This document shows positions 1-64,000 of a stretch of 64,000 bases of DNA, piece by piece. The position numbers and the translations under genes were made by a program. The DNA comes from Prochlorococcus sp. AG-442-M23 (GTDB lineage Bacteria; Cyanobacteriota; Cyanobacteriia; PCC-6307; Cyanobiaceae): assembly GCA_003209655.1 (NCBI GenBank), contig QCPW01000001.1, positions 1-64,000 of the forward strand. Reading direction: 5' to 3'. Each line of letters opens with the position of its first letter. The stretch's first letter is position 1. Under the pieces are notes generated by a model that saw nothing but the letters and a program-made list of their open reading frames with translations, ran no database searches and was not told the origin of the DNA.

Positions 1-544
1 GAATAACTTCTTTCGAAGAGATAAATTTTTCATTAACTGCATTATTCGAATTCTTCTCTTTATATAATCTAAACCTTTCTTTAAATGTTATTTCTAACTC
101 AAACGTTGGACCTGGATGACTAGCCAAATAGTTTTTTTCTTCAGGACTTAAATTATTTCTCCAACTATTCTGCATATTTTTTCTTGCAGGTTCAAAAAAG
201 TTATTTTTTAAATTATCTGAGAATTTATTAAAGCCTTTCTTTCTCTGATAATCTTTTTTTTCTATATCATTATTTTTTTTAACATCTTCTTTTACTTTAG
301 TTTTAATTGGTTTATTAGTTTCTTTTTTATTATCAACTTCATTTTTTTTTGATTGCTTTTTTTTATATTTTTCAAATCTTTGCTTGAATTGATATTCTGC
401 TTCAAAATTAGACGCAGGATGAGTGTTTAAAAAACTTTTTTCTTCAGGACTTAAATTTTTCTTCCAAGTTGAACCTTTTGCTGGCGATGATGCAATTCGC
501 CCTAGACCACTAATAATTTTAGACCCGTCTTTAAATAAGCTCAT
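1..544 (-). CDS. Partial hypothetical protein with two 37-residue repeats
   Basis: The frame is open from an ATG (complement of 542-544) to the left edge, so about 181 residues are visible and the C terminus is missing. Two copies of a 37-residue unit lie at roughly residues 27-63 and 128-164. Each has W-x2-NLSPEEK, then HP, then F-E-x-E, then FK-x-RF and a Tyr-Lys end. A Lys/Asn-rich linker joins them. No signal peptide or membrane segment is seen. I do not recognise the family. More repeats may follow beyond the edge. The SPEEK and aromatic/charged pattern suggests a small helical binding module, but that is inference. Confidence 0.75.
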   Translation of the reverse strand, partial: MSLFKDGSKIISGLGRIASSPAKGSTWKKNLSPEEKSFLNTHPASNFEAEYQFKQRFEKYKKKQSKKNEVDNKKETNKPIKTKVKEDVKKNNDIEKKDYQRKKGFNKFSDNLKNNFFEPARKNMQNSWRNNLSPEEKNYLASHPGPTFELEITFKERFRLYKEKNSNNAVNEKFISSKEVI

Positions 545-633
545 ATTAGTCTGCCGTGTCTATAATGTATCGTAAGGGTATGCAATTAATTAATCTTATC
601 TTAAATAATAGATATTAATATTATTAAAAAAAG

Positions 634-918
634 ATGTTTTGCACGCAATGCGGAAATGAAATAACAAAACAAACAATCTTTTGTACAAATTGCGGATTTA
701 GATTTGATTATGAAACAAAGCCTAAAGTCAAAATGGAAAATAAACCAAAAAGTAAAGGTAGATTAGATTTAAAAAGTATAAAATTTTTTGAGAACCCAAT
801 CCTTAACTTTGTAATTCTTATAATTATGTTTGTTTTTGGGATACCAATATTGCCAATAATTGTACCTATACTTGCAATTTATTTCATTTTCAAAAAAATT
901 ATCCCCAAAAATAAATAA
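634..918 (+). CDS. Small zinc-ribbon membrane protein
   Basis: This 94-residue protein opens with a double-CxxC zinc ribbon (Cys3, Cys6, Cys17, Cys20; FCTQC then FCTNCG). A basic linker follows, and then one long hydrophobic stretch at about residues 53-88 that can make one or two membrane helices. The basic C-terminal tail ends in PKNK. It resembles the many bacterial zinc_ribbon_2-type proteins of unknown role. Its stop abuts the stop of the minus-strand M48 protease, which also ends in a zinc ribbon, so the two may be functionally linked. No clear Shine-Dalgarno precedes the ATG. Function unknown. Confidence 0.7.
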   Translation: MFCTQCGNEITKQTIFCTNCGFRFDYETKPKVKMENKPKSKGRLDLKSIKFFENPILNFVILIIMFVFGIPILPIIVPILAIYFIFKKIIPKNK

Positions 919-1887
919 TCATTCCATTAATGTTTTTGCCCCACATAATCCACAGAACTTATCACCTAAATTTAGTATTGCGCTGCATTTAGAACAATAT
1001 ATTATCTGCAAGTTTTCTCTTTTTTTATTAATTATTTTATCGTAGCCACTGGATTCAATCCACTCATTAAGTCTTGCAATTCGTAGCATAGGGAAAGGGT
1101 GAGTTTGTGGTATTAATTGTCCTCCCAAAATTGCCTGATCAAATGAATATGCTTGACTAAATTTTTTAATTATTTTATCTGTAGGTTCAAAATCTTCTTC
1201 CATAAATTGTCTAGATTGTTCAACAAATGCTTTTACAAAGTCATCTTTTTGATATTTAAGAGGTACTCCTGCTAGGGCTATTAAAGCCCTTAATGCACTA
1301 TTTTTATTTTGACAACATAGTAACCCTGCTCTGTCGCATGATAATTCTTGCATCCTAGCCCAATGATATAAAGGATATTGGATGCTTTCTATTAAAACTT
1401 TTCCGAAAATAGGAACATTAGGTATCGGAATATTTCTAATTATCAAGGGCAAAATTTTTCTGGAAAGATTGTAATAAAAAAGGTGCCCACTTTTTATATG
1501 ACCCAACTCGTGTCCAATAACAAACATCAATTCATCATCATCAAGAATATCTATAGCACCAGTCGTGATTTGTATAGTTGGTTTTTCTACTCCAAAGGCA
1601 GATGCAGCTACCTTATAATCCCACCTTGTATAAAGATCAGGAGGGTTATCAAAATCTAATATTTCACATGCTTTCAGATACATATGAAAAATTTTTTTAA
1701 AATTTTTTTCGTTAATTTTTAAAGCATTTCCTTTTTGTTCCAATATCATCGACTTCTCAAAAGTTGATCCTTCAAATTTTTGAAATACTGTTGCAATTCC
1801 TGATATTTTTTGCAACGCGTTAAGTGCCTCTCTATCAAGAGGATGTTCATATTCTTGAGGATCCAAACCATAGAGAATTTTAGACAT
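919..1887 (-). CDS. M48-family zinc metalloprotease with C-terminal zinc ribbon
   Basis: This 322-residue protein carries the M48 gluzincin signature HELGH at residues 126-130, with a likely third zinc ligand Glu181 in the QELSCDRAG segment. Peptidases of this family cut peptide bonds in membrane or periplasmic substrates and resemble HtpX and Oma1. Hydrophobic segments around residues 120-170 flank the active site, but there is no multi-helix HtpX N terminus. The last 25 residues form a CxxC...CxxC zinc ribbon (Cys298, 301, 312, 315), an unusual addition. The gene converges with the zinc-ribbon membrane protein at 634-918 with no gap. Family assignment is firm; substrate unknown. Confidence 0.85.
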   Translation of the reverse strand: MSKILYGLDPQEYEHPLDREALNALQKISGIATVFQKFEGSTFEKSMILEQKGNALKINEKNFKKIFHMYLKACEILDFDNPPDLYTRWDYKVAASAFGVEKPTIQITTGAIDILDDDELMFVIGHELGHIKSGHLFYYNLSRKILPLIIRNIPIPNVPIFGKVLIESIQYPLYHWARMQELSCDRAGLLCCQNKNSALRALIALAGVPLKYQKDDFVKAFVEQSRQFMEEDFEPTDKIIKKFSQAYSFDQAILGGQLIPQTHPFPMLRIARLNEWIESSGYDKIINKKRENLQIIYCSKCSAILNLGDKFCGLCGAKTLME

Positions 1888-1968
1888 TCACAGATCCAGC
1901 AACTTACTTAAAATATTTTAGCTGAATTAATTTTACATATACTTTTACTTTCCTAAATAGAAAATTTA

Positions 1969-2229
1969 ATGGATAATAAACTTATAAATGAAATTCTGAT
2001 TCTAGCAAAATTCTAGCAGATTAGTTCCTCTAAATCCCTTGATATGACTGAAGAAAAGTTTTGGCTAATGAAGTGAGTACTTGATGCTAAAAAGATAAAA
2101 GAATACTGTTCGAGTAATAATCGAATACTTATTAGAAATCCTGAATATCCATTAGAGATTGAGAAAGTGGCAAATAATCTTGAAGAGAGCACTATTCCAG
2201 TAAAAGAGAAGAAAGCTAAAAGCAAATAA
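1969..2229 (+). pseudogene. Broken small gene with two in-frame stops
   Basis: One reading frame of 86 codons runs from ATG at 1969 to TAA at 2227-2229, but TAG at 2014-2016 and TGA at 2074-2076 interrupt it. The three pieces read as ordinary protein: MDNKLINEILILAKF, then a segment with MTEEKFWLMK, then VLDAKKIKEYCSSNN continuing to a Lys-rich end. No frameshift is needed, which argues for a recently inactivated gene rather than chance. It lies between the M48 protease and the unknown operon starting at 2303. I do not recognise the parent family. The inner ATG at 2044 gives only ten codons. Confidence 0.55.
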
Positions 2230-2252
2230 ATATTCCCAATAAATAACAGTAA

Positions 2253-2276
2253 CTAGACTTTCTAGGAAACTAGAAA
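2253..2276 (+). other. Two mutually exclusive hairpins ahead of the unknown operon
   Basis: CTAG occurs three times. CTAGA-ctt-TCTAG (2253-2265) and TTTCTAG-GAAA-CTAGAAA (2259-2276) share the middle arm, so only one can form at a time. The second has a 7-bp stem and a GAAA tetraloop. Both lie 26-50 bases before the ATG of the winged-helix gene at 2303. No T run follows, so this is not a classical terminator. A leader switch or RNA processing site is possible but unproven. Confidence 0.35.
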
Positions 2277-2302
2277 TAAAATCACCATCAAGATCAAAAA
2301 CA

Positions 2303-2812
2303 ATGGATCCTCTCAAGAGAAGCATTACTAACAGGCAATTACTTCCTTTATTAGAAGTAATAGAACTCTTTATGAAATTCGATAGAGAGATACCTGCACA
2401 AATGATGAGTACATATTTATATGTAGCTACCCATAACAGATGTCATAAACAAGCACTGGAAGAAGATTTAAGTTTTTCAAGTGCTTCAGGCTCTAGGAAT
2501 ACTGATTATCTAAGTCCAACCAATAGATTAAGAAAGAAAGGTTTCTCACTTTTAGAGAAAAAATATGATCAATATAATGGCAGAAGATTAACCCTTGAAT
2601 TAACTTCTGACGGTAAGAAACTAGCAGAAGAATTAGAGGCGATTCTTTATTCACCTGAAGAGAAAGAAGGAGTAGATTCATTCTCTACAAAGTTCATAAA
2701 AGAAAAAGAAATTAAATCTGAGAAAGAAAAAGATATTAATTCTCTATTAGAAAAATATAAAGACATTGATCCTGAATTACTAAGAAAAGCTTTAAGCGGG
2801 GATAGGAAGTAA
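2303..2812 (+). CDS. Winged-helix (MarR-like) DNA-binding protein, putative
   Basis: This protein of 169 residues has an N-terminal helical part (FMKFDREIPAQMMSTYLYVA). Next comes a helix-turn-helix-like stretch with SASGSRNTDYL, and then a wing-like pattern (KKGFSLLEKKYDQYNGRRL followed by a beta strand and DGKKLAEELE). This order matches MarR-type winged helices, where the DGK/LAEEL helix ends the DNA-binding unit. The tail from about residue 120 is highly charged and may be a coiled coil. The TAA stop overlaps the ATG of the next gene by one base (TAATG), a sign of translational coupling. It is the first gene of a four-gene unit and may regulate it. Function is inferred. Confidence 0.6.
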   Translation: MDPLKRSITNRQLLPLLEVIELFMKFDREIPAQMMSTYLYVATHNRCHKQALEEDLSFSSASGSRNTDYLSPTNRLRKKGFSLLEKKYDQYNGRRLTLELTSDGKKLAEELEAILYSPEEKEGVDSFSTKFIKEKEIKSEKEKDINSLLEKYKDIDPELLRKALSGDRK

Positions 2813-4743
2813 TGGATAAATTGATAGGAGCGGAATTAATTTCTGAAGTAGAGGATCAAAGAGAGGAAGGATACTCTTTGCAGGAGCGAGTTTATGGATG
2901 TGGTTACTCGAGAGATGGAGAGCCTGATTATAAGGGTTACTATTTTGCATTAGCAGAGGCAAATGAAACGAAAGTACAGGATATATTTTTTGATGATATT
3001 CAAGATTATGAAATCCCATTTTTAGCTTTTGAAGCAGGAAAATATATGAAAGTTGTCTATTTTTATGATGACTTAATTGATGCTTTACAAGAACAAGAAA
3101 TTGAATTTTTTAAGGCTTATAAAATAATAAAAAACTTTGGTTTAAAAATTAACTATAAAAATTTATATAGATCAGGATTCATCAAAGATCCAATAAATAT
3201 TGATAACGAAACTAAATATTTGGAGGGCGAAGAATTACTTGCAAAAATATCTCATAAAGATGGGACTTTAAAATATGATCGAGAAACAATCATAGATTGT
3301 GGGTTTGAATTATTTGATATGCATATAAATGAATATCCGAATTTTATAAGATTCTTCGAGGAAGTAAGAAAACTAAAAGGAGTAAATATAGAAGATATTG
3401 AAATAGAAGATATTGATATTAGTAAACTAAAAGAAGATCTTGAATCGCTGCTTAATAAAGATAGAAAGTATTATGTCCTAGATTCAATAGCCTTTAGTGA
3501 TAGTGAGGATCTTGAAATTTATGCATTAACAGAGAGCCTTCTTTTTGAGGTTGTTTTATTCAGTTCTGAGGAAAATGATTGTGAATCAGATTTAAACAGT
3601 CAAGAATTTCTGCCAATTAATTCTGAAGGAGATAAAGATTATGGATACTTGCCTCCAGGTAAATATTGGGTTGGAGATTTAACCTATGTTATGGATGAAT
3701 TTTTTGATGAGTATTTAGGATATTTTGAGGGAGTTTTTAGAACCAAAAAAGGTAATAATTTTGCAATTATAAAAACAGCCGGAGGAGATGGTACTTTTGT
3801 TGACTATGATTTAAATTCTTATCCTGTAGACGCAGGATTAATAGGTTGTGTAGAAAGTAAAGGCGTTAAGGAAACTGACAGCGATGACTATGGTTGTTAT
3901 CACTTCTTTGAGTACCCATTTAAATGTTCTTGGCATGAAAATGGTGGCTATATTCAATTTGGTGATATATGGATTAAAACTGCTAGTTTTGACGGTTTCT
4001 TCATTCCACCACATATATTTACACTAATTGGTAAAGCATCTCTTTTATTTGGTGAACAATTTCTAAAAAATTATGAAAGCTTAATTGGAGTTCAATCTCA
4101 AGAATCAGAATATTGGACAAATAGAGCCAGAGAACTTGAGTACACAGACATAGTAGATAGAGTGGTTCAGGAGATTTACTCTGCTAAATCAAAGTCTTTA
4201 CGAAACAGGAATAACTCAAAAAATATTTTTGAAATCCTAATAAATAATCATGGTTCATCTCAAATTGCTGAAGCTTTCTGGAGAATATTCAAAGAGGATT
4301 TTGAAATTGATCTAACAGCTCAAAAAAGTAAAATTATAAATTTCCTTGATGATTCTGAAAAAGATTCTCTAAAAGAAAAAGATATTCAAATAACTCAAAT
4401 GAGTGATTTAAATTTAGATGATTATCCAGAGATAAAAGATATTAAACAAAGAGAAAGAACTGACAAACTATTAGAAAAGGTTGCAGGAGTTCTTAGAAAA
4501 CAACTTTGGCCGGAGGGACAAATTGCAGCTGATTGGTGGCAAAGTCATTCTCTTAGAAAGGAAGAAGAAGGAGATAAAGATTACGCATATATGGCAAGCC
4601 TAATGGTAAAATTGCATATGAAAGAATTATCTGGTGATTCAGTTTTTACTGAAGGAAGCAAACTTAGTAAAGAAGATCAATATCGTATTTATTTTGATAT
4701 GGTTAAAAATTGTGAGTGGTTTTTTAAATTAGATCCTGATTAA
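2812..4743 (+). CDS. Large acidic protein with a VDAGLIG-type domain, function unknown
   Basis: This 643-residue, strongly acidic soluble protein has no signal peptide. The middle (about residues 280-400) has a recognisable module: LPPGKYWVGDLTYVMDE, then GGDGTFVDYD, YPVDAGLIGCVES, and a closing GGYIQFGDIWI strand. This arrangement of PGKYWVGD, DGT-Y/F and VDAGLIG recalls a beta-rich domain I know from phage and environmental proteins (DUF4241-like); I cannot confirm the family name. The N-terminal 280 residues and the C-terminal 200 residues, which include a Trp-rich AADWWQSHSL patch, are unfamiliar. It is translationally coupled to the winged-helix gene before it, and the next gene starts two bases after its stop. 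Confidence 0.6.
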   Translation: MDKLIGAELISEVEDQREEGYSLQERVYGCGYSRDGEPDYKGYYFALAEANETKVQDIFFDDIQDYEIPFLAFEAGKYMKVVYFYDDLIDALQEQEIEFFKAYKIIKNFGLKINYKNLYRSGFIKDPINIDNETKYLEGEELLAKISHKDGTLKYDRETIIDCGFELFDMHINEYPNFIRFFEEVRKLKGVNIEDIEIEDIDISKLKEDLESLLNKDRKYYVLDSIAFSDSEDLEIYALTESLLFEVVLFSSEENDCESDLNSQEFLPINSEGDKDYGYLPPGKYWVGDLTYVMDEFFDEYLGYFEGVFRTKKGNNFAIIKTAGGDGTFVDYDLNSYPVDAGLIGCVESKGVKETDSDDYGCYHFFEYPFKCSWHENGGYIQFGDIWIKTASFDGFFIPPHIFTLIGKASLLFGEQFLKNYESLIGVQSQESEYWTNRARELEYTDIVDRVVQEIYSAKSKSLRNRNNSKNIFEILINNHGSSQIAEAFWRIFKEDFEIDLTAQKSKIINFLDDSEKDSLKEKDIQITQMSDLNLDDYPEIKDIKQRERTDKLLEKVAGVLRKQLWPEGQIAADWWQSHSLRKEEEGDKDYAYMASLMVKLHMKELSGDSVFTEGSKLSKEDQYRIYFDMVKNCEWFFKLDPD

Positions 4744-4745
4744 AG

Positions 4746-5420
4746 ATGGAAGATAATTCTTATTTAGACAAGTTAGAGAATCTTATAGACCAATTATTTT
4801 ATGAAGGAACAATTCACGAAGGGACTCTGCAAGTCCTTTCAGATATGTTTTCCAGTTTGGAGGATGCTGAGAATAAAGAGGAATTTCTTTCACACTTGAA
4901 AGAGGATTATGAAATGGAAGATACAAGTCTTGAATCAATAAATCAATATCTAGACAGAGAGTTTTCAGCATGGCAAGAAGAGCATGGTGAAGAATTACTT
5001 AAAGAGAGATTTAATATTGGCAAATCAATGAAGTATCCAAATGTGAAGGAATTTTTGAAAGATCTTGATTATGAAATCATGCAGGGGGTTCTGAATGGTT
5101 CAATTACTTCTGGTTTTAAGAAGACTATTCCTGAAGAACTTTTTGAATTTTTACCTTTAGATTCTTTTGAAGAACTTGTTTTGAGCAATATAAAGGAAAT
5201 TTGGAAGGATGATCCTACAAAGTGTAATGAATTCATTTCCCCTAATAAAGAATGTCAAAAGTTTGATGACAACATAGTGGATATTCTTATTTGTATTTAT
5301 GAAGATTTAGGTATAGACAATATTGCTGATCTTGCTTACCCAAACGGATGCACATTGAAAGAGGTTAAGGAAAGACTTTGTAGGTATCAAAAGTTTATCT
5401 TAGAAAAAGAAGCCAAATGA
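4746..5420 (+). CDS. Acidic helical protein of unknown function
   Basis: This protein of 224 residues is rich in Glu, Asp and Leu and predicted to be mostly helical, with no membrane segment or signal peptide. Three Cys residues cluster in the C-terminal half (KCNEF, NKECQ, GCTLK). I do not recognise a family. The ATG follows the stop of the 643-residue gene by two bases, and its TGA stop overlaps the ATG of a 36-residue peptide gene (ATGA). This places it as the third member of one transcript. The shared acidity with the preceding product suggests the two may act together, but this is inference. Confidence 0.6.
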   Translation: MEDNSYLDKLENLIDQLFYEGTIHEGTLQVLSDMFSSLEDAENKEEFLSHLKEDYEMEDTSLESINQYLDREFSAWQEEHGEELLKERFNIGKSMKYPNVKEFLKDLDYEIMQGVLNGSITSGFKKTIPEELFEFLPLDSFEELVLSNIKEIWKDDPTKCNEFISPNKECQKFDDNIVDILICIYEDLGIDNIADLAYPNGCTLKEVKERLCRYQKFILEKEAK

Positions 5421-5527
5421 AACGATTACTACTCCCACTACTAGCTGCACTAGCTTTACCTACTGCTGTAGAAGCAAAAAAGAATAAAGAGCCAATAGAA
5501 ATAAATCTATCAGCTCTAAAGTGCTAG
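5417..5527 (+). CDS. 36-residue secreted peptide
   Basis: The ATG overlaps the preceding stop as ATGA. The product starts MKRLLLPLLAALALP and continues to an A-x-A-type cleavage site (AVEA). The mature part would be about 16 residues, starting KKNKEP and ending in a single Cys. The basic N terminus, hydrophobic core and small residues before the cut are a textbook Sec signal peptide. I recall nearly the same leader at the front of several small exported picocyanobacterial proteins, so this may be a leader fused to a short tail or a truncated relative. The tail has no known domain. Confidence 0.6.
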   Translation: MKRLLLPLLAALALPTAVEAKKNKEPIEINLSALKC

Positions 5528-5542
5528 AGAATAAATTTTAAT

Positions 5543-5803
5543 TCACTCTTCAAGACACCTTTTCAGAAAATCAATTTGTTGATTATTCAGTTCACCTTTT
5601 TGAGATTCTATTTGTTCAATTATTGCGATTAATAATCCAGTAGTTTCAGTTAAGTGTTCACAGGAATGCATATAAATTGAAGAGAATCTTGCCATACAAT
5701 CAACAAACTCACCTCTATTTTTAGTTAACTTAGTAACTTTTATTTTCAGTGAATTCATTAGTCTATCCAATGCTTCAGAATCTTTTTTTCTTTTTGGGGA
5801 CAT
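5543..5803 (-). CDS. Small hypothetical protein downstream of DUF2130 gene
   Basis: This 86-residue protein has a basic N terminus (SPKRKKD) followed by what look like three amphipathic helices. There are three Cys residues and no membrane segment. It starts five bases after the DUF2130 stop on the same strand, so the two are almost certainly co-transcribed. I do not recognise the family. It converges on the plus-strand operon ending at 5527, with a 15-bp gap. It could be a partner or accessory factor of the DUF2130 protein. Confidence 0.5.
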   Translation of the reverse strand: MSPKRKKDSEALDRLMNSLKIKVTKLTKNRGEFVDCMARFSSIYMHSCEHLTETTGLLIAIIEQIESQKGELNNQQIDFLKRCLEE

Positions 5804-5808
5804 TGTTA

Positions 5809-7167
5809 TTAAGCAGCCTCCAACTCTTGAAAATTAATAGATTCTTCTAGATCATTATCACTTAATGAAATGTCTTTAATAAAACCTCCCCATAAAGTTG
5901 CATTTTCTAAGATCTGATCAATACAAAGTGATCTTTGTTCTTTCGAACGCTTGAGAATTGAATTTGCACCAGTTATATTTTGATCTATCAATTTGATTTG
6001 TTTAGCTACTGCTAAATGAATCTTTTGCAAAAATTCTGGAGATCTAGATTGGAGATACCTAATCTTGTCTGCATAAATTTTTGCATCAGCATTTTTAGCA
6101 AGAGCGTTTTCTAGTTCCTTTTGTAATCTTACTCTCTCTAAAGCAAAAGTCCTTAGAGTAATAATTGATGAAATAACGTTAGCGGGTCTTACGACTAACA
6201 TCTTTGGATAATCATTATCATGGACAAGGGTCATCCCAGAACTGAATAATTTATTTTTAGGTTCCAGAGTAGAGACTAAAAACGCATATTCACATCCAGA
6301 TTTCAATCTATCTTTATGTAATTTTTCATAATGCTTGTGATTTTTATTCTCATCACTTCTTTTGATAAGAAATTCATCCTTCATATCAAACATTATTGAT
6401 AAAACCTCTCTTGTTCCATCCATTTCCCTGAATATATGATCTCCTTTACTACCTGTACTAGAGTCATTGTCTTTTCCAAAAGTTGCATTTGGTAAAACGC
6501 CAATTAAATTTTCATGAATTTCAGCATGAACGTATTTTTCAAGATTTTCTCCAAGGTCTTTCGAACCAAGAGACATTTGGTAGTTCTTAAAGTAGGCAAC
6601 TTGATTTTTTAAATCTTGAATTTCTTCATTTTTGCCATTTAAAGTTAAATTAAATTGATCTTTTAAATCTGACTCAGCCTTCTTATTTTTAAGTTCTAAA
6701 TTAGAAGTTACTAGTTCAACCTGAGTTTTAATTTTATTCTGGAGTTGAATTATCTCACCCTCCTTTAATTGAACTTCTTTATTTTTTTCTTTAATGGCTT
6801 CATCAACTTTTATTTTTATATTTGCATCATTTAAATTAATTTGACTTTCTAAAGAAAGTATTTTCTTGTCTTTAGAATCACCCAACTCTTTGTATTTATT
6901 TTTGTACTGCTCCTCTTTTAAACGGAAATCATTTTTAAGTTGAATGATGTCATTGTTTTTTTCATTTATTTCAAAATTAAATTTCGAACTTAAATCCTGT
7001 TCAAGAATTTTTTTGTATTGTGAAACTTCATTTTTGACTTTTTTTTCAAGTTCTAAATTGAACTCTTTTGTTCTGACTTGCTGTGAAATTAGAGCATAGT
7101 CTGATTTGTCTATTGAAAATGCAGTATGGCACTTTGGACAAGTAATGTTGTTGTGACTGTTAGTCAT
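5809..7167 (-). CDS. DUF2130 protein (coiled coil plus nuclease-like domain)
   Basis: The 452 residues begin with a half zinc knuckle (CPKC, residues 10-13). A long charged coiled coil runs from about residue 30 to 195. The C-terminal domain has the DUF2130 hallmarks KGDHIF, FDMKDE, YEKLHKDRLKSGCEYAFLV and STLEPKN. From memory, DUF2130 is grouped with PD-(D/E)XK nuclease-like folds; here GD followed by D-x-K would be the candidate metal-binding residues. Its biological role is not established. The upstream non-coding gap likely holds its promoter. The 86-residue gene follows in the same transcript. Confidence 0.8.
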   Translation of the reverse strand: MTNSHNNITCPKCHTAFSIDKSDYALISQQVRTKEFNLELEKKVKNEVSQYKKILEQDLSSKFNFEINEKNNDIIQLKNDFRLKEEQYKNKYKELGDSKDKKILSLESQINLNDANIKIKVDEAIKEKNKEVQLKEGEIIQLQNKIKTQVELVTSNLELKNKKAESDLKDQFNLTLNGKNEEIQDLKNQVAYFKNYQMSLGSKDLGENLEKYVHAEIHENLIGVLPNATFGKDNDSSTGSKGDHIFREMDGTREVLSIMFDMKDEFLIKRSDENKNHKHYEKLHKDRLKSGCEYAFLVSTLEPKNKLFSSGMTLVHDNDYPKMLVVRPANVISSIITLRTFALERVRLQKELENALAKNADAKIYADKIRYLQSRSPEFLQKIHLAVAKQIKLIDQNITGANSILKRSKEQRSLCIDQILENATLWGGFIKDISLSDNDLEESINFQELEAA

Positions 7168-7262
7168 GATTGTTTGAGATAAAAATTAATTTAGAGGTTT
7201 GTGACTAAATTGAATCCCGAACAATTAACTTGGTATTGATTATTAATCGTGATAAATTAAAG

Positions 7263-7400
7263 GTGGAATTCAATTGGGACGCTTATTCCTTTGGACTCCT
7301 TATGCATTAATCCCTGGTCGGATTAATGCAATTTTTTTTGGAGGCTGAAAATACTCAGCTAAGGAAATCTAAGGACTTTTTCAAGAAGAATCATCCTTAG
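7263..7400 (+). pseudogene. Interrupted small ORF with one in-frame TAA
   Basis: From GTG at 7263, the frame reads VEFNWDAYSFGLLMH, stops at TAA (7308-7310), then continues in the same frame as SLVGLMQFFLEAENTQLRK and a Lys-rich end to TAG at 7398-7400. Both halves look like coding sequence, with an amphipathic or membrane-like helix followed by a charged tail. Its 3' end overlaps the convergent methylase-like gene by about 20 bp. The TAA sits inside an inverted repeat. A shorter alternative is ATG at 7326, giving a 24-residue peptide. It is either a nonsense-mutated small gene or a coincidence. Confidence 0.4.
7304..7339 (+). terminator. Rho-independent-type hairpin with T8 tail
   Basis: The arms GCATTAATCC and GGATTAATGC pair perfectly around a CTGGTC loop; a further T-A pair extends the stem to 11 bp. 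AA and eight T residues follow directly on the plus strand. This is a strong terminator signature, yet no intact plus-strand gene lies upstream within 1.7 kb. It therefore implies a short plus-strand transcript, either a small RNA or a remnant of the interrupted ORF. Confidence 0.6.
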
Positions 7401-9411
7401 ATTCTTTAGAACTATCGTTTTCTTCTAAACGACTTTTTAGGATTTCAAAGATTGCTTCTTTTAAATCAGTATCTGATATCCGCTTAGATTCTGTTCTTAG
7501 GTAATTTTCCAACTGTGATTTGCTAACGCTCCAGCTACTTAGTTCATCTTTTTGCTCGACAGATTTCTTCTTATTAGAGTTTTCAGAGAGTGAATCATTA
7601 TTTAACTGAAGCCAACCATCAGCTGTTAACTGATTTAACTCATTTTGCATTTCATCTAATGATATAAAAAGCTCTCTAGTTCTTTTTAAGATTTTTTTGG
7701 CTGAATTTTGTTCTGCTATTGATGGGATTGGAATACTTAAGTTTTTTAACTCTTTTATTGATAGAAAAGGAATGGTAGATCCTTGACTAGAAGAAGAGAT
7801 TAACCTTTGACATATTTTACTTCTTAAATATTGCAGTAAATATTCAGGATTAATAGATGATGAGTCGTGAACTCTTAAGATACACAAGGATGTTCCAGGA
7901 ATTGTATTTTCTAAATCTGTTGAGATAATACCTATCTTTCCAATTGTTCCTTTTATAGAAATAATTAAATCATTTCTTTTTACGAAGGGTAAATTTGATC
8001 TCGAAAAGAATTCATCTCCAACATTTACTTTCTTACTTCCTTCCTTTATTTCTCCAATGCTATTGATATCCGAAATTAATATTTCACTAATTTCTGTCCC
8101 ATTTTTAATATTTTTTGATGAAGAATTTAATGGACGTACAAAATCAACTAAAGAATTTAAGGTCACAGTTTCTCTATTGTTTAAAATATTTTTTATTTCT
8201 TTATCTTCATCCGTCAATAAATATCTTCGCACTGAAAGATTATATTCTTGTGATTTAATTTCATCAGAAGAAACTAAAATTGAATTTTTATCAATTTTTT
8301 TATTTTTATATAATTTAAATAAATTTTCGATTTCTTTTTCTGGGATAAGAAGAGTTCCTCTTTTTGCTTCATCGTCATTCTTGCAATTTGTGAAATCTAA
8401 AAATTGAACTTTATCATTCTTTTTTCTATTTTTTTTCAATATTAGTAAAGCTCCTTGAACTGCTGTACTTCGAAAAACATTTGGAGGAAGTTCAATTACA
8501 GTGTCAAGCCAGTTATTCTCAATCAGCTTTTTTCTGAAATAGGAAATCCCATTGTTATTAGAAAAAAGGGTACCCATATTTGTAATTGCAATAGTTGTAT
8601 CTTTAGTATTTTCATGGGCAAGATATATTGACTTGCATTGGAAATCTGTAATGTTATGCCATTCTCCTGAATAATTAGTTGATAAATATTCTGAAAAATA
8701 AGGAACCAAATCCCAATTCTGCCTATTCATCATGTGTTCAAATCCTAGAAATGTTATCTCTCTTGGAGACCAACGGTTTATTTTTGGTAATACTTTTCCA
8801 TATAGATGAAGTAAAGATGAGGCAAATCTATCTAAACGATCATATGGATCGTAATAAAAAACATCTCTATTCTCAATAAATTTATAGGCAGCGAGTGTTC
8901 CTACTGGTCCAAGACAATTTATTTCACAATTTTCTGAGATGTTGTCAAAAACCTTTTTAGAAAAATCCAGTATTCCCTTATTCAGAGAGTAAATTCCATA
9001 CCCGCTAAAACCAATATCAATCTCTAAAATAAGATCGATAATAGTCTCGATTTCTTTACTAGACCCAGTCGCCACAACTTTTGCTACTGGCAAAAATTTA
9101 GATCTTAAATTTTCAAAATTTTCAATGTGCTTTATATAACCTACTCTGCTGGAATTGTCCTCCATGTATTCTATGAATTCGGGCAGCATCCCTGGACCAT
9201 CTCTCCTTAGTTTGACCAAAATTTTTTCTATTTTTTCTTTACTATCAACTGTATTAAGAACATCAAAAAAACCTATTGCTTCATTTTCAGTTTGAGGCAG
9301 AAATTTTGCCCAAAGTAACATAAAAACAAGGGTATCTAGCCAAGCTTCACCACCTAATTTTGGATTGACTTTAATTAAATCTTTAATTTTTTTTAGTTGA
9401 GTATTATTCAT
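7381..9411 (-). CDS. Degenerate HsdM-like methylase fused to an HsdS-like specificity domain
   Basis: This 676-residue protein has an HsdM-type N-terminal helical region (about 1-150). A Rossmann-like part follows, with a weak motif I (CLGPVG, 166-171) and a motif II-like YYDPYDR (187-193). The late HsdM signature IELPPNVFRSTAVQGALLIL is at about 306-325. The catalytic NPPF/Y motif expected near residue 235 is not visible; the equivalent stretch reads WDLVPYF. Residues ~415-590 resemble a type I target-recognition domain (FVKRNDLIISIKGTIGKIG; IPIPSIAEQ). No hsdR is in the window. It probably binds DNA but may not methylate it. Its ATG overlaps the DUF4258-like stop by four bases. Confidence 0.7.
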   Translation of the reverse strand: MNNTQLKKIKDLIKVNPKLGGEAWLDTLVFMLLWAKFLPQTENEAIGFFDVLNTVDSKEKIEKILVKLRRDGPGMLPEFIEYMEDNSSRVGYIKHIENFENLRSKFLPVAKVVATGSSKEIETIIDLILEIDIGFSGYGIYSLNKGILDFSKKVFDNISENCEINCLGPVGTLAAYKFIENRDVFYYDPYDRLDRFASSLLHLYGKVLPKINRWSPREITFLGFEHMMNRQNWDLVPYFSEYLSTNYSGEWHNITDFQCKSIYLAHENTKDTTIAITNMGTLFSNNNGISYFRKKLIENNWLDTVIELPPNVFRSTAVQGALLILKKNRKKNDKVQFLDFTNCKNDDEAKRGTLLIPEKEIENLFKLYKNKKIDKNSILVSSDEIKSQEYNLSVRRYLLTDEDKEIKNILNNRETVTLNSLVDFVRPLNSSSKNIKNGTEISEILISDINSIGEIKEGSKKVNVGDEFFSRSNLPFVKRNDLIISIKGTIGKIGIISTDLENTIPGTSLCILRVHDSSSINPEYLLQYLRSKICQRLISSSSQGSTIPFLSIKELKNLSIPIPSIAEQNSAKKILKRTRELFISLDEMQNELNQLTADGWLQLNNDSLSENSNKKKSVEQKDELSSWSVSKSQLENYLRTESKRISDTDLKEAIFEILKSRLEENDSSKESKDDSS

Positions 9412-9680
9412 AATTGCGATAGTTTTCTATTGAAAGAATTAAAACGATAAGCAGTTATAAGTACACCATCTGCCTCAACAGCGATAATCCCACCCTGGTC
9501 TCTAGCCTTAAGAAGAGCTCTTCTTTCTTGATCAAGAGTTTTGATTGCTATGTCAATTTGCTTTTTTCCTAAAATATACTTATCACCTTTTGGAAACCCA
9601 TACCTTTGAGCAACTTCTATAGAGGACTCTAAGATCCCCCTTTGCTGTATTCGCGATAAAAAGTGCTTTGTTCTTGACAT
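9408..9680 (-). CDS. DUF4258-like small protein
   Basis: This 90-residue protein has the pattern HFLSRIQQRGI near the N terminus and a C-terminal strand pair ending GVLITAYRFNS. This matches DUF4258-type proteins, a small fold related to RelE/BrnT-like toxins. The middle holds a long basic helix (DQERRALLKARDQG). It is the first gene of the minus-strand cluster and overlaps the methylase-like gene by four bases. A toxin or nuclease role is possible by family resemblance only; no matching antitoxin gene is obvious next to it. Confidence 0.6.
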   Translation of the reverse strand: MSRTKHFLSRIQQRGILESSIEVAQRYGFPKGDKYILGKKQIDIAIKTLDQERRALLKARDQGGIIAVEADGVLITAYRFNSFNRKLSQL

Positions 9681-9860
9681 TGAACTTTAGTGGATACATT
9701 AGTTATACATAAATAAGAAAAATATTGCAATAGTATTCAGAAACTTCTAAGCCCAGAAGTTTTATATATTTCATTTTAAGCATTATAAATATCAGTGGTT
9801 GCAATGTATTAGAAGTAATATAACAAAAATGTAAATCTTCAATAATTTTCAATCTATGGA

Positions 9861-10044
9861 TTATTTTTTTTGTTCTTTTAAGATATTTCTATATTCTTCA
9901 CCATATTTAGGGTCATTAAACCAAGTAGAATCTTTACCCAGCATGCGAGCATGAGCCTGCATGTTTTCTAGTCTCTTTTCAGCTCTTTGAGAATATTCAG
10001 CAGTGTTGTTTTCAATATTAAGGAATTACCCCCATACCACCCAT
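9861..10044 (-). pseudogene. Frameshifted 60-codon gene
   Basis: On the minus strand AGGA sits five bases before an ATG (complement of 10042-10044). The frame reads MGGMGVI and stops after eight codons. Removing one C of the CC pair (complement of 10022-10023) joins it to an open frame reading NIENNTAEYSQRAEKRL, then MQAHARMLGKDSTWFND, and ending in EEYRNILKEQKK before TAA at 9861-9863. The join would give about 60 residues of normal-looking hydrophilic protein. It is either a real one-base insertion, making a pseudogene, or a sequence error. The rest of the gap 9681-10136 holds nothing else I can support. Confidence 0.55.
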
Positions 10045-10136
10045 CACTTTCCTAAATAGGTACTTTGAAGGATAATTAATCTAAATAGCAAAGTTACCCA
10101 AACTTTACTCAAACCCTATATATTCGCCGAGATCCC

Positions 10137-10604
10137 ATGGTACAACAGGAACCTAGCTACTGGCTAATGAAAAGTGAACCACATGCTTATAGTATTGATA
10201 ACTTAAAAGCAGATGGGGTTACCTTATGGGATGGTATCCGAAACTATCAGGCACGCAATTTTATGAGAAAGATGAAAATTGGTGATAAAGTTTTTTTTTA
10301 CCATTCAAATTGTAAACCGCCAGGAATCGTAGGTTTTATGGAAGTTATAGATCTGAATATTATTGATCCAACTCAATTTCAAAAAGAATCAAGGTACTAT
10401 GACCCTAAATCAAGTCACAAAAACCCAAGATGGGATTGTGTGAAAGTAAAGTATCTTTTTAAATCAGATAAGTTTCTAACTTTACCTGAATTAAAAATTT
10501 TATTTAATGAAGAAGAACTTTTACTTGTTAAAAAAGGAAATAGATTATCTATCATTCCTGTAGAAATAAAAATAGCTAAATTGATCCTAGAAAAAATTAA
10601 ATAA
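10137..10604 (+). CDS. EVE-domain protein (DUF55)
   Basis: All 155 residues form an EVE domain, a PUA-like fold. Diagnostic segments are YWLMKSEP at the start, then LWDGIRNYQARNFM, GDKVFFYHSN and GIVGFMEV. EVE domains bind modified bases in DNA or RNA; the bacterial relatives are best known near modification-dependent restriction genes and tRNA-modification genes. Here it stands alone, converging on the DUF2811 gene. Length and motif order match the family closely. The ATG at 10137 places the first conserved residues at position 8, as usual. Confidence 0.9.
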   Translation: MVQQEPSYWLMKSEPHAYSIDNLKADGVTLWDGIRNYQARNFMRKMKIGDKVFFYHSNCKPPGIVGFMEVIDLNIIDPTQFQKESRYYDPKSSHKNPRWDCVKVKYLFKSDKFLTLPELKILFNEEELLLVKKGNRLSIIPVEIKIAKLILEKIK

Positions 10605-10617
10605 AATTAAGCCTATA

Positions 10618-10869
10618 TTACTTTTCAAAATCAATTGAAAACATTTTGCCTATATAGAGTCTGGTAAGATCTCTATTTTGAAATCCCTTTTGCATCAAAA
10701 ATACTGCTATGGCTGCTTGCAATATTCTATATTGATCCCAATGAGGATGGTCCTCAACGAATTTGTTCATAGCTTTTTGTAGGTTTCCATGAAGATCACA
10801 TTTGAAGCTAATTATTTCTTCTTTCTTATTGATAAATGTTTGGTTAACATCATAATTTAACTCTTGCAT
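10618..10869 (-). CDS. DUF2811 family protein
   Basis: The 83 residues contain the family signature DHPHWDQYRILQAAIAVFL followed by a QKG segment, typical of DUF2811, a small family I know mainly from cyanobacteria. It is soluble and probably helical. The role is unknown. It is a single minus-strand gene; the 315-bp gap on its upstream side holds the DnaA-like boxes and a non-canonical ORF described separately. It converges with the EVE gene, 13 bp apart. Confidence 0.8.
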   Translation of the reverse strand: MQELNYDVNQTFINKKEEIISFKCDLHGNLQKAMNKFVEDHPHWDQYRILQAAIAVFLMQKGFQNRDLTRLYIGKMFSIDFEK

Positions 10870-10918
10870 AATTTTAAATTAGGCGAAAATTTTTTTTGAA
10901 TATGAACCTCAGTTTTCT

Positions 10919-11023
10919 TCAAAAAAAGTAATTAGTCAACTTTTCATATTCCATTAAAGTCTCATCCTGTATTATTCTGAGAACCCAGTAAAGAAAAGGC
11001 TTTTTATTAAAATCTGTTTTAAT
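10919..11023 (-). other. Possible small ORF lacking a standard start codon
   Basis: An open frame on the minus strand ends at TGA (complement of 10919-10921). It reads KTDFNKKPFLYWVLRIIQ followed by a segment with EYEKLTNYFF, which looks like real protein. There is no ATG, GTG or TTG at the front; ATT at 11021-11023 is the only likely start, giving 34 residues. It could be a small gene with a lost start codon, one that uses ATT, or chance. It lies between DUF2811 and the DUF1818/rpoZ pair. Confidence 0.25.
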
Positions 11024-11068
11024 TAAATAAATTGAGAAATTAATATAAAATTTTCTTATGTCTTAAAG

Positions 11069-11121
11069 TTTTCCACATGATGCTGATCTAGAAATATTTT
11101 ACATAAATTAACTGTGGAAAA
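11069..11121. promoter_or_regulatory. Pair of inverted DnaA-box-like sequences
   Basis: TTTTCCACA lies at 11069-11077 and its reverse complement TGTGGAAAA at 11113-11121, separated by 35 AT-rich bases. TTTTCCACA is the form of the DnaA box described for cyanobacteria. The site is in a 315-bp gene-free gap. There is no dnaA, dnaN or cluster of more boxes nearby, so this is unlikely to be the main origin. A DnaA-binding control or titration site is possible. Confidence 0.4.
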
Positions 11122-11147
11122 GATGTGCAAAAAAATTCTTTGATAGG

Positions 11148-11169
11148 GGAATTTTTTTAAAAAAATTCC
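11148..11169. terminator. Perfect 22-bp palindrome after rpoZ-DUF1818
   Basis: GGAATTTTTTT and AAAAAAATTCC form an exact palindrome 15 bases beyond the DUF1818 stop on the minus strand. The stem is almost all A-T, and no separate T run follows, so termination would be weak. It may still mark the 3' end of the rpoZ-DUF1818 transcript. Confidence 0.35.
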
Positions 11170-11184
11170 AATTTTATTAATTTT

Positions 11185-11553
11185 TCAATCCATTGATTCC
11201 CACATTTTTTTAATTTCATTAAACAAATTTTCTGCTATTGGTATAGGCCAATACATTTCAAAAGATCTAGTTTGTTCTGAGCTTTCAAATATTAATCTTA
11301 AGTTCCATTCATATTTTTTCCCCTCCAATTCTGCGTACCAAGGCAATTGTTCTATTTCTAAATTAATGAACTCTTCATCCATTAATTCATCTTTTATTTC
11401 CAAAAATTGACTATTAAGTTTTAAAAGTAATTTGTAAAGTAATTCAAATTCGTGTTTTTGTAACTCAATTGCCCAATTATTTACACCAATTAAAAAACAA
11501 AATTTACCTTTTTTGATATCTTTGATCAATCTCCAATTTTTTTCTTTTAACAA
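11185..11553 (-). CDS. DUF1818 family protein
   Basis: These 122 residues match the cyanobacterial/plastid DUF1818 family. Landmarks are an N-terminal FLIGVNNWAIEL segment, then LPWYAELEGKKYEWNLRLI and a Trp-rich C-terminal part with FEMYWPIP. It is soluble, with no signal peptide. Function unknown. It begins two bases after the rpoZ stop, so it is co-transcribed with the polymerase omega subunit; that linkage may be only genomic economy. Confidence 0.8.
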   Translation of the reverse strand: MLKEKNWRLIKDIKKGKFCFLIGVNNWAIELQKHEFELLYKLLLKLNSQFLEIKDELMDEEFINLEIEQLPWYAELEGKKYEWNLRLIFESSEQTRSFEMYWPIPIAENLFNEIKKMWESMD

Positions 11554-11555
11554 AA

Positions 11556-11786
11556 CTAACCAGGAAGCAAATCTGGCTGATCTTGTTCATCACTTAATTC
11601 AATAATAGATCTTTGAACCGGTTTAATTGAAGACTCATCTAATAAGCCATCAAAATCATCAAAACGTCTTTGTTTAGCTCTAAAAGCAATTTTTACAGTA
11701 GTTAAGTATCTATTAGTAGATTTCCTTATTAAACTTTCCCCTCTTTTAGCAAGATCATTTTGATCAATATTAGAATTATTCAACAC
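11556..11786 (-). CDS. rpoZ: RNA polymerase omega subunit
   Basis: This 76-residue protein matches cyanobacterial RpoZ. It has a short N terminus, then [27 protein letters not shown], the omega core, with the Arg-rich helix that contacts the beta' subunit. An acidic tail follows. Omega promotes assembly of core RNA polymerase. The other large subunits lie near the right edge of this window (rpoB, rpoC1, rpoC2). DUF1818 follows directly in the same transcript. Confidence 0.88.
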
Positions 11787-11882
11787 GTTAATAAATTTTT
11801 ACTACTAATTATACATTATAGTTAACTACATGAAAATTTTAAATATCCAAAAGTACTTAATACACTAAGTAAGTTATTTAAT

Positions 11883-13448
11883 ATGGAAAAAATTTTTTCA
11901 GGGACGCTTGCTCTAGATTTGGGAAATACTAATACTGTCATTGCTTTTCAGGATGAAAAGGGTAAGGATTTATTTTTGATAGACATACCTGGTATTACAT
12001 CTTCTCCTGGTGTTATACCGACAGCAGTTTGGTTCGAAGGCAAAGAAAATACAGAAAGAGTTGGGGTGTCAGCATTGAAAAAGAAAAATTCCTCTAATTC
12101 AGAAATTTTTTATCATTCAAATTTCAAAAGGTTAATTGGAAATCCTATTGAAAGTCAGAATGAGAAGTTTTTAAGTCCTAATGAATCAGGTGAAAAATTC
12201 TTTAAAAATCTTTGGGATAATATTCCAAAAGAATATGTGATAAAAAGGCTCGTTTTAACTGCTCCAATTGACACATATAAAGGTTATAGAAAGTGGTTGA
12301 TAAATCTCTGTAAAGATTTACCTATTAATGACATTGCACTAGTTGATGAACCTACTGCTGCCGGTATAGGCATCAATGTTCCGCTGGGGTCGAAAATTAT
12401 GATTATCGATATTGGAGGGAGTACCATCGATATGAGTGTAATAAAAACTCAAGGCGGTGAAGGTAAATCTGCTCCTATTGCAGAACTTTTGAAATTTCAA
12501 GGAAGGGATATGAGTGCGATATCAAAGCAAAAAATAAGATGTGCTGAAATAATCAGCAAATCGGGGTCGAAAATCGGGGGGAAAGATATAGATCAATGGA
12601 TTGTTAATTATTTTTTACCTTCCAATCAAGATGAAAGAAATCTTTCGATAGCAGAAAAGTTAAAATGTAAGCTTAGTAATCCAAAAATTAAATCTGAGAG
12701 AAGATATTCAATCTCATTATTTACAGCAGAGAATAAAGAAAAAGAATTTTTTATGAGTAAAGAAATATTCGAAAAAATTTTGGTAGAAAATAATCTTTTT
12801 AATCATTTAAATTCTTTACTTAAGGATTTATTAAATGAAGCCAGAGGGAATTTTTGTAACGTAAATGATTTAAACTCTGTGATTTTAGTTGGAGGAGGAA
12901 CGCAAATTCCATTAATCAAAGAGTGGATATCTAACGAGATTTCAGGAATACCAATCAAGTCTCCTCCTCCGATTGAATCAATCGCGGTAGGTGCCTTAGC
13001 CATGACTCCTGGTGTGAAAATTAAAGATATTTTAATTAAAGGTATATCTATAAAATTATTTAACAAAAGAGAACAAACACATTTCTGGCATCCAATTTTT
13101 TGTAAGGGCCAAACATGGCCTACAGAAAACCCATTTGAGCTAATTCTTCAAGCTAGTAAGAATGATCAAAAAATATTCGAGATTATTATTGGAGAAACTA
13201 AAACGAAAAGAGATTTTGATATAATTTTTGAAAGTGGTTTACCAAAGTTATCAGAGTTTCAAAATGAAGAAGAAGTACTTAAATGGAATAAAAAGCCTTT
13301 AAAAATAAAATTAAAAAATGGTTGCAAAGTTGGAGAAGATTCTTTAAAGCTTTTTTTTCGTATTGAAAAGGATTCTTCTCTTTACATAAAATGTCTAGAC
13401 ATTAATGAAAAAGAGTTAGGAGAATTTAATTTAGGAAATATCATTTAA
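11883..13448 (+). CDS. Hsp70/DnaK-like protein
   Basis: This protein of 521 residues keeps the actin-like ATPase landmarks of Hsp70: LALDLGNTNTVIAF (phosphate 1), VDEPTAAGIGI (connect region), IIDIGGSTIDMSV (phosphate 2) and SVILVGGGTQIPLI (adenosine). It is shorter than DnaK (about 640), and the C-terminal 150 residues do not look like a standard substrate-binding lid. It therefore belongs to the cyanobacterial Hsp70-like group rather than being the main DnaK. It is a single gene, divergent from rpoZ and converging with pyrR three bases away. Client proteins are unknown. Confidence 0.8.
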   Translation: MEKIFSGTLALDLGNTNTVIAFQDEKGKDLFLIDIPGITSSPGVIPTAVWFEGKENTERVGVSALKKKNSSNSEIFYHSNFKRLIGNPIESQNEKFLSPNESGEKFFKNLWDNIPKEYVIKRLVLTAPIDTYKGYRKWLINLCKDLPINDIALVDEPTAAGIGINVPLGSKIMIIDIGGSTIDMSVIKTQGGEGKSAPIAELLKFQGRDMSAISKQKIRCAEIISKSGSKIGGKDIDQWIVNYFLPSNQDERNLSIAEKLKCKLSNPKIKSERRYSISLFTAENKEKEFFMSKEIFEKILVENNLFNHLNSLLKDLLNEARGNFCNVNDLNSVILVGGGTQIPLIKEWISNEISGIPIKSPPPIESIAVGALAMTPGVKIKDILIKGISIKLFNKREQTHFWHPIFCKGQTWPTENPFELILQASKNDQKIFEIIIGETKTKRDFDIIFESGLPKLSEFQNEEEVLKWNKKPLKIKLKNGCKVGEDSLKLFFRIEKDSSLYIKCLDINEKELGEFNLGNII

Positions 13449-13451
13449 AAT

Positions 13452-13991
13452 TTATTTGGCCAAGAATATACCTTCTTCACCATCAACTTGTTTGAGACAC
13501 AAGTATATTGTTTCCTTTTTGCTAGTTGGTACTCTTCTTCCACAAAAATCAGGCTGAATTGGTAATTCTCTATGACCTCTATCAATCATTACTAATAACA
13601 TTACACTTTTAGGCCTTCCCCATGAAATAAGTGCATCCATTGCAGCTCGAACAGTTCTTCCTGTAAAAATAACATCATCAACTAAAACAATATCTTTTTT
13701 TTCTATAGATGTAGGAATATCAGTTGGTTCTAATAAACGAGTTCCGACCTTGTTTTGATCATCTCTATAAAAAGTTGGGTCAATTATTCCTGTCTGAACA
13801 TAAACTCCTGTTTTAGTAAACATTTCTTTTCTCAAAACCTCAGCAAGATGTACTCCCCTTGTAGGAATCCCAACCAAAAGAAGATTATCTAAATCTGAGA
13901 TCTTTTCAATAATTTCAAAAGTTAGACGAGAGATAGTTTTTCCTAGCTCATCTTCAGTAAGTATTACGACTTTTTTATCTGGAGAGGGCAT
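13452..13991 (-). CDS. pyrR: PyrR bifunctional pyrimidine regulator / uracil phosphoribosyltransferase
   Basis: The 179 residues have the type I phosphoribosyltransferase PRPP loop VLVDDVIFTGRTVRAAMDAL and an N-terminal LVGIPTRG loop, both typical of PyrR. In Gram-positive bacteria PyrR binds pyr mRNA and senses UMP and PRPP; it also converts uracil and PRPP to UMP. No pyr operon or attenuator is next to it, so salvage may be its main job here. Full family length. It converges with the Hsp70-like gene. Confidence 0.9.
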   Translation of the reverse strand: MPSPDKKVVILTEDELGKTISRLTFEIIEKISDLDNLLLVGIPTRGVHLAEVLRKEMFTKTGVYVQTGIIDPTFYRDDQNKVGTRLLEPTDIPTSIEKKDIVLVDDVIFTGRTVRAAMDALISWGRPKSVMLLVMIDRGHRELPIQPDFCGRRVPTSKKETIYLCLKQVDGEEGIFLAK

Positions 13992-14131
13992 ATTTTTTTT
14001 AAAATAAAAACAAAATGCAATTTCCTTAATAAATTAGCAAAAGCTAACTAAATTACATATAAATTGTGTCGAACAGCTTTTACGGCTAAATTAAAGATTG
14101 GTTATTTAAAACCTTGCATCTTAATTGAGAT

Positions 14132-15754
14132 ATGTCAAAGATTAGCAGCAAGAATATAAATAAAGTAAAAGGTGCTGAGAGTCCAGTAGTTCTAGCAATC
14201 CTTGATGGATGGGGACATCGAGAGGAAACTATAGACAATGCGATACAACAGGCAAACACTCCTGTTATGGACTCTTTATGGCATGCATATCCTCACACTC
14301 TTGTTAGTGCAAGCGGAGCCGATGTAGGGTTACCAAACGGTCAAATGGGTAATTCTGAAGTTGGCCATCTCACAATTGGTTCAGGAAGAATTATTCAACA
14401 AGAACTTGTAAGAATCACAAATATTGTGAAAAATAACCAACTGAATCAAGTTACTGAGTTAAAAGAAATAGCTAATTCGATTAAGAAAAAAAAAGGAACT
14501 TTGCATATCACCGGTTTATGTTCGGATGGAGGTGTTCATAGCCATATTGATCATTTATTAGGATTAATAAAATGGGCCTCTGAAGCTGGTATAAAAAATG
14601 TGGCTATTCACGTTATTACAGATGGTAGAGATACTCCAGCAAAAAGTGCTATTAACTATATAAAACAAATAGAAGATTGCATCGAAAAATTCAAAGTTGG
14701 AGAGATAGCATCTATATGCGGAAGATATTGGATGATGGATAGAAATTTATTATGGGAAAGAACCGAAAAAGCTTTTAAAAATCTAACTGATCCTAGTGTA
14801 AAGATTACTGATGTTTCTCCTGTAAATTATCTAAAAAAAAGTTATAGAGAAAATATTACAGATGAATTTTTAAAGCCCATAAGAATATCTAAAAATTTAT
14901 TAAAAGATGAAGATATTTTAATTTGTTTTAATTTTCGACCAGATAGAGCTAGGCAAATAATTAAGGCTCTTTCAGAGAAAGAATTTGATGAATTTGAGAG
15001 GAAAAACGTCCCTAATATAGATATACTTACTTTCACTCAATATGAATCAAATTTACCAGTTAAAGTAGCTTTCCCTCCTGAGTCTCTGAATAACTTTATT
15101 GGGCAGATAGTATCAGAAAACGGATTAAAGCAATACAGGACCGCAGAGACAGAAAAATATCCACATGTTACTTATTTTTTTAATGGAGGAGTAGAAGTTC
15201 CTTTACCAGGAGAAAAAAGACATTTAATTCCGTCCCCTAGAGTCGCTACTTATGATATTGCTCCAGAAATGTCTGCTGAAGAGTTAACTATTAGTTGCTC
15301 TAATGCGATAAAAACTGGTCAATATGCTTTTGTTGTAATAAATTTCGCAAATCCTGATATGGTTGGTCATACAGGAAATATGGATGCGGCAATAAAAGCT
15401 ATCGAAACAGTCGATAGATGTATAGGTAAAATAGTTAATGCCACAGGAGAAATGGGCGGCAGTATCCTGATCACTGCAGACCATGGTAATGCTGAAGTTA
15501 TGAAAGGTCCTGCCGGAGAACCTTGGACAGCTCATACGATTAATAAAGTTCCATTAATCTTTATTGAGGGCGAGAAAAGAAAAATCCCGAATATGGGCAA
15601 TGAAATTTATTTAAGAGAAAATGCCGGGTTAGCAGATATTGCTCCAACTTTATTACAAATCCTTAATCTTCCTATTCCAAAAGAGATGACAGGAAAATCA
15701 CTTATTAAAGAAATTGAATTAAAAGGATATAATAAAGTCGTTCAACATGTTTAA
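14132..15754 (+). CDS. gpmI: 2,3-bisphosphoglycerate-independent phosphoglycerate mutase
   Basis: This 540-residue, manganese-dependent alkaline-phosphatase-superfamily enzyme interconverts 3- and 2-phosphoglycerate. Visible landmarks are LAILDGWG at the start, the phosphoserine site [36 protein letters not shown], and the metal-binding ITADHGNAE and [10 protein letters not shown] segments. Length fits the family. secG follows 29 bp downstream on the same strand, so the two probably share a transcript ending at the long stem-loop at 16039. Confidence 0.95.
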
Positions 15755-15783
15755 ATTGAATACTTAGCAAATAAAATAAAACA

Positions 15784-16008
15784 ATGAGTCAAATATTTTC
15801 TTGGATATGGGTAAGCTCTGGAATCCTACTTATACTTTTAGTTTTGCTTCATAGTCCAAAAGGCGATGGTATGGGAGGAATTGCGGCAAGTGGGAGCTCA
15901 ATGTTTACAAGTGCTAGCAGTGCTGAAGCATCACTAAATAAAATAACCTGGACAATATTGATTATATTTTTGTCTCTTGCAATAATTCTTAGTGCTGGGT
16001 GGATATAG
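15784..16008 (+). CDS. secG: SecG protein-export channel subunit
   Basis: This 74-residue protein has two membrane helices (about residues 1-22 and 52-73) joined by a Gly/Ser-rich loop with the SecG pattern SPKGDGMGGI and a run of ASS repeats. SecG assists the SecYEG translocon. It lies directly downstream of gpmI, a common cyanobacterial arrangement as far as I recall. The transcript then runs into the palindromic stem-loop at 16039-16100. Confidence 0.9.
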   Translation: MSQIFSWIWVSSGILLILLVLLHSPKGDGMGGIAASGSSMFTSASSAEASLNKITWTILIIFLSLAIILSAGWI

Positions 16009-16038
16009 AGTTTTCAAACTAGATTCATCTATCTTTAG

Positions 16039-16100
16039 ATTTATTAGTAAACAAAAAAGGGATTGTTAAAAAACAATCCCTTTTTTGTTTACTAATAAAT
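16039..16100. terminator. Perfect 29-bp stem-loop between secG and groL
   Basis: Left arm 16039-16067 and right arm 16072-16100 are exact reverse complements around an AAAA loop. Each arm contains AAAAAAGGGATTGTT or its complement, so both strands have a GC-bearing stem with a T run. It lies between two convergent genes and should end transcription from both sides. Confidence 0.9.
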
Positions 16101-16108
16101 TTTGTTAT

Positions 16109-17770
<1,662 letters not shown>

Positions 17771-17794
17771 TTAATAATTTTTGAAACAAATATT

Positions 17795-18106
17795 TTAGCT
17801 TACTACAGCTAAAATATCCTTTTCTGAAAGCAAGACGTACTCATCTCCTCCCAATTTAATGTCAGTTCCAGCGTATTTGCTGTATAACACTTTGTCGCCA
17901 ATACTCACTTCAGGAGTTTGTCGAGAACCATCGTCGTTAAGCTTCCCAGGTCCAACCTGAGCAACTTCTCCTACTTGTGGTTTTTCTTTAGCTGAGTCAG
18001 GCAAAAGGATGCCCCCAGCAGTTTTTTCCTCTGATTCGGAAACTTTAATAAATATTCTATCTCCCAGTGGTTTGACTGTAGAGACTGTAAGTGAAACAGC
18101 TGCCAT
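17795..18106 (-). CDS. groS: GroES co-chaperonin (10 kDa)
   Basis: These 103 residues form the lid of the GroEL chamber. Diagnostic parts are [12 protein letters not shown], the mobile loop [19 protein letters not shown], the [17 protein letters not shown] strand and [13 protein letters not shown]. Length is standard. It is divergent from atpD across 219 bp that must hold both promoters. I found no CIRCE operator (TTAGCACTC-N9-GAGTGCTAA) in that gap, only a short GACGC-TGT-GCGTC hairpin in the leader. Confidence 0.96.
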
Positions 18107-18289
18107 AGATTAATGGATGGTCATAAATGCGACGCTGTGCGTCAAAAAATGGAAAGAGGTTTACTCAAACCGTATGATCAACAACATAATCTGTTAAGCA
18201 GCAATTAAACCACTCTTCAACTGTGCGGTTGGCCGAACCCAGTTAACGAATATACCCTCGGGATGGTAATATTTCGCATTATGGGTTGA

Positions 18290-19786
<1,497 letters not shown>

Positions 19787-19834
19787 ATTCTCAACTTTTA
19801 TAAATAATTTCAAGCTCAAAAAAATTCAAAATTA

Positions 19835-20239
19835 ATGTCAATTTCACTCAAAGTTTTAGCTCCTAATCAAAAAGTCTATGAAGGAGATGCTGAAGAGGTA
19901 ATTCTTCCAAGTACAACAGGTCAAATTGGAGTCCTTCCAGGACATATTTCTTTAGTAACGGCTATTGATATTGGAGTTTTAAGACTAAGAATGAATTCTC
20001 AATGGAAATCAATAGCCTTAATGGGTGGGTTTGCTGAAATTGAATCAGATGAAGTTATAGTATTAGTTAACAGCGCAGAGATAGGTTCGGAAATAAATGT
20101 CCAAAAGGCTGAGAATGCTCTTAAAGAAGCAAAATCAGCAATTAGCAAATTTCCTGAAAATGAGAAAAGTCCTGAGAAGATTAAAGCACTTAATGAAATT
20201 TCAAAAGCTGAGGCAAGAATTCAAGCATCAAAAAATTAA
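19835..20239 (+). CDS. atpC: ATP synthase subunit epsilon
   Basis: This 134-residue F1 subunit couples rotation and restrains ATP hydrolysis. It has the N-terminal beta sandwich ([40 protein letters not shown]) and a short C-terminal helical hairpin rich in Lys and Ala. It is the second gene of the atpD-atpC unit and converges with the PSRP-3 gene two bases from its stop. Length matches cyanobacterial epsilon. Confidence 0.95.
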
Positions 20240-20241
20240 AT

Positions 20242-20718
20242 TTATGCTGTCCCACAAAAAGCGACATCAGGAAATTTTAGTTTAGCTACCTCCAATTTTT
20301 TAGTTTTACCCTCTTCTTGCCAATAATTTATTACTTCAGTAGCTTTATTAAGTATTTCAACTCTTTCATTATCTGTAATCCAACTTTTATTCTCTAATTC
20401 ACTTTTTAATTTTTCCCAAGCATCATCTCTTGGCCAAAAATAGTAAGCTGTAAGAGGACTAGGACCGCCACCAACTATTTGATCTACTGCTAATGCAACG
20501 TTATCAGGTAACCACAAAATCTTGATAATGAATCTACCCTCATCAGGTTTAGGAGTATAACCTGTTGGGACTCCATCTTCATCAATTTTTGCTGCAGCCA
20601 AAACAGCGTTAGCTCCCATCATCCCAGCATTTAAAGAAGTTTTTTTAGAGTTTTGAGAATCACTTTTATGGTCGAGATTTTCCTGCGATTTCTCATTGAT
20701 CTTATCTGATGAAGTCAT
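20242..20718 (-). CDS. 30S ribosomal protein PSRP-3 (Ycf65)
   Basis: The C-terminal 100 residues of this 158-residue protein match PSRP-3/Ycf65, a ribosomal protein shared by cyanobacteria and plastids. Landmarks are [48 protein letters not shown] and [11 protein letters not shown]. The first 55 residues are a charged, low-complexity extension. It binds the small ribosomal subunit; its exact role is unsettled. Single gene, converging with atpC. Confidence 0.85.
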
Positions 20719-20826
20719 TCAATACTATTTTTGTTTATTTTATAATTTATCAGCTTATGGACACTTATTGATCATTTTGATTAAAAATTCTTGCTTTTAT
20801 TTATTCAGAATAATTAAGACCTTATT

Positions 20827-20985
20827 TTATCTATCATTTGAAACCTCATAAAATTCGTAAATAGTTGCTTCTAAAGAATCCCAAAGATCTTTAGGAATAT
20901 CATTTTCTTCTGCAAACATTCCTAATTGACTAGCTAGGCCTCTTGCTTGAGATAATTTGGAATCATTAGAATTAGTTTTATCCAT
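20827..20985 (-). CDS. Small acidic conserved-looking protein (52 aa)
   Basis: This ORF reads MDKTNSNDSKLSQARGLAS, then QLGMFAEENDIPKDLW, and ends ATIYEFYEVSNDR before TAA (complement of 20827-20829). It fills most of the 320-bp space between PSRP-3 and pepP on the same strand as both. The composition is that of a folded helical protein, not random AT-rich DNA. An in-frame ATG at 21003 would add six residues. I do not recognise the family. The remaining bases of the gap show nothing else. Confidence 0.65.
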   Translation of the reverse strand: MDKTNSNDSKLSQARGLASQLGMFAEENDIPKDLWDSLEATIYEFYEVSNDR

Positions 20986-21038
20986 GTTGATCTTTTGATT
21001 CATCTAAAATAAATCTATTATCTGTATAAGTCAAATGT

Positions 21039-22364
21039 TCAAAATTCTAAATCAGAAATTTCTTTCTTAGCGCCTATGCTAAGAATTTCTGGCTCTGTTT
21101 CATTGACAAGAATATCATCTTCGATTCTGATTCCAATACCTTTCCATTTTTGATCAATACTAGGTTGACCTTCAGGAACTGGAATCCTATCACTTATGTA
21201 GATACCTGGCTCAACCGTAAGTATCATTCCGTTTTGTAATGGAATATCGTATTCTCCCATTCTATAAGCTCCAACATCATGAACGTCTAAACCCAGCCAA
21301 TGTCCTGTTCTGTGCATGTAGAGATGTTTATATAATCCTTGCTCAATTATTTGGTTAGTATCTCCTCTCAACAATCCTATTTCCCTTAATCCCTCTACCA
21401 AAATTCTTAAAGCAGCATTATGTACATTTGTGGATGTAGAACCTTTTACAGATTTCTTAATTGCAGTTTTCTGAGCCTCTAAAACAATTTCGTATATAAG
21501 TTTTTGCTCTCTAGAAAACTTCCCTCCTATAGGAATAGTTCTTGTTATGTCTCCATTGTAATAATCAATTAATGAGCAACCAGCATCTACCAATAATAAA
21601 TCTCCATCAGTTAAGTCAGAGTTATTTGATGTGTAATGCAAAATGCAAGCATTATCACCTGAAGCAACTATAGAGTTATAAGCAGGTCCTCTTGCACCTT
21701 TTTCTAAAAAAAATCCTTCTATTAATCCTTGAATTTGTCTTTCATTGTGTTTGGATGAAATAGATTTCCTCACTAATTCATGAGCTTCTGCGGAAATCTT
21801 AGTGGCCTCTCTCATCCTATTTATCTCAAAATCACTTTTAATTAATCGCATTTCGTTGAGATAAATTTCAGGTGATTTTATAGAATTTGCTCCTATTCCT
21901 ACTCTTGAACGGGCTTCAAGTTGTCGAGAGAATATATCCAAAACAATTTTTTCAATTTTAGAATTTTTGCCTATCGAATAAACAATTTCTTCTGAATCAC
22001 CAATATAAGCTGGAAGTAAATGCTTGAAATCATTAATTGAATGTGCTTTATCTGCTTTAAATTCTCTTTCAGCTCCTTCTATACCCCATCTAAAGCCGTG
22101 CCAAACTTCGCTAATAATATCTTTTGGAGCGACGAATAAAATATACCTTTCTCCTTTTGGCTTATTTGACAAGAAAAGAGCAATTGAATCAGGCTCATCA
22201 AATCCAGTAAGGTACCAAAAATTACTATCTTGTCTAAAAGGGTATTCGCAATCAGCATGATGTTTAACTAAATTAGAACTCGGGATAATAGCTGCTCTAC
22301 CATTTAATTTTTTTAAGAAGATTTCTCTTCTATCTTCAAAAACTTTAGTGCTAGTTTTAAACAT
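21039..22364 (-). CDS. pepP: Xaa-Pro aminopeptidase (M24B)
   Basis: This 441-residue dinuclear metal peptidase removes N-terminal residues preceding proline. The N-terminal domain has RAAIIPSSNLVKHHADCEYPFRQDS-type PepP features with the FWYLTGFDEPD motif. The catalytic pita-bread domain has VDAGCSLIDYYNGDITRTIP (Asp ligands), HRTGHWLGLDVHDVG (His), LTVEPGIYI (Glu) and IGIRIEDDILV (Glu). All five metal ligands are visible. Single minus-strand gene, divergent from the CNNM-type gene. Confidence 0.92.
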   Translation of the reverse strand: MFKTSTKVFEDRREIFLKKLNGRAAIIPSSNLVKHHADCEYPFRQDSNFWYLTGFDEPDSIALFLSNKPKGERYILFVAPKDIISEVWHGFRWGIEGAEREFKADKAHSINDFKHLLPAYIGDSEEIVYSIGKNSKIEKIVLDIFSRQLEARSRVGIGANSIKSPEIYLNEMRLIKSDFEINRMREATKISAEAHELVRKSISSKHNERQIQGLIEGFFLEKGARGPAYNSIVASGDNACILHYTSNNSDLTDGDLLLVDAGCSLIDYYNGDITRTIPIGGKFSREQKLIYEIVLEAQKTAIKKSVKGSTSTNVHNAALRILVEGLREIGLLRGDTNQIIEQGLYKHLYMHRTGHWLGLDVHDVGAYRMGEYDIPLQNGMILTVEPGIYISDRIPVPEGQPSIDQKWKGIGIRIEDDILVNETEPEILSIGAKKEISDLEF

Positions 22365-22437
22365 AAATTTTCAATTGGCGAGTTTTATAAAAAAGTGGAA
22401 GAATGAATTAAAAGATATCTAAAACTTATTAATTTTA

Positions 22438-23415
22438 ATGGAACCAAGCGTTTACATTCTAATTTTACTAATAATTATTATTTTAGTAGGTTCCGCATGT
22501 TGTTCAGGAGTGGAAGCAGCTTTTTTAGCAGTTAATTCAATAAGGATTTTAGAATTAGCATCCAAACAAAAACCAAAAAGTTCTGCAAATCAACTACTTA
22601 AACTTAGAAAACATCTTGGAAGAACTTTAACTGTAATTACTATAACTAATAATGGTTTTAACATAATCGGAAGTCTTCTCTTGGGAGTTTATGGGGCCTT
22701 AATAATTAAAAGTAGTTTCGGTTTAACATTATTTTCAATTACTTTTTATGTACTAGTTGTATTACTTGGAGAAGTACTTCCAAAAGCACTTGGTACAAGA
22801 TTTTCATTACAAATTGCCATACTATCTGTTCCGATTTTGAGGATGTTAAATAGTTTAATGAGACCATTTTTAATATTGATAGAACATTTATTCCCTGTCA
22901 TAACTGCAGAAAACGAAATATCAACTGATGAAGCAGAAATTAGACAAATGGCAAAAATTGGTTCGCAAAAGGGCTTCATAGAGGCTGATGAAGCAGCAAT
23001 GATTCTTAAAGTTTTTCAATTAAATGATTTAAAAGCTAAAGATTTAATGACCCCTAGAGTATCAGCGCCTAGTCTTGATGGGTCATCAAATCTTGAAGAA
23101 ATTTCAAAACTTATAATTTCTAATAATTCTCCCTGGTGGGTTGTCTTGGGCGATAAAGTTGACAAAATACAAGGTATTGCAAAACGTGAAAACTTACTAA
23201 CTAGTCTGATTAGAGGAGAAAATAAAAAATTAATTTCAGAATTATGTGATCCAGTCGACTACATCCCAGAAATGATAAAAGTAGACAAGTTGTTAACAAG
23301 ATTTGACAAGGATCATAAAGGAGTAAAAGTAGTAGTAGATGAATTCGGAGGCTTCGTGGGAATAATTGGATCAGAAGCTGTACTTTCTGTATTAGCAGGA
23401 TGGTGGCAAGAATAA
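22438..23415 (+). CDS. CNNM/DUF21 membrane protein with CBS pair
   Basis: The 325 residues start with a membrane-embedded DUF21 (CNNM) domain of about four helices (residues ~5-150, with SACCSGVEAAFLAVNS). A CBS pair with KAKDLMTPRVSAPSL and VDEFGGFVGIIGSEAVL follows. CNNM/CorC proteins handle Mg2+ or other divalent ions. The usual C-terminal CorC_HlyC domain is absent, so this is the short form. The GTPase gene begins two bases after its stop. Confidence 0.82.
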   Translation: MEPSVYILILLIIIILVGSACCSGVEAAFLAVNSIRILELASKQKPKSSANQLLKLRKHLGRTLTVITITNNGFNIIGSLLLGVYGALIIKSSFGLTLFSITFYVLVVLLGEVLPKALGTRFSLQIAILSVPILRMLNSLMRPFLILIEHLFPVITAENEISTDEAEIRQMAKIGSQKGFIEADEAAMILKVFQLNDLKAKDLMTPRVSAPSLDGSSNLEEISKLIISNNSPWWVVLGDKVDKIQGIAKRENLLTSLIRGENKKLISELCDPVDYIPEMIKVDKLLTRFDKDHKGVKVVVDEFGGFVGIIGSEAVLSVLAGWWQE

Positions 23416-23417
23416 AT

Positions 23418-24662
23418 ATGAACCAAATTAGTGTTGATAAAAGTTATTTAATTTTGAAAAAATGGTGGGAAAGTATAGATCTTACTAATTATGAAAAAAG
23501 TATTTTAAACAAGGATATCATTACTTTTAATCAACAACTTTTTAGACTAAAAGAAAAACAATTAAGAATTGGTATTTATGGAAAATCAGGAGTGGGGAAG
23601 TCTTCGATTTTAAATTTATTATTAAACAAAAACGAGTTTAAGACTGATATTATTAATGGATCTACGAAAAATATTGAAAGTAAAGAGTGGTGCCTTAAAC
23701 TTAAAAGCCTTAAAACTATAGAATTAATAGATTCTCCGGGATTTGATTTTTGTGATATTGAAGATCCAGAAGGTATATTCTCTCAAATTAATAGTTCAGA
23801 ACTAATTTTATTTACCATAGCTGGAGATGTAAATAGAAATGAAATGTCTCAGATAAATTCATTTATCAATAACGGGAAAAAAATTATTCTTGTTCTAAAT
23901 AAAATTGAAACTTGGGATGTAAACGACTTAAAAAACATTGTAAAAAACATTAAATTAAAACTACCTCAACAACCAAATATCCCAATAATATTTAATTCAA
24001 GGAATAATATTAAGAATGATATAACTGCTTTATTAAATAAAAATGGAGAAAGTTTATTAACTTTTAACACTCTTCAATTAGCTGACAAATTATTCTTGAA
24101 AATAAAAGAACAAAGATTAAAAAGAAGACAAAGAGAAGCTCAATCGATTATTGGTAAATTTGCAACAATCAAAGCATCAGGAGTGGCATTAAACCCTTTA
24201 ATTTTTCTTGATATTGCAGGAGGTCTTGCCCTAGATGCTGTACTAGTTGGGGAATTGAGTAAGTTATATGGGTTAAATATCAAGGGTGAATCAGCAAAAA
24301 AAATAATAAAAAAGATTTCTCTTAATAACATTTTCCTGGGAGCATCTCAAGTTGGTATAAATTCATCTTTTAACATATTACGTAAATTTTTCTTAGTCAC
24401 TGCTCCCTTCACCCACGGTTTATCATTATTACCCTACGGACCAATTGCTATTATTCAAGCGCTAATATCAATTAGATCAACGAAAATTGTTGGGAAATTA
24501 GCCGCCAGAGAAATATTTAACAAACGCAAAGGATACCTTACAGATCCATCTCACATAATCAAAAAAATCATAATGAAAGATCCCGAAATCTTTTCTCATA
24601 CAACAATTTATTTAAATAATAAAAAAAATTTAGATAATAATTTAGCTGTTTTTCTACCTTGA
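23418..24662 (+). CDS. Era/dynamin-like GTPase with membrane-associated C-terminal part
   Basis: This protein of 414 residues has clear G motifs: G1 GKSGVGKSS, G3 DSPG, G4 LNKIE. After the GTPase domain (to about residue 200) comes a DUF697-like region with hydrophobic helices (PLIFLDIAGGLALDAVLVG; later TAPFTHGLSLLPYGPIAII), suggesting membrane contact. An ATG 18 bases earlier overlaps the preceding gene; I prefer the ATG at 23418, two bases after that stop. The TGA stop overlaps the TTG start of nadD. Target process unknown. Confidence 0.75.
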   Translation: MNQISVDKSYLILKKWWESIDLTNYEKSILNKDIITFNQQLFRLKEKQLRIGIYGKSGVGKSSILNLLLNKNEFKTDIINGSTKNIESKEWCLKLKSLKTIELIDSPGFDFCDIEDPEGIFSQINSSELILFTIAGDVNRNEMSQINSFINNGKKIILVLNKIETWDVNDLKNIVKNIKLKLPQQPNIPIIFNSRNNIKNDITALLNKNGESLLTFNTLQLADKLFLKIKEQRLKRRQREAQSIIGKFATIKASGVALNPLIFLDIAGGLALDAVLVGELSKLYGLNIKGESAKKIIKKISLNNIFLGASQVGINSSFNILRKFFLVTAPFTHGLSLLPYGPIAIIQALISIRSTKIVGKLAAREIFNKRKGYLTDPSHIIKKIIMKDPEIFSHTTIYLNNKKNLDNNLAVFLP

Positions 24663-25240
24663 AATTTTATTCTGAAAATCGAATTGCCTTGTTTGGGACT
24701 AGCGCAGATCCTCCAACGATTGGCCACAAGAAAATACTCGAAGAATTATCAAAAATTTATTCTTATATTATTACTTATGCGAGTGATAATCCAAGTAAAA
24801 AGCATAAAGAAAAAATTTTTTTTCGAAAACTTCTATTAAAAACATTAATAAAAGAAATAAATAGTCCAAAAATTATATTTGATCAAAATATAAGTAGTCC
24901 ATGGGCGATTGAATCCATAGAAGAATGTAAAAAAATATATGCTTGCAATAAAATTGATTTTGTAATAGGGAGTGATTTAATTACTGAAATTTTCTCATGG
25001 AAAAATTTTAATAGAATCATTAAAGAAGTTAAATTACTAATAATCAAAAGAGAAGGATATCCAATAGAATCTAAAACTTTTAAAATGCTAGAGACTAATA
25101 AAGTTATCTTTGAAATTTCTTCATTAAAAATTCCAAATATTTCTAGTTCAATGGTTAGATTAAATAACAATTATTCTAATTTACCTAAATCTTTAATCGA
25201 TATAGTAAAAAAGAATAATTTATATGAATCTATTAGCTAG
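24659..25240 (+). CDS. nadD: Nicotinate-nucleotide adenylyltransferase
   Basis: This 193-residue nucleotidyltransferase joins ATP and nicotinate mononucleotide to give deamido-NAD. The N terminus has ALFGTSADPPTIGHKKILEEL, where TIGH is the conserved (H/T)xGH motif. The middle has VIGSDLITEIFSWKNF. The C-terminal IPNISSSMVR matches the ISSTxxR nucleotide-binding motif. It starts at TTG overlapping the GTPase stop (TTGA), and nadE follows four bases downstream. The two steps that finish NAD synthesis are thus adjacent. Confidence 0.9.
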   Translation: MKFYSENRIALFGTSADPPTIGHKKILEELSKIYSYIITYASDNPSKKHKEKIFFRKLLLKTLIKEINSPKIIFDQNISSPWAIESIEECKKIYACNKIDFVIGSDLITEIFSWKNFNRIIKEVKLLIIKREGYPIESKTFKMLETNKVIFEISSLKIPNISSSMVRLNNNYSNLPKSLIDIVKKNNLYESIS

Positions 25241-25244
25241 TTGA

Positions 25245-26942
25245 ATGAAGTTTTTCCTTGCTCAATTAAATCCAGTTGTTGGCGATCTTGATGGTAATGC
25301 AAAAAAAATACTCAACATAGCCGATAAAGCATATTCAAATTCTGCTGATATGGTTCTAACTCCAGAATTATCTTTGTGGGGTTACCCTGCTAAAGATTTA
25401 CTTTTCAAAAAAAATTTAATTGAAAGACAATTTACGATTTTAGAACAATTATCTATATCCATTTACAAAAAATATGGGGATTTAAGTATTACTATTGGAA
25501 TTGCTGAAAAGATTGATGATTCTTTTTTTCCAAATCTTTATAATTCTGTAGTTCTCATAGAGAATGGTAAATGGAAAACAATCGCACGTAAGATTATTCT
25601 CCCAACTTACGAAGTATTTGATGAGAAAAGATACTTTAGATCTGAGGATAGAGTATCTGTAATCTCTAAGAAAATTAAAAATAAATCAATTAATCTTGGA
25701 ATAACTATTTGCGAAGATTTATGGGTTAATGAAAATATTGAGGGAAGAGGTATTCATAAAAAGAATCCAATTTCAGAATTAAAGAGCAAAAACATTGATC
25801 TTTTACTAAATTTATCTGCATCTCCATACACGTTCAAAAAATTTAATTTAAGAAATAGAATTTCAAGTTTTGCTTCTCAATATCTTCAAGTTCCTTTGAT
25901 TTACATTAATCAAGTTGGGGCAAATGATGATTTAATTTTTGATGGAAATAGTTTCATTATCGATAAAAATGGATTGAAAATTAAGCAATTAAAATCTTTT
26001 TCAGAAGATACTTGTTCTTGGGATATGAATGAAAATTTAAGTTTCTCAAATGAAAACAAATCTTCTGAAATTTCTTCAGTTTTTGATGCTTTAGTTTTGG
26101 GAGTAAAAGACTATGCTAAAAAATGCGGATTTAAATCAGCTTTGATTGGCTTAAGTGGGGGAATTGATTCAGCGCTTGTTGCAGTAATTGCAACAGCGGC
26201 ATTAGGAAGTGAAAATATCTTTTGCGTCTCTATGCCTTCAAAGTGGAGTTCAGAACATTCTAAAATTGATGCAAAAGATTTAGTCGATAGACTAAATATA
26301 AGTTTAAAAACAATCTCAATTGAAAATATTATGTCCTCTTTTGAGGACTCTTTTATAGAAAGCCTAAACTTCAATGCAGAAGGAATAACAAATCAAAACA
26401 TCCAATCAAGGATAAGAGGTACTCTTTTAATGGCTTTAGCTAATCAAGAAAAGCATTTATTACTTTCAACTGGTAACAAATCAGAGCTGGCTGTTGGCTA
26501 TTGCACACTATATGGTGATATGAATGGAGGATTATCTGTCATAGGTGATTTATATAAAACTAATGTTTTTAAATTGTGTAGTTGGCTTGATAGTAAAGAT
26601 TCAGTCGAAAGTAGAAAAACTTATAACTTAAATTCCAGAATTAAAATTATTGGGGATCCAATCCTTAAGAAGCCTCCTAGTGCTGAACTAGGCCCTGATC
26701 AACTTGATACTGATTCACTCCCTCCATATTCTTTATTAGATAAAATTCTTAAGGGAATTATTGAAGAGAAAAAAGATATACAACTTCTTGAACAAGATGG
26801 TCATACCAAAGAACAAATTTTAAAAATAATTTCACTAATCAATAAAGCAGAATTCAAAAGGAGGCAAGCCCCACCAATACTTAAATTAAGTAGTCAATCA
26901 CTTGGTAATGACTGGAGAGTCCCAATAGCAATCTACCACTAA
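25245..26942 (+). CDS. nadE: Glutamine-dependent NAD synthetase
   Basis: This 565-residue two-domain enzyme amidates deamido-NAD. The N-terminal nitrilase-type glutaminase domain has its Glu-Lys-Cys triad in LTPELSLWGYP, ARKIILPTY and TICEDLW. The C-terminal synthetase has the PP-loop GLSGGIDSALVAVIATAA and STGNKSELAVGYCTLYGD. It completes the pathway begun by nadD just upstream. The final four bases overlap the 3' end of the convergent DUF3326 gene. Confidence 0.95.
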   Translation: MKFFLAQLNPVVGDLDGNAKKILNIADKAYSNSADMVLTPELSLWGYPAKDLLFKKNLIERQFTILEQLSISIYKKYGDLSITIGIAEKIDDSFFPNLYNSVVLIENGKWKTIARKIILPTYEVFDEKRYFRSEDRVSVISKKIKNKSINLGITICEDLWVNENIEGRGIHKKNPISELKSKNIDLLLNLSASPYTFKKFNLRNRISSFASQYLQVPLIYINQVGANDDLIFDGNSFIIDKNGLKIKQLKSFSEDTCSWDMNENLSFSNENKSSEISSVFDALVLGVKDYAKKCGFKSALIGLSGGIDSALVAVIATAALGSENIFCVSMPSKWSSEHSKIDAKDLVDRLNISLKTISIENIMSSFEDSFIESLNFNAEGITNQNIQSRIRGTLLMALANQEKHLLLSTGNKSELAVGYCTLYGDMNGGLSVIGDLYKTNVFKLCSWLDSKDSVESRKTYNLNSRIKIIGDPILKKPPSAELGPDQLDTDSLPPYSLLDKILKGIIEEKKDIQLLEQDGHTKEQILKIISLINKAEFKRRQAPPILKLSSQSLGNDWRVPIAIYH

Positions 26943-28006
26943 GATTGTTGGTTCTTAAAAGTTAATTCTTGGATTTTTTTTAAAGGTCTCTTAATTGATT
27001 GAGGATTAATTCCTTCTCTAATAGCGAGAATTAAACCGGCCGCCTCGAAGTAGTTATCAACTTCAATGAGTTTGGGATAATCAAAACTATAATTATCTAG
27101 ATTTACAATATTTTTATTGTTAACAGAGATTATATTTAACCCTCTTTCAATCCCGGCTAATACTGCTTCTCCTCCTAGTGCGCCACTTGGAACAACAATA
27201 GAGTCGACATGACTTGGATGTAAGGTGATTTTCTCGTTTTTATCATTTAACTCTATAAGATTTGGAGCTTTACTTAAGCCAATCAATACTGATGGCAAAA
27301 AAGTATATCCTATTTCTTCAGAAGCCGCACGAGGGTCTAAATTTTCATTTAATTCAATTGGACTTAATGCAGGTGCATGTGCGCAGGGAACTTTGAGAAA
27401 CTTACTTATTAAATGACTTATTATAGCCTCAACTCCCGCGATGGGATCAACGCCCTTTCCCTCCCTATATGAATTTGTTTCAACTAAATCTAAATTATCA
27501 GGGAATTTAGCTACTACAGCTATTGCGGTTATACCTTTATTTATTAATCTTTCTCCTGCTTCAATTAAAGTATCAGCATTCTGAATCAAACCTTCACTTA
27601 TGCCTTGTGATTTAGAAGCAATAGCTATTCCTAAGGGTTTTTTTGTAAATACATAAGAATCAACATCAATTCCTAATGTGGCGACACAAGCATCTGCGAC
27701 TTGTAAATGCCTAATTAATATTTCATGTTCAATACTAGAGTCGAAAATTATTCCAATTTTCTGCTGTTTTACACTTTTAAGGCCAATTTCTCCTTTGGCG
27801 AATCTATCTAAGCTATAACCTTCGACATAAAAAATTTCTTTATGATTCTCAGAAAGAGATCCCCCATTCATTACATTTGGATGAGTTATTAAGCATCCAC
27901 TTGCAGAGGCTAACAATTTTGCGGCAGGGAGAGCATCTCCAGCAAATCCACCGATTTCACATCCAATCCCAGTTGGAATAATAAATATTGTTGGTGATAT
28001 TGCCAT
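26939..28006 (-). CDS. DUF3326 family protein
   Basis: This 355-residue soluble protein fits the cyanobacterial/plant DUF3326 family. Landmarks are IPTGIGCEIGGFAGDALPAA, ITHPNVMNGGSL, GVDPIAGVEAIISHLISK, CAHAPALSP, DPRAASEEIGYTFLPSV and VPSGALGGEAVLAG. The Gly-rich and Asn/His patches look like an enzyme active site, but no reaction is known to me. It follows the ferredoxin pair on the same strand with a 19-bp gap, so it may be the last gene of the atp transcript. Confidence 0.75.
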   Translation of the reverse strand: MAISPTIFIIPTGIGCEIGGFAGDALPAAKLLASASGCLITHPNVMNGGSLSENHKEIFYVEGYSLDRFAKGEIGLKSVKQQKIGIIFDSSIEHEILIRHLQVADACVATLGIDVDSYVFTKKPLGIAIASKSQGISEGLIQNADTLIEAGERLINKGITAIAVVAKFPDNLDLVETNSYREGKGVDPIAGVEAIISHLISKFLKVPCAHAPALSPIELNENLDPRAASEEIGYTFLPSVLIGLSKAPNLIELNDKNEKITLHPSHVDSIVVPSGALGGEAVLAGIERGLNIISVNNKNIVNLDNYSFDYPKLIEVDNYFEAAGLILAIREGINPQSIKRPLKKIQELTFKNQQS

Positions 28007-28025
28007 TACCTATATTATTTTATAT

Positions 28026-28232
28026 TTACGCATTAATTGGATTTGCTAAAACAGCATTAATTCTTATCTTTTTTTTTGAATTAGGATGATTTTTTAAAAC
28101 TTTTATATTGACAATAGACCATCTTATAATCATTCCTTTTTTCATCAATTTACCTATAATGAATTTCCTTAGATTAACAATGCTTATTGATGCTGGCCAA
28201 TCCAAATAAAAATCAACCTTTCTTAATTTCAT
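28026..28232 (-). CDS. Small basic hypothetical protein after ferredoxin
   Basis: This 68-residue, strongly basic protein has a VDFYLDWPASISIVNLRKF start and KHP-type Lys/Asn-rich middle ending in INAVLANPINA. It could be an RNA- or ribosome-associated protein by composition, but I do not recognise it. Its ATG overlaps the ferredoxin stop by four bases, so the two are translationally coupled. Confidence 0.65.
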   Translation of the reverse strand: MKLRKVDFYLDWPASISIVNLRKFIIGKLMKKGMIIRWSIVNIKVLKNHPNSKKKIRINAVLANPINA

Positions 28233-28555
28233 TTTTGATATTTACCAAATTGATTATTATATAGATTTTCTTCAACTTCATCACCGATAACAATATGTAG
28301 ATCAGACTTTGGATAAGAAACACATAAGAGAGCAAAACCCTTTTCCTGCAAATCATCATTTAAACCCATTGCATCTTCTTGTTCAACTGATCCATCAATC
28401 ACAATTGAGGCACAGCTAGTACATACTCCCGAACAGCAACTGCTTGGTAAATCAATCCCATTAGCTTTAGCGGCAGTAATTATATCTTGGTCCTCAGAAC
28501 ATGGAAAAACATAAGTCTTTTCATCTAATTCAACTTTTATATTATATTCTGACAT
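28229..28555 (-). CDS. [2Fe-2S] ferredoxin
   Basis: The 108 residues include the plant-type cluster motif CCSGVCTSCA with the fourth Cys about 30 residues later (ALLCVSYP). The fold is that of photosynthetic ferredoxins, but the acidic extension after the last Cys and the double Cys make it a variant, not the main PetF. It carries electrons in the cytoplasm. It starts 13 bp after the atpG stop and probably shares the ATP synthase transcript, separated by a hairpin. Confidence 0.88.
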   Translation of the reverse strand: MSEYNIKVELDEKTYVFPCSEDQDIITAAKANGIDLPSSCCSGVCTSCASIVIDGSVEQEDAMGLNDDLQEKGFALLCVSYPKSDLHIVIGDEVEENLYNNQFGKYQK

Positions 28556-28561
28556 TTTTTG

Positions 28562-28583
28562 GGTTCAACTAGACAGTTGAACC
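28562..28583 (-). other. Intercistronic hairpin over the atpG stop
   Basis: GGTTCAACT and AGTTGAACC pair perfectly with a four-base loop. The stem covers the last atpG codons and stop and ends six bases before the ferredoxin ATG. No T run follows on the minus strand. It may be an RNA processing or stability element setting the ratio of ATP synthase to ferredoxin, or limit ferredoxin translation. Confidence 0.6.
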
Positions 28584-29519
28584 TCCAACTACCTCTAAAA
28601 TTTCCTGAGTAATAGCGGCTTGTCTTGCTTTATTATAGGTAAGATTTAAAGTACTCGCTAATTCTTTAGCATTATCACTTGCATTGTTCATTGCAGTCAT
28701 CCTACAAGCAAGTTCTGAAGCTGCTGACTCTTGAAGAGCCCTAAGAATTTGATTTTGCAAGTACAAAGGTAATAATGAATCTAATAATTGATCAGGACTT
28801 TGTTCAAAAACGATATCAGAGGACAATTTCTCTGATTGATTCTTTTCAACATTTGATTTTTCAACGAGTAATTTACTATTTTTTGTAGTTAATCTAAAAA
28901 TCTCATCATTTTCTTCTGCAATTCCTTGAGGATCTAATGGCAATAATGTTTGTACAACAGGGGCACAACTTACGAGAGTGATAAATTTGGTATAGATGAT
29001 CTCCACTCTATCTGAGTTTTCTGATAAGAATTCAGCTAAAACCTCATTGGTTATACCTTCAGAATCTATCGCAGTTGGTACTTGTTCTAATTCTTTGAAT
29101 GTACTTTTAATTGTATATTTGTCCTTCCTATTTTGAAAGTAACCTATTGCTTTCTTCCCTATTAAAATCAAATTTGGAGAATAACCTTGTTTAATTAACT
29201 CTGCGTATCTAATTTCAACCTTTTTAATTAAATTTGTATTGTAACCACCGCATAACCCCCTATCTGCAGTTATGCAAACCAAAGTAATGGTCTCAACTTC
29301 TCTCTTAGACAATAGAGGAGAATCTACAGCATCAAATTGAACTCTAGATTGAATATTTTCTAAAACCCGAGCAAGTTTATCTGCGAAAGGTCTACTTTTA
29401 AGAACTTGATCTTGTGCTCTCCTTACTTTTGCAGCTGCAACAAGTCTCATAGCCTCAGTTATTTTTCTCGTATTTTTAACCGAAACAATTCGATCTCTAA
29501 TCTCTTTAAGATTTGCCAT
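28569..29519 (-). CDS. atpG: ATP synthase subunit gamma
   Basis: The product is the 316-residue rotor shaft of F1. The N-terminal coiled coil begins NLKEIRDRIVSVKNTRKITEAMRLV and the C-terminal helix ends NKARQAAITQEILEVVGG. The cyanobacterial/plastid insertion is present in the middle (about residues 195-230), without the redox Cys pair of plants. AAGGAG lies five bases before the ATG, one of the clearest Shine-Dalgarno sites in the window. It is last of the eight atp genes. Confidence 0.97.
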   Translation of the reverse strand: MANLKEIRDRIVSVKNTRKITEAMRLVAAAKVRRAQDQVLKSRPFADKLARVLENIQSRVQFDAVDSPLLSKREVETITLVCITADRGLCGGYNTNLIKKVEIRYAELIKQGYSPNLILIGKKAIGYFQNRKDKYTIKSTFKELEQVPTAIDSEGITNEVLAEFLSENSDRVEIIYTKFITLVSCAPVVQTLLPLDPQGIAEENDEIFRLTTKNSKLLVEKSNVEKNQSEKLSSDIVFEQSPDQLLDSLLPLYLQNQILRALQESAASELACRMTAMNNASDNAKELASTLNLTYNKARQAAITQEILEVVGGSTV

Positions 29520-29538
29520 GGTATCTCCTTAAATAAAT

Positions 29539-31068
<1,530 letters not shown>

Positions 31069-31086
31069 TTAAGGTTGATTTAAAAT

Positions 31087-31629
31087 TTACTTGGAAAGTG
31101 ACAAACCAAGTTTTCTAATTTGTGAAGCGAGGGAAGCATCAATTACTTTTGATCCTACACTGGCGACGAAGCCACCAATAAGAGATGGGTCGATTTTAGT
31201 TACAAGTTCTAATTTTTCAGTTCCAGCAATATTGATGATCTTTTTGGTAATAGAACCTTTCTGTTCATCAGTAAGCTCGACTGCAGAAGTAACAGTTGCT
31301 AAAGCAATATTACTATTTTCTCGGTAAATCTCTAAAAATCTATCAAGAATAGAAGTTAGAATGCTAATTCTTTGCCTATCGGCCAATAATTTTAAGAAAT
31401 TAAGTAACGAAGAATTAACCTTATTTGAAAAAATCTCAATAATGATTCTCTTCTTAGCATCTGTCTCTAAAACTGGAGAGGATAGTGCCTTCTCCAATTC
31501 AGGGGAATCATTTACTAATTCTAAAAGTTGTTTAACCTCAGTAACCATCTCTTCAGTTTGCGAATTGTCATTTACGACTTGAAGTAATGCTTCTGCATAT
31601 GGTGTAGTAACTGAATTTAATAGTGGCAT
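31087..31629 (-). CDS. atpH: ATP synthase subunit delta
   Basis: This 180-residue stator subunit links F1 alpha to the peripheral b/b' stalk. It has the N-terminal helical bundle and the C-terminal motif region EKLELVTKIDPSLIGGFVASVGSKVIDASLASQIRKL-type, of which IDPSLIGGF is the clearest mark. The start ATG overlaps the atpF stop by one base (TAATG). Confidence 0.95.
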   Translation of the reverse strand: MPLLNSVTTPYAEALLQVVNDNSQTEEMVTEVKQLLELVNDSPELEKALSSPVLETDAKKRIIIEIFSNKVNSSLLNFLKLLADRQRISILTSILDRFLEIYRENSNIALATVTSAVELTDEQKGSITKKIINIAGTEKLELVTKIDPSLIGGFVASVGSKVIDASLASQIRKLGLSLSK

Positions 31630-32141
31630 TAGTTAACCTCAATATTGTTAATTGATTGAGTTACCAAATTTTCTTGTGTTGTTTTATCAAGTCGATTTGG
31701 GAGAGAATCTAAAGCTTTCTTAATTGCTAATTCAACAGCTTCTTTTCGAAGTTGAGATATTGCTCTAGATGCTTCAGAGCTCTCATCAGATATTGCACTT
31801 TGTTTAATTCGTGCCATCTCTTCGATTGCTTTTTTCTCACTTTCCATTCTGATTGATTCAGATCTTTTGAGGGAATCTGCTTTTATTTGAGAAGCTTTCT
31901 CTTCTGCTAAAGATAATTCTCTCTTTGCCTTCTCTAAAGCTTTTGCAGCATTGAGAAGTCGATCCTCAGCATCTTTTAATTCAAGAAGGATTCCTTCTCT
32001 CCTTTTTTGAAGCATTTTACCTAGGAAACCAGGTAAAAATTTATAGAGGCCAAAAACGACTACAGCCCAATTAAGGATATTAGTTTCAAATAAATTAAAA
32101 TTTAATCCAAAACCTTCTGTAGCAAAAAGAGTTAAATTCAT
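31629..32141 (-). CDS. atpF: ATP synthase subunit b
   Basis: This 170-residue stalk subunit has one N-terminal membrane helix ([19 protein letters not shown]) and a long charged helix for the peripheral stalk. It pairs with the shorter b' from the gene upstream. The ATG overlaps the b' stop by four bases, and the stop overlaps the delta start by one base, so the three are translationally coupled. Confidence 0.95.
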
Positions 32142-32599
32142 TTTTCTAGAATCAATCTATTAACAATAAGTTCGCTTAGATCATCAGCTTGTTTGGAAAG
32201 TTGATCACGAGCAACAGATGCCTGACTTTCAATTTCTAGCCTTGCTTTTTCTTTTGAAGCATTTGCTTCATTATTAGCAAGTTCTAGTGCCTCTTTATAA
32301 AGCTTGTCAGACTCATTCTCAGCTTCGCTAACAATTCTTTGAGCTTCTGAACGAGCACTTTGAAGCCGAGTAAATAAATCAGCTTCTAATTTTTTAACTT
32401 CTGAAAGTTTATTTTTAGCCTCAATAATATTGTTACTTACAAACTTTTCTCTTTTTTCAACAACATTGCCAACTGGCTTAAAAAAGAGAGAATTTAATAT
32501 ATAAGTAAGAGCAACTACTTGGATCGCCATTAGCGGCAAAGTGGCATTTATATCAAATAATCCACCTTCTGTAGCACCAAAAATGTTAAAGGCCAACAT
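32138..32599 (-). CDS. ATP synthase subunit b' (second b)
   Basis: This 153-residue second peripheral-stalk subunit is typical of photosynthetic bacteria and usually named atpF2 or atpG in cyanobacteria. It has one N-terminal membrane helix ([18 protein letters not shown]) followed by a [11 protein letters not shown] turn and a long charged helix. A b/b' heterodimer holds the stator. It lies between atpE (c) and atpF. Confidence 0.94.
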
Positions 32600-32668
32600 A
32601 TGATTCAGTTGAAGTTAAAAAATTAAATTTAAATATTGCTAATTAAGGATTAAAAGCAATATTTACTT

Positions 32669-32932
<264 letters not shown>

Positions 32933-32992
32933 TTAATGCTTGTGATAAATCTTTTTGTCATACACGCTTGGACATCCTTTAATTTAAGAATG

Positions 32993-33011
32993 GGTCTGAT
33001 ATTTTCAGACC
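32993..33011 (-). other. Hairpin between atpB and atpE
   Basis: GGTCTGA and TCAGACC pair around a five-base loop in the leader ahead of atpE, 79 bp before its ATG. There is no T run. A 5' stabilising or processing structure upstream of the most abundant subunit is plausible; similar elements control atpE levels in other bacteria. Confidence 0.5.
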
Positions 33012-33078
33012 TACGCGATTAGATATTTTGCCAGATTACAGACACTTTGTAAAAGTATCTGAATGTATTAGAAGAAAG

Positions 33079-33804
33079 CTAATGATGTTCTTCAACAGCT
33101 TCTCCTATGTAATAAGCAGCTAATGTGGCAAAGATTAGCGCTTGAATTGCACTTGTGAATAACCCAAGAAACATTACAGGAATTGGTAAAACTAAAGGAA
33201 CTAAAAAAACCAAAACACCAACTACTAGTTCATCAGCAAGAATATTTCCAAAAAGCCTAAAAGATAGAGATAAAGGTTTAGTAAAGTCTTCTAAAATTTT
33301 AAAAGGTAGCATTATTGGTGTTGGATGAACATAATATTCAAAATATCTCCACCCTTTATTACTTAGACCAGCATAAAAATAAGACAAAGATACTAACAAA
33401 GCCAAGGCTATAGTTGTATTTATATCAGCTGTTGGAGCTCCTAATTCTCCACTTGGCAACTTGATTAATCTCCAAGGTATTAAAGCGCCTCCCCAATTAC
33501 TTATAAAAACAAACAAGAAAAGAGTTCCTATAAATGGCATCCAATCTCTATATACTTTTTCACCAATTTGGGTTCTTGCAAGATCTCTAATGTAGTCCCA
33601 TAAAAATTCAAGTAAATTTTGCAACCCTTTAGGATCATTTTCCATTTTTTTAGTCCCTAAAGAAATAAAAACTAATAATGCTCCTAATAGAATCCAAGAA
33701 GTTAAAAAAACTTGTCCATGAAGTCTTATGTTGCCAATCTGCCAGTAAAGATGTTGACCAACTTCTAGTGCTGCAAAATTTGTTGGCAAGGAGTTAAAAA
33801 ACAT
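33079..33804 (-). CDS. atpB: ATP synthase subunit a
   Basis: This 241-residue membrane subunit forms the proton half-channels. It has five or so helices. The essential Arg lies in [20 protein letters not shown], and the last helix carries [44 protein letters not shown] is also conserved in cyanobacteria and plastids. Second gene of the operon after atp1. Confidence 0.97.
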
Positions 33805-33846
33805 TTTGATTTAAAAAATGATAATTTTTGATAAGCAAAAACTTAC

Positions 33847-34323
33847 TTAAGAACGTGAAAAATAAAATATAAGGCAAGGCTTATAAATAAAAAAGCCTAT
33901 CATTGCTGGGAAAATTTCTAATGATCCTAGCTTGCTCGCAAAAATAAAGAGACAAACTGGAACCAATAGTTGTAATTGAGAAACGCGAGTTGATTCTTTT
34001 CCAATTTTTCCTATGCTTTTAGCAAGCAAACGTAAGTAAAAAATCCCAGAAATAGCTCCTATTAAAACACTAAAACCAAAAGTATAACCAATGATAATTG
34101 CTGTTAGAGATGCAACTAAAATGGCAACAATAAAAGTAATACCAAAAATTGTTATTTGCAATTTAGTGTATTCATCATTTTTTGAAAAAATTTTTTGAAA
34201 TTGATTTGCAATAACAGATTTAATTTCATTAATGAAAGAATAATTCTGGACAGGGGATTCATGAACATTCTTACTAGGAAGATGTTCAATTCTTTTTCTT
34301 TCTGAGTCCACAGACGTGAACAT
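33847..34323 (-). CDS. ATP synthase protein I (Atp1/AtpI-like)
   Basis: The 158 residues start with a charged 55-residue N terminus. Then come three or four membrane helices (ITIFGITFIVAILVASLTAIIIGYTFG; ISGIFYLRLLAKSIG; LQLLVPVCLFIFASKLG; and a final one). This matches the small membrane protein that heads cyanobacterial atp operons and aids c-ring assembly. The family is poorly conserved, so the assignment rests largely on position and topology. Confidence 0.78.
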   Translation of the reverse strand: MFTSVDSERKRIEHLPSKNVHESPVQNYSFINEIKSVIANQFQKIFSKNDEYTKLQITIFGITFIVAILVASLTAIIIGYTFGFSVLIGAISGIFYLRLLAKSIGKIGKESTRVSQLQLLVPVCLFIFASKLGSLEIFPAMIGFFIYKPCLIFYFSRS

Positions 34324-34490
34324 AATTAAGAAACCCCCCTCTATACAGTTTTTAAGTAAGTATAAAAACCCAGTGAATCTATCATGGAGAGGGGCCTTTT
34401 AGCTAGGTATTTTTTATTTAAAGTCCTAATTCTTAAGATTTGTGATATTTGATATTTGTTTATAAATCATTAAATATGAATTGAGATTTA

Positions 34491-34514
34491 TTAAACTAAA
34501 CTAAATTAGTTTAA
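34491..34514. promoter_or_regulatory. 24-bp inverted repeat between atp1 and ftsW
   Basis: TTAAACTAA and TTAGTTTAA flank six bases, in the 268-bp gap between the divergent atp operon and ftsW. The geometry fits a dimeric repressor or activator site. The AT-rich background makes chance possible. Nothing else is recognisable in this gap. Confidence 0.3.
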
Positions 34515-34591
34515 TTTCACTTAAAAACGAAGTACAAAGACTTGGCAAAGTACTTATTTAACGTCTCAATAGTATATCTACGAACCTTAAA

Positions 34592-35821
34592 TTGGAGATA
34601 AGTAAAGAAGCCACAAAATATAACCCACTTTTTAAAAGAAATAGAACTTTTTATTCCAAAACTATCTCAAAAAATTTAAGGGACACTCTCTTACCTTTGC
34701 CTTGGAAGATTTGGCCGTATGAAGGGAAACTACTAATTATTGTGATAGGTATTTGGTCTATTTTAGGACTATTTATTTTGGGTTCTGCAAGTTGGTGGGT
34801 TGCCAACAAGGAAATGGGAGATTGGGCTTACTATTTAAAAAGACAAATTATATGGTTTATTCCAGGATTAACCTTCTTTTATTTCGTCTTAAATACAAAT
34901 ATAAGAGATCTTTTAAAAATTTCAAAAATAATTTTTTACCTCTTCATTTTGTTAATAATATCAACTATTTTTTTCGGCAGTACAGTAAACGGATCTTCAA
35001 GATGGTTAATTCTGGGCCCATTACAAATACAACCTTCTGAACTCATTAAACCATTTTCAATTTTAGAAGCAGCTAATTTATTTGCACATTGGAATTTAGT
35101 TAAAAATAATAAAAAAATTATTTCATTAAGTACTTTTGGATTATTAATCTTATTGATAATGAAGCAGCCTAATTTAAGTACTGCGGGATTAACGGGGATT
35201 CTTTTTTGGATAATGGGCTTATGTGGTGGTGTTAAATTCAGTTCACTCTTATCAGTAGCTTCATTAGGATTTGCAAGTGGGTGTATAAGTATTATTAGCA
35301 ATGAATATCAAAAACTAAGAGTAATATCATTTATAAATCCTTGGAAAGATGCACAGGGTAATGGGTATCAGTTAATTCAAAGCTTATTAGCAATAGGTTC
35401 TGGAGGATTATTTGGACAAGGATTTGGTCTCTCTACACAGAAATTGCAATATTTGCCTATTCAAAGCACAGATTTTATTTTTGCTATTTTTGCAGAAGAA
35501 TTTGGTTTATTAGGATCAACCCTATTTTTAGGCTTTTTAGTTCTTTTTTCTTATTTAGGCTTAAGAATTGCAATAAAATGCAGAAATAACTATACAAAGT
35601 TAGTCGCTATTGGATGTGTAACCATACTTTTATGCCAATCCATAATGCATATTGCTGTAGCAACGGGAACTATGCCTACTACGGGTTTACCATTACCTTT
35701 TGTAAGTTACGGAGGAAATTCTTTATTGTCCTCATTTTTTGTGATTGGCATGTTGTTAAGATGTTCTCTAGAATCGACTGGCTTTATAGGCATCTTTAGT
35801 GTACGAAAATCTTTTTATTAG
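34592..35821 (+). CDS. ftsW: FtsW peptidoglycan polymerase (SEDS family)
   Basis: This protein of 409 residues has about ten membrane helices. It polymerises septal glycan strands from lipid II with a partner transpeptidase. SEDS marks are NGSSRWLILGPLQIQPSELIKP, GNGYQLIQSLLAIGSGGLFGQG, STDFIFAIFAEEFGLLGS and TTGLPLPFVSYGGNS. The FtsW type fits its cytoplasmic N terminus and length. No ATG is near the front; TTG at 34592 is the best start. ccdA and ccsB follow on the same strand. Confidence 0.88.
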   Translation: MEISKEATKYNPLFKRNRTFYSKTISKNLRDTLLPLPWKIWPYEGKLLIIVIGIWSILGLFILGSASWWVANKEMGDWAYYLKRQIIWFIPGLTFFYFVLNTNIRDLLKISKIIFYLFILLIISTIFFGSTVNGSSRWLILGPLQIQPSELIKPFSILEAANLFAHWNLVKNNKKIISLSTFGLLILLIMKQPNLSTAGLTGILFWIMGLCGGVKFSSLLSVASLGFASGCISIISNEYQKLRVISFINPWKDAQGNGYQLIQSLLAIGSGGLFGQGFGLSTQKLQYLPIQSTDFIFAIFAEEFGLLGSTLFLGFLVLFSYLGLRIAIKCRNNYTKLVAIGCVTILLCQSIMHIAVATGTMPTTGLPLPFVSYGGNSLLSSFFVIGMLLRCSLESTGFIGIFSVRKSFY

Positions 35822-35904
35822 CTAGAATTTTAAAAATTTATTTTATTGTTATCACATCAATTAATTTAGTTATTTCAGAGTTAGCTCAAAAGGGTAATTT
35901 ATTA

Positions 35905-36561
35905 ATGGAGCAAGGGCTTTATAATCCAGGCCCTTTTACTATTTTTTTAGTCTTTACAGCAGGTCTTTTAACAAGTCTCGGGCCATGTTCTTTATCTTTA
36001 CTACCAATCACAATTGCCTATGTTGGTGGAACTAAGAAGAATAAATTTAAACTTATAAGCTTTTCTATTGGAGTTATTTTTTCGCTCATTGCCTTGGGCG
36101 CATTAAGTGGATTCTTGGGAAGGATATATGGACAATTACCCTCTTACTACACATCTTTAGTGGCTTTCATAGCAATAATTATGGGTCTAAATTTATTAGG
36201 AATTTTAAAATTCCAATTCCCAAATGGACCCGATTTAGGATTTATGGAAGATAAGTTTCCTTCTCTAATAACGCCTTTTGTTATTGGTGGAACTTTTGGT
36301 CTTGCCTCTTCGCCTTGTATTACTCCAGTACTAGCAACACTATTGGCATGGGTATCACAAGCGAAAAATCCAACAATTTCAATTATCTTTTTATTTTTCT
36401 TTGGACTTGGACAAGTAACTCCATTAATTCTTGCAGGGGCGACAACTGAAAATTTAAAAAAATTTCTTGAACTTAGAAAATATAGTCAAATAATTCCCAC
36501 CCTAAGTGGAATATTCTTAGTTTCTATAGGAATTCTAAATTTAGTTTCAAATTGGATCTAA
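35905..36561 (+). CDS. ccdA: CcdA thiol-disulfide transporter (cytochrome c biogenesis)
   Basis: This 218-residue membrane protein of six helices moves reducing equivalents into the thylakoid lumen to keep apocytochrome c thiols reduced. The redox Cys pair is visible in SLGPCSLSLLPITI and SSPCITPVLATLL. Its stop is immediately followed by the ccsB ATG, with no spacer. Together they form the system II haem-attachment pathway for cytochromes f and c6. Confidence 0.92.
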   Translation: MEQGLYNPGPFTIFLVFTAGLLTSLGPCSLSLLPITIAYVGGTKKNKFKLISFSIGVIFSLIALGALSGFLGRIYGQLPSYYTSLVAFIAIIMGLNLLGILKFQFPNGPDLGFMEDKFPSLITPFVIGGTFGLASSPCITPVLATLLAWVSQAKNPTISIIFLFFFGLGQVTPLILAGATTENLKKFLELRKYSQIIPTLSGIFLVSIGILNLVSNWI

Positions 36562-37848
36562 ATGATTATTTTTAAGAATTTAATTTTTAAAATATCAAGT
36601 TTAAGATTTGCAATTGTATTAATAATTTTTATTGCTTTTGTAAGTGGCATTGGAACTTTCATACCTCAAGGAAATGATCCGCAAGATTATATTGATTTCT
36701 ACAATGAAAATCCAATTCTAGGATTTATTGATGGATATCAAATTCTTAAACTTCAACTAAATCACATTTATACAAGTAATTGGTTTTTATTTTCTTTAAT
36801 ACTTCTTTGTATTTCGCTTGCAGCTTGCAGCTTTCGAAGGCAAATTCCCTCATTAAAGGCTGCATTAAAATGGACTGACTATAAAGATGAAAAAAAATTC
36901 TTCAAACTCCAATTAACAACTAATTATAATGCGAACCAAAATGAAGATCTTATATTAAAAGCTTATTCTTTGCTTAGAAAAAAAGGGTGGGGCATTACCA
37001 GATTTGAGAATCGCTTATCTGCGAGAAAAGGTTTAGTAGGTAAATTTGGACCTATAATTGTCCATATAGGACTTATTATCTTACTTATAGGCTCAGCATA
37101 TGGAAATTTTAGTAGCCAATCTAAAGAAAAATATTTGAAATTAGGAGAAAGTTTAGATTTAATAAATGAGAGTGATAATTCAAAAATAACAATAAAATTA
37201 AAAAATTTTTTAATAGAACGTGAAAGTGATGGCAAACCAAAGCAATTTACTTCAAATTTAGACTTTTTATCCGAAGAACAAAAGTTTAATGAAATAAAAA
37301 CAACTCAAGTGAATCATCCGATCAGATTCAAAGGTTTAACTATTTATCAAGCCGATTGGGCAGTTTCAAATATTGTTATGGAAATCGATAGTGTTCTTTA
37401 CCAACTAAAACTAAAACCTATCCCTGAGATAGGAGATCAAATATGGGGGCTATTAATTGAATTAGGAAGAGAGAACAAAAATAATTATCTTTTAACAATT
37501 GATAATGAAAATGGTCCTCTTAAAGTCTCAAATATTAAAGATTTTTCTGAAAGTTTTGTTTATTTAAATGGGGATCCTGTAAAAATAAATAATTCAGTAC
37601 TATCTTTAAAAAAGATAATACCTAGCAGTGGTTTAATAATTAAAAATGATCCTTCAATTCCATTTATTTATTTATCTTTTACCTTAATAATAATTGGAAC
37701 AGTTTTCAGTCTTATTCCTACAAACCAAATATGGATTTTATTCAACAAAAATTCAAATAAATTATTTGTTGGTGGTTTAAGTAATAGAAATTTACTAGGT
37801 TTTAAAAAGGAATTTCTAAAGTTATCAGACGAGATAAAAAAATATTAG
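36562..37848 (+). CDS. ccsB: CcsB (Ccs1/ResB) cytochrome c biogenesis protein
   Basis: This 428-residue protein has N-terminal membrane helices ([37 protein letters not shown]), a helix with the conserved His ([16 protein letters not shown]), a large lumenal domain and a final helix near residue 370. This is the ResB/Ccs1 layout. It works with CcsA, not in this window, to deliver haem. It converges on queF with a four-base overlap. cyanobacterial naming varies between ccsB and ccs1. Confidence 0.9.
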
Positions 37849-38255
37849 TTTCTTTTCTGACCACTATAAATGTCTAATTTCATAGCAACATTTCCTCTAG
37901 GATTAAAATCAGCGTTTAAATGAATCCAGTGAGGCGATGCTGCATTCAAGAGGTCATCCATAATTATATTAACCACCTCTTCATGTGATATTTTGAGATC
38001 CCTAAAGTTATTAATGTAAAGTTTTAAGGATTTCAACTCGTATACTTTGGTATTTGGCTGGTAGAAGATTTTTAATTTTGCGAAATCAGGATAACCAGAA
38101 AAAGGACATTTACAAGTGAATTCAGGAAGTTCAATTGAAATTTCATAAATTCTTTTTTTATTTGGATTTTCAAAGCATATTATTTTTGATTCTTTTATTA
38201 TTCTTTCCCCATACAAAGGTTTATTAGTCGAATTATGTAAATTAACTTTACTCAT
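37845..38255 (-). CDS. queF: NADPH-dependent 7-cyano-7-deazaguanine reductase
   Basis: This 136-residue single-domain tunnel-fold enzyme reduces preQ0 to preQ1 for queuosine in tRNA. The catalytic Cys lies in [10 protein letters not shown]; the QueF substrate motif follows as [14 protein letters not shown] and SHEEVV. Length matches the short (YkvM-type) class. Other queuosine genes are not in this window. It is divergent from the glnB transcript. Confidence 0.92.
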
Positions 38256-38367
38256 TTTTTAAATATCATATTTACTAAAAATATATAAAAAGCTAATTTT
38301 TCGCAAAAATTCAATCTATAAAAAAGTATTACAAATCAATAAGTCAAAGGATACAAATTTAAAGATT

Positions 38368-38381
38368 GTATCAACAGTTAC
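38368..38381 (+). promoter_or_regulatory. NtcA-type binding site upstream of glnB
   Basis: GTATCAACAGTTAC is a perfect GTA-N8-TAC palindrome, the consensus for the cyanobacterial nitrogen regulator NtcA. A TATATA/TATATT -10-like element lies 24-28 bases downstream, close to the spacing of NtcA-activated promoters. It sits 50 bases ahead of the ATG at 38432 and would drive that gene and glnB. Confidence 0.7.
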
Positions 38382-38431
38382 AATCCGATGTTGATTTAAA
38401 GAGTTTATATATATTTAGTTTCAAAAAATTT

Positions 38432-38677
38432 ATGGACATTTGTTTGGAAAATATTGATAACAATCTAAATAAATCCCTTAAGCCGATTAGTGTAATTGGA
38501 ATGCTTTGGCTCCAAACTCATTTTGATAATAAGGAATGGGAGGCATTATCTAATAATCAAGTAATAATTTCAAACGAAAATTCTCAGTTGTTAGTTGAAG
38601 ATGCTATTAGCGCCGGTCTAAAAATCGAATCATTTTCTGGAGTTTCAAAACTGGATGTTTTTCATAAAAAGAATTAA
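38432..38677 (+). CDS. Small hypothetical protein upstream of glnB
   Basis: This 81-residue soluble protein reads MDICLENIDNNLNKSL, then GMLWLQTHFDNKEWEAL, and ends in a Lys-rich tail. I do not recognise a family. A TTG at 38366 would add 22 residues, but the NtcA-type box (38368) and -10 region lie inside that extension, so the ATG at 38432 is the better start. glnB follows 24 bp downstream; co-expression with PII under nitrogen control is likely. A link to nitrogen sensing is inference. Confidence 0.65.
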   Translation: MDICLENIDNNLNKSLKPISVIGMLWLQTHFDNKEWEALSNNQVIISNENSQLLVEDAISAGLKIESFSGVSKLDVFHKKN

Positions 38678-38695
38678 ACTTAAAATATTCAGTAG

Positions 38696-39040
<345 letters not shown>

Positions 39041-39056
<16 letters not shown>

Positions 39057-39853
39057 ACTAGGTTTTCTATAAATTTCCTATTTATTATTGGATTAGGCAC
39101 TTCCGTCTTAGACATCCAAGCTAAGTATTCATGATTCCCTGCAGGACCTACTAATGGGGAAGCTACAATACCCTTTATATTCCATTTTAATTCTCCTGCT
39201 GCATTAATAACTGACTCTATAGCCTCAATATGATATTCAGGCTTTCTTACAACACCTCCTTTACTTACACGATCTTTGCCTACTTCAAATTGCGGTTTAA
39301 TAAGAAATATTCCCTCTATTAAATCTCCTGATAGTAAATTATTAATAGGTTCAAAAACTAATTTTAATGAAATAAAAGACAAATCCGCTACGACAAAATT
39401 TGGGAGTAAATTGTTTTTAGAATATAAATCTTCAGGGTTTAAATATCGAATATTTGATCTTTCAAAGAGTATTACTTTTGGGTTCTCCCTTATTTTCCAA
39501 GCCGTTTGTCCATAACCTACATCTACTCCATAAATTATTTTCGCGCCTTGTTGCAACAAGCAATCAGTGAATCCTCCAGTAGAAATCCCTGCATCTATGC
39601 ACACTCTATCTTTCACATTAATTTTTAATTTTTTAAAAGCTTCGAATAATTTTTCACCTCCTCTTGAAACAAATTGAGGTTCAGATTCAATAAAAAATTC
39701 AGATCCTACTAATACTTGTTGGCCAGGTTTATCGAAAATCTTCCCATTAATATCTTTGACTTTCCCAGCAAGAATTAAGCCCTGTGCCTTCTGACGAGTT
39801 TCACATAAACCTTTATTTAAAAGATAAAGATCTAATCTACTTTTATTAATCAT
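39041..39853 (-). CDS. tlyA: TlyA-family rRNA methyltransferase (S4 domain)
   Basis: The 270 residues have an N-terminal S4 RNA-binding domain (residues 1-65, SRLDLYLLNKGLCETRQKAQ) joined to an FtsJ-like methyltransferase (CIDAGISTGGFTDCLLQQGA is motif I; VVADLSFISLKLVFEP follows). TlyA enzymes methylate 2'-O positions in 16S and 23S rRNA. It converges exactly with glnB. The 300-bp gap to purB on its upstream side is extremely AT-rich; beyond the promoters it must contain, I see nothing there. Confidence 0.87.
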
Positions 39854-40153
39854 TTCTACAAAAAAGATGAGGCCTAATAGTTTTTAATGACAATTCGAAA
39901 TTATACTCTTAAATAATTATTCAAATTCTAATTCTAAATTTAAATAAAAAATAATTATTACTTATAAATATAATCCAATCGCAAATTTGTATCATTGATA
40001 AAATGACTTAGTATTTATAAATATAAAAGCTAAAACCCTTAGAAAAAATTATTTATCCAAATATGTTTAAGGGCAAGAATATTTTTAACGTTAACCAGTA
40101 GAGCAATTAAAAGATTATAGTTATAATAATGAAATTGACGATGTTTAAAAATT

Positions 40154-41449
40154 GTGATTGAACGTTACACATTACCCGAAATGGGAAGAATCTGGACCGA
40201 AAATGCAAAACTTGAAAGTTGGCTGAAAGTTGAAATAGCTGCATGTGAGGCAAATTATTCTATAGGGAAAATGCCTGAAGCGGCATTAAATGAAATTCGT
40301 TTAAAAGCAAAATTTGAAGAATCAAGAATTAAAGAAATTGAGAAAGAGGTAAAACATGATGTAATTGCATTTCTTACAAATTTAAATGAATATGTTGGAG
40401 ATTCGGGAAGATATATTCATGTTGGGATGACTAGTAGTGATGTGCTTGATACGGGCTTATCATTACAGCTTAAAGATTCTTGCGGATTGTTGCTAGAAGA
40501 AATTGAAAAACTAGAAAATGAAATCAGATTTTTAGCGAGAAAGCACAAAAATACATTAATGATTGGGAGATCGCACGCAATTCATGGAGAGCCTATTTCG
40601 TTTGGGTTTAAATTAGCAGGATGGTTAGCGGAAATATTAAGAGATAAAAAAAGATTATTAACACTTAAAGAATCTATTTCCATAGGACAAATAAGTGGTG
40701 CCATGGGGACTTACGCTAATACAAATCCCGAAATAGAGAAAATAACCTGCGATTTGCTTGGTTTAAGACCAGATACAGCAAGTACTCAAGTCATTTCAAG
40801 AGATAGGCATGCCGAATATGTTCAAACAATTGCATTGGTTGGAGCTTCCCTTGATAGATTTGCTACTGAAATAAGGAATCTTCAGAGAACAGATGTTTTA
40901 GAAGTTGAAGAAGGATTTACAAAAGGTCAAAAAGGAAGCTCAGCTATGCCGCACAAAAGAAACCCTATTCGTAGTGAAAGAGTTAGCGGTTTATCTAGAA
41001 TATTGAGGAGTTATGTTGTAACAGCTCTTGAGAATGTCTCACTTTGGCATGAAAGAGATATTAGCCATAGTTCTAATGAGAGAATCATGTTACCAGATGT
41101 TTCTATATGCCTACATTTTATGCTTAGAGAAATGCAAGAAATAATAAAGAATTTAAAAGTATATCCAGATAACATGCTTAAAAATTTGAATATATATGGG
41201 GGCGTAATCTTTAGTCAGAAAGTTTTACTTTTGCTAGTTGAAAAGGGTTTGTCAAGAGAAAAGGCTTATAGTTTAGTTCAAAAAAATGCTCATCATGCTT
41301 GGAATAATGAGAATGGTAATTTCAAAAATAATATTGAGGCGGATCAAGAAATAATGGAATTAGTTACTATAGATGATTTAAAGGGATGCTTCGACCCCTC
41401 CATTCATCTCAATAATTTAAATGTAATATGGAAAAAGTTAAGTATTTAA
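40154..41449 (+). CDS. purB: Adenylosuccinate lyase
   Basis: This 431-residue enzyme cleaves SAICAR and adenylosuccinate in purine synthesis. The fumarase-superfamily signature GSSAMPHKRNPI is at about residue 263. Other landmarks are HVGMTSSDVLDT and GRSHAIHGEPISFG, with the catalytic His. The start is GTG at 40154, giving VIERYTLPEMGRIW as conserved. The next gene, fumC, encodes another fumarate-forming enzyme of the same superfamily on the same strand. Confidence 0.95.
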   Translation: MIERYTLPEMGRIWTENAKLESWLKVEIAACEANYSIGKMPEAALNEIRLKAKFEESRIKEIEKEVKHDVIAFLTNLNEYVGDSGRYIHVGMTSSDVLDTGLSLQLKDSCGLLLEEIEKLENEIRFLARKHKNTLMIGRSHAIHGEPISFGFKLAGWLAEILRDKKRLLTLKESISIGQISGAMGTYANTNPEIEKITCDLLGLRPDTASTQVISRDRHAEYVQTIALVGASLDRFATEIRNLQRTDVLEVEEGFTKGQKGSSAMPHKRNPIRSERVSGLSRILRSYVVTALENVSLWHERDISHSSNERIMLPDVSICLHFMLREMQEIIKNLKVYPDNMLKNLNIYGGVIFSQKVLLLLVEKGLSREKAYSLVQKNAHHAWNNENGNFKNNIEADQEIMELVTIDDLKGCFDPSIHLNNLNVIWKKLSI

Positions 41450-41498
41450 ATCTTTTAAATCTTATTTGAAGTTTAACCACAGTTTTTTAAAAAAATTA

Positions 41499-42884
41499 AT
41501 GACAAAAAACTTTAGATTTGAAAAAGATAGTATGGGACAAATAAAAGTCCCTGCAAAGGCTTTATGGGGAGCACAAACACAAAGATCAATCTTAAATTTT
41601 TCTATTGGTGAGGAATTAATCCCAATTGAATTGATTTATTCAATTACAATAATAAAGAAAGCAGCTGCAATTACAAATTGCAAATTAGGTTTAATTGACA
41701 AACAGAAAAAAGATCTGATTATTGAGGCTTGCTCAGAAATACTCGATGGTAAACATGATTCTCAGTTTCCTTTAAAAATATGGCAAACAGGTAGTGGTAC
41801 TCAAACAAATATGAATATAAATGAAGTAATATCAAATATTGCTTCATTAAAAACAAATTCAGAACTAGGAAGTAAAAAACCTATTCATCCTAATGACGAC
41901 GTTAATAAATCTCAGTCTACAAATGATACTTTCCCAACTGCTATTCAGATATCAGTTGTTTCTGAAATAATTAAAAAATTAGTTCCATCAATAAGAGAAC
42001 TAACTATGGTCCTAGATCAAAAGAGTAGTCAATGGAAAGATTTAATAAAAATTGGCAGAACTCATTTTCAAGATGCGGTTCCAATTTCCCTTGGGCAAGA
42101 AGTTGCCACTTGGTCAAAACAGCTTAAAGATGCCGAAGATGCTCTTGTAATGAGTCTTGATCAATTATATTTTTTACCATTAGGTGGTACTGCAGTTGGT
42201 ACAGGTCTTAACTGTCCAAAAGATTTTTCTGAAGAATCAATAAAATCAATTTCAGAGGATACAAAACTGCTTTTTTACAAATCAAATAATCACTTCTCTT
42301 TAATGGCATCACATGATCGATTGGCACATGTAATGAGTCAAATAAAAATCTTAGCAGGTGCATTATTTAAGATTTCTAATGATATTAAAATATTATCCTC
42401 AGGACCTAGATCAGGTATTTATGAGTTAATTATTCCACAGAATGAACCTGGGAGTTCAATAATGCCAGGTAAAGTAAATCCAACTCAATGTGAAGCTTTA
42501 TCAATGTTATGCACTCAAGTAATGGGTTTTGAACATGCAGTATCAATAGCTAATGCTAGCGGAACTTTACAAATGAACGAATATAAACCTCTTATAGGAT
42601 TTAATATTCTAACGAGCATAAAATTACTAACAAATGGAATAAGTAACTTCAGAATAAAATTAGTTGATGGAATACAGCCCAACCCAAAGACAATTAAAAA
42701 AAATCTAGAGAATTCACTAATGCTTGTTACGGCATTGGTGCCTCAAATAGGTTATGAAAAAGCAGCAGAAATTGCAAATCTTGCTTTTAATGAATCAATT
42801 AACTTAAAAGAGGCAACTATAAAATTAGGTTATCTAAGTGCTAATGATTTTGATAATGCTATCAATACAAATGAAATGATCTAA
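41499..42884 (+). CDS. fumC: Class II fumarase
   Basis: This 461-residue fumarate hydratase interconverts fumarate and malate. Superfamily marks are GSGTQTNMNINEV, the catalytic GRTHFQDAVPI, and EPGSSIMPGKVNPTQCEA. A TTG 33 bases earlier would add 11 residues, but MTKNFRFEKDSMGQIKVP from ATG 41499 is the normal N terminus. It lies 49 bp after purB, so fumarate released by PurB can be used by the next product. Confidence 0.93.
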   Translation: MTKNFRFEKDSMGQIKVPAKALWGAQTQRSILNFSIGEELIPIELIYSITIIKKAAAITNCKLGLIDKQKKDLIIEACSEILDGKHDSQFPLKIWQTGSGTQTNMNINEVISNIASLKTNSELGSKKPIHPNDDVNKSQSTNDTFPTAIQISVVSEIIKKLVPSIRELTMVLDQKSSQWKDLIKIGRTHFQDAVPISLGQEVATWSKQLKDAEDALVMSLDQLYFLPLGGTAVGTGLNCPKDFSEESIKSISEDTKLLFYKSNNHFSLMASHDRLAHVMSQIKILAGALFKISNDIKILSSGPRSGIYELIIPQNEPGSSIMPGKVNPTQCEALSMLCTQVMGFEHAVSIANASGTLQMNEYKPLIGFNILTSIKLLTNGISNFRIKLVDGIQPNPKTIKKNLENSLMLVTALVPQIGYEKAAEIANLAFNESINLKEATIKLGYLSANDFDNAINTNEMI

Positions 42885-42895
42885 CTAATGTATTA

Positions 42896-45622
42896 CTAGT
42901 AATTATTATCAATCCTTTTTGTCGCAGGATTTATATTCTCAGAAATTTTTAACATCTCATTCGATTCAGAAACAGGAAATCTATTAATAGCTTTTAAAAC
43001 TAATTTTGCTTTATTCTTTAGTTTATTGCTAACTCCTATACAGTATTGAATTTGTGATAAAACATCAATTGACCTTCTTAAGATCCTTACTACATCCCCC
43101 TCATCTAAAGAAGTATTCAAAATTAGTTCTTTCCATTTTTTGCCCCTTGCCCATTCTGAAATTATCCCAGTTAGATCTGTTTCTAGAAAAATAGGAGTAT
43201 CAATATAAAGCTTTTTTTGTTTTGAGGCGACTAGTTTTTTTAGCCCCTCTAACTCATCAAAAACATCTACAACTTTTTTAGAAGGCTTAAAATTACACCA
43301 AAGATTTGGTCTTCTTACATCAACACAAATTGCTTGAATAATTGCGGCCAAATCGGGAGGATCTAAATCATCCAAATAGCCACTAAGCAAAACAAGTCCG
43401 ACCCATAATTCATTTTCACTTCTTATAGCACCAACTGATTGCCCTACTTCAGTAAGATCTAAATTATTTAAACAGCCAAAATGATTCAAAATTTTTATTA
43501 GATCAGTAAATTTTTTCCAGTTATGATTTTCTTTATCTTCAAGACGATTATTTCTCATAATTATTTCTTGCTCAACTTCAATAATCCGTTTTTTATATCT
43601 TTTTAACTTTTTAGAGTCACCGAATCTATGAGCAGGATGGCTAGTAATTGTTTTATCCAAATTAGTAATTAGTTTCTGTTGTTCTAAAACTTCATTAGTA
43701 AGATCATATTGAGGAGTTATTAAATCAAATTTTTCAGAAATTTGAGAAATTTTCTCTGCAAAAGTTTTTGATTCATTATCGCCCATTATTACTTCGCCTG
43801 AAAAATGCATCTTAGGTTTCTCGAGTTTCAAAATTTCAATTTTCTCTAAATCAGGAAAAATGTTTACTATGTAAGAGGGTTTTATAAGAATAAATAAATT
43901 ATCAATTGTTAAACAAAGCAAACTTTTAATTTTCTTTGATTCAAATATTTTTTTACAAATTAAAGCTGGAACAACTTTCCTTTTTATTTGAGGAGCTTTG
44001 ATAGAAATTAAACTTCCATCTTTAATAAAAGTAATTGCATTAGTAATTTCTTCTGATAATTTCTCAGCAGCTTGTTTTTCTAATATCCTTAATAATCTTC
44101 TTTCTTCTTTCAAACGACTTTTCAACCTTTCATAATTATCAAAATCTTGCCATGAAATAGTAGAAGTTATTTTTTTAAGTTCTAGCAAATCTCTTTCTAG
44201 ATTATCAAGAATAAACTTCTCTTCTGAAGATTCTCCTAAATATAAAAAACTTCCAAAACTTCTTTTTATTAATTCTCTAGATTTATCTAAACTATAATTT
44301 TGTAAAAGGTTAAGAACCATTCCATAGCTTGGGGTGAACTGACTAACAAGTGGATTTGGTTTACTAATCGCCAAAAAACTAGCTTCTTTAGCGCCCTCAA
44401 ATCTAGTTTGCAATGTCACGACATATCCCTTTAAATCCTTTCCTCTTCTTCCAGCTCTTCCTGCCATCTGCAAAAATTCACTACTAAATAACAATCTATG
44501 ACCTTCTTCAGTCCTTTTGGATAATGTAGAAATCACTGTTGTTCTTGCAGGCATGTTAATACCCGCTGCTAAAGTTTCAGTAGCAAAAACAACTTTTATC
44601 AAGCCTTGTTGAAATAGCTCCTCAACTAACTCTTTCCAAGCTGGTAGCAAACCCGCATGGTGTGAAGCTATACCTCTTTTAAGAGCTTCACAATTAAATT
44701 TATCTTTTATGCCTTCTTCATTATTTTTTAGATAAACATCTAATCTTTGAGATATCATATTTGCTTCTGAATAACTAACTAAAGATAAATCTTTTATGTG
44801 TTCAACAGCCTTATCACATCCTCTTCTACTAAAGATAAAATAAATAGCTGGCAACATATTTCTTTCCGCAAGTTTTGAGACTACAAAGCCAATTGGAGGA
44901 GACTTTGGTTGCATTATTCTGCCTACTTTACCTGTCTTTTTTTGCCCCTTTGGTGCTCTCCAAATTTTACAATTAGGATGAATCCCATTACCCTTATTAT
45001 TCAAAAGTGGGTGAAGTCCCTTTGCACTACAGAAAATAAAATCTAAGGGAACTGGTCTTTTATCGCTATTGACAAGTACTGTAGGCCCATGAACTTTTTC
45101 TATCCAATTTCGAAGTTGATCTGCATTAGATATAGTTGCTGATAAAGCTATCAACTGCGTTCTACTAGGACAATGAATTATAGTTTCTTCCCATACTGTT
45201 CCTCTTTGCGGATCGTTCATATAATGACATTCATCAAGAATTACAGATTCTAGATTTGCCAAAGGGTCATCAAATTCTTCAAATTCTCCATAGAGCATAT
45301 TCCTAAAAATCTCAGTAGTCATAACTAAGATTGGAGCATCTCTATTTATACTGATATCGCCTGTTAAAAGACCTACATTGTTCTCTCCAAATTGATTAAT
45401 AAAATCCCTAAACTTTTGATTTGATAAAGCTTTCAGAGGAGTTGTATAAAAAGCTCTACTTTCATGAGATAAAGCTCTATAGATAGCAAATTCGCCAATT
45501 AATGTTTTACCTGACCCAGTTGGAGCAGTTAAAACAACGGAATTTCCACTATTAATAGCCTTTATTGCCTCTACTTGAAAATCATCAAGCGGAAATGGGA
45601 AATATTCCTCTAAATTAAGCAA
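42896..45622 (-). CDS. Ski2-like DExH-box RNA helicase
   Basis: This protein of 908 residues has Walker A APTGSGKT, DECH box (VILDECHYMNDP), SAT motif (ALSATISN), and motif VI QMAGRAGRRGKD. The C-terminal part carries the DSHCT-type helical domain of Mtr4/Ski2 enzymes. Cyanobacterial and plastid homologues (ISE2-like) are thought to work in RNA processing or decay. It converges with fumC, and a 139-bp gap to bioF holds divergent promoters. Confidence 0.88.
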   Translation of the reverse strand: MLNLEEYFPFPLDDFQVEAIKAINSGNSVVLTAPTGSGKTLIGEFAIYRALSHESRAFYTTPLKALSNQKFRDFINQFGENNVGLLTGDISINRDAPILVMTTEIFRNMLYGEFEEFDDPLANLESVILDECHYMNDPQRGTVWEETIIHCPSRTQLIALSATISNADQLRNWIEKVHGPTVLVNSDKRPVPLDFIFCSAKGLHPLLNNKGNGIHPNCKIWRAPKGQKKTGKVGRIMQPKSPPIGFVVSKLAERNMLPAIYFIFSRRGCDKAVEHIKDLSLVSYSEANMISQRLDVYLKNNEEGIKDKFNCEALKRGIASHHAGLLPAWKELVEELFQQGLIKVVFATETLAAGINMPARTTVISTLSKRTEEGHRLLFSSEFLQMAGRAGRRGKDLKGYVVTLQTRFEGAKEASFLAISKPNPLVSQFTPSYGMVLNLLQNYSLDKSRELIKRSFGSFLYLGESSEEKFILDNLERDLLELKKITSTISWQDFDNYERLKSRLKEERRLLRILEKQAAEKLSEEITNAITFIKDGSLISIKAPQIKRKVVPALICKKIFESKKIKSLLCLTIDNLFILIKPSYIVNIFPDLEKIEILKLEKPKMHFSGEVIMGDNESKTFAEKISQISEKFDLITPQYDLTNEVLEQQKLITNLDKTITSHPAHRFGDSKKLKRYKKRIIEVEQEIIMRNNRLEDKENHNWKKFTDLIKILNHFGCLNNLDLTEVGQSVGAIRSENELWVGLVLLSGYLDDLDPPDLAAIIQAICVDVRRPNLWCNFKPSKKVVDVFDELEGLKKLVASKQKKLYIDTPIFLETDLTGIISEWARGKKWKELILNTSLDEGDVVRILRRSIDVLSQIQYCIGVSNKLKNKAKLVLKAINRFPVSESNEMLKISENINPATKRIDNNY

Positions 45623-45761
45623 TAATTGTGATTGAGAGGAGGAGTAGTTAACTTCTTAAGATATGATCTATATAGATATTAATAAACAATAAAAAGCTTG
45701 CACGCTTTAATAGTAAATCTAGACCATTTTATAAAAATGAATTAGTTTAAATTGTTAAAAA

Positions 45762-46907
45762 ATGAACAAAATAAAAATTCCAAAAAATAGGATTCGCAAA
45801 TTAAAAACATTCACTTTGGGTCAAAGACCATATGAACTTCAAGATTTAAATTCAAAGAAAAGTAAAAATAATCTCATAGACTTATCTAGTAATGATTACT
45901 TTGGATTAAGTAGAGATAAAGACGTTATAAAAGCTTCTTATCAAGTAAGCTTATCTGAAGGCCTTGGATCAGGGAGTTCTAGATTTATAACAGGCTCAAG
46001 ACCAATACATAAATTATTAGAGACACAACTTGCAGAATGGCTTAATCAGGAAAAAGTTCTTTTATTTCCAAGTGGGTTCCAAGCTAATATTGCAGCCGTA
46101 CAAGGTTTAGCAAATAGAAATAGTATTGTAATAGTAGATAAATTAATTCATAATTCTTTGTTAGTTGGAATAAGAGCTTCTGGATCAAAATTAGTGAGAT
46201 TCGCACATAATGATTTAGAAGACTTAGAAAATAAAATTCTTAAATTCAAGTCAACGCAACAGTCAATTCTTATAATTGTTGAATCGCTTTACAGTATGGA
46301 AGGATCAATTGCTCCTCTCCAAGAAATAACAGGAATTTGTAAAAAATATAATGTTGAATTATTAGTGGATGAAGCTCATGCTCTTGGCATTTTAGGACCT
46401 GAAGGTAAAGGTATAAGTTTTAATTTTTCTAATGAAATAACTATGATTACAGGAACCTTTGGTAAATCATTTGGCAGTGGTGGCGCTTTCATAGCTTGTA
46501 ATTCAAAGATTGGTGAGTACTTTATCCAAACCAGTGGTGCATTTAGATATACAACAGCTCTTGCACCTGCTTTAGCTGCAGGCGCACTTGAATCTCTTCA
46601 AAAAATCAAAAGCCATAAAGAATGGGGTATAAATTTATTGAACAAATCAGAAAAGTGGAAAAAAGAAATTCTTAGAAATTGCAGCTATCAAGTTAAGGGA
46701 GACTCGCAAATCTTATCTATAATTGTTGGCCAAGAAGAAAAGACAATGCTTTTACAAAAACATCTTGAAAGAAATGGATTTTTAGCTGTCGCTATTAGGC
46801 CGCCAACTGTTCCTTTAAACAAATCAAGAATAAGACTAACAATTAGCAGAGATTTAGATCTAGACATACTCAAAAATTTTATTTCTGTTTTAAAAGCTTT
46901 CAAATGA
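45762..46907 (+). CDS. bioF: 8-amino-7-oxononanoate synthase
   Basis: This 381-residue PLP enzyme condenses pimeloyl-ACP with alanine in biotin synthesis. Marks are LSSNDYFGLS, GSGSSRFITGSR, VDEAHALGILGPEGKG, and the PLP lysine in GTFGKSFGSGGAF. Length is standard. It opens a five-gene biotin operon; its stop overlaps the next start by four bases (ATGA). Confidence 0.95.
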   Translation: MNKIKIPKNRIRKLKTFTLGQRPYELQDLNSKKSKNNLIDLSSNDYFGLSRDKDVIKASYQVSLSEGLGSGSSRFITGSRPIHKLLETQLAEWLNQEKVLLFPSGFQANIAAVQGLANRNSIVIVDKLIHNSLLVGIRASGSKLVRFAHNDLEDLENKILKFKSTQQSILIIVESLYSMEGSIAPLQEITGICKKYNVELLVDEAHALGILGPEGKGISFNFSNEITMITGTFGKSFGSGGAFIACNSKIGEYFIQTSGAFRYTTALAPALAAGALESLQKIKSHKEWGINLLNKSEKWKKEILRNCSYQVKGDSQILSIIVGQEEKTMLLQKHLERNGFLAVAIRPPTVPLNKSRIRLTISRDLDLDILKNFISVLKAFK

Positions 46908-47620
46908 AACAAATTATTACCCAACATGGATGGGGGTTAGATCAAAGTTTCTGGGACATTTACAAAATTGAATTTCAAAAAAACCAATGGCATTGGCAAG
47001 ATAATGAGAGAGGATATTTTTCAAAAAATATCAAACAAGCAAAATGGATAAAAAACAATTTTAATAATCAAATCAAGATGGTTTTGTGTCACTCACTAGG
47101 TTTTCATTTAATACAGAGAAATCTTTTAGATGAAGCATCACACATTGTCTTTATAAATTCATTTAATAATTTTCTCCCCTCAAGCAAAAAAAGAAATTTA
47201 ATTTATCGATCCCTTAAGAAAATGGAGAAAAAAATAATGACATTTGAATCAGAAAATATGTTAAAAGAATTTATACGTCGATCTTTTTTGCCAAATGATA
47301 TAAATATAAATTTCCAAAAAATGTTTTATAAAGATTTAGAGGCTTTGAATAATAATCTTCTATTAAATGACCTTAAAAAACTTTATGACTATAAAAATTC
47401 GTTAAGGCCTTTTGAGAAAAATTGCAATGTCATAGTTATAAATTCTAAAAAAGATTTGATTCTTGACAAAGATTCAAGTAAGAATTTTATTGAACTACTA
47501 AACAAAACATTAACCAAAAAGCCTACTGTAATTGAATTATCTAATCAAGGTCATTGTTTAACTAATTTAAATTTTTACCAAATCATAAAAAAAACTCTGG
47601 ATAATAAAGATGCAAAATAA
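46904..47620 (+). CDS. bioK: Alpha/beta-hydrolase of the biotin operon (BioK-like pimeloyl-ACP methyl ester esterase)
   Basis: This 238-residue hydrolase has oxyanion-loop residues in ITQHGWGLDQSFW, nucleophile Ser in VLCHSLGFHLI, Asp in INSKKDLILD and His in NQGHCLTN. In biotin synthesis this position is filled by an esterase that frees pimeloyl-ACP after BioC. Marine picocyanobacteria use BioK in place of BioH or BioG, and context supports that name here. It overlaps bioF by four bases and bioC by eleven. Confidence 0.75.
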   Translation: MKQIITQHGWGLDQSFWDIYKIEFQKNQWHWQDNERGYFSKNIKQAKWIKNNFNNQIKMVLCHSLGFHLIQRNLLDEASHIVFINSFNNFLPSSKKRNLIYRSLKKMEKKIMTFESENMLKEFIRRSFLPNDININFQKMFYKDLEALNNNLLLNDLKKLYDYKNSLRPFEKNCNVIVINSKKDLILDKDSSKNFIELLNKTLTKKPTVIELSNQGHCLTNLNFYQIIKKTLDNKDAK

Positions 47621-48368
47621 AATTTGGAATGAAACAGTTAAAAAGAATTTTAATAATGCTGCAGCAAATTATTTAGGTTATTCAAATATCCAAAGACATT
47701 TTGCTGAAAAAATTGTTTCTTTTCTAAAAGAACTGAATATTCAAAAAGGTGAATGGATTGACCTTGGTTCAGGTACCGGCTTATTAGCTGATGAAATAGA
47801 AAAAGAATTTTCTACAAAAAAAATTACTCGAATTGATTTCAGTAAAAAAATGCTTCTACAGAATAGAGAATATAGTAAAAAGATTTTATGGGATTTAAAT
47901 AATGGCTTACCTCCAAAAATTAGAAACTGTTCTTTAATGACATCTAACTTTTGTATACATTGGTTGAATAATCCCCAGAAAATAATAAGAGATTGGTTTA
48001 ATAAATTACAGTCCGGTGGTTATTTAATAATTGCGTATCCCACAATAAACTCCTTCCCTGAATGGAAGCAAACTTGTAAAGAAACCAATATTGAATATAG
48101 TGGCCTTACTTTTCCTCTTTCAAGAGAAATACTTAAAAATTTCACCTCTGAAGAAATATTATTCTCAAATAAATATTTGTATGTAGAAAATTTTCCAGAT
48201 ATCTATAAACTTTTAAGAAGCATAGTGAATGTAGGGGCTCAATCAACCAAGTGCAAACGTAAAAAAGTATTTGAATTAAAAAAAATGCAAAAGTATTGGC
48301 CTAAGAGAGACACTAATTCAGTTAATCTTACATGGGAAATTAATATCCAAATATTCAAAAAATTATGA
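47610..48368 (+). CDS. bioC: Malonyl-ACP O-methyltransferase
   Basis: These 252 residues form a class I SAM-dependent methyltransferase with motif I GEWIDLGSGTGLLADEIE and an RIDFSKKML second motif. BioC methylates malonyl-ACP to start pimelate assembly. The start NFNNAAANYLGYSNIQRHFA is typical of BioC. It overlaps both neighbours in the operon. Confidence 0.88.
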   Translation: MQNKIWNETVKKNFNNAAANYLGYSNIQRHFAEKIVSFLKELNIQKGEWIDLGSGTGLLADEIEKEFSTKKITRIDFSKKMLLQNREYSKKILWDLNNGLPPKIRNCSLMTSNFCIHWLNNPQKIIRDWFNKLQSGGYLIIAYPTINSFPEWKQTCKETNIEYSGLTFPLSREILKNFTSEEILFSNKYLYVENFPDIYKLLRSIVNVGAQSTKCKRKKVFELKKMQKYWPKRDTNSVNLTWEINIQIFKKL

Positions 48369-49033
48369 CTAGCATAAAGAATCAATTCAAATTTATCATA
48401 TGTGGGACAGATACAGATATAGGAAAGACATTAATTAGTGCTCTATTTGTAAGGGGATTAAATTCTTTTTACTGGAAGCCTATTCAAAGTGGTATTGGAT
48501 CAGAGACTGATAGTCAAGCTGTTAAAAGACTTGCAAAAGTGGAACAAGGAAAGATAATCAATGAAGCATATATCTTTAGAGAACCTGTTTCCCCTCATTG
48601 GGCTGCAGAAAAAGATCAAAAAATTATCAACTTTCAGCAACTAAATTTGCCAAATGTTGATGGATCTTTAATTGTAGAAACAGCGGGGGGCTTAATGGTC
48701 CCAATTACTAGAAATTATTTGCAAATAGAGCAAATTAAGAAATGGGGCATTCCTGTAATACTTATATGTAAGAGCGGACTTGGGACACTTAATCACACAC
48801 TTCTTAGTGTTGAGGCATTAAAAAAAAGAAATATTAATATTTTAGGTTTAGTTATTAATGGAAAAAAACACTTAGATAATCCCAAAACATTAACTGAATT
48901 TAGTAATCTTCCCATTATTGCGGAATTTCCATATATCCAGGAAATTGACTCCAATAATTTAGATATAATATGGAGAGAGTTGAATATTAAAAATAAATTG
49001 ATCTCCTTATTAAAATCAAAAGAAAACAAATGA
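48365..49033 (+). CDS. bioD: Dethiobiotin synthetase
   Basis: This 222-residue P-loop ligase closes the ureido ring of dethiobiotin with ATP and CO2. The start IICGTDTDIGKTLISALF holds the P loop. Other conserved points are YWKPIQSG, SPHWAAE and VETAGGLMVPI. It overlaps bioC and bioA by four bases each. Confidence 0.93.
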   Translation: MTSIKNQFKFIICGTDTDIGKTLISALFVRGLNSFYWKPIQSGIGSETDSQAVKRLAKVEQGKIINEAYIFREPVSPHWAAEKDQKIINFQQLNLPNVDGSLIVETAGGLMVPITRNYLQIEQIKKWGIPVILICKSGLGTLNHTLLSVEALKKRNINILGLVINGKKHLDNPKTLTEFSNLPIIAEFPYIQEIDSNNLDIIWRELNIKNKLISLLKSKENK

Positions 49034-50331
49034 AATCTCAGGTTTTAAAAAATATTAATCAAAATTGGCACCCTAATATATGGCCTCCTTTTACACAGAT
49101 TTCAAATAGCAAACCTCAAATAGAAGTTACTCATGGGAAAGATGCTTTAATATATACTAAATACCCAAAAAAAGAACTTATTGATGGAATAAGTAGTTGG
49201 TGGGTTACTCTACATGGCCATAGTAACGATTACATAGCAAATGCAATTTTTCATCAAGCCAAGACCCTTGAACAAGTTATATTTGCTGACTTCTTGCATC
49301 CACAGGCTCAAAAATTATCAGAAAGACTAAGTAGCCTAACCAATCTAGAAAGACTTTTTTTTTCTGACAATGGATCTACTGCAGTAGAAGTTGCTTTAAA
49401 AATTGCCTATCAATCATGGCAAAATCAAGGTGAAACAAGAAACCAAATAATTGCTTTTGACGGAGCTTATCATGGTGATACCTTTGGTGCAATGGCTTTA
49501 GGAGAAAGGAATATTTTCAATGAGAATTTTGATAACCTTATGTTTCCCGTTAAAAGGGCTCCTTGGCCTTCAACTTGGATAAATGATGAAGAGGTTGAAA
49601 TAAAAGAGAATAAATCAATTCAAATTTTAACTAACCTTCTCAAAAAACCAACTGTAGCAGTGATACTTGAACCATTAGTACAGGGGGCTGGTGGAATGAA
49701 TATGGTCAGACCTGAATTTATTAAAAAAGTTTCAGAAGTGGTAAAAAATAATGATTCTTTATTAATAGCCGATGAAGTTTTAACTGGATTTGGAAGATGT
49801 GGAAGCCTCTTCGCATTTCAAAAGGCAAATATAATTCCTGATTTAATTTCTATTTCAAAGGGTTTAACTGGAGGATTCTTACCTATGGGAATTACGTTAG
49901 CTAATGAAAAAATTTTCCAAGCTTTTATTAGTGATTCACCTAAAAAAACTTTTTGGCATGGTCATAGCTTTACTGCGAACCCTTTGGGCTGTGCGGCAGC
50001 TAATGCGAGCCTTGACTTATTAGAAAAAGATCCACTTAAATATCTTTCGTTTGAGAAAAAACATATTGCCCATCTAGAGAAAATAAAACAATTACCATTT
50101 GTAAAAAATTGTAGGATCACAGGAACAATCGCTGCATTTGATATTGAAATGGGGAATGATGATGGTTATTTAAATAATATTGGTAAACGAATAAAAGATT
50201 TATCAATCAAAAAAGGTTTATTTATTAGACCGCTTGGGAATATAATCTATCTATTGCCCCCTCTTTGCATTACAGAAAATCAATTAGAAAAAAGTTACGA
50301 TATAATTTTTGAAATTTTACGCGATCTATAA
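49030..50331 (+). CDS. bioA: Adenosylmethionine-8-amino-7-oxononanoate aminotransferase
   Basis: This 433-residue PLP class III aminotransferase makes DAPA. Marks are WPPFTQI, GISSWWVTLHGHSN, DNGSTAVEVALK, AYHGDTFGAM, LIADEVLTGFGR and the PLP lysine in ISKGLTGGFLPMG. It is the last gene of the operon. bioB, for the final step, is not in this window. Confidence 0.95.
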   Translation: MKSQVLKNINQNWHPNIWPPFTQISNSKPQIEVTHGKDALIYTKYPKKELIDGISSWWVTLHGHSNDYIANAIFHQAKTLEQVIFADFLHPQAQKLSERLSSLTNLERLFFSDNGSTAVEVALKIAYQSWQNQGETRNQIIAFDGAYHGDTFGAMALGERNIFNENFDNLMFPVKRAPWPSTWINDEEVEIKENKSIQILTNLLKKPTVAVILEPLVQGAGGMNMVRPEFIKKVSEVVKNNDSLLIADEVLTGFGRCGSLFAFQKANIIPDLISISKGLTGGFLPMGITLANEKIFQAFISDSPKKTFWHGHSFTANPLGCAAANASLDLLEKDPLKYLSFEKKHIAHLEKIKQLPFVKNCRITGTIAAFDIEMGNDDGYLNNIGKRIKDLSIKKGLFIRPLGNIIYLLPPLCITENQLEKSYDIIFEILRDL

Positions 50332-50340
50332 AATATAATT

Positions 50341-50622
50341 TTAAGGCCCTTGTAAAATAGCATTTTCTATATCCCCCCTATTAATACAATAAGAGAACAT
50401 TCTTTTTGTTAATTTTCCTCCACTCTCCCACACAACACTTAAATCTTCTTGTTCAAAAATAATAGTTGCGTGCCAATTAGAAAGTAACAAATGCCATTTA
50501 GACGGGTTATCTATATCTTTGGTTGCACCTAAATCTTCAAGCCACAATTCTAATGATTGAAGCGAATATTGATTAATTGGTGTATCAGGTGGAATCACAG
50601 GACTTCTTATCTTAAAAGCCAA
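50341..50622 (-). CDS. DUF3143 family protein
   Basis: The 93 residues match cyanobacterial DUF3143: PDTPINQYSLQSLELWLEDLGA, then a strand pair with WHLLLSNWHATIIFEQEDL and VVWESGG, and the KRMFSYCINRGDIENAILQ end. Function unknown. It overlaps the 3' end of the J-domain gene by 16 bases, a pairing that may reflect a shared role. Confidence 0.8.
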   Translation of the reverse strand: MAFKIRSPVIPPDTPINQYSLQSLELWLEDLGATKDIDNPSKWHLLLSNWHATIIFEQEDLSVVWESGGKLTKRMFSYCINRGDIENAILQGP

Positions 50623-51068
50623 GTTGGAATTGACTCAACTCCTTCACCGGTAAAAGAAGCAATTAAAATTGAAAAAAGCAAACTAATTAAAATAATAGTA
50701 ATTAACAAAAATAATGCAAACATTTCGCCATTTGAGAATGGTCTTCTATTAGCAACCAAATTATTATTAGTAGAATCATTAACAAGAGGATTTAAAACAT
50801 TTGTTTTGTTTTTATTGGTTTTTTTAGAATTTAACTTTAATTTTTCATCATAAATTTTCCTTAAATTAGAATTATTTAAATTTTCATAGGCCTCCAGCAC
50901 TTTTTGAAATTTGTTTTTTGCCTCTTCTAATTCTAAAGAAGTTGTATCAGGATGAAGCTCAATTGAGAGTTTACAAAAAGCTTTTCTTAATTCTTGATTT
51001 GAAGCATTTTCATTAACGCCTAAAATCTTATAATAGGTTATCTCACCTTGCAAAAATTTATTTACCAT
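50607..51068 (-). CDS. J-domain protein with C-terminal membrane helix
   Basis: The N-terminal J domain (YYKILGVNENASNQELRKAF) keeps the HPD tripeptide needed to stimulate Hsp70 ATPase. The middle is Lys/Asn-rich, and a single membrane helix (MFALFLLITIILISLLFSIL) lies near the C terminus. No zinc or substrate-binding DnaJ domains are present, so this is a type III J protein tethered to a membrane. An ATG 18 bases further out exists; I use the ATG at 51068, giving MVNKFLQGEITYY. Confidence 0.85.
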   Translation of the reverse strand: MVNKFLQGEITYYKILGVNENASNQELRKAFCKLSIELHPDTTSLELEEAKNKFQKVLEAYENLNNSNLRKIYDEKLKLNSKKTNKNKTNVLNPLVNDSTNNNLVANRRPFSNGEMFALFLLITIILISLLFSILIASFTGEGVESIPTWLLR

Positions 51069-51141
51069 TAAAATTATTCTAATCAATTTTTTTAGAATTG
51101 ATTTTTTTTAGTAAGGGTAAAGAAAAGTTTTTTAAAGCTAA

Positions 51142-51861
51142 ATGAAAAAAGAAAGTATTCCTAAAGAACTCCTAAAATTAATTACTGAAGAAGAAATCAT
51201 GATGTTTAAAGAATTGAAGATAAAAATTAAAGAATTAAATCATAAAACTAACTTAACGAGATTAATTGAAGGAAATGATTACTGGATTTCTCAAGTTTAT
51301 GATAGTATTTGGTTCTTTAGAGAAAATTCAAATAAAAATTTTGATAACAGAAAATTTATTGATATTGGATCTGGTTGTGGTTTCCCAGGTTTTGCTTATG
51401 CCATAACACATCCTAATTCAGAAATATATCTTGTGGACTCTTCAAAAAAGAAAACAGATTCACTAAAAGAAATTATCAAAAAAATTAATTTCAAAAACAA
51501 TATCTTTGTATTAAGTGATCGTATTGAAAATCTTGGCAGGCAATGTTCATTTAGAAAGAGTTTTGATATTGCAACAGCAAGGGCAGTTAGTAATCCTTCA
51601 ACAGTTTCTGAATATATATTGCCTATGTTAAAAAAACAAGGTTTAGGTGTTTTATATTGTGGTAAGTGGTGCCATCAAGATAATAAAAATTTAGAACAAA
51701 CACTAAAAGTATTAAAAGGGGAAATCATAGAAAACAAAATTAACTTTTTACCCCAAGAAAAAGGAGTTCGTAATGTTATTTTTATTCAGCCAAAAGGTTC
51801 TTGTCCAGAAATTTATCCTAGAAGCATAGGCAAAGCTGAAAAATATCCACTAAAAGGTTAA
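51142..51861 (+). CDS. rsmG: 16S rRNA (guanine-N7)-methyltransferase RsmG
   Basis: This 239-residue SAM-dependent enzyme methylates G527 of 16S rRNA. Motif I is FIDIGSGCGFPGFAYAI, and TARAVSNPSTVSEYILP follows. The N terminus has the NLTRL segment typical of GidB. It converges with the aldo/keto reductase gene with a four-base overlap. Single plus-strand gene among minus-strand ones. Confidence 0.93.
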   Translation: MKKESIPKELLKLITEEEIMMFKELKIKIKELNHKTNLTRLIEGNDYWISQVYDSIWFFRENSNKNFDNRKFIDIGSGCGFPGFAYAITHPNSEIYLVDSSKKKTDSLKEIIKKINFKNNIFVLSDRIENLGRQCSFRKSFDIATARAVSNPSTVSEYILPMLKKQGLGVLYCGKWCHQDNKNLEQTLKVLKGEIIENKINFLPQEKGVRNVIFIQPKGSCPEIYPRSIGKAEKYPLKG

Positions 51862-53057
51862 TTCTCTGATAATCTTTTTATTGACTTTTTACCAAACTTA
51901 TCTTTTAAGGATCTCAACCTTCTTATAACTTTTTTAGGTTTTATATGCTTTTCTAATACAGTTAATAATTGGCTCTCCGATACATCGACATCTAATAAAT
52001 TTGCGTTGTTTCCTGGAAACCAATGACTCCCATTTCCTAGTAATTGGTATCTAGATTTTGCAAATTCTTTCAAATCAAAAGAATCTATCAAATTTGATAG
52101 CCAAAGAAGTACAGGAATATTTATACCTCCTGGTGTATTTTCCCAATGCGGTAAATTTTTATCCCAACTTTGATACCATTCTAAACCTAAGGAATTTATT
52201 GATTCCTTTTTTAAATTTTTTAATATTTTTGGTAAATATTTTTTAGATTCTGGCAATAAAGATAATGCTTCTAGATGTAAATCAAAGTCTCTCTCTTTTG
52301 CTATTCCGACACTTATCGTATGAACATTATTATTACTTAAGCAAAAAAGATCGTTAAAAACTATTGGGTGTAGAGGTCTACAAAGATCCAATATCTTGGC
52401 AGATGGAGTGTGAAGATGTCCACCTTTATCTGTGGGACTTATGATAAAAACCCCAAGATCATATTTATGAGCCAAATCAATTACCTTTGTATTTGTTTGA
52501 TTAATGAAATACCAGTGCAAATTAACATAATCAAATAAATCTGTTAATATCGCTTGCTCTATCAGTGATGATTCTCCATGCGTAGAAAATCCTATATATC
52601 CAATTAAATTTTCTTTTTGGAATTTCCTCAAAATATCAACACAGCCCCCTTCTCTTACAGCCTGATGAAGATGTTCAGGTGTATTGATACCATGAATTGC
52701 TAATAAATCAATTTTTTTTACTTGCAATTTTTCAAAGCTTTTCAAAAGTTCCTCTTCAAAAAATTTTGGATCTCGATTTGGAGGAATTTTGGTTTGAATT
52801 ATTTTTGGTATTCTCTTAGTACTTTTAAAACCCATACCTAATTGAATTTCAGAAGTTCCATAATGCTTAGCTGTCTCTATATGATTAAAACCAAATTCAT
52901 TTGCAAGATTCAATATTTTCTCAACTTTCTTCTGTTCTTTTTGTGAGATTTCAGAAAATTTAAGTTCATCCCAACTTTTTTGAAATCTCATACCTCCTAA
53001 TGACAAAACAGGCATTTTTAGATTTGTTCGACCGAATCTACGATAAGGTAAATCCAT
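51858..53057 (-). CDS. Aldo/keto reductase
   Basis: This 399-residue TIM-barrel oxidoreductase begins YRRFGRTNLKMPVLSLGGMRF. The active-site tetrad is present in HIETAKHYGTSE (Glu in place of the usual Asp, as in this subfamily, and Tyr), TKIPP (Lys) and LLAIHGI (His). Many relatives carry a C-terminal ferredoxin domain; this one does not, but a separate 4Fe-4S ferredoxin gene lies seven bases upstream. The C terminus is basic. Substrate unknown. Confidence 0.8.
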   Translation of the reverse strand: MDLPYRRFGRTNLKMPVLSLGGMRFQKSWDELKFSEISQKEQKKVEKILNLANEFGFNHIETAKHYGTSEIQLGMGFKSTKRIPKIIQTKIPPNRDPKFFEEELLKSFEKLQVKKIDLLAIHGINTPEHLHQAVREGGCVDILRKFQKENLIGYIGFSTHGESSLIEQAILTDLFDYVNLHWYFINQTNTKVIDLAHKYDLGVFIISPTDKGGHLHTPSAKILDLCRPLHPIVFNDLFCLSNNNVHTISVGIAKERDFDLHLEALSLLPESKKYLPKILKNLKKESINSLGLEWYQSWDKNLPHWENTPGGINIPVLLWLSNLIDSFDLKEFAKSRYQLLGNGSHWFPGNNANLLDVDVSESQLLTVLEKHIKPKKVIRRLRSLKDKFGKKSIKRLSEN

Positions 53058-53063
53058 TACAAA

Positions 53064-53429
53064 TTAATGTTTGTTGATTCTTGGCAGTTTTCCCAGCGAT
53101 TGAAACATATCTCTATTAAGACTATTTTCTAGATTTTCCAATTCTTCAAATTTAACCCAATGAATGCAATCAACAGGACAAGTATCGATAGCTTCTTGCA
53201 ATGTTTCTAGATTATCACCATCCTGTCTTATTGCTCTACTCCTACCGTATTCTTCATCAACGACAAAAGTATTTGTGGCTACATGTGCGCAGTATCTACA
53301 ACCAATACATTTAGATTCATCTACCCAGATAGCGTGTTCAACTAATTCTCCTCCAAGCACAGGTTCAAAACCTGATAATTGTCTAATTTCATCAGGTTCA
53401 TCAACTTCGCCAATAGGATCAATATCCAA
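53064..53429 (-). CDS. [4Fe-4S] ferredoxin
   Basis: This 121-residue protein has one cluster motif CIGCRYCAHVA plus the distant CPVDC, which supplies the fourth Cys; the Cys at the place of a second full motif is replaced. The fold is therefore a monocluster ferredoxin. Acidic extensions flank the core. It lies between the aldo/keto reductase and the Ycf35 gene, three bases from the latter, on the same strand. Confidence 0.85.
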   Translation of the reverse strand: MDIDPIGEVDEPDEIRQLSGFEPVLGGELVEHAIWVDESKCIGCRYCAHVATNTFVVDEEYGRSRAIRQDGDNLETLQEAIDTCPVDCIHWVKFEELENLENSLNRDMFQSLGKLPRINKH

Positions 53430-53432
53430 TTA

Positions 53433-53825
53433 TTAGCTTTCCCACTTGGTAAGGACTAATTCAATTGATCCATCATTTTGATTTTTTTTCTCAACTATTT
53501 GATATCCTTCCTCCTCAGTTTTAGAAATAATTGTATTGTAAGCATACATTTGAGTAACTTTTGATATAAATCTTTCAACAGGTAAATCAAATTTCCAGAG
53601 ATCCAGATCAGTTACCAGTTCATATGAATCAGAATTGTTGTCCCATTTAAAACCAACTTTTGTGTCTCCTGGCAAATCAATACTAATATCAACCTCAGTA
53701 AATTGACCTTTATAACCTTTGATAAACTTTTTTTCTTGATTAATTACATAACCAAGTTGATTTAAAGCTTTTGACAAGGGCTTAGCTTCTTTAAGTTTCG
53801 TTTTAATAACGCTAAAATGTGACAT
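53433..53825 (-). CDS. ycf35: Ycf35 (DUF1257) protein
   Basis: The 130 residues match Ycf35, a small protein kept in cyanobacteria and red-algal plastids: MSHFSVIKTKLKEAKPLSKA, GYKGQFTEVDISIDLPGDT, and FISKVTQMYAYNTIISK. Its role is unknown. The start overlaps the DUF2997 gene by 14 bases, the usual partner in cyanobacterial genomes. Confidence 0.88.
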   Translation of the reverse strand: MSHFSVIKTKLKEAKPLSKALNQLGYVINQEKKFIKGYKGQFTEVDISIDLPGDTKVGFKWDNNSDSYELVTDLDLWKFDLPVERFISKVTQMYAYNTIISKTEEEGYQIVEKKNQNDGSIELVLTKWES

Positions 53826-54024
53826 TAGATTCTTTATTAATTTGTAATTTTTTTGTTTGGTTAGAGATAAAAGCCTCTGTTAATTTGTTGGTTACTTTTA
53901 CTACACCAAGAGCACTTTCAATGTTTTTGGTAGCATCACTACATGAGGCACCTTTAAATCCCTCAACAGTTTCTTCAACTCTTCCATCTTGATGGATTTT
54001 AAATCTTAATGTTTTTTGTTGCAT
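53812..54024 (-). CDS. DUF2997 protein
   Basis: This 70-residue protein starts LRFKIHQDGRVEETVEGFKGASC, then DATKNIESALGVV, the DUF2997 signature. It is nearly always found beside Ycf35, and the two genes overlap here. Function unknown. It heads the run of minus-strand genes to the aldo/keto reductase. Confidence 0.83.
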   Translation of the reverse strand: MQQKTLRFKIHQDGRVEETVEGFKGASCSDATKNIESALGVVKVTNKLTEAFISNQTKKLQINKESNVTF

Positions 54025-54142
54025 TAAAATTAAGTAATATATACTTAAACTTTATATAGAATAACGAAAAATAATTGTTTCAGTTGGTACAAGTTAAATA
54101 ATATTTCTTTTTTTTTATTGATTGCCTAATAAATATAAAAAA

Positions 54143-54913
54143 TTATTTATAAAACCCTTTCATTCCCATTGAATCTAGGGCAGTTTTTGCTTCTTCCATT
54201 ACAGAAGGTTCTTTATCAAAAAGAGCAATAGTTGTACACTCATCAACAAATTTCTCCTGAAGTATATTATCTAACTTTTCAAACAATCTACATAAAGACC
54301 ATATACAATTACTTCTCACGACAGGTTCATTATCTATTTTTAGACTTATTAAAAGTTGTTCAGCAGCCAATTTTGCATTAGAGGATGAGATACTGCCAAT
54401 TTCAGCTAGAGAACTAGATGACCATAATCTTACTGAAGCTACATCATTTTTTAATGAATTTATTAATGGCTTTAAAACAATTTGATTATCGTAATTAGCT
54501 AAACTCCAGGCAGTAGCTCTTCTTACATACGCATTATCGTCTGTTTCTAATAGACTTACTAATTTTTCAACTGCGCTAGGAAATGGATTTCTACCTAATG
54601 CATATACAGCACTCATTCTTTCTACAGGGCATGGTTGATCAAGTAAAGGTAGTAAAAGAGGAAAAGATCTTTTATCTCTGTATTCACAAAATATTCTTAA
54701 GCCTTGTATTCTTTGTTCTCTATCACCTTTAAGTAATTTTAACGCTTCATCGCATTCTAAATTTTTATTTAAAGTTCCTCCAGAGAAACCATCATTATCA
54801 ATCTGTTCTAAAGGATCGATTTCAATCTCTGCAGATAATTCTTTAGCTAAAACATCAGGATCAATTGTAATTTCTGCCAAGCTTTCATTCTGTAAATCCT
54901 TTTTTTTAGTCAT
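54143..54913 (-). CDS. HEAT-repeat protein (PBS-lyase-like)
   Basis: This protein of 256 residues has three or four HEAT-like repeats (ERMSAVYALGRNPFPSAVE; AYVRRATAWSLANYDNQIV; SVRLWSSSSLAEIGSIS; PVVRSNCIWSLCRLFE) after a 45-residue acidic leader. It resembles the bilin-lyase/NblB group. The window shows no phycobilisome genes, so a general protein-binding role is as likely as a pigment one. Confidence 0.75.
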   Translation of the reverse strand: MTKKKDLQNESLAEITIDPDVLAKELSAEIEIDPLEQIDNDGFSGGTLNKNLECDEALKLLKGDREQRIQGLRIFCEYRDKRSFPLLLPLLDQPCPVERMSAVYALGRNPFPSAVEKLVSLLETDDNAYVRRATAWSLANYDNQIVLKPLINSLKNDVASVRLWSSSSLAEIGSISSSNAKLAAEQLLISLKIDNEPVVRSNCIWSLCRLFEKLDNILQEKFVDECTTIALFDKEPSVMEEAKTALDSMGMKGFYK

Positions 54914-54930
54914 TTTTAATTAGCTATAGA

Positions 54931-55056
54931 TCAATTAATCGGAGCAGGAGACATCATATCTCCTGGCAACCAAATCCTGGCACTAACAGCAAAAAAAGCT
55001 ACCCCAAAAAGGCTAACAATTGCAAAAGGTAAGAGTTTAGTTTTAATAAAACCCAA
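54931..55056 (-). CDS. 41-residue one-helix membrane protein
   Basis: The ORF starts with TTG (complement of 55054-55056) and reads GFIKTKLLPFAIVSLFG, then VAFFAVSARIWLPGDMM, ending APIN before TGA. One clear membrane helix follows a basic start, giving an N-in topology, and the short lumenal end has Pro and Asp. Small proteins of this size are common in photosystem complexes, but I cannot place it. A stop precedes the TTG by three bases. Confidence 0.6.
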   Translation of the reverse strand: MGFIKTKLLPFAIVSLFGVAFFAVSARIWLPGDMMSPAPIN

Positions 55057-55125
55057 TAATCAAAAGTCAATTTATTTAAATAATAACGTGTTTAAGTGAA
55101 ATTTAATAAAAAATTTAAAATATGG

Positions 55126-56193
<1,068 letters not shown>

Positions 56194-56202
56194 TTAAGAT
56201 TA

Positions 56203-56358
<156 letters not shown>

Positions 56359-56404
56359 TTAAAAATCAAAACAACATTCTAGTAATTGAAAATCACAATA
56401 GCTT

Positions 56405-64000
<7,596 letters not shown>

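What the first reader, a model, noticed from the sequence alone, without database searches (positions are those of the whole stretch)
2303..5527. Four tightly coupled unknown genes: winged helix, large VDAGLIG protein, acidic protein, secreted peptide
Junctions are TAATG, two bases, and ATGA, so the genes behave as one translational unit. A DNA-binding-like protein, two acidic proteins without known enzymes and a 36-residue exported peptide do not fit any pathway I know. The module in the large protein recalls phage or environmental proteins. This is the best candidate in the window for an undescribed system, perhaps of mobile origin or phage-related.
Basis: partly seen in the sequence, partly recalled or inferred. 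Interest (0 to 1): 0.7.

Follow-up and report, generated by a model that had tools for sequence, protein, structure and literature searches.

The report
Prochlorococcus island operon with plug-in signal peptide
Four tightly packed genes of an ocean cyanobacterium look like a patchwork of exchangeable parts (a phage-type gene switch, two acidic domain-shuffled proteins and an export tag), and the export tag is one 60-letter DNA block that recurs in front of dozens of unrelated exported proteins and marks a spot where such genes have been swapped.

Summary
In detail: four genes at 2303-5527, joined by TAATG, a 2-base gap and ATGA. The unit lies in a hypervariable site of a Prochlorococcus-type genome, near a conserved EVE-domain gene. 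As a set it was found in no other genome searched; its parts recur separately. Gene 1 is a host relative of the cyanopodovirus gp0.7/pMarR regulator and keeps its three tested key residues. Genes 2 and 3 are made of four unnamed modules; in relatives, gene-3 modules are fused to each gene-2 module, so they probably act together. Their activity is unknown. Gene 4 is the surprise. Its 60-nt signal-peptide block is shared by 32 clusters of dissimilar mature proteins (mean identity 87%, rare codons included), with background similarity outside it. Near-identical upstream DNA (up to 99.7% over 1,098 bp) leads into unrelated proteins, and near-identical mature genes follow different signal blocks. 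The block therefore behaves as a recombination joint for promoterless exported genes that abut an upstream gene. The papers searched do not describe it. Weak points: many junctions come from single-cell assemblies, no same-upstream pair has both partners in near-complete genomes, and nothing was tested at the bench.

The parts
2303..2812 (+). Gene 1, 169 aa, MarR-type winged helix, host relative of cyanopodovirus gp0.7/pMarR, with a charged C-terminal extension after about residue 117
   Evidence: phrog_9665 E 6.4e-36; 45-51% to cyanopodovirus gp0.7 over 116-117 aa; S66, R67 and G106 of P-SSP7 pMarR align with S64, R65 and G104 here
2812..4743 (+). Gene 2, 643 aa, acidic, three modules (N about 5-267, M about 278-390, C about 544-640)
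   Evidence: Modules match different proteins: N in G172, M in several genomes, C in G296 and G236; iterated profiles
3643..3981 (+). M module of gene 2 ('GKYWVGDL..VDAGLIG'), predicted all-beta
   Evidence: phrog_20074 E 1.2e-10, 12 of 14 members of the module alignment match it; high-confidence all-beta model; phage look-alikes
4441..4731 (+). C module of gene 2 ('RKQLWPEGQIAADWW')
   Evidence: fused to the gene-3 module in G236 (L030/L049) and to its end part in G296 (L028/L047)
4746..5420 (+). Gene 3, 224 aa, acidic; N-terminal helical module (about residues 1-120)
   Evidence: 59% to the N-terminal part of a 321-aa G236 protein; 19-row alignment A1; all-helical model, mean pLDDT 71.7
5417..5527 (+). 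Gene 4, 36 aa: signal-block gene with a 16-residue tail
   Evidence: the tail gave no match in the held loci
5417..5476 (+). 60-nt signal-peptide block (recombination joint)
   Evidence: 53 of 60 identical to the consensus; shared by 32 clusters of dissimilar mature proteins
5543..9411 (-). Context: 86-aa ORF, DUF2130 protein, fused N6 methylase / type I specificity protein
   Evidence: Pfam hits N6_Mtase, Methylase_S and DUF2130; PADLOC specificity models for the fused protein
10137..10604 (+). Context: EVE-domain gene, the conserved edge of the hypervariable site
   Evidence: PF01878 E 3.8e-52; found in 14 other held loci

Best explanation
The unit is a Prochlorococcus genomic-island operon put together from exchangeable parts. 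(1) Gene 1 is a DNA-binding regulator of the cyanophage gp0.7/pMarR type that heads variable cargo. (2) Genes 2 and 3 come from one shuffled domain toolkit and probably form one cytosolic complex; what it does is not shown. (3) Gene 4 starts with a 60-nt block that codes for a signal peptide and acts as a standard joint. Recombination inside this block swaps what lies behind it, so that different mature proteins become exported. The block carries no promoter of its own: it sits directly behind the stop of an upstream gene and is expected to be translated by coupling to it. Here the block ends in a 16-residue tail, so gene 4 is probably a truncated or empty copy. Shown from sequence: the shared block, its sharp edges, the exchanged flanks, the fusions, the abutting starts. 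Inferred: recombination by short homology, translational coupling, export, complex formation, and a role in phage or competitor interaction.
For: Block: 86 copies (85 in the 80 loci listed, plus this window) fall into 32 mature clusters at blastp E <= 1e-3; among 31 representatives with full flanks the mean pairwise identity is 0.87 over 60 nt and 0.91 over the first 48, with 0.57 in the 6 nt before the ATG, 0.36 in the 6 nt after the block and about 0.3 further out. Codons: where the amino acid is the same, codons agree in 0.724 of 7,684 pairs, against 0.355 expected from codon usage; CTA and CTC, 11% and 4% of leucine codons, dominate. Among 815 proteins of these loci, dissimilar proteins share 60-nt stretches of >= 80% identity only at codons 1-20 (72 proteins, 70 of them in this one group from 26 clusters) and never at codons 21-40, 41-60 or the last 20. 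Exchange: L110 and L189 are 99.7% identical over 1,098 bp up to the ATG, then code for a PDZ protein and an SdiA-regulated/NHL-like protein; L092 and L174 are 97.3% identical over 486 bp with the same two proteins behind; L174 and L189 differ at 11 of the first 60 nt and 1 of the remaining 825. Three upstream types by two mature types give 3 complete four-way sets. Near the EVE gene one DUF3804 gene is followed at 0 nt by four different signal-block proteins in L249, L144, L134 and L120. Control: of signal-block genes with an upstream twin, 24 of 32 have a twin with an unrelated mature protein, against 63 of 531 other genes. Fusions of gene-3 and gene-2 modules. Gene 1.
Against: Many junctions rest on single-cell or fragmented assemblies. 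17 of 108 distinct copies come from genomes of at most 6 contigs, and in none of the 35 same-upstream pairs do both partners come from such genomes. Those 35 pairs are not independent: many repeat the PDZ/NHL case and one spans only 31 nt. Signal blocks of one genome are no more alike than those of different genomes (0.844 over 26 pairs against 0.841 over 975; 768 of 2,000 permutations reach it), so there is no sign of ongoing homogenisation within a cell. Junctions at gene starts also occur without the block (63 of 531), partly through a repeated intergenic element. This genome has only one copy. Gene 4's tail matches nothing, so function of this copy is doubtful. No recombinase was identified.
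Confidence: 0.72

Rival explanations
1. One ancient secreted gene family: all copies descend from one gene whose mature part diverged beyond recognition while the signal peptide was kept by selection.
For: Several mature clusters are small and without known domains (5 of 10 scanned have no Pfam match), and single-linkage clusters hint at remote ties between some.
Against: Mature parts include PDZ, SNase, SdiA-regulated and SHOCT domains above their Pfam cut-offs. Synonymous sites of the block are conserved although flanks are at background. Near-identical flanks on either side are found in exchanged combinations, and the same mature family occurs with other signal peptides (SNase in L141 against L153, L038, L199).
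Confidence: 0.1
2. Assembly or whole-genome-amplification artefact: the repeated block makes single-cell assemblies join unrelated genes.
For: Loci behind the strongest junctions (L110, L189, L128, L174) are single-cell or fragmented assemblies; a 60-nt repeat is a plausible misjoin point.
Against: The same junction classes recur in separate genomes (PDZ behind one upstream in 10 distinct copies, behind another in 4). Unrelated mature proteins with the block occur inside single-contig genomes (G117: 72 and 159 aa; G237: 246 and 189 aa) and G191, of 3 contigs, has one partner of the DUF3804 set. Signal blocks at the joint differ between exchanged copies, so no exact long repeat spans them.
Confidence: 0.1
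3. The four genes are a phage-defence or toxin-antidote operon of undescribed type, with gene 1 as its switch and genes 2-3 as effector.
For: Compact coupled genes, a phage-type regulator in front, acidic partners, a fused methylase/specificity protein and a DUF2130 protein next door, and a hypervariable site.
Against: No PADLOC model matches genes 1-4 up to E = 1. The four do not co-occur elsewhere. No catalytic domain was found, and the fold searches gave nothing reliable.
Confidence: 0.25
4. A decayed prophage or tycheposon fragment.
For: Gene 1 resembles an early gene of cyanopodoviruses that lies beside the integrase in 7 of 8 phage stretches looked at.
Against: No structural or integrase gene among the proteins scanned around the unit, no tRNA in the 64-kb window, and gene-1 cargo differs from phage neighbours in 5 of 5 closer host loci. 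The window begins at the contig end, so the left side is unseen.
Confidence: 0.08

Closest known systems
Cyanophage P-SSP7 gp0.7 / pMarR (PSSP7_011)
   Same: Gene 1 shares the winged-helix domain (47% over 121 aligned residues) and residues S66, R67 and G106, reported as needed for Ca2+ binding, DNA binding and dimerisation (PMC9692554; abstract and passages seen). That paper also notes host homologues in MIT0604 and in MED4 genomic island 1.
   Different: Gene 1 has a C-terminal extension of about 50 residues and heads a cargo operon instead of standing before an integrase.
phrog_20074 (phage proteins of unknown function)
   Same: M module of gene 2 matches it.
   Different: There it is a short phage protein; here one module of a 643-aa host protein.
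Terminal reassortment of bacterial effectors, and mycoplasma surface-protein families with a shared signal-peptide region (recalled, not looked up)
   Same: One 5' coding module for secretion combined with many different rest-proteins.
   Different: Here the shared block starts at the ATG without promoter, abuts an upstream gene, and is spread over many islands of a genus.
PARCEL coding repeats (PMC2996958, abstract seen)
   Same: A coding DNA module spread between genomes and within them, often in membrane-targeted proteins.
   Different: PARCELs are tandem 25-residue repeats in the mature part, not a signal-peptide joint.
Prochlorococcus repeat element of genomic islands ('PRE1', recalled) and tycheposons (recalled)
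   Same: A repeated intergenic element 'GATTGACAGTCGATCTA..' lies in the same islands.
   Different: It is non-coding and often followed by a T-run; the signal block is coding. The two have not been linked in the papers searched.

Membership tests
gp0.7/pMarR-type regulator (phrog_9665) | Sequence match to the family over the winged-helix domain | tested here: met
   E 6.4e-36, residues 1-117
gp0.7/pMarR-type regulator (phrog_9665) | Residues S66, R67, G106 of pMarR | tested here: met
   aligned with S64, R65, G104
gp0.7/pMarR-type regulator (phrog_9665) | Binding to RNA polymerase alpha subunit and activation of the rne internal promoter | not testable with these tools
   bench result for pMarR in PMC9692554 (passages seen)
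phrog_20074 domain (M module) | Profile match | tested here: met
   E 1.2e-10; 12 of 14 rows
Known anti-phage defence system (PADLOC 2.0) | Match of genes 1-4 to a defence model | tested here: not met
   0 families at E <= 1 for the four proteins
Tycheposon / integrated element | tRNA gene next to the element | tested here: inconclusive
   no tRNA in the 64-kb window nor in 9 of 10 related loci scanned, but the contig starts 2.3 kb left of the unit
Tycheposon / integrated element | Tyrosine recombinase | tested here: inconclusive
   none among nine proteins at 634-9411; left flank missing
Terminal reassortment (shared 5' coding module with unrelated rest-proteins) | Same 5' DNA on proteins without detectable similarity | tested here: met
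Terminal reassortment (shared 5' coding module with unrelated rest-proteins) | Exchanged combinations of flanks at the joint | tested here: met
Terminal reassortment (shared 5' coding module with unrelated rest-proteins) | Promoter and regulatory region travel with the 5' module | tested here: not met
   upstream identity is at background except for the last 6 nt
Integron gene cassette | attC-type site and IntI integrase | not tested
   no dedicated search was made

The most novel reading that the evidence does not exclude
Prochlorococcus keeps a genus-wide pool of promoterless export cassettes. A 60-nt signal-peptide block conserved at the DNA level is a dedicated recombination joint: any mature domain that lands behind it is exported, and any gene end it lands behind supplies transcription and translation. 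The exposed proteins of the most abundant photosynthetic cell would thus change by swapping at a standard plug, possibly helped by the repeated island element whose neighbourhood carries remnants of the block.
Probability: 0.5. Interest if true: 0.85.

Novelty: new variant of a known kind. Interest (0 to 1): 0.72.

Why it matters
If the block is a recombination joint, it explains how streamlined Prochlorococcus cells keep changing their exported proteins (exposed to phages, grazers and neighbours) with very little DNA, and gives a simple handle to find those proteins: search for one 60-nt string. It also turns a vague question, how genomic islands of this genus acquire new secreted genes, into a test that long reads or a reporter can decide. 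The gene-1 link shows a phage regulator with measured activity standing at the head of host cargo operons.

Tried and rejected
One travelling four-gene system: rejected in its strict form, because the modules are found apart and gene-1 cargo differs between loci.

Known defence system: no PADLOC hit for genes 1-4. Solved-structure relatives by sequence: none for the M module; two chains at E 0.23 and 0.63 for gene 3, not credible. Fold searches: gene 3 gave two rows with Z 2.7 and 2.3; the gene 2 model is weak outside the M module (mean pLDDT 57.3), its best PDB rows have Z up to 5.3 and lie mostly in helical low-confidence parts, and only the M module gave credible viral look-alikes, two with E below 0.001. 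Absence of a match does not show a new fold.

RNA structure as the reason for DNA-level conservation of the block: the window block has z 0.27 and the consensus z 1.35, so no support. Rfam: only a tRNA in eight related loci.

Virus origin of the block: 0 of 2.9 million viral contigs by two patterns. The repeated island element had 3 exact matches in viral contigs whose genes do not look cyanobacterial to me; taken as chance.

Homogenisation of blocks within a genome: no sign.

A full alignment of gene 2 with its N-module relative was misplaced by the aligner and that row was dropped for the structure job, so the N module was modelled without relatives.

Papers: no paper describing the shared block was found in nine searches of the held library. 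Subscription papers, among them those I recall on Prochlorococcus islands and tycheposons, are largely not held.

Correction of my own note: an earlier count said that all 12 differences between L174 and L189 lie in the first 60 nt; a recount gives 11 there and 1 in the other 825.
Full report
1. What is there. The window is the start of contig 1 of a 1.63-Mb genome. Four genes lie on the + strand at 2303-2812, 2812-4743, 4746-5420 and 5417-5527 with junctions TAATG, two bases and ATGA. Genes 2 and 3 are acidic (pI 4.5 and 4.3).

2. Gene 1. It matches phrog_9665 over residues 1-117 (E 6.4e-36) and gp0.7 of cyanopodoviruses (45-51% for the cyanophage rows listed; 45 phage records in all, including pelagiphages). 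Of the eight phage stretches fetched, seven show an integrase next to it (the P-SSP2 stretch does not). In the genus 50 of 266 genomes have a match. Most of the listed ones are about 40% identical and belong to another branch; five loci are closer: this one, G117 (77%), and G284, G206 and G236 (47-49%). A tree of 20 rows pairs the window gene with G117 (95/97) and puts P-SSP7 with G206 and G236 (82/95, below its starred level); G206 and P-SSP7 proteins are 82% identical (99 of 121). So there was exchange between these phages and hosts; direction is not shown. In all five closer loci something different follows gene 1: gene 2 here, an acetyltransferase-like protein (below the Pfam cut-off) in G117, and 201-, 179- and 136-aa proteins elsewhere. 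P-SSP7 pMarR has been shown to bind DNA, to interact with RNA polymerase alpha and to activate an internal rne promoter, with S66, R67 and G106 important (PMC9692554, abstract and passages seen). All three are kept in gene 1. That gene 1 binds DNA is inferred.

3. Genes 2 and 3 are a domain toolkit. Gene 2 as a whole was found nowhere else: in 201 family genomes 6 have a match, 5 of them partial, and in 266 genus genomes 8 have a match, 7 partial. The partial matches split it into N, M and C modules. Profiles iterated on the loci held then show: gene-3 and M modules in one protein in G206, G205, G216 and G415; gene-3 and N modules in one protein in G172; gene-3 and C modules in one protein in G236, and the end part of gene 3 with C in G296. 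Shared fusion is an argument for a shared function, not proof. The G172 protein also has a domain like the C-terminal domain of RNA polymerase alpha (PF03118, E 2.2e-7), a thin hint towards transcription. The gene-3 profile was found in 1 of 156 genomes sampled over the phylum, this one only, the M profile in 3 of 156. The M module is modelled as an all-beta domain with high confidence and resembles uncharacterised phage proteins (E 2.2e-8 and 3.7e-7). The gene-3 module is modelled as helical. No function follows from this.

4. Gene 4 opens a wider finding. Its signal peptide, MKRLLLPLLAALALPTAVEA, has matches in 170 of 266 genus genomes (66 of 87 of the nearly complete ones), up to 9 in one genome, on frames of very different length. 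A pattern that allows any synonymous codon was scanned over one genome for each of 84,980 species: 86 stretches matched, of which 80 are listed, 77 titled Prochlorococcus and 3 'Synechococcaceae cyanobacterium'; the other 6 I did not see. None matched in the viral collection.

5. The block is conserved as DNA and has sharp edges. Eighty-six copies fall into 32 clusters by mature part (25 with at least 60 mature residues; very short ones cannot show similarity). In 31 representatives the mean pairwise identity is 0.87 inside the 60 nt, 0.57 in the last 6 nt before the ATG, 0.36 in the first 6 nt after it and about 0.3 elsewhere. Codons agree twice as often as codon usage predicts (0.724 against 0.355). 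Among 815 proteins of these loci such sharing between dissimilar proteins is seen only at codons 1-20. These loci were fetched because they hold the block, so its own frequency there is biased; the other positions and genes are the control. Four of ten mature proteins scanned reach a Pfam cut-off, each a different domain (PDZ, SNase, SdiA-regulated, SHOCT), one is TPR-like below the cut-off, five have none.

6. The block is a joint. With 91 distinct copies there are 63 upstream and 38 mature clusters; 10 upstream types lead to more than one mature type and 10 mature types follow more than one upstream, with 3 complete four-way sets. Best case: L110 and L189 are 99.7% identical over 1,098 bp up to the ATG but continue into a PDZ and an NHL-like protein; L092 and L174 do the same behind another upstream (97.3% over 486 bp); the NHL gene is 99.9% identical over 870 bp after the block in L174 and L189, while their blocks differ at 11 of 60 nt. 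In L189 the block goes with the NHL gene, in L174 with the upstream, so breakpoints lie at either end of it. The NHL segment is followed by another start of the block. With more genomes, 108 distinct copies give 35 pairs with shared upstream and mature parts without a blastp hit even at E 10. One set is at the very site of this window: near the EVE gene a DUF3804 gene is followed without a gap by four different block proteins of 138, 127, 92 and 331 aa (L249, L144, L134, L120). As control, 24 of 32 block genes with an upstream twin have a twin with an unrelated mature part, against 63 of 531 other genes (Fisher P 7e-15; genes are not independent, so the P value is indicative).

7. Abutting starts. 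Seventy-six of 101 block genes begin within -4 to +5 nt of an upstream stop, 25 of them by ATGA, behind 38 clusters of upstream proteins. Four of the 87 upstream partners carry the gene-3 module: this window, two in G117 and one in G333, the last also near the EVE gene.

8. How it probably works. An operon end and a block meet by recombination in the 60 nt (short homology is enough in principle; no enzyme was identified). The mature part behind is then exported, and expression comes from the upstream gene. In this window the result is a regulator, two acidic proteins and a short exported peptide whose tail has no known relative; it may be an empty plug. A role of genes 2-3 against phages or rivals is a guess from the neighbourhood: a fused methylase/specificity protein and a DUF2130 protein lie next door.

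9. Against. Many of the junctions rest on single-cell assemblies; none of the 35 pairs has both partners in genomes of at most 6 contigs. Blocks within a genome are not more alike than between genomes. A repeated intergenic element of the same islands (102 distinct sites, 73 with a T-run after it) also makes gene-start junctions; 13 of the 102 carry a block-like start upstream, nearly all at the same distance, against 25 of 4,000 random positions. It is absent from this window at up to 3 mismatches, while the genome has 6 exact and 6 one-mismatch cores. I recall it as PRE1; no paper held confirms this.

10. Verdict. The block as a genus-wide joint for exported proteins appears to be undescribed in the library searched and is worth a decisive long-read test.

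Noticed in passing
L092, L189, L128, L031, L049 and others; own genome G000 C2, C5, C7: A repeated intergenic element 'GATTGACAGTCGATCTA' followed by a terminator-like T-run lies between genes of the islands (102 distinct sites in held loci); probably the PRE1 element I recall. 13 of 102 have a remnant of the signal-block start upstream, 11 of them at 39 nt.
   Followed up: partly
L202 9102-9467, L203 9684-10049, L201 1925-2290: Host genes 75-82% identical to P-SSP7 gp0.7, each followed by different small cargo genes: recent phage-host exchange of a regulator with measured activity.
   Followed up: partly
L038 3647-6466: 939-aa protein with an RNA polymerase alpha-CTD-like domain, a gene-3 module and the gene-2 N module in one chain.
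   Followed up: no
window 7381-9411: Single protein that fuses an N6 adenine methylase part with a type I specificity part, next to a DUF2130 protein; relatives were not found in the held loci.
   Followed up: no
L154 2817-3643, L249 2989-4004, L159 6344-7141: Tandem signal-block genes in direct succession, each start on or near the stop of the one before.
   Followed up: no
L141 2165, L153 38, L038 1370, L199 2238: A secreted SNase-like protein that occurs with the signal block in MIT 9107 and with other signal peptides elsewhere.
   Followed up: partly
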